From positions 1 through 47,496 of the forward strand of contig JAJSAI010000031.1 in the NCBI GenBank assembly GCA_024274695.1: a stretch of 47,496 nucleotides of DNA, given 5' to 3'. This stretch comes from an archaeon (GTDB taxonomy: Archaea; B1Sed10-29; JAJSAI01). The notes under the pieces were generated by a model. The model searched no databases and was not told where the DNA came from. It saw nothing but the letters and a program-made list of their open reading frames with translations. The position numbers and the translations under genes were made by a program. This document shows, piece by piece, positions 1 through 47,496 of this stretch (position 1 is its first letter; every line of letters starts with the position of its first letter).

Positions 1-336
1 GGTGGTGTTAGTGCAGTCTGTGGTGCAGTTGTAGAACGCGTCACAGTAGGCCGCCAGGGGCCCGGAAGAATATGAGATGTTAAGGTCAAGCGCTTTTGAG
101 GACGCGTACCACTCCGCGTACTTGCTGAAGTCTGAGATCCTGGCTGTGTTCGTTGGGTCCATTCTGACAACATACACCATTTCCCTGCTGATCTCCTGGA
201 ACACTGACTCTGCGGTCCCGGTTTCCTCCACGTTCTGCTCTGCTCTGTGGAAGTAGCTCACGTACGCTGCAGCAACCCCCGCGACCACGATTATCATCAG
301 GTACGCTGCGATTATGTAGAACTGGCCTCTCCTCAT
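1..336 (-). CDS. Partial pilin-like / class III prepilin-like protein (runs off the window start)
   Basis: Minus-strand translation MRRGQFYIIAAYLMIIVVAGVAAAYVSYFHRAEQNVEETG...; hydrophobic N-terminal helix after a short basic leader; ATGA overlap with the upstream ORF 333..776. Not in the ORF track because it is truncated. Confidence 0.6.
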   Translation of the reverse strand, partial: MRRGQFYIIAAYLMIIVVAGVAAAYVSYFHRAEQNVEETGTAESVFQEISREMVYVVRMDPTNTARISDFSKYAEWYASSKALDLNISYSSGPLAAYCDAFYNCTTDCTNTT

Positions 337-776
337 TCCCGCCATACCATTACCACCAGCCTTTTTGGAGCGTACTCCACCGTCCACACCCCGGTCGCGG
401 TGTCATTGTATGCTGCTCCTGAGAAGAGCAGGGAGTACGAGACAACCTCCTTTCCTGGAGGAGGTTCTGCCCCCGTCCAGTTCACGGGAACATCAAGAGC
501 ATTACCGCTGGAGTTAGAATACAAGACTATCTTGTACCCTATTCCTTCGGGCAGGGTGCTGTTGTCAGGGGGGTTTAACTCGTTCCTGGCCAGGCTGACC
601 CTGTCCCCATTGTACGATAGTGCGATCCTCTTGGCCACGTCATACATTCTCGGGATGTTGGCTTGGTCCGTGTACTTCGGGAAGTTATGCAGGTGAATGC
701 TGGAAAGCACTGTGAAGAAGAGCACCAGCGCGAGGAAGGCCTCTATCATCCTGAAAAACCCTTTCACCAGACCCAC
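333..776 (-). CDS. Pilin-like membrane-anchored protein of the Tad/type IV pilus-like operon
   Basis: ORF MGLVKGFFRMIEAFLALVLFFTVLSS...; N-terminal hydrophobic helix; same-strand overlaps with neighbours. Confidence 0.6.
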   Translation of the reverse strand: MGLVKGFFRMIEAFLALVLFFTVLSSIHLHNFPKYTDQANIPRMYDVAKRIALSYNGDRVSLARNELNPPDNSTLPEGIGYKIVLYSNSSGNALDVPVNWTGAEPPPGKEVVSYSLLFSGAAYNDTATGVWTVEYAPKRLVVMVWRE

Positions 777-1231
777 ACCTCCACGCTCCCGGGCACTCCG
801 CCTACCGAAACAGGTCTTTTAACGTACCTGGGAGTTCCGATCACCTGGTCTGGAACGCATTCCGTCACGTTCCCTGACCATGACACCCTCACTTTCACCC
901 CGTTATCAGGGAGTCCTATCTTTTGCGCTATGACCGTGCAGTTACTCTGGTTGATGGCAAGAGCCTTGGCCGGGTCCACCAGTCCTGGCAGGGTCTGGTT
1001 CTGGAACATTGCGAGGCCTATCTCGTTCGCGGCGGTCACGCTCGTCCAATTGAAGGGATCACCTGGAGAGTCCAGGAGCATGTGCTCTGCGAACCGCGCT
1101 TCTTCAAGGTAAACGTCTGGGGACTCTCTGTACGGCTGGACGAGGTAGGGGCTTGTGTACAGGAAGCTCGCGTACGCCGTCAGGAAGACTATCATGCTCA
1201 GCAGGAAATCGTAGTTGTCAGCGCTCACCAT
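764..1231 (-). CDS. Membrane-anchored hypothetical protein in pilus operon
   Basis: ORF MVSADNYDFLLSMIVFLTAYASFLYTSPYL...; one N-terminal TM helix; operon context. Confidence 0.55.
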   Translation of the reverse strand: MVSADNYDFLLSMIVFLTAYASFLYTSPYLVQPYRESPDVYLEEARFAEHMLLDSPGDPFNWTSVTAANEIGLAMFQNQTLPGLVDPAKALAINQSNCTVIAQKIGLPDNGVKVRVSWSGNVTECVPDQVIGTPRYVKRPVSVGGVPGSVEVWVW

Positions 1232-1235
1232 GACC

Positions 1236-2435
1236 TTACCCCGCCACGTCCTCTATTATTATGCTGTACCCTTTTCCTGTGTTGTATATACTGTACTGTA
1301 CCTTGGAAGGCTTTTTCACGATTATGCTGTCCTCGTTCACTATCAGGTCTCCCTTGTCGCACGGGGTGCACGCTCTCGCCCCGAACTTTATCTGCTCAGG
1401 CTTGAGGTCATCAAACCCTCTGAGGTTCTTTTCTTCAGCAAGCCGCTTGACCTCCCTGAGCACGTCCACGTTGGTGACATCTGAAGTGAAAGTGTACACG
1501 ATGTTCTTCGCGCTGCTGCCAGAAGACCCTGGTGGTATGAGCAGGATCTGGTTTGCTGCTTTCACCTGGAAAGGCTCAGGGGTTACTATGAACTGGAAGG
1601 CGAGTATTGTTATGATCACGAGTATTATAGAGTGCTTTATTCCCGCGATCACACTAGCTTCTCCCATCTGCCCGCTTATGAGCCCCGCGAAGAACGCTTC
1701 TATCAGGCACAGGTGGAAGAATATCGTCCTGAAGTCCTCCTCGCTCATGGGAGTCCCTGAACCCCCTCCCAGTATCGCCGCGGCCCCCTGAAGCTGGGGC
1801 GTGGCAGGGATGAACGTCTTGGTCAGCACCAGGATTATCCCCAGGAACAGGAAGAAAATGAAGTACGTTGATATCACGTACACGCTGAGCTTGCTCTTTC
1901 TCTCCATCTCTATTTCCTTGAGTGTCCTGACGTCCGTGGACACAGTCTCAAGGATACTCGCGATGTCCCCTCCGGACTTGTAACTTTCTATTATGATGAG
2001 GAGGGCCTGTCTCATGAGCTTGCTCTTGGTCTTGTTCGCGAGCCTTTCAAGCGCGTCCTCTAGAGGAATTCCCCAGCTCAGCTGGGCTGCCACTTTCCTC
2101 ATTTCCTTGGACAAGGGCCCGTAGTCTCCCTTGCTTGCGTTGTCAAACGCTCTTGGCAGGGTCATCCCTGCCCTGACCGACTCTGCCACGTCCCTTAAGA
2201 AGTCAGGAAGGTACAGTTCCATCTGCTTGACCTTCACGTAGTCAAGATAGTACACGAGCAGTATCGGCAGGACGGCCGTGAGCGCTCCCGCCACGAGCAG
2301 GCCCTGGAAGTACACGGTATACTGCATTACCGTGACCGCTAAGATGATCATGATGGTGCCGACTATCGTTAGCAGGTAAAGGGGCGAGACCTCTTTCCCG
2401 AGTATCCTGAACCTTCTCATGCTACTACACTCCAA
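1236..2435 (-). CDS. Type II/IV secretion system F-domain membrane protein (TadC/ArlJ-like)
   Basis: Polytopic protein with ...LPDFLRDVAESVRAGMTLPRAFDNASKGDYGPLSKEMRKVAAQLSWGIPLEDALERLANKTKS..., typical of T2SSF domains. Confidence 0.85.
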   Translation of the reverse strand: MECSSMRRFRILGKEVSPLYLLTIVGTIMIILAVTVMQYTVYFQGLLVAGALTAVLPILLVYYLDYVKVKQMELYLPDFLRDVAESVRAGMTLPRAFDNASKGDYGPLSKEMRKVAAQLSWGIPLEDALERLANKTKSKLMRQALLIIIESYKSGGDIASILETVSTDVRTLKEIEMERKSKLSVYVISTYFIFFLFLGIILVLTKTFIPATPQLQGAAAILGGGSGTPMSEEDFRTIFFHLCLIEAFFAGLISGQMGEASVIAGIKHSIILVIITILAFQFIVTPEPFQVKAANQILLIPPGSSGSSAKNIVYTFTSDVTNVDVLREVKRLAEEKNLRGFDDLKPEQIKFGARACTPCDKGDLIVNEDSIIVKKPSKVQYSIYNTGKGYSIIIEDVAG

Positions 2436-3324
2436 CAGGCTTGCTTCCCTCTATCATGAACATGAACCCAACAGCCATTATGGGCAGCAGGAGGTAAACG
2501 AATACCGCGAATATCACGTTCATGGGCATGCCCAGGTTGGTCATTGACCCCATCACTGTTACCATTATAACGAACAGCACCGGGCCGGCCACGAACAGTG
2601 TAATATACATTTCTGCCATGAGGCTGAGGGTGTCCAGGTACTGTGATTCTACCATCCTTCTTTTGTCCATGAGTTCCTTAGCCTTGCTCACCAGGTACTG
2701 TCTGAGATCTCCTCCTGTCCTGACTATGGTCACTATCCCCCAGAGGAGGTCCTTCAGGCTGGGGCTCGGGGTCCTGCTCGCGGACTCTGCCAGGGCAGTG
2801 GTCGTATCATAACCGAACACTTCAATGTTCCTGGCGATTCGCCTGAACTCCTTCGAGACCTCCCCGTACTCGTCAAAAGACCCTATTATCTTGAACACGA
2901 GGTACACAGGAACTCCTGTTCCCGCGATCGTGGCCATGTGCGTCACGGCGTAGGGCAGGTTCACCTCCAGGTTCCTCTTCAAGCTGTCCTTCGCGTACTC
3001 TGGGTACAAGAGGAAGAACAGTATGACCCCGCTGGCAGACACGAACGAGAAGATAACGGACAGGAGGAACGCGATCCCTGGCTCTAGTTCCAGCACGTGC
3101 AGGAACACGAAGTTCAGTCCCAGGAAAAAGAAGGGCACTGAAAGTAGGCACGTGAGCAGCATGCTGGCCACGTACTCCTCGGGCGTAATGTACAGGCCTG
3201 CTTTTTTCAGGGAGGGCTTGAGGCCTGCCAGATAACTCTTAGGGAACAGAGCATTGATTATTCCAGTCCTGTGGAATATCCTGTACGCAATCACCCGGTA
3301 CGACCTGCTGAGCATTGGGATCAT
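2425..3324 (-). CDS. Type II/IV secretion system F-domain membrane protein (second TadC-like)
   Basis: ...NLPYAVTHMATIAGTGVPVYLVFKIIGSFDEYGEVSKEFRRIARNIEVFGYDTTTALAESASRTPSPSLKDLLWGIVTIVRTGGDL... Confidence 0.85.
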   Translation of the reverse strand: MIPMLSRSYRVIAYRIFHRTGIINALFPKSYLAGLKPSLKKAGLYITPEEYVASMLLTCLLSVPFFFLGLNFVFLHVLELEPGIAFLLSVIFSFVSASGVILFFLLYPEYAKDSLKRNLEVNLPYAVTHMATIAGTGVPVYLVFKIIGSFDEYGEVSKEFRRIARNIEVFGYDTTTALAESASRTPSPSLKDLLWGIVTIVRTGGDLRQYLVSKAKELMDKRRMVESQYLDTLSLMAEMYITLFVAGPVLFVIMVTVMGSMTNLGMPMNVIFAVFVYLLLPIMAVGFMFMIEGSKPVGV

Positions 3325-5243
3325 TTTTCAGACCTCTTCCCGTAGACTTCTTCCAGGACGCTCACAGGGTCCTTGTAGTATCTTGCGATGATCTCTCCAA
3401 CATCCTTGTAGTACCTTATTCCCTTTTCCTTCATCCAGTTGAGTATGTCTCTTCTTCTCCTTATTTCTTCCCAAACGCTCTTTTCAGGAAGGCCCTTCTC
3501 TTCTATTATCCTGTTCACGATGTAGCTCCTGTCAGAGGAGAACTCGTAGTAGTCCTGGGACGGGACCCACTTGAAAAGGGTGTTGGTTATCAGGTTCCCT
3601 GTCCTGAAGTCCACTCCGACTATTTCTATCAGTTCTTTTATTCTTCTGACGTCCACGCCCTTGATGTGCGCGTGCTGTAGGATTATGACGATGTCAAGGT
3701 GCTGGAGAAGTCCTGGCGACAGGTTTATTGGGGGTGTGATGAGCCTGTTCACCACTGCCTCGAATGACTCCGCGTGCAAGGTGGCCATTCCAGGGTGTCC
3801 CGTCGCCATTCCCTGGAACAAGACGTACGCTTCTTTTCCCCTGACCTCTCCGACTATTATCTCGTCGGGCCTTTCTCTCAAGGCCGCTCTGAGCAGGTCG
3901 AACATGCTCACTTCCCCTCTCTCGCTCGGCCCGTATCCTGGTCTTGCGATCTTGGCCACCCAGTGCTCGTGAGGGAGCCTGAGCTCTGGAGTGTCTTCTA
4001 TGCTCACGATCTTGGCTTCAGGGTGCAGGAAAAGGCAGAGCGCGTTCAGCAGGCTTGTTTTTCCGGTAGCAGTTCCCCCGGCCACTAGTATGGAGTTCCT
4101 GAACTCTATGGCCAGCCACAGGTACGCTGCAATTGTTGCGGGAAGCGTCCCGTAGTTCATGAGGTCTATTACAGTGAGGGGATCCTTGGTGAATTTCCTG
4201 ATGGTGAACGTCGAGCCTCTTATGGCAATATCCTTCCCTGCTGAGAACGTTGCCTGCACTCTGCTCCCGTCGGGCAGGGCGCCGTTCATCAGGGGTTCTG
4301 CGACGGAAATGTGCTTCCCGCACCTCTGCGCTAGCTTGATTATGAAAGAATTCAGTTCCTCGGGGTCCGTGAACACGATGTTTGTTTTCAGGGAACCATA
4401 CTTTCTGTGGAAGACGTATATCGGGATGTTCACGCCGTCACAGGATATGTCTTCTATGTTCTCGTCCTGCATCAAGGGCTCTATCCTGCCGAGCCCGAGA
4501 AAATCCCTGTAAACGTAGTAGAGTATCTTGTTGTACGTTGCTTCCGTCATTTTTATGTCATAGTCCGCGATTATCTGATCAAGCTTTTCTTTCAAATAGT
4601 CCTTAACCCTCCCCGGCTCTTTCACTTCCATCAGGTTTATGTCCAGAAGGTCTATTATGAGCTCCTTAATCCTAGCAAGCTGTTTCTCCTCCTCCTGGGT
4701 CAAGGGAGGCTCTAGAACGTTGTACGTAAGACTGTGCTCCTTCTTGTTCCATTTTATGACCGCGTACGCGTACGGTTCTATTAGCGGGTATCTCACGTCA
4801 ATGGTTTTCAGTTCAGGAGGAGTCCACTGGGAAGGGATTATTCTCTTTTCTTCCTCGGGCACCTTGTGTTCTATGAACGCGAGGCCCCTCACCTTTTCTT
4901 CCTTCTTTCCCTTTGCCTCCCTTTTTATTTCCTCAGTGACCTTCGGGAACTCTATAACGACAGGGGCAGATGGCTTCTTCTTTTCCTCGGCTGGGGTCAT
5001 GCTCTCTTCAGGGATCTTCTCCTTGATTTCCTCCACTCTCTTTTCTTCAATCTCTTCTCCCGTTATCTTCTTCAGTTCTGAAAGGTAGTCCTTTTCCTCT
5101 TCCTTAGCCTCTTTTATCCACTCTCCGTACAAGGGCTCTTCTTCCTCTGTTTTGGCCAGCTTGACCCATTCCCCTACTTTCTCCTCTTCGGATCCCGGCC
5201 ACTCCTTCAACAGTTCCCTAAGCTTTTTCTTAGACAGGGGCAC
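3321..5243 (-). CDS. Type II/IV secretion system ATPase (TadA/VirB11/GspE-like) with charged N-terminal extension
   Basis: Walker A VAGGTATGKTSLLNAL, IVSIEDTPELRLPHEHW, RPDEIIVGEVRGKEAYVLFQGMATGHPGMATLHAES. Confidence 0.95.
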   Translation of the reverse strand: MPLSKKKLRELLKEWPGSEEEKVGEWVKLAKTEEEEPLYGEWIKEAKEEEKDYLSELKKITGEEIEEKRVEEIKEKIPEESMTPAEEKKKPSAPVVIEFPKVTEEIKREAKGKKEEKVRGLAFIEHKVPEEEKRIIPSQWTPPELKTIDVRYPLIEPYAYAVIKWNKKEHSLTYNVLEPPLTQEEEKQLARIKELIIDLLDINLMEVKEPGRVKDYLKEKLDQIIADYDIKMTEATYNKILYYVYRDFLGLGRIEPLMQDENIEDISCDGVNIPIYVFHRKYGSLKTNIVFTDPEELNSFIIKLAQRCGKHISVAEPLMNGALPDGSRVQATFSAGKDIAIRGSTFTIRKFTKDPLTVIDLMNYGTLPATIAAYLWLAIEFRNSILVAGGTATGKTSLLNALCLFLHPEAKIVSIEDTPELRLPHEHWVAKIARPGYGPSERGEVSMFDLLRAALRERPDEIIVGEVRGKEAYVLFQGMATGHPGMATLHAESFEAVVNRLITPPINLSPGLLQHLDIVIILQHAHIKGVDVRRIKELIEIVGVDFRTGNLITNTLFKWVPSQDYYEFSSDRSYIVNRIIEEKGLPEKSVWEEIRRRRDILNWMKEKGIRYYKDVGEIIARYYKDPVSVLEEVYGKRSEK

Positions 5244-5673
5244 ACGTGTTCACCAGGCTAATTTTTTTGGTCCCGTTGTTCGAGGCGATAAGACACCTTT
5301 CTCCCCAAGAGACACTTCCGTTAACACTCACGAGGCTGCAGTTTATATTAGATACCGCGACAAAGCTCCTGTAGTACGCGGGATCCTGGGCGGTTACCTT
5401 GAGGCTGTCGTTCTCGCAGGATATGCTGACAGAGTACTCCGTGTCAGAGACAGGGAGGCTTACCCTGGTCTGGTACTCTGTATTGTTGTTCTTGATGAAC
5501 TCGTACGCGTTGATAAGCTTGTACTGGACGTCTCTTGCGATGTCCTCGAGCATGGCCTGATGCTGGGTCCCGCGCATTCCATGGGCTTCCTGGTTGAGGA
5601 CAGTCCAGATAGCGGACAGCATTATGACCAAGATCAGCACCCTGGTCATCGTTCCTACCGTGAACACGACCAT
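5230..5673 (-). CDS. Small membrane-anchored pilin-like protein
   Basis: MVVFTVGTMTRVLILVIMLSAIWTVLNQEA...; overlaps the ATPase start on the same strand. Confidence 0.55.
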   Translation of the reverse strand: MVVFTVGTMTRVLILVIMLSAIWTVLNQEAHGMRGTQHQAMLEDIARDVQYKLINAYEFIKNNNTEYQTRVSLPVSDTEYSVSISCENDSLKVTAQDPAYYRSFVAVSNINCSLVSVNGSVSWGERCLIASNNGTKKISLVNTCAPV

Positions 5674-5686
5674 AATATCATCCTCT

Positions 5687-6292
5687 TTAGCACATGCTCA
5701 CGCTAACGACCGGCCGCCCGTTAGTAACGTTTTCCTTTCTTATGATTATCACCGTTTCAGGCCCTACTTTCCCTTTGCCGCACTGGTCTCCCCAAACAAG
5801 GTCAATGTCAGGAAAGCACGCTGCCACTTCTGTCTGGGACGTTCCAGGCCCTGCAGCGCCCTGGTAAGTGGTCTCGTACTCGTTCAGCCGGTACATTACT
5901 ATCCCTGTCACGTTGTCAAGCAGGTAATCATACCCGCAGGACTCGTTAGCCTGGACCCTGGCGCTGTCCCCAGGGTACCCTATTACCGCGGCGTACTGGT
6001 TAAACACAAGGGTAATCCTATCGTTTTCCTCGTCCAGCGACAGGTAAGGGTTCACGTACTCGTACTGGGGATGGTAAAACACGAACATTGTCGTGAAGTT
6101 CTCGTCTCCAGCCGCGACCTGTTTTATTATCCTCTCCAAGGAGACCATCTGATTATAGTATGATCTGACCCTTCCCTGTTCTCCGAACTCTTTCACGGTT
6201 CCCGTGGCCCAGTAGTACGTGGCAGCCGTGAAGATTATTATGATCGCTACTGACAGCACGAAGGATACCGTGGGAGAAATTCCCCTTTGCAT
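5687..6292 (-). CDS. Archaeal type IV pilin-like protein
   Basis: Start moved to ATG at 6292: MQRGISPTVSFVLSVAIIIIFTAATYYWATGTVKEFGEQGR..., an archaellin/pilin-like N-terminus. The ORF-track start at 6436 overlaps the divergent UppS gene. Confidence 0.7.
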   Translation of the reverse strand: MQRGISPTVSFVLSVAIIIIFTAATYYWATGTVKEFGEQGRVRSYYNQMVSLERIIKQVAAGDENFTTMFVFYHPQYEYVNPYLSLDEENDRITLVFNQYAAVIGYPGDSARVQANESCGYDYLLDNVTGIVMYRLNEYETTYQGAAGPGTSQTEVAACFPDIDLVWGDQCGKGKVGPETVIIIRKENVTNGRPVVSVSMC

Positions 6293-6349
6293 AAGGATTA
6301 AAAACCAGGCGTATTTATTAAAGTTACCTGCCGGCGGACGATACTGGTA

Positions 6350-7018
6350 GTGATTTGCATGGTGCCAGGAACAGTGGGGTTCATCCCTGACGGGAACAGG
6401 CGGTACGCCAGAAAAAAGGGGATAACCCTTGACCAAGCGTATTCTGAGGGCTTTGACACCGCAGAGAACGTCCTTGACTGGTGTGACGCCGCGGGCGTGA
6501 AGAACGTTATCCTCTGGGGCTTCTCAACCGAGAACTTCAGGAGGTCCGAGCAAGAAAGAGAGCTTCTATTCTCCCTTTTCTCAGAGCACCTGAAGAGGAT
6601 GTACGAGTCCAAGAAACTGGTGGAAAGGAAGTCCAGGGTGCTGTTCGCGGGAGTGAAAGAATTTCTGGACGATCCGAGGATAAGCAAGTGGGTCAGGAAG
6701 ATTGAGGAAAAGACCAGAGAGTTTGCAGGGAAGACAGTGTACATCGCGCTCGGCTACGGCGGTCGGGCAGAGCTCTTGCAGGCGCTCCGGGAGAGGGTTG
6801 AGAGAGAGTCTGACGTGCTCAAGAGGCTGTGGATTCCCTTAGAGCCTGACCTGATAATCCGCACCGGGGGATACCAACGGCTCTCAGGATTCATGCTCTG
6901 GCAGGCCGCTTATTCTGAGCTCTACTTCACCAAAAAACTGTGGCCCGAGTTTGACGAGACGGAGTTCAAGAACGCTCTAAAGTTTTACGCTTCTTCCCAG
7001 CGGAACTTCGGGATCTAG
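6350..7018 (+). CDS. uppS: Cis-prenyltransferase (undecaprenyl/polyprenyl diphosphate synthase family)
   Basis: GFIPDGNRRYARKKG substrate-binding motif; VILWGFSTENFRRSEQE; IRTGGYQRLSGFMLWQAAYSELYFTKKLWPEF. Confidence 0.93.
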   Translation: MICMVPGTVGFIPDGNRRYARKKGITLDQAYSEGFDTAENVLDWCDAAGVKNVILWGFSTENFRRSEQERELLFSLFSEHLKRMYESKKLVERKSRVLFAGVKEFLDDPRISKWVRKIEEKTREFAGKTVYIALGYGGRAELLQALRERVERESDVLKRLWIPLEPDLIIRTGGYQRLSGFMLWQAAYSELYFTKKLWPEFDETEFKNALKFYASSQRNFGI

Positions 7019-8031
7019 AAGAAGGAGAACAGGAAAGCCTTTCTTCCAAGAACCTTCTTGACAGTGTGCCCGATGTGGTCCATGTCTCCCTCTTCTTCAG
7101 CCACTCTCTTGAGCCCTATCCTTTCCGCGAGGCCAAGGGCCCGGTCAGGCCCCAGCCTGTCCACCAGCTTTCTTATCCTAGCATGGGCTTTCAGGTCAGG
7201 CTCGTACAACCGCTTGAATCTTTCCTGATACCTTTCAAGATCCCCGTGGTCCAGCGCGTCAGCCAGGAGCCTGGCGCTCTTGCACCCGAAAACTATTCCT
7301 CCTCCGGTCGTGTTCTTCACCTGGCCTGCAGCGTCTCCAACGAGAGTTTTGTCCCCGTCAACTATCCTCTTCCCGGAATACAGTGGGATTATTCCAGCCC
7401 TAGGGTTTGACCAGCTGCTTATCTTTATCGGCCTGGCGAAGGCGTTAAAGAGGGCTCTCGCGTTCCCTTTCCGGGTGCCAAGGCCTATCCTCACTTCCCT
7501 CTCGTTCTTTGGTATCACCCACGCGAAAAACCCAGGGGCGAAGTCACCGAAGTACAGGTGCACGTAATCAGGGTCCACAGGCTCTTCAAGCACTGCGTCA
7601 ATCTGGTACGTGAAAACAAACTCCTTGTTCCTTGAGCCCATTGCTTCCGCTACCTTGGACAATGCGCCGTCCGCGCCGATCACGGGCATGTTGGGGTCAG
7701 GGTGCCCGTGCCAGAAAGCCCCCCACCTCACCTTCACGCCCCTTGCTTCAGCCTCGTCCAGCAGGATCCCGTGCATCTTGTCCCTGTCGAGCACAGCAGC
7801 CTGGGGAGAGCTCCTTTCTATAACAAGGTCTCTGTTCTTCGTGTGGAACTTGGCTCCCTTAACGTAGTTCAGCACGCACTCCTTCCACGGAAGGCCAGTG
7901 GCCCTGAGTCCCGTGAGGGAAACGAGTCCCGAGCACGGCTTAGGCTCCAGCCTCTCGCTTCTCTCCCAGACTTCTACTCCTCCAAGACGAGACGCTAGAT
8001 ACAAGCCGACTATCCCTGCACCCACTATCAA
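7015..8031 (-). CDS. Geranylgeranyl reductase-like FAD-dependent oxidoreductase
   Basis: MIVGAGIVGLYLASRLGG dinucleotide-binding motif, PCSGLVSLTGL, TLVGDAAGQVKNTTGGGIVFGCKSARLLADAL. Confidence 0.85.
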   Translation of the reverse strand: MIVGAGIVGLYLASRLGGVEVWERSERLEPKPCSGLVSLTGLRATGLPWKECVLNYVKGAKFHTKNRDLVIERSSPQAAVLDRDKMHGILLDEAEARGVKVRWGAFWHGHPDPNMPVIGADGALSKVAEAMGSRNKEFVFTYQIDAVLEEPVDPDYVHLYFGDFAPGFFAWVIPKNEREVRIGLGTRKGNARALFNAFARPIKISSWSNPRAGIIPLYSGKRIVDGDKTLVGDAAGQVKNTTGGGIVFGCKSARLLADALDHGDLERYQERFKRLYEPDLKAHARIRKLVDRLGPDRALGLAERIGLKRVAEEEGDMDHIGHTVKKVLGRKAFLFSFF

Positions 8032-8118
8032 AAAAGTTCACCCGGCCGAAGAGGTAACAATTATTCTGGTCCCAGGGGTTTAAAAAACCAGCCCCAGCCA
8101 TCCTCTCCCATCCTCCTA

Positions 8119-8174
8119 ATTTTGGCATTCTCGGATGCCAAAATCATGGTCATTTTGGCACTTGCTAGTGCCAA
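8119..8174. repeat. Left palindrome pair flanking the ATPase: ATTTTGGCAT-TCTCGG-ATGCCAAAAT (8119-8144) and TTGGCACT-TGCT-AGTGCCAA (8155-8174)
   Basis: Perfect 10-bp arms and perfect 8-bp arms read directly; a similar pair recurs in the same orientation at 9404-9459. Confidence 0.9.
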
Positions 8175-8176
8175 TT

Positions 8177-9370
8177 TTAGTATAATAGTCCGAACAAGAA
8201 CAAAGGAATCCGATTTCCCCTTGTCTCGAGCGAGTCGGTCGCCAGGTAAACTCCTTTCCGCTTGCGCTTCTTGGCCCTTCCTCCTACTTCAACGATCCTG
8301 CCGGCCACGTAATAGTCAGGGGTTCTTTTACCCGTTTCCCGCACGTACTGGAGCCTGTCAAGGTGGTTTACCAGGAATTCCTCTCTGAGACTGCCCTGTC
8401 CCGGCTCCCGACCTATCATGTAGTTCAAGGCCGCTCGGAATGGGATCCTCAGGAAAATTTTCGGCTCCTTCCTAACGAGCTTGTGTCCCCTGGCTCTTGG
8501 CAGTACTGTTCTCAGCAGGCCGACCCTTTCAAGGTCCCTGACGAGAGAGGCTACCAGCGTCTTGCTGACTCCCAGAGAGCTTGCCATCTTATTGTAACTG
8601 GCTGAGCCCGGTTCGCAGGTGGCAACATAATACAGCAGCCGATAGCACAAGCTTGCGACGAGAGAATCAACCTCCCTGACGTATGCCAGGTCAAAATGGA
8701 TCACCCGCTCGAGCATGCTCGCTAGGGAATCGTAGAACAACGTGTCCCGGGTGGAGTAGGGGAATCCTCCAAACCTCAGGTACTCTTGCAGGAAACTACT
8801 AGCGTGAGCATATCCTGAAATCAGGTTCCTCCGGAACTCTTCATTGAACAGGTCTTCCAGCCTGATCGCCGGAGCTCTTATTCCCTTGAACATTTCAAGG
8901 TACTCCCTGAAGGAAAGGGGCTTTAGCTCGAACAAGAGCGCTCTCCGGCTCAGGTCAATCGTCTGACTAGCAAGAGCCAGGGCAGAAGACCCTGAAAACA
9001 TTACACTTATTTCCAGGTCATCGTGCGCGTTCTTTAGTTCCGCGGCCCACCCAGGGTAGGAGTGTATCTCGTCCACGAACGCGTGCTTGTATCCCCGGGA
9101 ATCAAGCTCCCTTAGTATCTCATACAAGGAGAACTCTCTCAAGTACAGGGAGTCCATTGAAAGGTACACGCTGTCCTTAAACTCTCCCGCGATCTGCAGC
9201 ATCAGGGTTGTTTTGCCCACCCCTCTCAGGCCATGCACTCCGACGTAGTACCTGCCGAGCGCGCTCTTTACCTTATCGTACAAGTACCTCCTGAAGCTTT
9301 TGTCAGAAGCCCAGGCCTTCTTGCTCGCACTGTCAGCCAGTACCCTGGAAACAACGCTCTCGGGAATCAT
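8177..9370 (-). CDS. AAA+ ATPase with DUF4143-like C-terminal region
   Basis: YYVGVHGLRGVGKTTLMLQIAGEF Walker A, HAFVDEIHSYPGWAAELK, VMFSGSSALAL, RRALLFELKPLSFREYLEM; C-terminal winged-helix plus nuclease-like region. Confidence 0.88.
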   Translation of the reverse strand: MIPESVVSRVLADSASKKAWASDKSFRRYLYDKVKSALGRYYVGVHGLRGVGKTTLMLQIAGEFKDSVYLSMDSLYLREFSLYEILRELDSRGYKHAFVDEIHSYPGWAAELKNAHDDLEISVMFSGSSALALASQTIDLSRRALLFELKPLSFREYLEMFKGIRAPAIRLEDLFNEEFRRNLISGYAHASSFLQEYLRFGGFPYSTRDTLFYDSLASMLERVIHFDLAYVREVDSLVASLCYRLLYYVATCEPGSASYNKMASSLGVSKTLVASLVRDLERVGLLRTVLPRARGHKLVRKEPKIFLRIPFRAALNYMIGREPGQGSLREEFLVNHLDRLQYVRETGKRTPDYYVAGRIVEVGGRAKKRKRKGVYLATDSLETRGNRIPLFLFGLLY

Positions 9371-9390
9371 TATGACAGAATAAGCCCAGG

Positions 9391-9400
9391 TTATATATAA
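9391..9400 (-). promoter_or_regulatory. Putative TATA box of the ATPase gene
   Basis: TTATATATAA about 21-30 bp upstream of the ATPase ATG (9370), between the gene and the right palindrome pair. Confidence 0.45.
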
Positions 9401-9403
9401 ATC

Positions 9404-9459
9404 TTGGCATTCGCGAGTACCAAAAATGGTATAATTTTGGCACTCGTTAGTGCCAAAAT
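9404..9459. repeat. Right palindrome pair: TTGGCATTCGCGAGTACCAA (9404-9423, imperfect) and ATTTTGGCACT-CGTT-AGTGCCAAAAT (9434-9459, perfect 11-bp arms)
   Basis: Same motif order and orientation as 8119-8174; the last palindrome contains the stop codon of the PHP gene. Confidence 0.9.
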
Positions 9460-10205
9460 CGCTTTATGGTCTTGTGGGCTCCTGATAAGAGCTTTAGCCC
9501 AACACCCCTGTACTCTCCTTCCACGCTCACCCTCCTCTCCAGAATCTTCTTTTTCAGCCCCTCAAGATCACCAGCATCGGCTATTATCCTCCCCATCCCT
9601 ACCTGCTGGGGAACGTGAGCATCGCTTCCTGCGGTCACGGGCAAGCGTTCTCTCTCCGCGAACTCCCTCGCCCCCGCGTCAAACTCCGGGCTCCTTGAAT
9701 GGGAGTTGAAAGCCTCCACCGCGTCATAATAGCCCAAGAACTCTATCACCCTTTTCCCCATCCCGTACCGGTAGTGGTCAAAAGGGTGAGCGACCGAGAC
9801 AATTCCTCCCTGGCCCCTCACTTCATCGTACAAGTCCGGCAGGGCCCGTGACTTCACGGGTTCTGACAAGAACAAGCACAGCACGTGCCCCAGAAGATTT
9901 TCCTGTTCGTCCACCGCACTGACCTCAACTCCTGGAACGAACAGGATCCCTGTCTTCCTGCTCCACTCCCTGGCCTTCTCCCAAGCGCCGCACGAGTCAT
10001 GATCCGTGACCGCTATCGCGCCAACCCCTTTTTTTGCAGCCGCCTTGAACACGCTCTCCACACTAGCCAGGGAATCAGGCGAGTACCTGGTGTGCACGTG
10101 CAGGTCAGCTATCAAGCCCGCAGCCTCCTGGAAATTTCTTTCAGATCCAGGTTTTTTATCGATTCGTTTGTTTTGTTGAAGCATAAGTATATACTCGTAA
10201 TTCAA
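9447..10205 (-). CDS. PHP-domain metal-dependent phosphoesterase
   Basis: LIADLHVHTRYSPDSLASVESV, GAIAVTDHDSCGAWEKA, GIVSVAHPFDHYR, VTAGSDAHVPQQVG. Confidence 0.92.
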   Translation of the reverse strand: MNYEYILMLQQNKRIDKKPGSERNFQEAAGLIADLHVHTRYSPDSLASVESVFKAAAKKGVGAIAVTDHDSCGAWEKAREWSRKTGILFVPGVEVSAVDEQENLLGHVLCLFLSEPVKSRALPDLYDEVRGQGGIVSVAHPFDHYRYGMGKRVIEFLGYYDAVEAFNSHSRSPEFDAGAREFAERERLPVTAGSDAHVPQQVGMGRIIADAGDLEGLKKKILERRVSVEGEYRGVGLKLLSGAHKTIKRFWH

Positions 10206-10209
10206 CTAT

Positions 10210-11088
10210 CTAAATATCTCCTTCTCTCTTGAGCTCCCGCACCTTTTCCAGGGTGTCAACCTGCTTGTACCCCAAGTCCCTAACCCCTTCTCTTGTTTCC
10301 AGGAGCCTGTCCGCGAACAGGTTCCTCGCGAACGCGGGGGTGATCGGAGGATTCCTACCGGCAGCTTTCCACGCTGCCTGCGCAGGGTATCCTGTTAGCA
10401 CGAGGGGCCAGGAGAACGCCCTCGGGAGCACGAGCACTGGCCTCGGCCTGGCGAGCTCCCTGTAAAAGTCTCTTGCTCTGACAGGGCTCTTGTCCCCGAC
10501 CTCGTAAACCTTGTTCTTCCCTTTTTCCAGCGCGTTGGCCAGGGCTTCTGCCACGCTGTGCTTCCAGGACAAGTGCAGCACCTGGCTCCCGCAGGGTATG
10601 GGAAGCCACGTGAGCCGTTTTATCCTCCTGAGCACGCTGGCGTCATAAACCAATGCGGGCCTTATTACAGGGGCCTTGAGCCCCTGCTCCCACGCGCTCA
10701 TTACAATCCGTTCGCACTCCTTCTTGGCCTTGGAGTACGGTGTTTCGTGGGGCAGTTTGACCGCCGCGCTGCTCGCGTGCACGAACACGCGCACCCCTTC
10801 TTCCAGCACCGCTTTAATCAGGTTTTCTGTGCCCTTCACCGTCACCCTGTGGTGTTCCTTGTACGGCCTGTTGTGGCCCTTGAGCTTTGCCAGATGGACC
10901 ACCGCGTCAACACCCTCGACCGCCCTCCTGGCATCCTCTGGGTCCGCAAAGTTCCCCTGCACCACCTCGCACCCGGGAACGTTCACACGCTGTCTGGACA
11001 ATACTCTGACAGAGTATCCTCTTTCCAGAAGGATCGGGATCAGTTCCCTTCCCAGGAACCCAGTGCCGCCGGTAACGAGGACAACCAT
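10210..11088 (-). CDS. NAD(P)-dependent epimerase/dehydratase (atypical SDR)
   Basis: MVVLVTGGTGFLGRELIPILLERGYSVRVLSRQ; YSKAKKECERIV. Confidence 0.9.
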   Translation of the reverse strand: MVVLVTGGTGFLGRELIPILLERGYSVRVLSRQRVNVPGCEVVQGNFADPEDARRAVEGVDAVVHLAKLKGHNRPYKEHHRVTVKGTENLIKAVLEEGVRVFVHASSAAVKLPHETPYSKAKKECERIVMSAWEQGLKAPVIRPALVYDASVLRRIKRLTWLPIPCGSQVLHLSWKHSVAEALANALEKGKNKVYEVGDKSPVRARDFYRELARPRPVLVLPRAFSWPLVLTGYPAQAAWKAAGRNPPITPAFARNLFADRLLETREGVRDLGYKQVDTLEKVRELKREGDI

Positions 11089-11342
11089 GCCCCTTTTCCG
11101 TCCAGAATTATATTAAAAACTATCCAAAACTTATATAATTCCATACCACTTAAAATACCAATCGTATGAAATACAAAGCACATGATCTTGCCTATTCCTG
11201 TACCTCCTGCGGAGAAAATAGGAGAAAAAATAAAGGTACGGGGTTCAGGTCCGTTTCGGGAGTATGTTACTTTTATACCTCAGAGATCCAATATAAATAC
11301 TGATAAACTGAATGAAAAGTAAAATTTGATCAAAAAATTAAT

Positions 11343-11350
11343 TATATATA
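11343..11350 (+). promoter_or_regulatory. Putative TATA box upstream of cysD
   Basis: TATATATA about 30 bp upstream of ATG 11378 in an AT-rich intergenic region. Confidence 0.4.
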
Positions 11351-11377
11351 GATTATTTCAAATGAGGGTGCGCTGGT

Positions 11378-12178
11378 ATGGATCGTTTGGACTATCTTGA
11401 GAACCAGAGTATATACATCATCAGAGAGGCTTACAGGCAGTTCCGGGATATCGGGCTTCTCTGGAGTATTGGGAAGGATTCTACGACTCTGCTGTGGCTT
11501 ACTCGGAAGGCCTTTTATGGGAAGATCCCTTTTCCTGTGATTCATATTGATACAAGTTACAAGTTCGAGGAAATCTATGAGTTCAGGGACAAGTGGGCTA
11601 GAGAATGGGGCCTTACCCTTATAGTGGGCAGGAACGAGAAGGCCATAAAAGAGGGAATGGGCCCCGAGAAAGGTGCTCTCTTGTGTTGCACAGAGCTTAA
11701 GACGAACGCATTAAAGCAGGTTATAGAGCGGTACAAGTTCAAGGCTCTTCTCCTTGGGATCAGAAGAGACGAGCACGGAATCAGGGCCAAGGAGAGGGTT
11801 TTCTCTCCGAGGGACAGGAACTTCAGGTGGAATTATAAGGACCAGCCTCCAGAACTCTGGGACCAGTACAAGTCCAAGCAGGCTGAAGAACAGCACATAA
11901 GAGTTCACCCCCTCCTGCACTGGACTGAGTTGGATATCTGGAGGTACTGCAAGCGTGAAGGCATTCCTATTGTCAGCCTGTATTTTGCTAAGAATGGAAT
12001 GAGGTACAGGAGCATAGGCTGTAAACCGTGTTGCCGTCCCATCCAGTCAAACGCATCCACAGTAGACGAGATAATCGAAGAACTCATGACGACCAAGACC
12101 TCGGAGAGGAGCGGCAGGGCTCAGGACAAAGAGCAAGCGTACATGATGCAGAAGCTTAGAGCCCTGGGTTACATGTGA
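11378..12178 (+). CDS. cysD: Sulfate adenylyltransferase subunit 2 (CysD-like PP-loop ATPase)
   Basis: LLWSIGKDSTTLLWLTRKAFYGKIPFPVIHIDTSYKF; RDEHGIRAKERVFSPRD; YRSIGCKPCCRPI; ends MMQKLRALGYM. Confidence 0.92.
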   Translation: MDRLDYLENQSIYIIREAYRQFRDIGLLWSIGKDSTTLLWLTRKAFYGKIPFPVIHIDTSYKFEEIYEFRDKWAREWGLTLIVGRNEKAIKEGMGPEKGALLCCTELKTNALKQVIERYKFKALLLGIRRDEHGIRAKERVFSPRDRNFRWNYKDQPPELWDQYKSKQAEEQHIRVHPLLHWTELDIWRYCKREGIPIVSLYFAKNGMRYRSIGCKPCCRPIQSNASTVDEIIEELMTTKTSERSGRAQDKEQAYMMQKLRALGYM

Positions 12179-13440
12179 AGATGGTGATGATAATGGGCAA
12201 GGAACAGCTGAGTTTCGTGGTTGTAGGGCACGTGGACCACGGGAAGTCCACATTGATAGGCCGACTATTATATGATACTGATAGTCTTCCGAAGGAGAAA
12301 ATAGAAGAAGTAAAGTCAGTGTGCGCTGCCCTGGGAAAGGAGTTCGAGTTCGCGTACATTCTGGACCATCTGGAAGAAGAGAGAAAACAGGGCATAACCA
12401 TTGACATTGCTCACATCTTCTTCAAGACGGATAAGAGGGAGTACCTTATCATAGATGCTCCTGGTCACAGGGAGTTTACCAAGAACATGATTACAGGAGC
12501 ATCTCATGCAGAGGCTGCTGTTCTAATCGTTGATGCTACAGAAGGCGTTCAGGAGCAGACAAGAAGACACGCGTACATCCTCAAGCTACTTGGCCTCGAG
12601 CAAGTGGTGGTCGTGATAAACAAGATGGATGCAGTAGAATACTCAAAAGAAAGGTTTGAAGAAGTGCTTTCCGAGGTGGCCTCTCTTTTTGATACTCTTG
12701 GAATCAAGCCAGCGTACGTGATACCCATTTCCGCCAAGGAAGGGGATAATGTTGCAGAACACTCCTCCAAAATGCCATGGTATTCAGGGCCGACGATCTT
12801 AGAAGCCTTGGACACGTTCCGTCCCGCTAAAGAAAGGGACGACATGCCCTTCAGAATGGCAGTCCAGGACGTTTATAACATTGACGGTAAGAGAATAATT
12901 GTGGGAAGGGTGGAGTCAGGCACTGTTTCAGAAGGGGATTCAGTGAAGGTCCTGCCGTCAGGAGAGGTAACACGCGTGGCCAGCATTGAAAAATTTTTAG
13001 ACCCTGACAAGAAGAAAGCATTTTCAGGAGAGAGCATAGGGATTACAACACAGGACAAACTGTTCTTGGACAGAGGCTACATTCTATGCGATCCTGACGA
13101 CACTCCCAAGATGGTTAGAAAGATCCAGGCAAGCCTGTTCTGGATGAGCAAAGAACCCCTGAAGAAGGGAGAGACTGTCCAGTTTAAGTGCAGCACGCAG
13201 GAAGTCCCGTGCATGATAGAGAAAATAGAAAAAAGAATGGACTCCAGTACCCTGGAGGTTTTGGAGGAAGATGCTGAAAAACTGAATAATAGAGAAGTGG
13301 GGGAGGTTATCCTCTCTTTTGAAGACCCTGTTATAGTGGAAGACTTTAACAAAACTCCCTCCTTGGGAAAGTTCGTGATAGAAAAAGGCTATGATATTTC
13401 AGGAGGGGGAATAATAACTCACATGAGCGAGGGAGAGTAA
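12175..13440 (+). CDS. cysN: Sulfate adenylyltransferase subunit 1 (CysN-like GTPase), no fused APS kinase domain
   Basis: VVGHVDHGKSTLIGRLLYDTDSLP, DAPGHREFTKNMITGASHAEAAVLIVDATEGVQEQTRRHAYILKLLG, VINKMD. Confidence 0.9.
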   Translation: MKMVMIMGKEQLSFVVVGHVDHGKSTLIGRLLYDTDSLPKEKIEEVKSVCAALGKEFEFAYILDHLEEERKQGITIDIAHIFFKTDKREYLIIDAPGHREFTKNMITGASHAEAAVLIVDATEGVQEQTRRHAYILKLLGLEQVVVVINKMDAVEYSKERFEEVLSEVASLFDTLGIKPAYVIPISAKEGDNVAEHSSKMPWYSGPTILEALDTFRPAKERDDMPFRMAVQDVYNIDGKRIIVGRVESGTVSEGDSVKVLPSGEVTRVASIEKFLDPDKKKAFSGESIGITTQDKLFLDRGYILCDPDDTPKMVRKIQASLFWMSKEPLKKGETVQFKCSTQEVPCMIEKIEKRMDSSTLEVLEEDAEKLNNREVGEVILSFEDPVIVEDFNKTPSLGKFVIEKGYDISGGGIITHMSEGE

Positions 13441-13443
13441 AAA

Positions 13444-14154
13444 ATGATAACAGTAATCGCGATAGACGCTTTAGAGTATGCTCTTGTTCAAGAGTTTGAT
13501 ATGAAAAACCTCAAGCAAGAGTACTACGGGAAGACCGACATTTCAGAGTTTTCCCAGCCCAGAACAATGGTCCTATGGAGTTCCTTCATGACCGGAAAAA
13601 ACATGGAAGAGGAAATCCTGGCAAAAGGGGACAAAGAGATGTGGAACACCAGAATACCCCTTGAAGATACTTTCTTCTCCAAGTTTGACAATCCAGTGGT
13701 TATAGACCTGCCCGGTTACAACTATGATCTGGAACAGCACAAGAGAGAAAGAGAAATAATGAAACAATTCTTCAGCACCGAGGACCCTGAGGAAAAGAAC
13801 AAAATAAGAACGGAGTACAACAACCTCTCCTTCGAGCATCACAGAACCGTTAAAGAAAAATTTCTTAAGGCACTGGAAGAAGACCACGACTTTGTCTTAG
13901 GATATTTCAGCGTAGCGGACGTTATCGGCCACCTTAACTTCGGGAACAAACTGCTCATGAAAATGATATACAGGGACCTTGACGATATAGCCTCCAAAGC
14001 AAAAGGTGACGTGATCATTCTATCTGATCATGGCATGAAACCTGTTGGAATGTTCGGAGACCACTCCGAGTACGGTTTTTGGAGTACGAATTTTAAAGAC
14101 CTTGGTACCCCGCGGATTACGGATTTCGCAAAGGTTATCCGTGAGATAGCATAA
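13444..14154 (+). CDS. Small alkaline-phosphatase-superfamily (type I phosphodiesterase-like) protein
   Basis: PRTMVLWSSFMTGKN nucleophile region, VIGHLNFG, VIILSDHGMKPVGMFGDHSEYGFWS metal-binding motifs; starts 3 nt after the cysN stop. Confidence 0.75.
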   Translation: MITVIAIDALEYALVQEFDMKNLKQEYYGKTDISEFSQPRTMVLWSSFMTGKNMEEEILAKGDKEMWNTRIPLEDTFFSKFDNPVVIDLPGYNYDLEQHKREREIMKQFFSTEDPEEKNKIRTEYNNLSFEHHRTVKEKFLKALEEDHDFVLGYFSVADVIGHLNFGNKLLMKMIYRDLDDIASKAKGDVIILSDHGMKPVGMFGDHSEYGFWSTNFKDLGTPRITDFAKVIREIA

Positions 14155-14180
14155 TGTGGTGTTTCAATGGACAACGAAGA

Positions 14181-14387
14181 TTACTCCATGTACCCTAAAT
14201 CTATTAGTCTTTTCTTTATTTCTTCCTCATCCTCTTTATTCCAGTGAAATTCTCCTTTTTCTTCTGGAAGCACTGTTTCGATTATGTACGCAAGATATTC
14301 TTCGATGCTTTCGAATCCTGTTTTCGGAAGGTATTCCCTTAGCTTTTCAATGAGAGGTTTTGGAAGTAAAACAGCTTCTTTTTCCAT
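14181..14387 (-). CDS. Small CopG/ribbon-helix-helix-like protein with charged C-terminal tail
   Basis: MEKEAVLLPKPLIEKLREYLPKTGFESIEEYLAYIIETVLPEEKGEFHWNKEDEEEIKKRLIDLGYME; overlaps the AlkP 3' end by 41 nt on the same strand. Confidence 0.65.
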   Translation of the reverse strand: MEKEAVLLPKPLIEKLREYLPKTGFESIEEYLAYIIETVLPEEKGEFHWNKEDEEEIKKRLIDLGYME

Positions 14388-15987
14388 CAGTATTCATCCT
14401 CCTTAATATTTTTTTAATACGCTCTTTTTCAAAATCTTTTCTTGTGATATATCTCAAGGGGTGCTGGTTAATGAAACATTCTTTTAAGGGTCTGCCATCA
14501 AAATCGGTTAATAAGGGTATATTAAATATGTATAGTATTGTGGGAAGAATATCTATTATTTTAGCAGTTCCGGGTTTTACACCCTTTTTGATGTTAGGCC
14601 CAGTTATAATAAGCACACCGTACTTTGAATGGGTCCCTGCTTTTTTTGGTGTAGAGAATATTTCCCCTCTTCTGAAGGTTTCTATAGGGATTATTGTCTC
14701 ATTCTCCAGTTCTATTGTTATGTCTGCTGCATTTTCTGTATGCGGCCCATTGTAGAGCTCATCTTTTGTGTAAACTCTTTTGATCAGATTTTTCCCGGTA
14801 AGCGGATCCGTAATTTTGTACAATTTTTCTGTTATTTCTTTTATCAATTTGTGATAGTCCTTTTCATTTATTTTTCCATTAGGCTGTCTGTTTTTAAGAT
14901 TTAGATATATACGTCCCCAGCATCCATGCGCCCAGGCTTTTGTTTTGTTCCAGTCAATATCCCAGTTTCTGACTTCATGAGAGGGTACACTCTTTTTAAC
15001 TATTGAAGGCAGACTGTATGCCCACTTCTCTTTGCCTATTTGTATTGCTATTTTTAGTAGTGTTTCTTTTGAGAATCCTAATTTCATCAAAACAGTCTTA
15101 ATTGCACGTTTGATTAATCTCTCTTCTTTTAAACGGAGATAACCTTCTTTTTTCAGCCAGTTGTTGACTAGAAACTCTTTGTACAGAGGGCATGAACCAT
15201 GATCTGACATTATGATAACATAAGTATTAGAGAGATCAACTTGTTCTAGGATTTTGCCGATCGCAGCGTCTACATCAGTATATATTCGTTCAAAGATTTT
15301 ACCATACTTATCACTTTTTTCTTGAGAGTACTTTGGGTGATTTGGATCAACACAGTCCCAAAAGATATGAGGAACGCTATCCGTGATAGTAAATACTGTG
15401 AACAAGAAATCCCAAGGATATTTTTTCATTAAATAGATCATTGTGTCAAGCTGTATCCTTAGTAGACGTTTTTCTTCCTTAATCCTAAGGTCCCTGTTTT
15501 CTCGTGTTTTGTCCTCAAGAGAGATCTTATAACCTCTTTTCCTAAGTTCCTCGCTAAGCTCAGGAGGATAAGTGTATACTCCCTTCAGCGAGGGAGTGCC
15601 TATGCCTGCTACCATAAACCCGTTGACAGGTTCAGGAGGATATGTTACATATGGAATATTTAGTATACCTGTTCTGTAGCCTTCTCTGTTAAGAATCTCC
15701 CATACTGCCTCTGCATCCCTCTGGTTTGAGCTAATTAACTCAGGATGATACGTGTGAAGAGGAGGCTTAGTAAAATCAAAGATACCATGTTTTCCTGCAT
15801 TCTTCCCAGTTATGGCAGACGTCCATGCTATAGGTGTTATCGGGGGAACTGTGCTCTCTAGAACATATTTTGCCCCTTGTTCTATGAGTCTCTTTAGATT
15901 AGGTAATCTTCCTTTCTTTATTAAAGGATCTATAATTCTGTAATCTGCGCCGTCTAATCCTATTACAATCACTTTGGTGTCTTCCAT
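14347..15987 (-). CDS. Alkaline phosphatase superfamily / type I phosphodiesterase-nucleotide pyrophosphatase-like protein
   Basis: VIVIGLDGADYRIIDPLIKKGRLPNLKRLIEQGA...PPITPIAWTSAITGKNAGKHGIFDF; YVIIMSDHGSCPL; GTHSKYGVLIITGPNIKKG. Confidence 0.9.
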   Translation of the reverse strand: MEDTKVIVIGLDGADYRIIDPLIKKGRLPNLKRLIEQGAKYVLESTVPPITPIAWTSAITGKNAGKHGIFDFTKPPLHTYHPELISSNQRDAEAVWEILNREGYRTGILNIPYVTYPPEPVNGFMVAGIGTPSLKGVYTYPPELSEELRKRGYKISLEDKTRENRDLRIKEEKRLLRIQLDTMIYLMKKYPWDFLFTVFTITDSVPHIFWDCVDPNHPKYSQEKSDKYGKIFERIYTDVDAAIGKILEQVDLSNTYVIIMSDHGSCPLYKEFLVNNWLKKEGYLRLKEERLIKRAIKTVLMKLGFSKETLLKIAIQIGKEKWAYSLPSIVKKSVPSHEVRNWDIDWNKTKAWAHGCWGRIYLNLKNRQPNGKINEKDYHKLIKEITEKLYKITDPLTGKNLIKRVYTKDELYNGPHTENAADITIELENETIIPIETFRRGEIFSTPKKAGTHSKYGVLIITGPNIKKGVKPGTAKIIDILPTILYIFNIPLLTDFDGRPLKECFINQHPLRYITRKDFEKERIKKILRRMNTDGKRSCFTSKTSH

Positions 15988-15996
15988 TTTGAGAAA

Positions 15997-16593
15997 TCAC
16001 CTTCTTTTTAGTATTATATTCTTTGATCTGGTTACTATTATACTATTCTTCGGGACGTTCTCTTTAATAACCGAACCGGCACCGACAACCACTCCTCCTT
16101 CTAACCTAGAACCTCTTAAAATTTTCACTCCAGCGCCGAGCCAGCAGTCACTGCCAATTATGACTTCTCCGGTTCTGAAACCTTGTTTTCTTATGGGTAT
16201 CTCTTTGCTTGAGTATTCATGATCTGCGTCGGTTATTACGCAATGCGGGCCAATTAATGTATTATCCCCTATGACTATCCTTCCATGCGAGCTTATAAAA
16301 GAGTAAGGTCCTATGTGTACCTTTCTTCCGATTCTGATCTCTTTACAGTCATACATCCCTGCATGAATGGTGACGCCATCAGCGATGTCTGTCATGTCTC
16401 CTATGTACACCTTTCGCGTGTCTCCTTTGAACGTAACATTTCGGCCTATTTTCACATTTTTGCCGAAATATCCCCAGGGCCTTGATATCTTGTACCATCT
16501 TGAACGCGCTCGCTCGCAGAGTTCTTCTCCGGCCCGTAGAACCACGACTCTTGGCCCTCTTTCTTTAAGTTTCTTCAGAACTCTGAACAGCAC
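15997..16593 (-). CDS. Hexapeptide-repeat acyltransferase (LbH family)
   Basis: Left-handed beta-helix hexads: NVKIGRNVTFKG...VYIGDMTDIADGVTIHAG...VIGDNTLIGPHCVITDADHEY. Confidence 0.88.
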   Translation of the reverse strand: MLFRVLKKLKERGPRVVVLRAGEELCERARSRWYKISRPWGYFGKNVKIGRNVTFKGDTRKVYIGDMTDIADGVTIHAGMYDCKEIRIGRKVHIGPYSFISSHGRIVIGDNTLIGPHCVITDADHEYSSKEIPIRKQGFRTGEVIIGSDCWLGAGVKILRGSRLEGGVVVGAGSVIKENVPKNSIIVTRSKNIILKRR

Positions 16594-16651
16594 GCCGTAA
16601 TATATGGAATAACCCTTTTATAATGTTTCGCGTTAATATTTGTGGATGGCT

Positions 16652-17950
16652 ATGAAGATATCAGTGGTGGGCACAGGGTATGTGGGTGCAGTCACTGGTG
16701 CTACTTTCGCTGAGGTGTGTGGCCACAGCGTGCTTTTTGTTGATGTGATAAAAGACAAAGTGGATAAGATTCGTTCTGGAAAAGCTCCATTTTATGAGCC
16801 TGGTCTGGACGAACTTCTTTCCAAAAACAGGGACAAGTTACATGCTACTACTGACTTCTCTGAAGTAAGAGATTCTGACGCAATCTTTTTGTGTGTTGGG
16901 ACACCTCCTAGCCCAGATGGTTCGGTTGATTTATCCCAGGTTTTTTCTGCGGTAGGTTGCATTCTTCCGTATATTCAGGATGGAAAGTTCAGAGTGATTG
17001 TCACCAAGAGCACTGTGCCTCCTACAACTGGAGAAAAAGTAATAAAAAGGTTGGAGCAAAAGGGTTTAGTTCTTGGGAGAGATTTTGGTTACGCGTCTAA
17101 TCCTGAGTTTCTTAGAGAGGGAAATGCTGTCCATGATAGTCTGCATCCTGATAGAATAGTTGTAGGATGTGCTGATAAAAAGACCGAAGATGTGATGAAA
17201 AAAATATACTCTTCTTTTCAGTGTACCAAGATCTTTACTGACGTGAGAACGGCGGAGATGATAAAGTACACTGCAAACGCTTTACTTGCAACAAAAATTT
17301 CATTTGCTAATGAAATAGCGCGTTTATGCAGTCGTTTAGGTGTGGATGTGTATCATGTGATGGATGCGGTAGCTTTAGATCATAGGGTAAATAGAGAATT
17401 CCTTAATGCAGGACTGGGGTTCGGAGGAAGTTGTTTCCCAAAGGATGTTAAAGGCTTGATTTCTTTGTTTGAAAATATGAATATACCCACAAACTTGCTT
17501 TCCAGTGTGTTGGACGTTAACGAGTCACAGCCTCTTTTTGGGATAAATATCCTGAAGGAATCACTCGGAGGCTTGTCCAGGAGAACGGTTGGTGTGATTG
17601 GGTTGTCCTTCAAGGAGAACACTGATGATGTAAGAGAGACCCGTGCCTACCCGCTCATAAAAGGGATTTTATCAGAAGGTGCGAGAGTTGTAGTATATGA
17701 TCCTCTTGCAAGCGAGAACTTCGTTAACGAGTATCCCGATGTTGGTCAGAAGATAGTGCTGGCTAAATCCTTAAGAGACGCAATTGACTCTTCTGATGCA
17801 ATAGTAATACACACAGCCTGGGATGAGGTTAAAAGATTATCCCCGAACAGTTTCAAAGAGGGACAGGTTATTCTTGACGGCCGGAGAGCTCTGGACGTGG
17901 AGAAATTTAAAAATTCTGATAAGGTAACATACGTAGGGATAGGTTGGTAA
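16652..17950 (+). CDS. UDP-glucose 6-dehydrogenase family
   Basis: MKISVVGTGYVGAVTGATFAEVCGHSV; VTKSTVPPTTGEK; NPEFLREGNAVHD; GLGFGGSCFPKDVKGL. Start moved to ATG 16652 (track start 16640 is TTG). Confidence 0.95.
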   Translation: MKISVVGTGYVGAVTGATFAEVCGHSVLFVDVIKDKVDKIRSGKAPFYEPGLDELLSKNRDKLHATTDFSEVRDSDAIFLCVGTPPSPDGSVDLSQVFSAVGCILPYIQDGKFRVIVTKSTVPPTTGEKVIKRLEQKGLVLGRDFGYASNPEFLREGNAVHDSLHPDRIVVGCADKKTEDVMKKIYSSFQCTKIFTDVRTAEMIKYTANALLATKISFANEIARLCSRLGVDVYHVMDAVALDHRVNREFLNAGLGFGGSCFPKDVKGLISLFENMNIPTNLLSSVLDVNESQPLFGINILKESLGGLSRRTVGVIGLSFKENTDDVRETRAYPLIKGILSEGARVVVYDPLASENFVNEYPDVGQKIVLAKSLRDAIDSSDAIVIHTAWDEVKRLSPNSFKEGQVILDGRRALDVEKFKNSDKVTYVGIGW

Positions 17951-17963
17951 GCTGGCGAAGGAT

Positions 17964-18923
17964 ATGAAAGTGCTTGTTACAGGAGCAGCAGGGTTTATCG
18001 GCAGTCACTTGACCGAAGCTTTGATACAGAGAGGTCATGACGTAGTTGGAGTGGACTGCTTTGATGAGTTTTTGTACCCGGCAGAATTCAAGCGCAGGAA
18101 CCTTTCAGAAGTCGAGAAAGCCACTGGTGCTAGCCCTAAGAGAATCCGGGAGAACATCCTTTCGCCCAAGATCAAAGACATACTAGATGAAGGATCTTTT
18201 GACATCATTGTGCACCTTGCTGCCCGCGCTGGAGTCAGAGCATCTTTAAAGGATCCGCTGTCATATTCCGATTACAACATAAAAGGGACAATAAACTTGT
18301 TGGAAGCAGCGGTCCATTCAGGTGTTAAGCACTTTGTTTTTGGTTCATCTTCCTCTGTTTATGGGGCCACGCGACAGATCCCATTTTCTGAAAATGATCC
18401 CGTAGATAAACCACTCTCAGTGTACGCTGCGTCAAAGAGGTCAGGAGAATTAGTGTGCCACGCATATCATAGGATATATGGCTTGAGCGTGAACTGTCTT
18501 AGATTTTTCACGGTTTATGGTCCAAGGCAGCGGCCGGATATGGCCATTCATAAGTTCACTCAGGCAATAGATCGGGGTATGCCAATAACCATTTATGGGG
18601 ATGGGACTTCAAAGAGAGATTACACCTATGTGACGGACATAGTGCAGGGCATTCTTGGTGCTATGAAGTATCGTAACAGGTTTGACGTTTTTAACCTCGG
18701 GAACTCACGGACTGTAGAACTTAAATATTTAATATTTCTTCTTGAGAGAGAGCTGGGCAAAAATGCTAATGTTAAGTATGAGGAGTGGCCTGAGACAGAT
18801 CCTCTAGTCACATGTGCAGACATTTCTAAGGCTCGTCGACTCCTCGGTTATGATCCGCAGATAAGTATTGAGGAAGGTGTTCATAATTTTGTAAAATGGT
18901 ATAAGGACGTGAGGAGGGTATGA
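17964..18923 (+). CDS. NAD-dependent sugar epimerase (UDP-glucuronate 4-epimerase-like)
   Basis: MKVLVTGAAGFIGSHLTEALIQRGHDVVGVDCFDEF; YAASKRSGE; FFTVYGPRQRPDMAIHKFT. Confidence 0.9.
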   Translation: MKVLVTGAAGFIGSHLTEALIQRGHDVVGVDCFDEFLYPAEFKRRNLSEVEKATGASPKRIRENILSPKIKDILDEGSFDIIVHLAARAGVRASLKDPLSYSDYNIKGTINLLEAAVHSGVKHFVFGSSSSVYGATRQIPFSENDPVDKPLSVYAASKRSGELVCHAYHRIYGLSVNCLRFFTVYGPRQRPDMAIHKFTQAIDRGMPITIYGDGTSKRDYTYVTDIVQGILGAMKYRNRFDVFNLGNSRTVELKYLIFLLERELGKNANVKYEEWPETDPLVTCADISKARRLLGYDPQISIEEGVHNFVKWYKDVRRV

Positions 18924-19693
18924 AAGCAATAATCCTGGCAGCTGGCAAGGGCACGCGACTTCGGCCATTGACCTATGCTGTTCCGAAACCTTTACTTCCT
19001 GTCGGTGGACTGCCGATAATAGATTATGTGATAGAGAACCTTCAGACCTCTCCTAGAATAGATGAGGTATATATTGCAGTGAATGGGTCAGAACATATAG
19101 GAAAGACAATAATTGAACATTTCGAGTCTTACAAAAAATACGAGCCTGAAGAATTCAAGAAGAAGTACCATGTGGAAATCAAGGTAATCGATGTCAAAGG
19201 ATGGGAGACCGGTGGGGATCTTAAAATAGCAGCATACGAGGCAGGCATAGATAACGATTTTGTAGTGTGCTTTGGAGACAATCTTACACGCATAAACCTG
19301 GGACGTATGATTTCCGTTCACGAACAAACAGGTAAAAAACTAACCGTAGCTCTTTTTCCCGTTCCTTTAGACGAGACCCACAGGATGGGTATAGCCAAAC
19401 TAAACGATTCTGGGGAGGTTACTTATTTTGTTGAAAAACCAAAGGAATATCCTGGTTCCAACCTCGCGAATGCAGGATATTACATAATGAGTCCAGAAGT
19501 ATTAGACCTAATTCCCTTTGGTAAGTGTAAATTTGAAGTATCAGTTATACCTGAGCTAGTCAGTCAAGGCGAGGTACACGGACACCTGTTTAATCCGCCT
19601 TACTGGTACGATATAGGTACACTGAAGAGTTATATTGAGGCGAATAGACTTATGCTTGAAGAAAGGGGGGGTATAATTTCTCCGCCAGAGTAG
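18920..19693 (+). CDS. Sugar-1-phosphate nucleotidyltransferase
   Basis: [41 protein letters not shown]. Confidence 0.93.
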   Translation: [257 protein letters not shown]

Positions 19694-19705
19694 GAGGGAG
19701 AGTAA

Positions 19706-20650
19706 ATGGAGAGGGTGCTTGTAGCAGGAGGAGCGGGGTTCATAGGTTCCCATCTATGTGGTGAACTTATCTCAAGAGGATACAAAGTAGTGTGTGTTGA
19801 TAATCTTATAACTGGAGATCTGCGAAATATTTCTCATCTAAAAAAGCATGAGAACTTTGAGTTCATAAAAGCTGACATTACCCATCCTTCCGAGGTATTA
19901 TCAGAAAGTAACGTAGACTACGTGTTCCACCTCGCGAGTCCCGCCAGTCCAGTAGATTATCAAGAGCATCCTTTCGAGACGGCCATGAGCAACTCTAGCG
20001 GGACCCTAAACCTGCTTGAACTAGCTTTGGAATCAGAGGCCCGATTCCTTTTTGCCTCAACCTCTGAGGTGTATGGTGATCCTCTTGTGCATCCTCAAAA
20101 AGAAGAGTACTGGGGCAACGTGAATCCAGTGGGCCCAAGAAGCTGCTACGATGAGAGCAAGCGATTCGGGGAGATGATTTCAATGCTCTACCACAGAAAG
20201 TATGGCGTGGACGTCAGAATAGCCCGTATATTTAACACTTACGGACCGCGCATGCGCAGGAATGACGGCAGGGTTATCCCAAATTTTATAACACAGGCTC
20301 TGGCGAACCAGCCAATAACAGTCTATGGGGATGGCACGCAGACAAGGAGCTTCTGTTATGTTTCGGACATGGTTGAGGGACTTATTAGGCTAATGTTTGC
20401 CGATAATGCTGCGGGGAAGATCGTGAATCTTGGAAACCCTGACGAGCGCAGAGTTGTTGATGTAGCAAGGCTAGTACGCGAAATTGTTGGAAGCAGATCA
20501 GAAATAGTATATTTTCCTCTTCCTAAAGATGATCCCAAGGTTCGCAAGCCAGACATATCAAAAGCAAAGACTCTACTCTCATGGGGTCCTAAAGTATGTT
20601 TTGAGGAGGGGCTGACTAATACTATTAATTTTTTCAAGCAAAACGAATAG
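19706..20650 (+). CDS. UDP-glucuronate decarboxylase-like / NAD-dependent epimerase
   Basis: VLVAGGAGFIGSHLCGELISRGYKV; FASTSEVYGDPLVHPQKEEYWGNVNPVGPRSCYDESKRFGEMISMLYHRKYGVDVRIARIFNTYGPRMRRNDGRVIPNFITQAL. Confidence 0.9.
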   Translation: MERVLVAGGAGFIGSHLCGELISRGYKVVCVDNLITGDLRNISHLKKHENFEFIKADITHPSEVLSESNVDYVFHLASPASPVDYQEHPFETAMSNSSGTLNLLELALESEARFLFASTSEVYGDPLVHPQKEEYWGNVNPVGPRSCYDESKRFGEMISMLYHRKYGVDVRIARIFNTYGPRMRRNDGRVIPNFITQALANQPITVYGDGTQTRSFCYVSDMVEGLIRLMFADNAAGKIVNLGNPDERRVVDVARLVREIVGSRSEIVYFPLPKDDPKVRKPDISKAKTLLSWGPKVCFEEGLTNTINFFKQNE

Positions 20651-20651
20651 A

Positions 20652-21125
20652 TTATATTTTCCGTATATGTTTAGCTGGAACCCCCCCATAAAACGAGTCG
20701 GGTTCAACATCGGATATAACAGTAGAATTTGCTCCTATAACAGCGTTTTCTCCTATGGTCACTCCTGGAGAGATAATAACTCCTGATGCTATCCAGGCGT
20801 TCTTTTTAATAAGAACAGGCTTTTTTATGTGTTTTTTTGTTTTAAAATCTAGTGCACCAGTGTGAATTTGTGAGTAAGGTGATATATGGACGCCCTCTTC
20901 TATTATTATCCTGTCTCTTGCGTTGATGAACACGCCTTGGTTAAGTCTACAATTCTTGCCTATTTTAATATTTTTTGGGTCTCCTACCACAAAGATTTTT
21001 CCATAAAATTTTACGGAGGGATGTATCTCCGCGCCTTGAATTCTCAGGAGAGTTCCTTGCATCTGCCAAATTCTTAGTCTAATCTTTTTGATTACTGAAA
21101 ATATTATAGACGACAACACCACCAT
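20652..21125 (-). CDS. Hexapeptide-repeat acyltransferase
   Basis: IKIGKNCRLNQGVFINARDRIIIEEGVHISPYSQIHTG...VTIGENAVIGANSTVISDVEPDSFYGGVPAKHIRKI. Confidence 0.88.
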   Translation of the reverse strand: MVVLSSIIFSVIKKIRLRIWQMQGTLLRIQGAEIHPSVKFYGKIFVVGDPKNIKIGKNCRLNQGVFINARDRIIIEEGVHISPYSQIHTGALDFKTKKHIKKPVLIKKNAWIASGVIISPGVTIGENAVIGANSTVISDVEPDSFYGGVPAKHIRKI

Positions 21126-21907
21126 AGTGCTTTATCTCCTTTCTTTTGTATGGGATTACTTTCCATTACTTTAAAACCTCTATTTTCTAAGAGTTGTTTT
21201 AATATTTTTACTTTAAAGTTTCCGAAATTATGTACTTCCATAACAATATGCTTAATCAAGGGCCAATTTTCATCGTGTAAAGAGGAGAGGACATCATATT
21301 CAGCCCCCTCACAATCAATCTTTAAGAAATCTATTTTGTTAATGTTGTTATCGGAAATGACATCATTTAACGTTATTGTTTTAACTTTTATTTTGTCTGC
21401 AAGAGACTTGTCTGGTCTTGTTATAATAGAGTGAGACACTGAGGAGGTATATCTATAAAAGACGATGCTTCCTTTTTTCTTCCATATTGCATAGTTTTTC
21501 GCTTTTACTAGTTTAGATAAATTCTTGTTCACTTTTAAATGATCAAGTAAGTGTTCGAAATTTGAAGGATCAGGTTCAAAGGAGAAAACTTTTGATCCTT
21601 TGCTTGCAGCTAATAAGGTGAATAAACCGATGTGCGCACCGATATCTATGACAATGTCCGTTTTTTTAGGAGTAGTGTATTTGAAGTAGTTCTTTTGAGT
21701 AAATATGTTGTCAAACTCTCCTATTTCTGTAGGATATTGAGCGAGTGAGAATAATAACGTGAGTTCAGGCTTTTTGACTGAAGTGAGATAATAACTTCTG
21801 TTATTTACAGAGACTAGGTACGTTTTCATGATATTGGCACTAGCCCTGAATTTGAAGAAATCAGTTCCAAACTCTCGTATTATTTTTAATGCTTTTTTTA
21901 CGTTCAT
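21104..21907 (-). CDS. FkbM-family methyltransferase
   Basis: TDIVIDIGAHIGLFTLLAASKGSKVFSFEPDPSNFEHLLDHLKVN...IDFLKIDCEGAEYDVLSSL. Confidence 0.92.
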   Translation of the reverse strand: MNVKKALKIIREFGTDFFKFRASANIMKTYLVSVNNRSYYLTSVKKPELTLLFSLAQYPTEIGEFDNIFTQKNYFKYTTPKKTDIVIDIGAHIGLFTLLAASKGSKVFSFEPDPSNFEHLLDHLKVNKNLSKLVKAKNYAIWKKKGSIVFYRYTSSVSHSIITRPDKSLADKIKVKTITLNDVISDNNINKIDFLKIDCEGAEYDVLSSLHDENWPLIKHIVMEVHNFGNFKVKILKQLLENRGFKVMESNPIQKKGDKALWWCCRL

Positions 21908-23034
21908 GTATCCTCCCTCATTTTGTTGATTATTTTAAGAAGTTGCCTTGCACGGGCATTATATGAAAACTTTTCTGCCTTTTTTAAGCACGTTCCTTTT
22001 CTCTCCTTCGACATGTTCCTGTATGCTTGAATAATTTTTTTTGCCAGATCTTCAGGGTCATCCGGATTAAAAAAGGTCACCTCCTTTTCTGTGACTATTT
22101 CTCTTATCGGAGGTAAATCGCTTGCTACTATAGCTTTTCCGGATGCTAGGTACTCAAATAATTTCAAAGGGCTGGAGTATTTTTGAGAGAACTCGCTCTT
22201 ACCGGAGCTGGGTAAGACCAGTACATCCATTCCTACCATCTTTTTTGGTACATGATTATGGCTTATGTTACCCATTAAGTGCACTCTCTCGGAAAGTTCT
22301 TTTGGGATGCGTATTCTTCCAATTGTTTTGCCGAACAGGAACAGGTGAAATTTTTTCGGGAGAAATCTCATGCTTTCTATTAGGGTGTTGACTCCTTTCC
22401 ATTTGTATTCTCCTGATGTGGCTATTTTTCCGAAGTACCCTACCCTCACAATACCGTCTTTCTTTTTCAAGGGTCTGACCTGCTGGTAATCTTCCAAATC
22501 CACCGCGTCTGGGATTACTCTGATCCTTTTAGGGTCTCCTCCAATTGAAATTAGTTCCTTTTTTGTCTCTCTAGTGATAGGCGCCAGGAGAACATTCTCT
22601 GATTTCAGGAGCCTGAGTAGTGCAGCCCTCCTGAGGCCTTTTTTTGGGATTTCATGCACCTCAAACAGAACACAAGAGTTCGGCAGTAGTACCGAGGCTA
22701 CCAGCGCGAGAGGTTCTGATGATCTACAGATTATTGCATCCGGTTTCTTTCTTAGCGCGAGGATCATGGAAGCGAAAATGAACAAGATTCTGTTGATAGC
22801 AAAGAATATCGCCCTGTTTTTTTCCTTGAGTGGGATGTACACCGCGTATACATTGTTTATATATTCCTTATCCAAAAATTGCGAAAGCCGTTTTTTGTAT
22901 TCCTTTGAATGTGTTTTGAGCACTACAGTAATGTTCCTTTCTGTTTTGAACAGGTATTTTATTGTTTTAAGCGCTTGAATTATATTTGCAGAATTGCTTT
23001 CTATGTTTAGTGGAGCGATATAAAAAGTTTTCAT
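21904..23034 (-). CDS. Glycosyltransferase (GT4-like)
   Basis: ITRETKKELISIGGDPKRIRVIPDAVDLEDY; SPLKLFEYLASGKAIVASDLPPIREIV. Confidence 0.88.
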   Translation of the reverse strand: MKTFYIAPLNIESNSANIIQALKTIKYLFKTERNITVVLKTHSKEYKKRLSQFLDKEYINNVYAVYIPLKEKNRAIFFAINRILFIFASMILALRKKPDAIICRSSEPLALVASVLLPNSCVLFEVHEIPKKGLRRAALLRLLKSENVLLAPITRETKKELISIGGDPKRIRVIPDAVDLEDYQQVRPLKKKDGIVRVGYFGKIATSGEYKWKGVNTLIESMRFLPKKFHLFLFGKTIGRIRIPKELSERVHLMGNISHNHVPKKMVGMDVLVLPSSGKSEFSQKYSSPLKLFEYLASGKAIVASDLPPIREIVTEKEVTFFNPDDPEDLAKKIIQAYRNMSKERKGTCLKKAEKFSYNARARQLLKIINKMREDT

Positions 23035-23039
23035 AATTT

Positions 23040-25154
23040 TTATTCCTCCAACATAATTTTTGATATCTTTTTTATTAACGAAAAAACACTGTGCTGAATT
23101 ATAATGGTACTTCTTAGTTTTTTTCCAATTCTTTCTGCTTCTTCTTTATTTTTTAAAAAGAATTCTATCTTGTTCCATACTTCTCGAGGATTGTCAATGT
23201 AACATTTCTCTATTAATTCCTTTTCTTTAAGGATTTTTTTATAAGTGACTAACGTTGACAATACTGGCCGCTCACAAGCCATAGCTTCTAAAATAGTCTT
23301 GTCTAAACTATGTGTTTTTTTTGAAAAATTAATGACTAATATTGAGTTGTTATACTCATCACACATACAATTATAACTTATTGGTCCTTTAAAAACAACT
23401 GAAAGATTTTTTCTTGAAGAAATTTGATTTAATCTTTCATAATATTTTTGGTTGAGTATAGGTCCTGCAAAAGTTACCGTTACTGGAGCGTTTTTAGGTA
23501 AATATTCTAAGAATTCTTTTTGTCTTTTTAAGGGGGAGTATCTTCCAGGGAAAAATATTCTTTCTTTTTTTAAGGAAGTGATTGATTTTTTCTTTTTAAA
23601 TTTTTGTGTGTTAATCCCGTGGCCCACGACAATAATTTTAGAGGATTTTAAATGAATGCTTTCTGAGGTCGGAGTAAATATATTTTGAACTACCTTTTCT
23701 GCCAACCTTAGGGGGAGGGGTGTGGCCCCGTGAGCGTACCATAGGAATAAGGGAGATTTGTGCAGTTTTGCAGGGACTGCTGCGACTAGTGCGTATTCTG
23801 GGCACATGTGCGCGAAGAAGATTGTCTTATTGTTTTTTTGACATATTTTCAGAGCAGTGTTCAGGAGATGCAAGGCTTTGGATACTCTTCCCTTACCCCT
23901 TATTTCATGTACTATGACGTTCTCGGGGAGATCAACTTTTCCGAGATTTAGTGTTATCACATGGACTTTTTCGAAATACTTTGAAAATTCTTTTATCCAA
24001 TCGATGAAGAATGCAAGTACTGGATCGTTCTTATCAACTGCCTGTGTTATTATTACCAGTTGATGTGTATTCTTTTTTGATTGGGCATGATAGAATTCCA
24101 TAAGTTCTTCTAGGGGACTCTTGTTGTGTTCGAGCAGGTCTTTTCGAGCCTTCAGCATTTTTTGATGATATTTCATTATGCTATTAGGCCTTGTGGCCAT
24201 ATTTTCTATTACTTTTGCCAGTTCCTTTTCGTTGTTGACCAGTTCTCCTATTCCATAGGATTCTACAAGTTTTTGAGCAAGTCCTGTTGGTGTAGAGATT
24301 ACTGGTAAGCAGCTTAGCACTGCTTCTGCCACAGACAACCCGTAGCTCTCGTGCAGTGATGTTTGAACGTAGAGGTCTGAAGAGTTATATTCCTTGCAAA
24401 GTTTGTCGTGAGGGACGTATCCTTTAAACTCAACGATTTCTTTTATTCCTTTATTCTCAGCCATCCTTTCTAATTTGTGTCTAAGGGTGCCGTCACCAAT
24501 GATTTTCACTTTAATCTTTGAGCGTGCTTCGTCAGAAAGAAGGGAGACTGCGTTGAGCAGCATTTCTATATTCTTTTCTTTTTCAAGTCTCGCCACAGTT
24601 ATTAGATTCAGATGCCTCCGGTTTTCCTTTTTCGCGCACCTGAATTTCCCTGTGACGAACACAGGGATTACTTTTATCTTATCCTTGGGCAGCCCATATT
24701 TTAGTAACTCGGATTTTATTTTTTCGCTGACTACTCTGACAGCATCAGCTCTTCTTAAAGTAATGATGCCAATCGCATGAAGTATTCTATTTACGAACGG
24801 TCTCTGGTTTATCCATTTCCTATTGTTTATGAACTCCCCATGAACTTGCACGATCAGCGGGACCTTGTATGTTTTTGAGAGGATGACGCCTATGATTCCT
24901 GATAGGAAAGGATCTGCGACAGTGAGAACCACTCTCCTCTCTTTTTTCAAGATGGTGCTGCCCTTCAGGATTCCGGAAATGACAAACTTGAACGAATTTG
25001 AGCCCAGCCCGCACACTTCGATGTTTTTTACTTTCTTGTTTTTGTCAGCATTATTCAAAATGTATATCTTCCTGAAGTACTTCCTGTATTCTAGGGTTCT
25101 GTCTCTTGCAGGATTACCCTTGTCCATTATCCGAGGATCCCTTCCGATCATCAC
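23040..25154 (-). CDS. Tandem two-domain glycosyltransferase (two GT4-like modules)
   Basis: 704 aa; module 1 LNLITVARLEKEKNIEMLL...SLHESYGLSVAEAVLSCLPVIST; module 2 RIFFPGRYSPLKRQKEFLEYL...HSLDKTILEAMACERPVLST. Confidence 0.85.
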   Translation of the reverse strand: MMIGRDPRIMDKGNPARDRTLEYRKYFRKIYILNNADKNKKVKNIEVCGLGSNSFKFVISGILKGSTILKKERRVVLTVADPFLSGIIGVILSKTYKVPLIVQVHGEFINNRKWINQRPFVNRILHAIGIITLRRADAVRVVSEKIKSELLKYGLPKDKIKVIPVFVTGKFRCAKKENRRHLNLITVARLEKEKNIEMLLNAVSLLSDEARSKIKVKIIGDGTLRHKLERMAENKGIKEIVEFKGYVPHDKLCKEYNSSDLYVQTSLHESYGLSVAEAVLSCLPVISTPTGLAQKLVESYGIGELVNNEKELAKVIENMATRPNSIMKYHQKMLKARKDLLEHNKSPLEELMEFYHAQSKKNTHQLVIITQAVDKNDPVLAFFIDWIKEFSKYFEKVHVITLNLGKVDLPENVIVHEIRGKGRVSKALHLLNTALKICQKNNKTIFFAHMCPEYALVAAVPAKLHKSPLFLWYAHGATPLPLRLAEKVVQNIFTPTSESIHLKSSKIIVVGHGINTQKFKKKKSITSLKKERIFFPGRYSPLKRQKEFLEYLPKNAPVTVTFAGPILNQKYYERLNQISSRKNLSVVFKGPISYNCMCDEYNNSILVINFSKKTHSLDKTILEAMACERPVLSTLVTYKKILKEKELIEKCYIDNPREVWNKIEFFLKNKEEAERIGKKLRSTIIIQHSVFSLIKKISKIMLEE

Positions 25155-26239
25155 GAGAGTAACTTCTCTAGGTCTTCTAGATGTTTTTTCCAGGAAAACA
25201 CCTCCTTTGCTTTCTCTGATATTTTTTTGTAGTCTTCTTTCTTTCTTGTCACGAGTTTAATTTTTTCCAACAGCTCTTGCTCATTCCTGCAGAGGTACAC
25301 CCCAATCCCCTTCATTCTGTCATATATTTCTTTGTGAGGGGGTATGTTTGAAAGTATTACAGGGGTTCCAAGATAGAGAGATTCTAAAACTACTTTAGGC
25401 AGGCCCTCATGTTGTGAGTACAATACTAATGCTTTCGAGCGTGCTATTAATTCCAGTACCTCAGACTGGTTTTTTCTCCCGAGGAAGACTATCCTCTTAT
25501 CTTTTCCAGAAAGTGCTTTCAGGTTTTCTTCTTCAGGTCCTGATCCTACAATCAAGTAATTAATGTCAGGAATACCCTTTTTGACTGCGATTATTCTGTC
25601 AACCCTCTTTAAAGGAATAAGTCTGCAAACAGTTATTATTTGTTTTCGCCTAGATCTATTTTTTATTGGGGGGATTATTGAAAAATTGTAGATGACTTTT
25701 ACTTTATTGTTTGGAATGTGGTACATTTTTGTTAAATACTCTTTCATAAATTTGCTGCATGTGTATACTCGGTCATATCCTCTTACTACAATTGACTGTA
25801 ACAGAAGTATGTGCTTGTTTGTTTTACGGTGTAAGAATTCTGTGAGATTATATTCTATCTTTTTTTCTCTTCTTGCTTTTTCCCATGCTATGTCTCCCAC
25901 GAAACGCAGTACTATCTTTACTCCGAAAATCTTTGCTGGAACTATTGCAGGCAGGCTAGATGATAATGGGTCTAGGGAGAGTATTACATTTGGTTTGAAT
26001 GATTTTATCTGTCTTATGATCTCTACAAATAGCTTTGCTATTCTTAGTATAAAGTTCTTTTCATGGATTATAATCACGTTATTATCAGCTTTCTTTCCAT
26101 TCAACGCGATTATCCTAACGTGATGCCCTCTCTTTTCTAGTAATGGAACTATTTCTTTTGTGTATGTTGCAGGCCCGCCTATTTCAGGGGGGTATATGGG
26201 GGTTATGAGCAGAACTTTGAGGTTGTCCTTCTTAGTCAT
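25151..26239 (-). CDS. Glycosyltransferase (GT4-like)
   Basis: LKVLLITPIYPPEIGGPATYTKEIVPLLEKRGHHV; SQHEGLPKVVLESLYLGTPVILSNIPPHKEI. Confidence 0.92.
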   Translation of the reverse strand: MTKKDNLKVLLITPIYPPEIGGPATYTKEIVPLLEKRGHHVRIIALNGKKADNNVIIIHEKNFILRIAKLFVEIIRQIKSFKPNVILSLDPLSSSLPAIVPAKIFGVKIVLRFVGDIAWEKARREKKIEYNLTEFLHRKTNKHILLLQSIVVRGYDRVYTCSKFMKEYLTKMYHIPNNKVKVIYNFSIIPPIKNRSRRKQIITVCRLIPLKRVDRIIAVKKGIPDINYLIVGSGPEEENLKALSGKDKRIVFLGRKNQSEVLELIARSKALVLYSQHEGLPKVVLESLYLGTPVILSNIPPHKEIYDRMKGIGVYLCRNEQELLEKIKLVTRKKEDYKKISEKAKEVFSWKKHLEDLEKLLS

Positions 26240-27164
26240 TGTGGAGTACCTCGTCTATTAGAAGCCTTAATCCAGTTCGTATGTCATATCTTGGTGAATA
26301 TTCTAAAATTCTTTTTGCTAGAGTTATGTCTGCTTTATTTTGCATTATATCTCCAGGTAATGGTGGAGCGTGCTTTATCACAGGATCTTTGCGAGTGTAC
26401 TCTGCAATGTATTTTATTATGTTATTAATACTGGTTTCCTCTTCAGTGGCAATGTTTATAATTTTTCCTACTGCTCTCTCTTTTTTAGAAGCTAACATGG
26501 TTGCTTCCACCGCATCTTTTACATATGTGAACGCTCTCCTCTGTTCTCCGGTTCCATATACTGTAACTGGCAAGTCGTTTAGAATATTATGCACGAACTT
26601 GGGAATTACTGCAGAGTGGCGAAGGTCCCATCTTTGTCTAGGCCCATACACGCTGAAGTATCTTAAGATAACCGTTTTCAATCCATATAACTCGTGGTAG
26701 ATCCTTGTGTACTGCTCTCCAGTGAGTTTTCCTACTCCATAGGGGTGAGCGGGTAAGAGAGGGGCAAGGTCTTCCCTTCTTGGGAAAGAGGGATTTTTTC
26801 CATACACCGAAGATGAGGAAATGTATATTACTTTATTAACGCCGCTATTTCTGGAAGCTTCGAGTACATTGAGTGTGCCGGTTACGTTTACAGCGTTTGA
26901 TCTTAATGGATCTTCTATGGTTGTCATTGCTCTGTTCATCGCTGCTAAGTGAAATACTACATCCACTCCTTCAAACGCGTCTTTTATTTCGCTGTAGACT
27001 GAAATATCTTTTTTTAATAGTTCGACTCCCAATTTTTTAAGAATGTTTTCATTTTTTCCACTACTAAGGTCGTCTATAACTTTGACGTTGTGTGATTCAT
27101 TGACAAGTGCTTCTACAAGATGGCTTCCTATGAATCCTGCTCCTCCAGTCACTAACACATTCAT
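26232..27164 (-). CDS. NAD-dependent sugar epimerase/dehydratase
   Basis: MNVLVTGGAGFIGSHLVEALVNESHNVKVIDDLSSGK; YFSVYGPRQRWDLRHSAVIPKFV. Confidence 0.92.
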   Translation of the reverse strand: MNVLVTGGAGFIGSHLVEALVNESHNVKVIDDLSSGKNENILKKLGVELLKKDISVYSEIKDAFEGVDVVFHLAAMNRAMTTIEDPLRSNAVNVTGTLNVLEASRNSGVNKVIYISSSSVYGKNPSFPRREDLAPLLPAHPYGVGKLTGEQYTRIYHELYGLKTVILRYFSVYGPRQRWDLRHSAVIPKFVHNILNDLPVTVYGTGEQRRAFTYVKDAVEATMLASKKERAVGKIINIATEEETSINNIIKYIAEYTRKDPVIKHAPPLPGDIMQNKADITLAKRILEYSPRYDIRTGLRLLIDEVLHND

Positions 27165-28303
27165 ATTATCTCCTCATATACTTTTTCTACCCTTTTTAGG
27201 ACTTTGTCCCAATCATATTTTTCTTTGACTGTTTTAATACCATTTCTAGCCAGTTTTTTGGACAGGTTGCGATCGTTTAGCACTCTAATAATGCTTTTAC
27301 TAATTTCAGAGACCTTTGGGTCTATAAGTAGGCCATTATCCTCATCAATTATGATGTCTGTTATCCCTCCAACAGCAGTGCCTATGGTTGGGACGCCGCA
27401 AGCCATTGCTTCTATGAAAAAAATCCCGAACCCTTCATCTAGAGAAGGTCTTATTGCCACGTCCGCCATTCTAAGATACTTTGGTGTTTCAGAATGGGGT
27501 ACTCCTCCGGTGAAAATTATTTTGTCTGATATTCTTAGTTTTTGAGCAAGTTTCTTGAGCTCGTTTTCTTGTTCTCCGGATCCTACTAATACTAGAACCA
27601 CATCTTTCTTTTCTTTAATAATTTCAGGCATGGCTCTTATTAGCAGATCTAATCCATTCTTAGGAGTAAGTCTTGAGAGGCTTACTATTACTCTTTCATT
27701 TGTTATGCCTAGTTTCTCTTTAATTTCTCTTGCGTCTACGTGAGGATTAAATAGAGTAACATCTACACCATTAGGGATTACTATGGTGTGTTTAGCTCCT
27801 AGTTCTTTCGCTTTTCGTTCGCAGTCTTTACTGACAGCATGAACAAGATCCGCTCTTTTTAGACCATAGGAGATTATTGGTTTTAGAATACCACCAAATT
27901 TTCCAGTATTTTCTGAATAGTCGCCCAAATCTCCTCCTTGTACTGTTGTGAGAAGAGGTGCTTTTATTTTCTTTTTTATTACAGCTCCGCTGACTCCTGC
28001 TGGGAAGGCGAGATGAGCGTGTATCAGGTCTGCTTTGTTGGGGTGATTGAATACTGCTGATAATGCATAAGATACTAAACGCAGATTTTTTTTGTTTATG
28101 ACTGGGATTCTCTTTATTCTTACTTCGTGTGTTACTTCGTCAACCGCATCTTCTTTGCTCCATTTACCGGTTACTACTGTAACTCTATTTCTTTGAGCAA
28201 AATATTCTGCCAGTCGTTGGGCGAAGACTTCTGCTCCGCTTACATGGGGGTGGTAGAATCCTGAAAGTATTAGAATCTCTTTATCTGAGATCATGTCTTT
28301 CAC
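27161..28303 (-). CDS. Glycosyltransferase (GT4-like)
   Basis: ILSGFYHPHVSGAEVFAQRLAEYFAQRNRVTVVTG; SLDEGFGIFFIEAMACGVPTIGTAVGGITDII. Confidence 0.93.
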   Translation of the reverse strand: MKDMISDKEILILSGFYHPHVSGAEVFAQRLAEYFAQRNRVTVVTGKWSKEDAVDEVTHEVRIKRIPVINKKNLRLVSYALSAVFNHPNKADLIHAHLAFPAGVSGAVIKKKIKAPLLTTVQGGDLGDYSENTGKFGGILKPIISYGLKRADLVHAVSKDCERKAKELGAKHTIVIPNGVDVTLFNPHVDAREIKEKLGITNERVIVSLSRLTPKNGLDLLIRAMPEIIKEKKDVVLVLVGSGEQENELKKLAQKLRISDKIIFTGGVPHSETPKYLRMADVAIRPSLDEGFGIFFIEAMACGVPTIGTAVGGITDIIIDEDNGLLIDPKVSEISKSIIRVLNDRNLSKKLARNGIKTVKEKYDWDKVLKRVEKVYEEII

Positions 28304-28305
28304 TT

Positions 28306-29526
28306 TTAATCTGTTATTGTTATTAATAATTGAAATATCATATTTAATACTTTAGAAGTTAGTGATGCAAGAATGGCCCCTACAATTCCGAATGCAGGTA
28401 CAAGAGTTATCAGGAGGATGACGTACGCACTTGTTTGAAGTAGTATGCCCTCACTCATTTTTTTCCGTAGTTTTCTGCTTCGGATGTATGTGCTAAATGA
28501 AAATGTGTTTACTGTAATTAATATTGGCGAATATATTAGAGTATATTTAACAGATTCTGAGTACGCTGGAAAGAGGAATTTAAAAAATAAAATTGCAAAA
28601 ATACCATAAAGCATTACCAAAAAGATGCCTATTATGGTTAATACTCCAAATAATTTTAATGTTTTTTTCTTAATTTGATTTTTGTCTAGTTTGATAAATG
28701 TGGGAACGAACACTGTTATTACGTTTTTAAACAAATTTCGTACAGCATCTGGAATCATTTGGCTGACTTTATACACTGCTAGGTCTGAAGGCCCCAAAAC
28801 GCTCATTACTACGATAGAATCGATGGATCCTGAAATTCCTCCTAAGGCTCTTTGTACGCTCCATTTAATAGTTTCTTTTTTCAAATTTTTTGGGATTGTT
28901 CCGGAACTGTGGATTTTTTTACGGATAAAGATTCCTTCTATTACTATTTTTGATAACAGAAAGGCTATAATAGAAAAAAAGACATTTTGTGTAATAATCA
29001 CAACCAATATTGTGGCAATAAATTGAAAAACGTTCCGATATACAATTATTTTTGAAAGATTGTTAAATTGATTGTAAATGTAATATAATACATATACTAA
29101 AGTAGTTGTATTACTTATAAGAAAAAGAGCTGAGATGGCAAGCATGTTTAATATTTGAAAAAAAGATAAGTGCATGTTAAAAATAAACAAAAAACCAATA
29201 AAGATAATTCCTATGCCTAATAAGTTATATTTTATTTTTTGTAATAATATCTCCCATGGAACCTGTTTGTTCTGATTTTTGGCGTAAGAAAAAAATAACG
29301 CATCCTTAAATCCTGGTGCAGATACGAGTTCTGCTATACCTATTAATGCGAGAATGTATTTGTATATTCCGTAGTCTGTTGGTGTAAACAACCGTGTTAA
29401 TGCATACGAAAGTAAAAAAGTGAATACAAGAGTTGTAATGTTAGAACTTGTTAAATATCCGAAATTTTTCATGTGTTGTGTTATTCGCATCTTATTGAAT
29501 AAACGATTAGCGACCGATTCCAACAT
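28306..29526 (-). CDS. Polysaccharide/oligosaccharide flippase (MATE-like, Wzx-type)
   Basis: Polytopic 406-aa protein: YLTSSNITTLVFTFLLSYALTRLFTPTDYGIYKYILALIGIAELVSAPGFKDALF. Confidence 0.88.
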   Translation of the reverse strand: MLESVANRLFNKMRITQHMKNFGYLTSSNITTLVFTFLLSYALTRLFTPTDYGIYKYILALIGIAELVSAPGFKDALFFSYAKNQNKQVPWEILLQKIKYNLLGIGIIFIGFLFIFNMHLSFFQILNMLAISALFLISNTTTLVYVLYYIYNQFNNLSKIIVYRNVFQFIATILVVIITQNVFFSIIAFLLSKIVIEGIFIRKKIHSSGTIPKNLKKETIKWSVQRALGGISGSIDSIVVMSVLGPSDLAVYKVSQMIPDAVRNLFKNVITVFVPTFIKLDKNQIKKKTLKLFGVLTIIGIFLVMLYGIFAILFFKFLFPAYSESVKYTLIYSPILITVNTFSFSTYIRSRKLRKKMSEGILLQTSAYVILLITLVPAFGIVGAILASLTSKVLNMIFQLLITITD

Positions 29527-30772
29527 ACCCTTTTCCCTTTAGAATTATCTCTTTCTTATTCAGACGATTGTGGCAGTCTACTATTATTTTTGCTGGACTT
29601 TCTATGATCTTTTTAGAATTTTCAATAAAATTATTATGCGGGACTGCTAATATTATTATGTCGACATTTTTTATGGCATCTTCAAATGAATCAACAGTGT
29701 TATACTCCGGATATACAGGATCATATACTCTTATTTCTGCTATTTTTTGAGATACTACCGACAAGAGTTTAAGCGCAGGAGACTCTCGTATATCATCTAC
29801 GTTTGGTTTATACGTGACACCTAAAAATGCGGCACGTGATCTGGAAAGTAAAATTCCATTTTTATTAGCAGAGTCATATAATTTCAACATGATATATTCT
29901 GCCATACTATCATTTATGCTCCGAGCTAGTCGAAAAAAGGAAGTGTTTCTGATATCCTTCTTTTCCATCTCTTCTATTAAATAATACGGGTCCACAGGTA
30001 TGCAGTGTCCTCCCACTCCAATACCAGGATAAAAGGGCATGAATCCGAAGGGTTTAGTTGTAGCGGCAGATATAACCTCTTTTACATCGATTTTTAGCTG
30101 ATCACAGACTCTCGCGATTTCATTGACAAATGCTATATTGACGTCTCTAAACATATTTTCATAGATTTTAGTTAATTCAGCAGTTTCAATATCAGGAGTT
30201 AAATGTGGAGGTTGTTCTAGAATATTTGTATAGAACTCTCTGGCTTTTTCTCTGCTCTTATCATTGAGAGCGCCCAGGATCCTCTTTATCCTTGGAAGGG
30301 GCCATTTATCTCCGGGTGATATCCTTTCAGGACAGTACGCTACATAAAAGTCTGTTCCTGCCTTTAGTCCCTTTCTTTCCAGTATCGGTACCACGAGGGT
30401 CCGTGTTGTTCCAGGCGCTATTGTTGATTCAATTATTATTGTTTCGCCTTTATGCAACCGTTCAGCTATCGAAGAAACTGCTTTTTCTAAGTAAGAATAG
30501 TCAGGCCGTTTGCCTGTTTTTACAGGTGTGGGAACACATACTAGAATATAATCAAAGAACTGGTCTGGCATGCTGTACGTAAATTTTTCTGAAGGAATAC
30601 TCTTAAGCAGCCTGGTCGCTTCAGGATCATCCGTGGTGACCCTTCTTTTTTGTAGGTTAAGGATTTTATTCTTGTCTATGTCATATCCTGTTACATCGTA
30701 GCCTACCTTTTTTGAATATGCTAAAAGAGGGAGGCCTACATACCCTAATCCTACCACACATACTTTTTTCAT
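29507..30772 (-). CDS. Nucleotide-sugar dehydrogenase (UDP-ManNAc dehydrogenase-like)
   Basis: MKKVCVVGLGYVGLPLLAYSKKVGYDVTGYDID; IESTIAPGTTRTL; GIGVGGHCIPVDPYYLIEEM. Start placed at ATG 30772 because the track's longer start overlaps the upstream GT. Confidence 0.93.
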   Translation of the reverse strand: MKKVCVVGLGYVGLPLLAYSKKVGYDVTGYDIDKNKILNLQKRRVTTDDPEATRLLKSIPSEKFTYSMPDQFFDYILVCVPTPVKTGKRPDYSYLEKAVSSIAERLHKGETIIIESTIAPGTTRTLVVPILERKGLKAGTDFYVAYCPERISPGDKWPLPRIKRILGALNDKSREKAREFYTNILEQPPHLTPDIETAELTKIYENMFRDVNIAFVNEIARVCDQLKIDVKEVISAATTKPFGFMPFYPGIGVGGHCIPVDPYYLIEEMEKKDIRNTSFFRLARSINDSMAEYIMLKLYDSANKNGILLSRSRAAFLGVTYKPNVDDIRESPALKLLSVVSQKIAEIRVYDPVYPEYNTVDSFEDAIKNVDIIILAVPHNNFIENSKKIIESPAKIIVDCHNRLNKKEIILKGKGYVGIGR

Positions 30773-30783
30773 GTTTACCACTT

Positions 30784-31755
30784 TTATGGTTCTTCCTTCT
30801 CTTTTGTCAAGAGCTCTTGTAGTCGGGTCATGCCTTTGAAAAGAGATGCTTTTTCTACGATGTCGGGCACTCCTCCCACAGGGGTTGCCAGCACCCTGCA
30901 CCCGCACGCTTTGGCTTCTAGGATGCTTACCGGGAGTCCCTCTTTTTTTGAGGGCAGCACGAGGGTTTTGATCTGGTTGTAGTATTTCGGGAGTTCTTCG
31001 TGTTTGACCCTGCCAGTGAACTTAATGTGTTTGAGTCCGAGTTCTTTAGCTAGTTTTTCCAGGTTTTCTTTTTCTGGCCCATCTCCTATTATGATTATTT
31101 TCATTTCCTTATTAACTTTTGCGGCTGCTTTCAGGATCCAGTCCACTCTTTTTAGCTTGGTCAGCCTGCCCACGTACCCTATGTCATACTCTCTCTTTTC
31201 CAGGGGCACTATTGGCCGGAATTTTCTGGTGTCTACTGGTTGTGAGAGTTCTACTCTTGACCCTGGAATCTTTGGGCCTATCCGAGAGTGGGTGTAGATT
31301 AGTTCTGCCCTTGCCATTAGGACCATAGGGTAAAACAGGAGATCAAAAATCCTGTTAAGGACAGCTGCAAGGGTGCTGCTGCCTGCTTGCGCGTGATAAG
31401 TTATCCTGAGTTTCTTCTTGTGTAGCACTGCATACAGCCAGGCCCACAGGAACCCCCAAGGGTTTGGGTAGTGCTCGTGGATAATGTCAGGATCTATTTC
31501 AACTAGCTCTGGGTAGACTCGGTATACGGGCTCGTTGAACAGTACGTAGTAAGGGAGGCTGTGCACTGTGACTCCCAGGACCTTTTTGGGCTTTCCTGTT
31601 GGCAGGGTTGTTACCACGTGAACCTCGTGCCCTTCTTTTGCTTGCTTTTTGGCCAGTTCCTCCGCGACCGTTTCCACGCCCCCGTAGTGGTGCCAGTACC
31701 TGACAATATGTACTATCCTGAGCCCGCCAGTCTTTTCAGCCCTTCTTCCAGGCAT
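30784..31755 (-). CDS. Glycosyltransferase (GT4-like)
   Basis: RIVHIVRYWHHYGGVETVAEELAKKQAKEGHEVHVVTTLP; SKKEGLPVSILEAKACGCRVLATPVGGVPDIV. Confidence 0.92.
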   Translation of the reverse strand: MPGRRAEKTGGLRIVHIVRYWHHYGGVETVAEELAKKQAKEGHEVHVVTTLPTGKPKKVLGVTVHSLPYYVLFNEPVYRVYPELVEIDPDIIHEHYPNPWGFLWAWLYAVLHKKKLRITYHAQAGSSTLAAVLNRIFDLLFYPMVLMARAELIYTHSRIGPKIPGSRVELSQPVDTRKFRPIVPLEKREYDIGYVGRLTKLKRVDWILKAAAKVNKEMKIIIIGDGPEKENLEKLAKELGLKHIKFTGRVKHEELPKYYNQIKTLVLPSKKEGLPVSILEAKACGCRVLATPVGGVPDIVEKASLFKGMTRLQELLTKEKEEP

Positions 31756-32594
31756 GTTTTAGGCCTCCATCCGAGTTGTAGGGAGAGCGTGGTGTCCGCC
31801 GCGCTCCGGGGCACGTCTCCAGGAACAGGGTCAACGTGGATCACGGGAGAGGCTGATCCCAGGACCGATTTTATTGTTTCAGCAAGCTGGTTTATGCTCG
31901 TCTCTTTTCCTGTCCCGATGTTGAACGTGTGGTTTCTTCCCAGCATTTTCGCTAGCGCGTCTGCAACGTCTTCCACGTACACGAAGTCCCTTGTCTGGTT
32001 CCCGTCCCCGTAGATCTTGAGTGGTTTTCCCTCGCGCGCGAGGGTGATGAATTTTGTTATGACCCCAGAGTATGGGTTTCCAGGGTCTTGCCCTGGACCG
32101 TAAATGTTGAACGGTCTTGCGATCGCGATTTTAGAGTATCTTCTGTAGTACTCACAGGCCTTTTCTCCCAGGATTTTTGTCAGACCATAGGGGTTCTCTG
32201 GGTTCAAAGGATGCGATTCTGGTGTTGGCACCTGCTGCGGGGTTCCGTAGACTGCTGCGGAGGAAACGAACACGATCGGTTTTCCCTTGTTGGCCTCTAG
32301 CACGTTCACTGTCCCTGTCACGTTCACGTCAAAGTACTCCCCTGGTTTTTGGAATGATTCTGGGACTGAAACCTTTGCGGCCAGGTGGAACACGGCGTCA
32401 ACATCATGCGATGCCCTTAGCACGTCTTTTGGGTTCCGGGTGTCCCCGACCACTAGCTCGACCTCGTCCGGCACGTTCTCTTCTTTCCCGGTGCTCAGGT
32501 TGTCCAGGACCACTACCTCGTGACCGAGTGCTTTCAGTTTCCTGCACAGGTGGGATCCCAGGAACCCTGCGCCTCCTGTTACCAGGACCCTCAT
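31713..32594 (-). CDS. NAD-dependent sugar epimerase
   Basis: MRVLVTGGAGFLGSHLCRKLKALGHEVVVLDNLSTGKEENVP; PFNIYGPGQDPGNPYSGVITKFI. Confidence 0.93.
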   Translation of the reverse strand: MRVLVTGGAGFLGSHLCRKLKALGHEVVVLDNLSTGKEENVPDEVELVVGDTRNPKDVLRASHDVDAVFHLAAKVSVPESFQKPGEYFDVNVTGTVNVLEANKGKPIVFVSSAAVYGTPQQVPTPESHPLNPENPYGLTKILGEKACEYYRRYSKIAIARPFNIYGPGQDPGNPYSGVITKFITLAREGKPLKIYGDGNQTRDFVYVEDVADALAKMLGRNHTFNIGTGKETSINQLAETIKSVLGSASPVIHVDPVPGDVPRSAADTTLSLQLGWRPKTCLEEGLKRLAGSG

Positions 32595-32601
32595 TTTCCT
32601 T

Positions 32602-33591
32602 TCACCACGCGTACGCTACTACGGCCAGGACTATCAGGGCCTGGATCGCGTACGTGTCAAGTACTATTCTTCTTTCGGTCAGGGGCCCGTGAATTCTCAT
32701 GAGCAGGTGCGGGAATGTTTCGATGATGTTGCTGGCTGGCTCGAGCCTTCCGTCTTTCCTGAGCCTGCTCCACCAAGTGTTCTTGAACTTTTTCCTGGCC
32801 TTAAGCCCTAACTCAAGGAAGTACAGTGGGAACATCAGCAGGCCTGCTTTTTCCATGTTTCCTATGATAACAGCGTTTGCTATCACTGCCCCTACGAGAA
32901 AGTCAGCCATTCCAGGCAGGCACCTGGCGGGATAAAAGTTGTAGTACCAGAACGCCAGGAAAGAACCGATTCCCGCGGCCAGAAGCAGTGCAGCGTGCAG
33001 GTTCCCGGTGTGCAGGGCGATTGCCAGCAAGCCCGTCATTGTTATTATTCCAGCCCCGCTGCTTATCCCGTTGTATCCCGCGAGCATGTTGGTCGCGTTG
33101 CTTGCCCCGAGTACTCCGAGGATCACGAGTATGTAATAGAATGCTCCGAAGTCAACTGTTCCCAGGAGGGGCACGGTCATGACCGTGGTCCCGGCCTTGA
33201 CAGCTATCAGGGGTACTGCTCCTAAGGCTGGTATGAGCGCTTTCATCTTGTTGCTTATTTTCAGCAGGTCGTCCACGAACGCCATGAAGGCAATGAGTGA
33301 CACTGATGTGAGCATTGCCAGGAGCATGCTTGTCTTGTTCCCTCCCAAAAACGTGAAGTACGCTACTGCTGCCAGAACTCCCATTGCCAGCGCAAAGTAT
33401 ACCCCCACTCCCCCTATTTTGGGCACGAGCGGCCTGCCCTTTTTATGCAGGTCAGGGACCATCAGTCCCAGGTCAACTATCCCAGAAAACTTGAGCCCCT
33501 TAACCATGCTGATTAGTTTCTCGAGCACCAGCACTCCCGTTATCAGGGACACTAGGAAGACAGCGAGTATTACCAGCATTTGTTGTTTCAC
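32602..33591 (-). CDS. GlcNAc-1-P transferase family (MraY/WecA/Alg7-like, polyprenyl-phosphate phosphoglycosyltransferase)
   Basis: Polytopic; PLVPKIGGVGVYFALAMGVLAAVAYF; AFVDDLLKISNKMKALIPALGAVPL; NMLAGYNGISSGAGIITM. Confidence 0.9.
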   Translation of the reverse strand: MKQQMLVILAVFLVSLITGVLVLEKLISMVKGLKFSGIVDLGLMVPDLHKKGRPLVPKIGGVGVYFALAMGVLAAVAYFTFLGGNKTSMLLAMLTSVSLIAFMAFVDDLLKISNKMKALIPALGAVPLIAVKAGTTVMTVPLLGTVDFGAFYYILVILGVLGASNATNMLAGYNGISSGAGIITMTGLLAIALHTGNLHAALLLAAGIGSFLAFWYYNFYPARCLPGMADFLVGAVIANAVIIGNMEKAGLLMFPLYFLELGLKARKKFKNTWWSRLRKDGRLEPASNIIETFPHLLMRIHGPLTERRIVLDTYAIQALIVLAVVAYAW

Positions 33592-36122
33592 CGTCCCCTA
33601 TTCTTGTACACTGTGAGGAACTGTTCCGTCCACGCCGGCAGGTCAGGATCTTTTCTTGGGAACTTGTCCGGGTCAGGCACTCCTTCCCAGTTTATCTCGT
33701 ATATCTTGTTCCATCCGTTATCGTACACGAGCTTCACGTGCTTCAGGCTCGGGTCCTTGAAGTAGAGCCGGTAGAGGAAGGAGTAGAAAGCAGGCACTTC
33801 AGGGGACACTGCGAACATGGTGTACGCTCTCCCGTCCACGTCTGGCACTAGTTTTTCCTTCACTCCTCTTTTCTCAAGCTGCTTGTTGTACCAGTCCATC
33901 AAAGAAAGCCAGCCCTGCTCTGTCACCCCATACCCTGTCAGGGAACTGAGTGCTTTATAGTACTCTCCTTCGCTGGAGTCGTTCTCGAAGAAGACCCTCA
34001 TGGTCACGTTCCGGCCCTGGAACAGCGCTGGGAAAGTGTACACGTTCCTGTCACCCGGCCAGGTCTCGTTAAAGTAGAGTACCTTGCCCGCGGATGGATC
34101 GTACAGTATTCCTTTCTTCTCGTCGTACGAGAACACTATCGGGTAAAAGCTCACCCCAGACTCTCTGCTTTGCTTGACAGGCACGAAGCACACGAGGAGA
34201 GTTCTGTTGTTCGCGGTGTCGCATGGGATGTCCACGCCGGAGCCGATGACATTGTTGGCTATCCTCTGGGGCGCTCCGAATTTTCCTACGACCATTTCCT
34301 TGTCTATTAGTATGTGAGTGGTCCCGAACGGCTTTAGTATGGAGAGGGACTCCAGTTCTGCCCTTTCCAGAGCCTCTGGGCTCGCGTCGCACACTATCCC
34401 CATGGATGTCCTCCTGCACGGGGGAGTGTGCGTGAACGATGCGGCTGTCACGTAAATGGATCCTGGGGTCGAGTGAACGTTGTCAGTGAGCATGCTCACC
34501 TTTTTCCCGTTAAAGTATGCGATCCAGTGGCCGTAGTCCCACCAGAACGCGAACACGGAACCGTTCGGGATGTTTCGGTCAATGAACTTGAACGTCTCCC
34601 ACCAGCTTGGCGGCACGTCGTAAGAGTACGTGCTGCTAACATTGTATAGGAACATGTTGTAGGGCAGGGTTAGCAGGAGCACGAGTGACAGCAGTCCCAC
34701 TTTTGCTAGCCTCTCTAACCTGCTCTTTTTCATGTAGTCCAACGCGAGTTTGATCATGTTCCACGCCTGTCCGAAAAAGTATCCTGTCCCAAGAGCAACA
34801 ATTCCGGACAGGAAGAACGCTGTCTGGATCCTGTCGCTCTGTGTGACCAGCGCGGCTATCACGATGAACCCCACGAGCGCATCAAACTCGTAGTACCATC
34901 TTCTCTCTTTTATCAGTGGTACCAGCACTGTCTTCACCAGCGCCCAGAGTCCTCCTATGAACGCGGTCCAGATGAAGATCCCGAACGCCGCGCCTCCCAT
35001 TTTAGACAACACTTCCAGCCTGGCCGTGAGACTGCCTCCTATCTTCTGCTGTTCTGCGATGGTGGTGTCCAGTCTCTGCACGTAGTCCGGCTTTTCTCCC
35101 GCGGTTCCCCCTAGGGAGATTCCGAACAGTGACAGTGGGGCCTTGTAGAGGGAGGCGGAGTACACAGGTGCGAAGATTCCCACGAGCACTATGGCTAGTA
35201 GGCTTGAGAATACCACCGGGTCCCTGTACTCCTTCCAGACCTTTTCTATCTTCTTTCCTTCAAAGTAAACAAGTTGCAGCAGCGAGCAGTAGAGCACTGC
35301 CCCTACCAGCGGGAGGAGGGAGGACACGACGTATCTCGTGGGGCCTATGAGCTGGGTGACGAGCAGTGCAGGGAGGATGCTCGCCATCGCGACAATGTAT
35401 CTTCTTTTATTGACTGGCTCCTTCAGGTAGCCTGCCATCTTCATCACTGCGAGGAAAGTAAACCATGCTATCATGGTCGCAGTTATGCCGAAGACTGCCA
35501 CCAGGTAGGACTGCCAGGTGAGGGAAAGCCACGAGAACGCCAGAAAGTTTATGACCAAGTACTTCGGTTTTCTCTCCCTTGCCGCGAGAAGGAACGTGTA
35601 CAGCGCCACGAACAACAGGGACAGTCCCAGCGCGTCGTTTTCAGCGTGCGCGTATATAGAGTACTGCAAGTGAGCCACAGATCCTGACAGGAACAGCGCG
35701 CCCGCCAGCCCTGCGGCCCGGTTGAACGCCTTGCGCAGGAAAAGGTAAACGGCAGGTATTGCGAGCGCTCCGAATATTGCGGTGTTCCAGCTGGCGACCT
35801 TTCCGAACAAATCGTAGTCAAAGCCATTGACTCCCATCAGGGACGCGGTGAGTTTGTACGTTCCTGCGTTCAAGAGCCACCATCCGGACTCAGAAGGGGT
35901 TGCTATCCTCCCGTAAGGGTAGTCTATCATTGTTTCATTGTACGGGAACCATCCTCCTTCTATAATGTGCTGGGTGTGCCTGGCCGCCCAGAAGGAGTCA
36001 AACCCCATTATGTTAGGGAAGTGGTCTGCAGGGGCGGCCCGTATTCCGAGGGCGAGAAGGTATAGCCCGAGCACGAGCAGGATGTCTATCTTGTTTTCTG
36101 AAACCCATTTCCTGAAGTTCAT
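33588..36122 (-). CDS. aglB: Oligosaccharyltransferase AglB/STT3
   Basis: 844 aa polytopic; catalytic FAFWWDYGHWIAYFNGKKVSMLTDN (WWDYGHW); FPNIMGFDSFWAARHTQHIIEGGWFPYNETMIDYPYGR. Confidence 0.95.
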   Translation of the reverse strand: MNFRKWVSENKIDILLVLGLYLLALGIRAAPADHFPNIMGFDSFWAARHTQHIIEGGWFPYNETMIDYPYGRIATPSESGWWLLNAGTYKLTASLMGVNGFDYDLFGKVASWNTAIFGALAIPAVYLFLRKAFNRAAGLAGALFLSGSVAHLQYSIYAHAENDALGLSLLFVALYTFLLAARERKPKYLVINFLAFSWLSLTWQSYLVAVFGITATMIAWFTFLAVMKMAGYLKEPVNKRRYIVAMASILPALLVTQLIGPTRYVVSSLLPLVGAVLYCSLLQLVYFEGKKIEKVWKEYRDPVVFSSLLAIVLVGIFAPVYSASLYKAPLSLFGISLGGTAGEKPDYVQRLDTTIAEQQKIGGSLTARLEVLSKMGGAAFGIFIWTAFIGGLWALVKTVLVPLIKERRWYYEFDALVGFIVIAALVTQSDRIQTAFFLSGIVALGTGYFFGQAWNMIKLALDYMKKSRLERLAKVGLLSLVLLLTLPYNMFLYNVSSTYSYDVPPSWWETFKFIDRNIPNGSVFAFWWDYGHWIAYFNGKKVSMLTDNVHSTPGSIYVTAASFTHTPPCRRTSMGIVCDASPEALERAELESLSILKPFGTTHILIDKEMVVGKFGAPQRIANNVIGSGVDIPCDTANNRTLLVCFVPVKQSRESGVSFYPIVFSYDEKKGILYDPSAGKVLYFNETWPGDRNVYTFPALFQGRNVTMRVFFENDSSEGEYYKALSSLTGYGVTEQGWLSLMDWYNKQLEKRGVKEKLVPDVDGRAYTMFAVSPEVPAFYSFLYRLYFKDPSLKHVKLVYDNGWNKIYEINWEGVPDPDKFPRKDPDLPAWTEQFLTVYKNRGR

Positions 36123-36161
36123 TCCACAACACCGGACTAGTTGTTCTTTAGCCAGCAGGAA

Positions 36162-36722
36162 TTAAAAAAGGGTTGCGGTCAGGGTCAAAACAGTCCCGGC
36201 CACCAATGGGATGAGTATATTATCGTCAACCGGGGAGTACAGTTCTGTTAACGAGGAAGCAGCGCAGGCTGGGAGAGTGGTCTGCACCGGCAGGAACAGG
36301 CTGCTGACGGCCAGCGCGCTCAGAAACCCTGCGAGCGTTCCCTCAAAAGTCTTTTTTCCCCTGATCCTAACACGCCCGAAGGCCATCCCACACACGGTCG
36401 AGAAACTGTCAAGGAACGAGAGTATGAGTACTGACACGAACGCGGTGTACGGTCCGAAGAGCACGAGGCAGGCGTACGCTCCCAGGAAAAAGTTTATCGT
36501 GCCCTTTCCAGGGCGCACATTCTTCCTTTCCATCCTGTTCAGGAACCAGTCCACAACAGGAATCCTGAAGCCAGCGAGGGCTAGCAGGCTCAGGGTCACT
36601 CCCGCGAGCAGTATCCCAGAAAGAGCGAGGATGCTTACACTTTCTCCGGACAGCAGGATTCCGCAGGCAAGCGCTGTTCCCATCAAGAGGTGCACTAGGT
36701 TGCGTTCTGTTTCTTTCCGCAT
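36162..36722 (-). CDS. Polyprenol/dolichol kinase-like or CTP-transferase-like membrane protein
   Basis: 186 aa; ERKNVRPGKGTINFFLGAYACLVLFGPYTAFVSVLILSFLDSFSTVCGMAFGRVRIRGKKTFEGTLAGFLSAL. Confidence 0.75.
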   Translation of the reverse strand: MRKETERNLVHLLMGTALACGILLSGESVSILALSGILLAGVTLSLLALAGFRIPVVDWFLNRMERKNVRPGKGTINFFLGAYACLVLFGPYTAFVSVLILSFLDSFSTVCGMAFGRVRIRGKKTFEGTLAGFLSALAVSSLFLPVQTTLPACAASSLTELYSPVDDNILIPLVAGTVLTLTATLF

Positions 36723-36730
36723 CCAAAAAG

Positions 36731-36738
36731 GTTTTAAA
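36731..36738 (+). promoter_or_regulatory. Putative TATA box for the tRNA-Ile gene
   Basis: GTTTTAAA centred ~38 bp upstream of tRNA G1. Confidence 0.35.
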
Positions 36739-36772
36739 TGGATTAGACTAAATAAACTTTCTGGATGAGGGT

Positions 36773-36891
36773 GGGCCCATAGCTCAGCCAGGTTAGAGCG
36801 CCGGTCTTATATGGCCCGCTCTAGCACAGGTTTTGCTGGCGGCGCTTGAGAGAACCGGAGGTCCTTGGTTCGAATCCGAGTGGGCCCACCA
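36773..36891 (+). tRNA. tRNA-Ile(UAU), intron-containing, CCA encoded
   Basis: Acceptor GGGCCCA/TGGGCCC, D-stem GCTC/GAGC, anticodon stem CCGGT/ACCGG, T-arm CTTGG-TTCGAAT-CCGAG. BHB: central helix CTTA/TGAG, bulges TAT and AGA; removing intron 36812-36852 (41 nt) gives loop CTTATAA, anticodon TAT. Confidence 0.88.
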
Positions 36892-36928
36892 CCCTAACTC
36901 CATCTCTAACGAAAAAGGAGGGTTTTTG

Positions 36929-37711
36929 ATGGCTACAAGAGGACGTAAGAGGAAAAAAGAAGCGGATTTTGTTGAGAAAATCCAGAAGAAGGAGAGGACG
37001 TGGTTCAAGGAATGGAATCCTGAGATAATGCTCGTGACAGTCGTCGGTGTTCTCATGATCCTCGGCCTGAGTGTTGTGGCAGCGGCCAAGATAGGAGAAG
37101 TGCACGACACTCTCGCCAGGTCTAACCAGGAGCTGAACAACAAGATAAGCGCGCTTAACACCAAGATAACCGGGCTGAATAACGAGATCCTGACGCTGAA
37201 AGCAAGTTCTGGAGGATGCCTGTTCGAGCTCAACCAGTCCAACCAGACTCTTTGTACCGTGAAGGACAAGGTTGACAAGAGCCTTGCAGGAGTTCAGATG
37301 AAGCTTCCGCTGGAGTCTAACATCCTATGCTCTGACAACACGATGTGCCTGCCGGAGCACGGGAAGGCAAGGATACTAAGGTTCGTTTCCCCAACGTGCC
37401 CGTACTGCCACGCTCAGGAGCCTATCCTGCAGGAGATCTCCCAGAAGTACCCCGAGGTGGAAGTCAAGAACGTCTGCTTCCCAATACACCAGGGAGACGA
37501 CCAGCTTTGCAAGGAGAACGCTGACGCGTACGATATTGACTACGAGACAGGACTTGAACTGGCCAAGCAGTTCCACGTGAGCGGCACGCCGACCCTAGTT
37601 ATAGACTGCGTGTACAAGAGGACAGGCAGTTACGCGCTCTATGACCAGATGAAGAACACCAGCTACGAGAAGGAGGACCTGGAGAACCTGTTCAAAGCGC
37701 TCAGCGCGTGA
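36929..37711 (+). CDS. DsbA-like thioredoxin-fold thiol oxidoreductase, membrane-anchored, N-terminal coiled coil
   Basis: MATRGRKRKKEADFVEKIQKK...EIMLVTVVGVLMILGLSVVA; RFVSPTCPYCHAQEPILQEI; HVSGTPTLVIDC. Start placed at ATG 36929 because the track start lies inside the tRNA. Confidence 0.85.
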   Translation: MATRGRKRKKEADFVEKIQKKERTWFKEWNPEIMLVTVVGVLMILGLSVVAAAKIGEVHDTLARSNQELNNKISALNTKITGLNNEILTLKASSGGCLFELNQSNQTLCTVKDKVDKSLAGVQMKLPLESNILCSDNTMCLPEHGKARILRFVSPTCPYCHAQEPILQEISQKYPEVEVKNVCFPIHQGDDQLCKENADAYDIDYETGLELAKQFHVSGTPTLVIDCVYKRTGSYALYDQMKNTSYEKEDLENLFKALSA

Positions 37712-37727
37712 AAACCCCCTCTCTTTT

Positions 37728-38393
37728 TTACCCTGTTTTTAACGCTATTATCGCGGCATGGTCTTTCTCAAAAGGATCAAGCCTTACCACGTCAACCACC
37801 TCCAGGCCCGCTTTTTCTATCTTCTTTTTCTCTTCCCTGAAGATTGTTTGGGGGTCTCTTGTGACGTCAATGCTCCTTGCCTTAACCATTATCATGAACA
37901 GCCCCTTCTCCTTCAGGAACATGCGCACGTTCTTCAAGCCTATCTCAGTCTGCCTTTTTTGGGCGACGTCCTCGTAAACCACATCAACCTTTCCGGGCAC
38001 CAAGTCAGCGTACTCTTCAGGATTGTTCGCGTCAGCGAAGACGGGGATCATGTTCTGCCTCTCCTCGCACAGGGGCAGGAGCTTCTCGAACGCCTTGGCA
38101 GAGAACTCAACGCATATAACAAGACCTTGGGGGCCGACGATGTCCGAGACGTGGGAGGGAGTGGTTCCCTGAGCAGCCCCAAGGTATAGTACCACGTCAC
38201 CCTCTTTAGGAAGAGGGCCCTTGTACCCTTTTTTTATCAGCGCGGCCAGCTTTGACCTTCGCGGGTTCCATTCCCTGTACTCCTTGCCCTTCCATTTTAC
38301 CAGTCTTTCTCCGTAAACCCTCTTGCCTGGCGTGAGGTTAAGAGTGTAAATTCTCCTCCCGTCAGAGTAAATGTTGCTTCCAATCTTCCTCAT
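37728..38393 (-). CDS. flpA: Fibrillarin-like rRNA/tRNA 2'-O-methyltransferase
   Basis: VLYLGAAQGTTPSHVSDIVGPQGLVICVEFSAKAFEKLL; VDVVYEDVAQKRQTEI; MIMVKARSIDVTRDP. Confidence 0.95.
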   Translation of the reverse strand: MRKIGSNIYSDGRRIYTLNLTPGKRVYGERLVKWKGKEYREWNPRRSKLAALIKKGYKGPLPKEGDVVLYLGAAQGTTPSHVSDIVGPQGLVICVEFSAKAFEKLLPLCEERQNMIPVFADANNPEEYADLVPGKVDVVYEDVAQKRQTEIGLKNVRMFLKEKGLFMIMVKARSIDVTRDPQTIFREEKKKIEKAGLEVVDVVRLDPFEKDHAAIIALKTG

Positions 38394-39112
38394 TTTTTAG
38401 ACCTCCTTAGGATGAGTATCACTCCAAGTAACATCACCGCTCCGAACACGGCGGGTATGACTGATACCAGAACAAAAAGCCGTTCCATGTACTTTTCTTC
38501 TCCCTCCCTTTTTATGGTCCACCCCTGCTTGAGGGGCTTTTCAAGGTCCCCCCTTTCAAGACAGTACATGCTTCCAGGAATGTTCTCGTTGACCTTCAGG
38601 ACTATCCTCTCGTTAAGCACGTTCCCTTGCGCCACTGCAGTGTACGAGAGGCTCATGTGCGGGCTGGTGACAGAATAGTTTTTGGGAGCAGTTTCCAGCG
38701 AGTATCCTGGAGGGATAATGATCCTGGAAACGATTTCCTGCTCGATAGGGCCTATAGCGCCAGAAGGGTTCTCGCAGTACTCGTCCACGAATCCTTTTCC
38801 CCCTAATTTTATCAGCCCGTTCTCCTGCTGGACCGCATACCCGGGGAGCACTCCTTCTGCCCCGAGCCTGATCCTGGAAAGATTCCTTTCAAAAAACCAT
38901 TCGCTTATGCTCATTTCAGGCGCTCTGGACTGGACGAACTCCTCCCGGAAGAGCCTGAACGCGGTCCACACGCTGGAATAGTTAGAGTACTCTTCCGTGA
39001 AAGAGTAGTGGTCAGTAAGGTTACTGTCAAGAACATGCGTGTTCTCCCTGACCACCTCGTACCCGAGGGATGGGGAGATCAGGAGCAAGGCCAGCGCAAG
39101 CATTCTCTTCAT
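38390..39112 (-). CDS. Hypothetical secreted/membrane protein (signal peptide plus C-terminal TM)
   Basis: MKRMLALALLLISPSLGYE... C-terminal FVLVSVIPAVFGAVMLLGVILILRRSKK; start overlaps fibrillarin operon. Confidence 0.6.
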   Translation of the reverse strand: MKRMLALALLLISPSLGYEVVRENTHVLDSNLTDHYSFTEEYSNYSSVWTAFRLFREEFVQSRAPEMSISEWFFERNLSRIRLGAEGVLPGYAVQQENGLIKLGGKGFVDEYCENPSGAIGPIEQEIVSRIIIPPGYSLETAPKNYSVTSPHMSLSYTAVAQGNVLNERIVLKVNENIPGSMYCLERGDLEKPLKQGWTIKREGEEKYMERLFVLVSVIPAVFGAVMLLGVILILRRSKK

Positions 39113-39113
39113 T

Positions 39114-39374
39114 TTACAACAGCCCGCTTACAGACAGTATCATGAGTATTATCAGCGCGAGTATGACCACTTTTGCCATGTACCCTATTCCACTCTCTTT
39201 TCTCACCACTTCGTCTCCCTTCTTCTGGACCCTGCGCAGGTGCCAGGGCGCGTGCGTGAGCAGGAACTGCCTCAAGCCCTTCTCGGTCGCGACCATCCTG
39301 GATATCCTTTCAGCCTCGTACACCATTCCTGTGATGAAACCTATTGCGAAGGCTACTGCCAGCTCGTACAACAT
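39114..39374 (-). CDS. Small membrane protein
   Basis: MLYELAVAFAIGFITGMVYEAERISRM...GYMAKVVILALIILMILSVSGLL; between two same-strand genes. Confidence 0.55.
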   Translation of the reverse strand: MLYELAVAFAIGFITGMVYEAERISRMVATEKGLRQFLLTHAPWHLRRVQKKGDEVVRKESGIGYMAKVVILALIILMILSVSGLL

Positions 39375-39381
39375 ACTGCCA

Positions 39382-40152
39382 TCACTTCTGGCTCTTCAGT
39401 TCCTCCACTTCTTTCTCGAACTCTTCCCTCAGCTTGTCTCCCACGAACTCTCCCTTGAAGTAGTCTACCTTCGCGGCTATCGCTATCTTCCCCGCCAGGC
39501 GTCTTGCGATCTTGCCCCTCAGCCTCTTCTTGGCCCCGCTTATCGCGGGGTGAGAGAATATCACACCGTGCTTGGGGCTGGGCACTCCCTTTTTCCTGAG
39601 GTGAGCGAACAGCGCCTTTTCCGCCCCAAGAACCTGTATGGTGGAGCTCGGCATTTCAGCAAGCCTTTCCAGGGACCCTGCTATTGAGATGAGCCTGGCC
39701 GCTATTGTTGGGCCCACGAGCGCGTTCATGTTAGGTGCTTCTTGTGACACAAGCTCCTCCAGGTATTCCACCAGGGAATCCCTTTCCTCCAGCAGGCCCT
39801 CTATCCTCTTCGCGAACCCTATCATTCTTTCAACATCCCTGTCAGGCAAGTCTGCTCCCACGGTCTTCTCCGCGGCTTCAGCCAGCCTGCCGGAATACTT
39901 TTCCCTGTACCCCGTGCCCGCTACCGCGCGCACGTAGTCCCTGAGCTCGGGCAGTTCCCTCTCAAGCTCAGGAAAGTACACAGAATACCAGTCCCTCAGC
40001 CTTTCAGTGAGGAGGTTTATCGTCCTGTCAAGCTCGTCTATCGTCCTCACTACCTTCACGATAAGGTGGTCCCTCTTATACATGCTTTCCTTCAGTTTCT
40101 TCCTGGTCTTCTGCAGGGCTTTCTTCCGCAGTTCAGCGTACTTTGAAGGCAT
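39382..40152 (-). CDS. nop5: Nop5/Nop56-like C/D sRNP core protein, apparently lacking the N-terminal fibrillarin-binding domain
   Basis: SQEAPNMNALVGPTIAARLISIAGSLERLAEMPSSTIQVLGAEKALFAHLRKKGVPSPKHGVIFSHPAISGAKKRLRGKIARRLAGKIAIAAKVDYF; start set at ATG 40152 because the upstream extension overlaps a divergent ORF and does not read as Nop5. Confidence 0.9.
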   Translation of the reverse strand: MPSKYAELRKKALQKTRKKLKESMYKRDHLIVKVVRTIDELDRTINLLTERLRDWYSVYFPELERELPELRDYVRAVAGTGYREKYSGRLAEAAEKTVGADLPDRDVERMIGFAKRIEGLLEERDSLVEYLEELVSQEAPNMNALVGPTIAARLISIAGSLERLAEMPSSTIQVLGAEKALFAHLRKKGVPSPKHGVIFSHPAISGAKKRLRGKIARRLAGKIAIAAKVDYFKGEFVGDKLREEFEKEVEELKSQK

Positions 40153-40186
40153 AACAATATTACCATCAGAGTGTTTAATAAAACAG

Positions 40187-40984
40187 ATGCTCTCCCAGAA
40201 AAGGCTGTTCAGGATAAGAAGGGAAGTTGAGTGGATTCTCAGACTGCCCTCAGCTGACCGCAAGACCTCTCTGTCCCTGCTGGCCGAAAAAGAAGGCGTT
40301 GAATACGAGACCGTGAAAAAGGACATGTACGCGCTGGCCTACGCGGTCATCCCCGGAGGAAAGATTCCAGAGTCATACGAGGCTGATGCGAGAGCCATCC
40401 GCGAGGCTATAGAAAAGGGCCTGCTGGACAGGCAGAAGTGCGAGTCAGCAGCCCTGATATTCCTAGAACACGATCCCATTTTTGACCTTGACCGGCTGGG
40501 TATAACAGGCGTTGACGACCCGTACCTTGACGAGATCAAGTCCCTTGTCTTAGAGTACGCTGAAAAAACGGCAGAGCTCAAGGCAAAGAGGCTGGGCTGG
40601 CATCCTGCCAGGCAGAAGGCAGAGCTCTGGAGGATAGCAGGATCAAAAATACATTCCGAGCTCCCGAGACTGCTGGAGTCCTCCACTCCGGAAGAAGTGC
40701 TGAAGAACGTGAGGCGCTTGTGGGAGGAGAACCTCATGCGCGCCCAAGCAGCATGGCACTACGAGCTGGCCCTGCAAGAGCTCAAGAAACTGGCAGAGCA
40801 TGCTGGATGGGACCACCTGCTCGAAGCAGTAACACGAGACGAGATAACGCTTGACAGCATCACGGTAGAATGGGTTAAAGAACACGCTCCGAAGGACGCT
40901 GAATCCACCAGGCGACTGATAAGGTTCTTGAGCCAGGTTACCGCCGCCCGGAAGATTTTTGCAGGCCGGCCGAAACAGTTTTAA
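40187..40984 (+). CDS. Hypothetical alpha-helical protein
   Basis: MLSQKRLFRIRREVEWILRLPSADRKTSLSLLAEKEGVEYETVKKDMYALAYAV...; starts 34 nt from the divergent nop5 start. Confidence 0.65.
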   Translation: MLSQKRLFRIRREVEWILRLPSADRKTSLSLLAEKEGVEYETVKKDMYALAYAVIPGGKIPESYEADARAIREAIEKGLLDRQKCESAALIFLEHDPIFDLDRLGITGVDDPYLDEIKSLVLEYAEKTAELKAKRLGWHPARQKAELWRIAGSKIHSELPRLLESSTPEEVLKNVRRLWEENLMRAQAAWHYELALQELKKLAEHAGWDHLLEAVTRDEITLDSITVEWVKEHAPKDAESTRRLIRFLSQVTAARKIFAGRPKQF

Positions 40985-41011
40985 CTGAAAAGAAAGAGAA
41001 TCAAGACTCGT

Positions 41012-43843
41012 ATGGCGTACGATCCCTTTTCGGTGGAAAGAAAGTGGCAGAAAGCCTGGGAAGAAGCAGGCCTTGGCAAGGCAGAGCCTGACCCTGGGAA
41101 GCCAAAGTTCTTCCTGCACTTCGCTTACCCCGGACCATCAGGATTCTTCCACGTAGGCCACATGAGAGGATACACTTACTCAGACGTGATCGCCCGGATA
41201 AAGAGAATGCAAGGGTACAACGTGCTCTTCCCCGTAGGAATTCACGCGACAGGAAACCCTGCAGTCGGTTTTGCCACGAAAGTAAAAAAGAAGGATCCTG
41301 TCATGCTCGAGTACCTTAAAGAAAACGGGGTAAGCGAACAGGACATCCAAAAGCTTGAAACTCCGGAAGGAGTGGTGGACTTCTTTGCTGAAGAATACCC
41401 AAGAGAATGGAAGTCCTTCGGGATAATCGCGGACTATGGCCGGCTCACGTGCACCATATGGCCTGACTACCAGAAGTTCATAGAATGGCAGTTCAAAAAA
41501 CTGAACGAGCTAGGGCTGCTCGTGCAAAAACCATACTATGCAACGTTCTGCGTGCGCTGCGGTCCAGTGGCCGTGGACCCCTCCGAGACGGACATCTCAA
41601 AAGGGGGGAACGCCAGGAAAGAAGAGTACGTTGCCCTCAAGTTCAAGCTGGAAGATTCTGATGAGTACCTTGTGGCGGTTACCCTAAGGCCAGAAACAGT
41701 GTACGGTCAAACGAACCTGTGGATAGACCCTGAAGGAGAATACTCAAGGGTGAGGGTTGGTAGTGAAGTTTGGGTAGTGTGCAAGCAGGCCGCTGAAAAA
41801 CTGACCTACCAGAAAGATGATGTTGAGATCCTAGGAGACGTTGACCCGAAAGACCTGCTCGGGAAGAAGGCAATAGCCCCAGGAATACACAAGCCAATAC
41901 CAATCCTTCCAGCCCACTTCATAGACCTGGAGGTCGGGACAGGGGTTGTTACCAGCGTGCCCTCCGACGCTCCAGACGACTACATAGGCCTGAGGGACCT
42001 CTGGGAGAACCCGTCAGAACTGGAAAAGTACGGCATAGACCCAGAAGAAGTGAAGAAGATAAAGGTTATCCCGATAATCAAGACCCCCGGGTACTCTGAC
42101 ACTCCTGCCAAGGACGTTGTTGAAGAACTCAGCGTGAAAAACCAGTTCGACAGAGAAAAACTAGAAGAAGCGAAGAAAATAGTGTACTCCAAAGGATTCC
42201 ATACAGGAGTAATGAACGAGAACTGCGGGAAGTACGCGGGAATGCCTGTTAACAAGGCCAAGGAACTCGTCAAGCAGGAGCTCATCGAGTCCGGAGAGGC
42301 TGACACCTTCTGGGACCTCTCGGAAGAAGTGGTATGCAGGTGCGGTTCAAGAGTTGTCATAAAAAAGGTGGACGACCAGTGGTTCATAAAATACTCTGAC
42401 CCAGAATGGAAAGAAAAGTCGAAAGCGCACGCCAGGAGCATGAGAATACTCCCACCGGAATACTATGAGAGCATGCCCCAAGTGATAGACTGGTACGACG
42501 ACAGGGCGTGCACCAGGATGGGCACGTGGCTGGGAACAAAACTCCCGTTCGACCAGAAGTGGATAATAGAGCCCATATCAGACTCTACCCTGTACCCTGT
42601 GATGTACGTTCTCTCAAAGTACACGAACGCAGGGAAGCTCAAGCCAGAGCACATGACGGAAGAGCTCCTGGACTACCTGCTGCTCGGCAAGGGCAGTCCC
42701 GAGGGCCACGGGATCCCGAAAGAACTTGCGGAAGAAATACGCAGGGAATTCGAGTACTGGTACCCGGTTGACCTGAACATCGGCGGGAAAGAGCACAAGA
42801 CAGTTCACTTCCCCGTTTACGTAATGAACCACGTGGCCGTCCTCAAGCCAGAACACTGGCCCAAAGGAATCTTCGTGCACTGGTGGATAACAGGAAAAGG
42901 AGGAAAAATAAGCAAGTCCAAAGGAGGAGCGAGCACCAGCATCCCAGTAATAACAAAGAGGAGGTCGGTGGACGCCCTCAGGCTTTACTACTGCCACTCG
43001 GCGAGCCCGTTCGTTGACTCAGAATTCGACGAGGGCACGGTAGAACAGTACGAGGAGCACCTGCAAAAGTTCTACTCTCTCGCCACAGAACTCTACTCTA
43101 AGGCGGGCGAGGAAGAAAAAGAGATAGACAAGTGGTTAGAGTCCAGGGTATCAAAAAGGATCGCGGACTCAAAGGAAAGCCTGGAAGAATACAACTTCAA
43201 GAGAGTGCTGGACCAGGTTTTCTTCGGGAGCATGCAGGACCTGGCATGGTACCAGAAAAGAGGAGGGAACAACAAGCAGGCCGTGAAAAGAGCCCTGGAG
43301 AAGGTGCTCAGAGCACTCTGCCCGTTCGTGCCACACGTCTGCGAGGAAATATGGCACGAGATAGGAAACACGAGCCTCTTATCAGCAGAATCCTGGCCAG
43401 AAGTAACACAGGTGGACGAGAAGGCGATAGCCGCAGAGGAAATGGTCCAGAACCTGGCCTCAGACATCCGGGAAATAATCCGGCTCGTCGGCAAAAAGCC
43501 TGCGAGGATAGTCCTGTTCGTGGCACCAGAATGGAAGAGAATCGCCTTGGAAAAGGCAAGAGAACTTTCCCCGAAAGAAGTCATCAAAGGGCTCATGCAA
43601 CTCCCTGAAGTCAGGGAAAAAGGAAAAGAAGGAGTCAAGTACGCTCAGTTCCTGGTCAAGCACATGAAAGAACTCCCAGACACTGTGCTTTCCAGGGACG
43701 AGGAAAAGAGCGCACTGGAGTCAGCCTCAGAATACCTCTCAAAAGAGTTTGACGCGGAAGTGCTCGTGCAACTAGCGGAAGAATCAGACAATCCAAAGGC
43801 AGGAAACGCTGTTCCAATGAAGCCAGCGGTCTTCCTGGAGTGA
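41012..43843 (+). CDS. leuS: Leucyl-tRNA synthetase (archaeal type)
   Basis: AYPGPSGFFHVGHMRGYTYSDVIARIKRMQGYNVLFPVGIHATGNP; KISKSKGGAS; 943 aa. Confidence 0.96.
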   Translation: MAYDPFSVERKWQKAWEEAGLGKAEPDPGKPKFFLHFAYPGPSGFFHVGHMRGYTYSDVIARIKRMQGYNVLFPVGIHATGNPAVGFATKVKKKDPVMLEYLKENGVSEQDIQKLETPEGVVDFFAEEYPREWKSFGIIADYGRLTCTIWPDYQKFIEWQFKKLNELGLLVQKPYYATFCVRCGPVAVDPSETDISKGGNARKEEYVALKFKLEDSDEYLVAVTLRPETVYGQTNLWIDPEGEYSRVRVGSEVWVVCKQAAEKLTYQKDDVEILGDVDPKDLLGKKAIAPGIHKPIPILPAHFIDLEVGTGVVTSVPSDAPDDYIGLRDLWENPSELEKYGIDPEEVKKIKVIPIIKTPGYSDTPAKDVVEELSVKNQFDREKLEEAKKIVYSKGFHTGVMNENCGKYAGMPVNKAKELVKQELIESGEADTFWDLSEEVVCRCGSRVVIKKVDDQWFIKYSDPEWKEKSKAHARSMRILPPEYYESMPQVIDWYDDRACTRMGTWLGTKLPFDQKWIIEPISDSTLYPVMYVLSKYTNAGKLKPEHMTEELLDYLLLGKGSPEGHGIPKELAEEIRREFEYWYPVDLNIGGKEHKTVHFPVYVMNHVAVLKPEHWPKGIFVHWWITGKGGKISKSKGGASTSIPVITKRRSVDALRLYYCHSASPFVDSEFDEGTVEQYEEHLQKFYSLATELYSKAGEEEKEIDKWLESRVSKRIADSKESLEEYNFKRVLDQVFFGSMQDLAWYQKRGGNNKQAVKRALEKVLRALCPFVPHVCEEIWHEIGNTSLLSAESWPEVTQVDEKAIAAEEMVQNLASDIREIIRLVGKKPARIVLFVAPEWKRIALEKARELSPKEVIKGLMQLPEVREKGKEGVKYAQFLVKHMKELPDTVLSRDEEKSALESASEYLSKEFDAEVLVQLAEESDNPKAGNAVPMKPAVFLE

Positions 43844-43851
43844 GCGGTCCC

Positions 43852-44139
43852 ATGAAAGAAGAGAAAGTGATCAGGGTGCACGCTTTCTTCTCAGGCCTTG
43901 TACAGGGAGTTAACTTCAGGTACTACACTGCCATTAAGGCAAGAGAACTGGGAGTCAGGGGCTGGGTGAAAAACCTGTCTGACGGCAGGGTCGAGGCAGT
44001 GTTCGAGGGGCCTGAAGAAAGCGTGAAGCAAGTGCTCGAGTACTGCAGGCGCGGTCATCCGATCGCAAGAGTCGAGTCAGTAGAATTGAAGGAAGAAACG
44101 CCCCTGGGAGAAGAAGATTTCAGGATAGTCTATCACTAG
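43852..44139 (+). CDS. Acylphosphatase
   Basis: VIRVHAFFSGLVQGVNFRYYTAIKARELGVRGWVKNLSDGRVEAVFEGPEESVKQVLEYCRRGHPIARVESVEL. Confidence 0.95.
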   Translation: MKEEKVIRVHAFFSGLVQGVNFRYYTAIKARELGVRGWVKNLSDGRVEAVFEGPEESVKQVLEYCRRGHPIARVESVELKEETPLGEEDFRIVYH

Positions 44140-44978
44140 CCTTTTAGCAGGGAGGACACGTACCTTTCCGTGCCTTTTATCACGAGCCCCTTGTTTCCAA
44201 GAGTTGTTGGAATGCTGGGAACCGAAAACGTTTTTTCCTTACGTATTCTAGTCTGAAGGTATTCGGAAAGCCTGCGGATCGCGAGATCCAGTCTCTCTTC
44301 CAGCGTTTCAGGAACATATTCCTGTACTTCCTCCTCTAGCACGTGTTCTATTATGTGCTTTTCAGGGAGCTGTATCCAGGCTTTTTTCACTTTTTCGGGT
44401 TTTAGCACGTGACCGAACACGTTAGCAGAAGGCCTGTTCACGAGTTTTCCTCCCATGACCACGACCAACGGTTTTTTGAGAGTTCCCAGGTTGTACAATC
44501 GGAAAAAAGAGTCCTTCCAGGCGAACGCGTCAAATCCCCAGCCCCTGAACAAAGGAACCCTTCTCTCGTTTATGAGCTCTAGCTTGAACAGGATCTCGTG
44601 GTACTCCTTGTTGCTCACGCTCTTTTTCTCAGACTCCTGCATTTTCGGGAGCGTGTTGATTTCCATGCTCTTTCTCTGGGAGAAATCTTTTCTGATGCCA
44701 AGCAGTTCACTCACGGTGTCCCTGAACAGTCTCTTCTTTTTCTCGTCAGGAACTCTTTTGGGAAGGAGGGCCAGCAGAGAATACCCCCTGGGAATGTTCG
44801 TTCCAAAATTTTTTCCCAGCCCCGCGATCTCCAGCAGGGACTCCGGGGTCACATTCTCTATGAACAGTTGAGAGGATACAGGGAACTGGTCGGCAAACCC
44901 CTCGGATTCTAAAAAAAGCGCGACCATGTCCTCGGCTATTACTCTCGAGGCCTGTTCAAAGAACTTCAACCCTACCAT
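44136..44978 (-). CDS. Hypothetical protein
   Basis: 280-aa ORF; overlaps the upstream swivelling-domain ORF by 23 nt; no family recognised by eye. Confidence 0.6.
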   Translation of the reverse strand: MVGLKFFEQASRVIAEDMVALFLESEGFADQFPVSSQLFIENVTPESLLEIAGLGKNFGTNIPRGYSLLALLPKRVPDEKKKRLFRDTVSELLGIRKDFSQRKSMEINTLPKMQESEKKSVSNKEYHEILFKLELINERRVPLFRGWGFDAFAWKDSFFRLYNLGTLKKPLVVVMGGKLVNRPSANVFGHVLKPEKVKKAWIQLPEKHIIEHVLEEEVQEYVPETLEERLDLAIRRLSEYLQTRIRKEKTFSVPSIPTTLGNKGLVIKGTERYVSSLLKG

Positions 44979-45279
44979 CCTCTGACACTCTCACGTCTTT
45001 CCCCAGCAGGCGAGAGGCTTCTTCCGGGCTTATCCTGACGCAGGGTATTCCAAGTTCTCTCAGGTAAATCCCAATGTGCGACAGGAAACCTCCTTCTGTT
45101 ATTATCACTCCCTTGCCTTTGCTCAATGCGAGAAGCTCCTTCAAGCTACTCTTTTTTGGCTCGAGCAGTACTATTCTACCGTTTAAGTCCTCCTCGTCCC
45201 GGAACAGTACTACTTTACCTGACGCTATTCCAGGAGAAATCACTTTTCCTTGAAGGATCTTCTTTGTCGTATGAATCAC
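44956..45279 (-). CDS. Stand-alone PEP-utilizing-enzyme mobile (swivelling) domain protein
   Basis: VISPGIASGKVVLFRDEEDLNGRIVLLEPKKSSLKELLALSKGKGVIITEGGFLSHIGIYLRELGIPCVRI (GG-x-SH-x-I motif). Confidence 0.85.
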   Translation of the reverse strand: MIHTTKKILQGKVISPGIASGKVVLFRDEEDLNGRIVLLEPKKSSLKELLALSKGKGVIITEGGFLSHIGIYLRELGIPCVRISPEEASRLLGKDVRVSEDGRVEVL

Positions 45280-46419
45280 CCTCTTTGAGGATGTTTAATG
45301 CTAACTTTTTATATTTTACCACCTGAGGCCATACCCATTTTATGAGTTGACTTTCATACTTGCAGTTGGGTGGATGCGCCATTATATTGCCTGAAACATA
45401 TGCTAGAAATGGGCAGCTTCCTCCTTGACAAAGATTTTTTGAGAACAGAAAGCAGGATGAACATTCTTTCTTTAGTTTGCTAACTCGATTGTTCAGCAAA
45501 GATATTACAGGGGCTTCAAAGGCTTTTTCTAAAGTATTTATTTTAGAGAGATCAGCTAATTTAAAGAAATTATTATCTAGACTTGATGTCCTGTTACATA
45601 TGCTGATGCTACCGTCCCAGTCTACTGAAAGGTAATGTTTGGTTAACATGCATCCTGGGCTGAAGTGGCAGTAAGGAAGAGGTCTGTTGAAAATGATTGA
45701 TTGAACTATTCTATAAAATGTAGGTATGTTTATGGGGTCAGTGTCGTTACTCCAACATTTAAATAGATTTTTCATAAACTCAATATATTCTTGATGAGAA
45801 ACATGTATCTCGTCAAAATTTTTTACGGCGTTTCCTGAATAAACAAGAGGACTAGGTTGTAATCCAATTCCTTCTTCTTTAAAGAAATAATATATATCTT
45901 CTGCCCGGTTAACGTGATATCTTGTAATAACAATAATTGCTCCGATTGTTTTTTGTGTTTTTTAAGCATTCTTAAATTTTTTAAAACTTTTGTATGAGTT
46001 CCCTTGCCTTCATAATCTACTCTTAAAAGATCATGAATTTCTTTTGGTCCATCTAAACTAGAAGAAACATATGTGTGATATTTAGAAAAAAGAGAAACCC
46101 ATTTTTTGTTAAGTAATGTTGCATTTGTTTGAATTTTTACTTTTAAAAACAAATTTTGATTGTTTAGTGCGTTAAAAATTTCTTTTAATGCTTTTTTATA
46201 TTTTTCTAAACCCCAAAGAAGAGGTTCTCCTCCATGAAAAAGAATTTCTAAAGTGGATATTTTATTTTTGATTATATATTCTTTTGTCATTTCAATAAGT
46301 TTTTGAAAAAGTTCGAATGACATTTCTTTTTTATCTTAGTGAGGAACATAACAATATCGGCAATTAAGATTGCAAGCATTTCTTACGGGTCGTATCATTA
46401 ATGATAAAGTTTTAGACAT
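45215..46419 (-). pseudogene. Radical SAM/SPASM peptide-maturase-like protein, interrupted by one in-frame TAA and one -/+1 frameshift
   Basis: Frame from ATG 46419: MSKTLSLMIRPVRNACNLNCRYCYVPH(TAA)DKKEMSFELFQKLIEMTKEYIIKNKISTLEILFHGGEPLLWGLEKY...VSSSLDGPKEIHDLLRVDYEGKGTHTKVLKNLRMLKKHKK; after an A-run near 45960 the frame shifts to IGAIIVITRYHVNRAEDIYYFFKEEGIGLQPSPLVYSGNAVKNFDEIHVSHQEYIEFMKNLFKCW..., which joins ORF 45215..45775 with a Cys-rich SPASM-like end CSSCFLFSKNLCQGGSCPF. Confidence 0.85.
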
Positions 46420-46428
46420 ATTATTCAC

Positions 46429-46605
46429 TTAATATCTATCAACATAATCTACTCCTGCCCAATTATCATCATAATGATCAATATATTCATCAATATAATT
46501 ATCATCATATTCATCTTCATAAATATTATTAAATTTCATAATTTTTTAAAAAGAAAAAATACTTTTTATAATAAAAGGCGGACAAGAAACATTTTTTGAA
46601 TCCAT
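46429..46605 (-). CDS. Candidate RiPP precursor peptide with YxD repeats (36 aa from ATG 46539; possible 58-codon form from ATG 46605 with one in-frame TAA at 46546-46548)
   Basis: MDSKNVSCPPFIIKSIFSF(TAA)KI-MKFNNIYEDEYDDNYIDEYIDHYDDNWAGVDYVDRY*; stop lies 9 nt before the radical SAM ATG; a GGGGG run lies just upstream of ATG 46605. Confidence 0.55.
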
Positions 46606-46688
46606 TTTTATACCCCCTTTTTAAATTTTTGATTATATCTTTTATTTTTTTAAAATAAAAAATTTTCTGCCGGGCCCAGTGGGATCCG

Positions 46689-46775
46689 AAAGGGAAGACA
46701 CCTGTGGTTTCATACCAGGAATTTCCAATTCCGGGATGATTCGGAAAGGCCTTTGCCTTTCCGATACTTCCCTTT
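46689..46775 (-). repeat. Structured ~80-nt repeat, unit a (inverted orientation)
   Basis: Outer arms AAAGGGAAG/CTTCCCTTT (9 bp), inner hairpins CGGAAAGGC-AAAG-GCCTTTCCG and GGAATT-GGA-AATTCC, tail TGGTATGAAACCACAGGTG. Confidence 0.8.
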
Positions 46776-46810
46776 ACTCTCTTCCCTTCTTCCAAGGGAA
46801 AGGGGTAATA

Positions 46811-46890
46811 GGGGAATACCAAAAGGCGAAGCCTTTTGGATTATCTAAGAACCCAGGGGGCTCTTGGTATAAAACCGTAGGTTGTCCCTG
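46811..46890 (+). repeat. Structured ~80-nt repeat, unit b
   Basis: GGGA/TCCC outer, CCAAAAGGC-GAA-GCCTTTTGG, AAGAACCC-AGG-GGGCTCTT, tail GGTATAAAACCGTAGGTTG; nearly identical to 47415-47496. Confidence 0.85.
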
Positions 46891-46894
46891 TCAG

Positions 46895-46968
46895 CGGGCC
46901 CACCGGGATTCGAACCCGGGTCACAAGCTCCGGAGGCTCGCATTCTGTCCAGGCTAAACTATGGGCCC
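46895..46968 (-). tRNA. tRNA-Arg(CCG), no encoded CCA
   Basis: GGGCCCATAGTTTAGCCTGGACAGAATGCGAGCCTCCGGAGCTTGTGACCCGGGTTCGAATCCCGGTGGGCCCG; anticodon stem CGAGC/GCTTG with loop CTCCGGA; T-arm CCGGG-TTCGAAT-CCCGG. Confidence 0.9.
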
Positions 46969-46994
46969 CTCCTGCATCACGGTTAGGATGAGGC

Positions 46995-47005
46995 GGGAGA
47001 GTGCT
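46995..47005. repeat. 3' arm of the 11-bp helix flanking the permuted tRNA (pairs with 47134-47144)
   Basis: GGGAGAGTGCT here and AGCACTCTCCC at 47134-47144 are perfect reverse complements. Confidence 0.9.
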
Positions 47006-47018
47006 CAGCATTTTTGAT

Positions 47019-47106
47019 CTCGAGGCCAGCGCGTTGACCACTCCGCCATCCCGGCGCTAACGCCGGGAGTGGGATTCGAACCCACGAGGGCAAAAGCCCA
47101 CTGGCT
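47019..47106 (-). tRNA. Circularly permuted tRNA-Ser(CGA): 3' half 47061-47106 transcribed first, 5-nt spacer TTAGC 47056-47060, then 5' half 47019-47055
   Basis: Reassembled 83-nt tRNA GCCGGGATGGCGGAGTGGTCAACGCGCTGGCCTCGAG + AGCCAGTGGGCTTTTGCCCTCGTGGGTTCGAATCCCACTCCCGGCG: acceptor GCCGGGA/TCCCGGC, anticodon stem CTGGC/GCCAG, loop CTCGAGA, class II variable arm GGGC-TTTT-GCCC, T-arm GTGGG-TTCGAAT-CCCAC, discriminator G. BHB central helix CTCG/CGAG with 3-nt bulges AGA and CGA. Confidence 0.92.
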
Positions 47107-47133
47107 CGCTCGTCTGACCAGGCTTTTCAGAAA

Positions 47134-47144
47134 AGCACTCTCCC
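47134..47144. repeat. 5' arm of the 11-bp helix flanking the permuted tRNA
   Basis: AGCACTCTCCC; see 46995-47005. Confidence 0.9.
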
Positions 47145-47207
47145 AAGAAAAGTTTTGGTCCCGGCGTTTTTATTACTTTTCCTAATCCTGGAAAAGAAGG
47201 AATGGCG

Positions 47208-47247
47208 GGCCCAGTGGGATCCGAAAGGGAAGACACCTGCGGTTTCT
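47208..47247 (-). repeat. Partial duplicate of 46674-46713 (repeat end plus tRNA-3'-end-like sequence)
   Basis: GGGCCCAGTGGGATCCGAAAGGGAAGACACCTGYGGTTTC occurs at both places with one difference. Confidence 0.9.
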
Positions 47248-47286
47248 CCCTCTACCCTCTTCCCTTCTTTAGGTAAAGGGAGGCTC

Positions 47287-47370
47287 ATAAGGGGATACCA
47301 AAAGGGCGTTGCCCTTTTGGATCATCCAGGAACCTTTGGTTCCTGGTATGAAACCGTAGGTGCCCCTTAT
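47287..47370 (+). repeat. Structured ~80-nt repeat, unit c
   Basis: Outer arms ATAAGGGG/CCCCTTAT (8 bp), hairpins CCAAAAGGGC-GTT-GCCCTTTTGG and CCAGGAACC-TTT-GGTTCCTGG, tail GGTATGAAACCGTAGGTG. Confidence 0.85.
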
Positions 47371-47414
47371 TCGGGTGAGGAGGGTAAAGAAAAATTTAGA
47401 AGGGAAAGGGGTAA

Positions 47415-47496
47415 TAGGGGAATACCAAAAGGCGAAGCCTTTTGGATTATCCAAGAACCCAGGGGGTTCTTGGTATAAAACCGTAGGTTGTCCCTA
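47415..47496 (+). repeat. Structured ~80-nt repeat, unit d (ends at the window edge)
   Basis: TAGGG/CCCTA outer, CCAAAAGGC-GAA-GCCTTTTGG, CCAAGAACCC-AGG-GGGTTCTTGG, tail GGTATAAAACCGTAGGTTG. Confidence 0.85.

What the first reader, a model, noticed from the sequence alone, without database searches (positions are those of the whole stretch)
46995..47144. Circularly permuted tRNA-Ser(CGA) gene
On the minus strand the 3' half (A38-G73, 47106-47061) comes before the 5' half (G1-G37, 47055-47019), separated by only TTAGC. Each half alone is not a tRNA; together they make a complete class II tRNA with matching acceptor, anticodon, variable and T stems. The ends form a textbook bulge-helix-bulge: central helix CTCG/CGAG, bulges AGA and CGA, with cleavage at AG^A and CG^A giving exactly positions 37 and 38. 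Flanking sequences pair over 11 bp (GGGAGAGTGCT/AGCACTCTCCC), holding the termini together. Established knowledge: permuted tRNAs are known in some algae and rarely in archaea (Thermofilum pendens). A permuted class II tRNA-Ser next to a normal tRNA-Arg is easily missed by standard annotation.
Basis: partly seen in the sequence, partly recalled or inferred. Interest (0 to 1): 0.9.

Follow-up and report, generated by a model that had tools for sequence, protein, structure and literature searches.

The report
Inside-out serine tRNA gene in archaeon
A small archaeon encodes one of its serine tRNAs inside out, with the back half of the gene before the front half, so the RNA must be cut, joined into a circle and reopened; this layout was known from algae but, in the papers I could search, not from archaea at this position.

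Summary
On the minus strand, 47106-47061 (A38-G73), TTAGC and 47055-47019 (G1-G37) are the two halves of one tRNA-Ser(CGA) in reversed order. Joined, they give a perfect 83-nt class II tRNA, 88% identical to the genome's own tRNA-Ser(UGA). No other Ser(CGA) exists in the 825-kb, 91% complete genome, although nearly all the rest of a 46-tRNA archaeal set was found. The ends fall in the same bulge-helix-bulge frame as 11 ordinary 37/38 introns of this genome. An 11-bp flanking helix begins where transcription should start, and a TATA box lies 34 bp further upstream than usual. EndA, RtcB and RNase P RNA are present. [quoted passage not shown] Screens of 397 archaeal genomes and a further small-genome phylum found no second case; every strong Ser-model hit inspected was an ordinary tandem tRNA pair. 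Best reading: a functional type II circularly permuted tRNA gene, apparently the first such in archaea (known archaeal cases, in Thermofilum, are type IV, 59/60). "Textbook BHB" is slightly too strong: the outer helix is only 2 bp. Expression is untested.

The parts
47167..47174 (-). TATA-like box AATAAAAA, 68 nt before A38; the transcript should start near 47148-47144
   Evidence: most tRNA genes of this genome with a clear TATA box have it 34-45 nt before the mature 5' end (Gly(CCC) has the identical AATAAAAACG at -34); here it is 34 nt further out
47134..47144 (-). 5' strand of 11-bp flank helix, GGGAGAGTGCT
47107..47112 (-). BHB leader side: CGAG (central helix) + CG of bulge CG^A
47061..47106 (-). 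3' half of tRNA-Ser(CGA), A38-G73 (variable arm, T arm, 3' acceptor strand, discriminator G73; CCA not encoded)
   Evidence: part of a 102.6-bit match to the permuted-Ser model, which includes this sequence
47056..47060 (-). intervening sequence TTAGC between G73 and G1, to be removed by RNase P / tRNase Z
   Evidence: removal inferred from the algal pathway (PMC3978253)
47019..47055 (-). 5' half of tRNA-Ser(CGA), G1-G37 (5' acceptor strand, D arm, anticodon CGA)
47016..47018 (-). BHB trailer side: third base A of bulge AG^A, then TC (2-bp outer helix with GA)
46995..47005 (-). 3' strand of 11-bp flank helix, AGCACTCTCCC
46895..46968 (-). ordinary tRNA-Arg(CCG) just downstream; its only TATA-like match lies in the permuted gene's trailer, so it may be co-transcribed

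Best explanation
A functional circularly permuted (type II, 37/38) tRNA-Ser(CGA) gene. Shown from sequence: reversed halves, complementary stems, splice-site frame, clamp helix, promoter offset, no other Ser(CGA) gene, EndA, RtcB and RNase P RNA encoded. Inferred: transcription from the distal TATA box gives leader-3'half-TTAGC-5'half-trailer; the 11-bp helix clamps the ends; EndA cuts after G37 and before A38; RtcB joins G37 to A38 into a circle; RNase P and tRNase Z cut out TTAGC; CCA is added. Origin (inferred): tandem duplication of an intron-containing tRNA-Ser(CGA), then loss of the outer halves; the clamp would be the relic of the intron's own hairpin.
For: Joined halves are a complete tRNA-Ser, 88% identical to the genome's Ser(UGA). 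No other Ser(CGA) while the rest of the 46-tRNA set is found except Pro(CGG). Same BHB frame as 11 canonical introns of the genome: stem 5/5, central helix CTCG/CGAG 4/4, cuts AG^A and CG^A. Flanks fold far better than shuffled flanks around the same core. TATA box displaced outward by about the length of the extra leader. EndA of the M. jannaschii (alpha4) size and architecture, RtcB, and RNase P RNA present. Three class relatives have a normal-order Ser(CGA) with a 37/38 intron. M. jannaschii EndA cleaves an artificial permuted pre-tRNA in vitro (work cited in PMC3978253).
Against: No RNA data. The outer helix of the BHB is only 2 bp, and the minimum-energy fold closes the 5' bulge. The TCG codon is rare (25 of 266 TCN codons in 14 window ORFs) and Ser(UGA) could read it, so the gene need not be essential. 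No second genome has it, so there is no covariation across permuted homologues.
Confidence: 0.9

Rival explanations
1. Dead remnant: a tandem duplication of tRNA-Ser(CGA) lost its outer halves and the remaining inner halves are a pseudogene; Ser(UGA) reads UCG codons.
For: Relatives have intron-bearing Ser(CGA), the expected raw material; UCG is rare; no transcript evidence.
Against: No decay in either half (all stems perfect, T- and D-loop consensus intact); the BHB frame, the clamp helix and an upstream TATA box at the right extra distance are kept. A remnant needs none of these.
Confidence: 0.06
2. Assembly artefact: reads of an ordinary tRNA-Ser(CGA), perhaps in tandem, were joined in the wrong order.
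For: Draft in 32 contigs; the contig ends 350 bp away in a repeat shared with three other contig ends.
Against: The repeats lie outside the 150-bp locus; a wrong join would not create an 11-bp complementary clamp and a displaced promoter around the halves.
Confidence: 0.03
3. The halves are used in trans, as split tRNA halves joining partners elsewhere, or the circle itself is the functional product.
For: BHB-spliced split tRNAs exist in archaea (PMC3218864).
Against: No partner half for Ser was found elsewhere: exact T-arm matches outside the first tRNA list were intron-containing genes, and the near-matches read were not tRNAs; both partners already sit on one transcript, clamped by their own flanks.
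Confidence: 0.01

Closest known systems
Type II (37/38) circularly permuted tRNA genes of algae, e.g. Ser(CGA) of Ostreococcus, Micromonas and the Bigelowiella natans nucleomorph (PMC3978253, Table 1)
   Same: Same split position, same tRNA species, relaxed BHB at the termini; linker length 5 as in the B. natans nucleomorph Ser(CGA).
   Different: Algal/nuclear genomes with eukaryotic-type (Sen) endonucleases; here an archaeon with a single M. jannaschii-like EndA and an 11-bp terminal clamp.
[quoted passage not shown] 2011, PMC3218864)
   Same: Archaeal, promoter displaced upstream of the 3' half, short linker (1 and 7 nt), BHB junction.
   Different: Split at 59/60 (type IV), CCA encoded, extra 37/38 introns, heterotetrameric endonuclease, Crenarchaeota; here 37/38, no CCA encoded, no intron, class II tRNA, DPANN-like lineage.
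Canonical 37/38 BHB introns of tRNA-Ser(CGA) in class relatives (G008, G015, G016)
   Same: Same tRNA, same splice site and same chemistry.
   Different: Halves in ordinary order with the intron between them.

Membership tests
Circularly permuted tRNA gene | 3' half encoded upstream of 5' half on the same strand with a short intervening sequence | tested here: met
   46-nt 3' half, TTAGC, 37-nt 5' half
Circularly permuted tRNA gene | Joined halves form one complete cloverleaf with identity elements | tested here: met
   ARAGORN tRNA-Ser(CGA), all stems paired, G73 and long variable arm
Circularly permuted tRNA gene | BHB-type splice motif formed by leader and trailer at the junction | tested here: met
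   same frame as 11 introns of the genome; relaxed form, outer helix 2 bp
Circularly permuted tRNA gene | Single promoter upstream of the 3' half, none between the halves | tested here: met
   TATA-like box at -68; the linker is only 5 nt. Consensus match only
Circularly permuted tRNA gene | No conventional gene for the same tRNA (supports need for it) | tested here: met
   genome 91% complete, so a gene in the missing part cannot be excluded
Circularly permuted tRNA gene | Circular RNA intermediate and mature tRNA in vivo | not testable with these tools
   no RNA data
Type II (37/38) subtype | Junction between positions 37 and 38 | tested here: met
   G37 and A38 at the bulge cut sites
Type IV permuted tRNA as in Thermofilum | Junction at 59/60 in the T loop, CCA encoded | tested here: not met
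   T arm intact in the 3' half; G73 is followed by TTAGC
Split (trans-spliced) tRNA | Halves on separate transcripts with complementary leaders | tested here: not met
   both halves lie within 150 bp on one strand, 5 nt apart

The most novel reading that the evidence does not exclude
First archaeal anticodon-loop (37/38) permuted tRNA, in a DPANN-like lineage with an M. jannaschii-type EndA, arisen by tandem duplication and outer loss of an intron-bearing tRNA-Ser(CGA) and independently matching the algal Ser(CGA) cases; perhaps helped by the tRNA-associated repeat copies that flank it on both sides.
Probability: 0.75. Interest if true: 0.75.

Novelty: new member of a known kind. Interest (0 to 1): 0.68.

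Why it matters
Only two permuted tRNA genes, both in one crenarchaeon and both split in the T loop, are listed for archaea in the reviews I could read. This one is split at 37/38, like most algal cases, in the same tRNA-Ser(CGA), and relatives still have the intron-bearing ordinary gene. That makes the recent-origin model (intron gene, tandem duplication, loss of outer halves) directly testable. It also gives a natural permuted substrate for the simplest type of archaeal splicing endonuclease, which so far was only shown to cut an artificial one. Practically, annotation would report this genome as lacking tRNA-Ser(CGA).

Tried and rejected
A generic 37/38-permuted covariance model (R1) over 19 genomes of the phylum gave many hits; of the 30 fetched as loci, those examined were ordinary neighbouring tRNA genes (3' half of one, 5' half of the next), tRNA genes next to chance matches, or intron-bearing genes, with no second permuted gene; two (L186, L191) were viewed at the wrong offset and not resolved. 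A Ser-specific model (R2) over 397 archaeal genomes and 160 genomes of another small-genome phylum: the window scores 102.6 bits (the model includes it), the next 67.3; the best other hits that I opened are tandem pairs of whole tRNA genes. Weak or partial Rfam tRNA hits in the same genome (Lys UUU, Gln UUG, His GUG) were suspected to be more permuted or split genes; they turned out to be D-loop and T-loop introns in ordinary order. Unassigned T-arm matches turned out to be intron-containing Arg(CCU), Arg(GCG), Leu(UAA), Leu(CAA) and Pro(UGG). An exact-pattern scan of GTDB r220 contigs for permuted tRNA-Ser found nothing, but own-genome records may be left out there. The lineage could not be named firmly: LeuRS pairs with Diapherotrites B1Sed10_29 at 90/96 support.

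Full report
What is there. The minus strand reads, from 47144 to 46995: GGGAGAGTGCT - 21 nt - CGAG-CG | AGCCAG...CCCGGCG (A38-G73, 47106-47061) | TTAGC | GCCGGGATGG...CCTCGAG (G1-G37, 47055-47019) | A-TC - 10 nt - AGCACTCTCCC. ARAGORN and Rfam see no tRNA here in the given order. Joining 5' half to 3' half gives an 83-nt tRNA-Ser(CGA), which ARAGORN then calls with all stems paired. It differs from the genome's own Ser(UGA) at 10 of 83 positions by my count on the alignment.

It is not chance. The 11-bp flank helix appeared in 4 of 3000 shuffles of the flanks. With the tRNA core left untouched, none of 200 flank shuffles reached the observed folding energy. The whole 149-nt stretch has z = -3.0 against dinucleotide shuffles.

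The rest of the genome. The window is contig C26 of an 825-kb draft archaeal genome, 91% complete. Its tRNA-Ser genes elsewhere are UGA, GGA and GCU. From Rfam hits, T-arm matches and reading of the places I count an otherwise full archaeal set, lacking only Pro(CGG); Ile(UAU) replaces the usual Ile(CAU). The motif GCGNNNGNCTCGAG, which spans the D-stem end and anticodon loop of Ser(CGA), occurs once in the genome, at the permuted gene.

The splice site. For 11 genes with 37/38 introns in the same genome I laid out the BHB frame in one register: five anticodon-stem pairs, four central pairs (three in a few genes) using bases 32-35, 3-nt bulges cut after 37 and before 38, then an outer helix of varying quality. 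The permuted gene fits the same register with stem CTGGC/GCCAG, central helix CTCG/CGAG, and bulges AG^A and CG^A. Its outer helix is only 2 bp, as in Arg(CCU). The minimum-energy fold prefers UGGUC/GAUCA at that point; keeping both bulges open costs 2.2 of about 76 kcal/mol. The motif is thus relaxed rather than textbook, and the 11-bp clamp is inferred to do the work of holding the ends.

Promoter. Most tRNA genes here with a clear TATA-like box have it about 34-45 nt before the mature 5' end. Before the permuted gene the box AATAAAAA (47174-47167), identical to that of Gly(CCC), lies 68 nt before A38. The predicted start then falls at or just before the 11-bp helix. This is the signal by which the Thermofilum permuted genes were found (PMC3218864).

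Enzymes. One EndA gene (172 aa) matches M. jannaschii EndA over its full length, and the aligned blocks around Y115, H125 and K156 of the M. jannaschii enzyme (active-site numbering from my own knowledge) keep Tyr, His and Lys. RtcB and an archaeal RNase P RNA (148.8 bits) are present. tRNase Z and CCA-adding enzyme were not searched.

Relatives. In the same class, G008, G015 and G016 have Ser(CGA) in ordinary order with an intron at 37/38, and G010 has it without an intron. Covariance models of permuted tRNAs found no second case: a generic model over the 19 genomes of the phylum, a Ser model over 397 archaeal genomes and 160 genomes of another small-genome phylum. Limits: few candidates per genome were scored in the large scans (11 or 27), the E-value cut was strict, only the best hits were opened, and two R1 loci were not resolved.

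Mechanism. Inferred from the algal pathway (PMC3978253): clamp, double EndA cut, ligation to a circle, removal of TTAGC by RNase P and tRNase Z, CCA addition. The review reports that M. jannaschii EndA cuts an artificial permuted substrate in vitro; this genome's EndA is of that kind.

Origin. Relatives have the intron-bearing gene, and the trailer-plus-leader of the permuted gene, if joined, would look like an ordinary intron with an 11-bp internal hairpin. [quoted passage not shown] It remains an inference; no intermediate was found.

Known or new. The review table lists 34 permuted genes, with only two from archaea, both type IV in Thermofilum; Ser(CGA) of type II occurs in several green algae and the B. 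natans nucleomorph, there with a 5-bp linker. Searches for later reports in DPANN or Micrarchaeota found none, but subscription papers are not held, so priority is provisional. I file it as a new member of a known kind: same mechanism and subtype as in algae, new domain for that subtype.

Surroundings. Two direct copies of a repeat (46668-46889 and 47203-47496) flank the locus; related copies follow tRNA 3' ends or lie in tRNA introns here and in class relatives. Whether they took part in the rearrangement is unknown.

Noticed in passing
window 46668-46889 and 47203-47496 (-); G000 C19:11096-11277, C22:10121-10184, C32:2466-2507, C9:13148-13186; class relatives L233, L234, L235, L236, L238: Element with core AAGGGAAGAGGGTAGAGGGAGAAACCGYAGGTGTCTYCCC: it sits right behind tRNA 3' ends, often ending in a second copy of the tRNA's last ~20 bases, and also inside tRNA introns (own Arg(UCG), Pro(UGG); relatives' Pro, Asp, Trp) and one rRNA-like place. 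It looks like a class-wide mobile element or intron family aimed at tRNA genes; four contigs of this genome break in it.
   Followed up: partly
G000 C22:~26050-26150 (L074), C32:~10222-10323 (L061), C21:~29990-30088 (L075): Non-canonical introns in the D loop of tRNA-Lys(UUU) and tRNA-Gln(UUG) and in the T loop of tRNA-His(GUG), in a genome whose only EndA found is of the M. jannaschii type, which is usually thought to be restricted to strict canonical sites.
   Followed up: partly
G000 C32:46214 region (L081): tRNA-Leu(CAA) seems to carry a second intron or insertion in its variable arm besides the 37/38 intron; behind it lies a short element ending in a duplicate of its 3' end.
   Followed up: no
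window 36773-36888 (+): Intron-bearing tRNA-Ile(UAU); only two CAU tRNAs (both Met-like) were found in the genome, so AUA may be read by UAU rather than by a modified CAU.
   Followed up: no
window 46895-46968 (-): tRNA-Arg(CCG) has no TATA box of its own at the usual distance; its only TATA-like match is in the trailer of the permuted tRNA-Ser, so the two may share a transcript.
   Followed up: no
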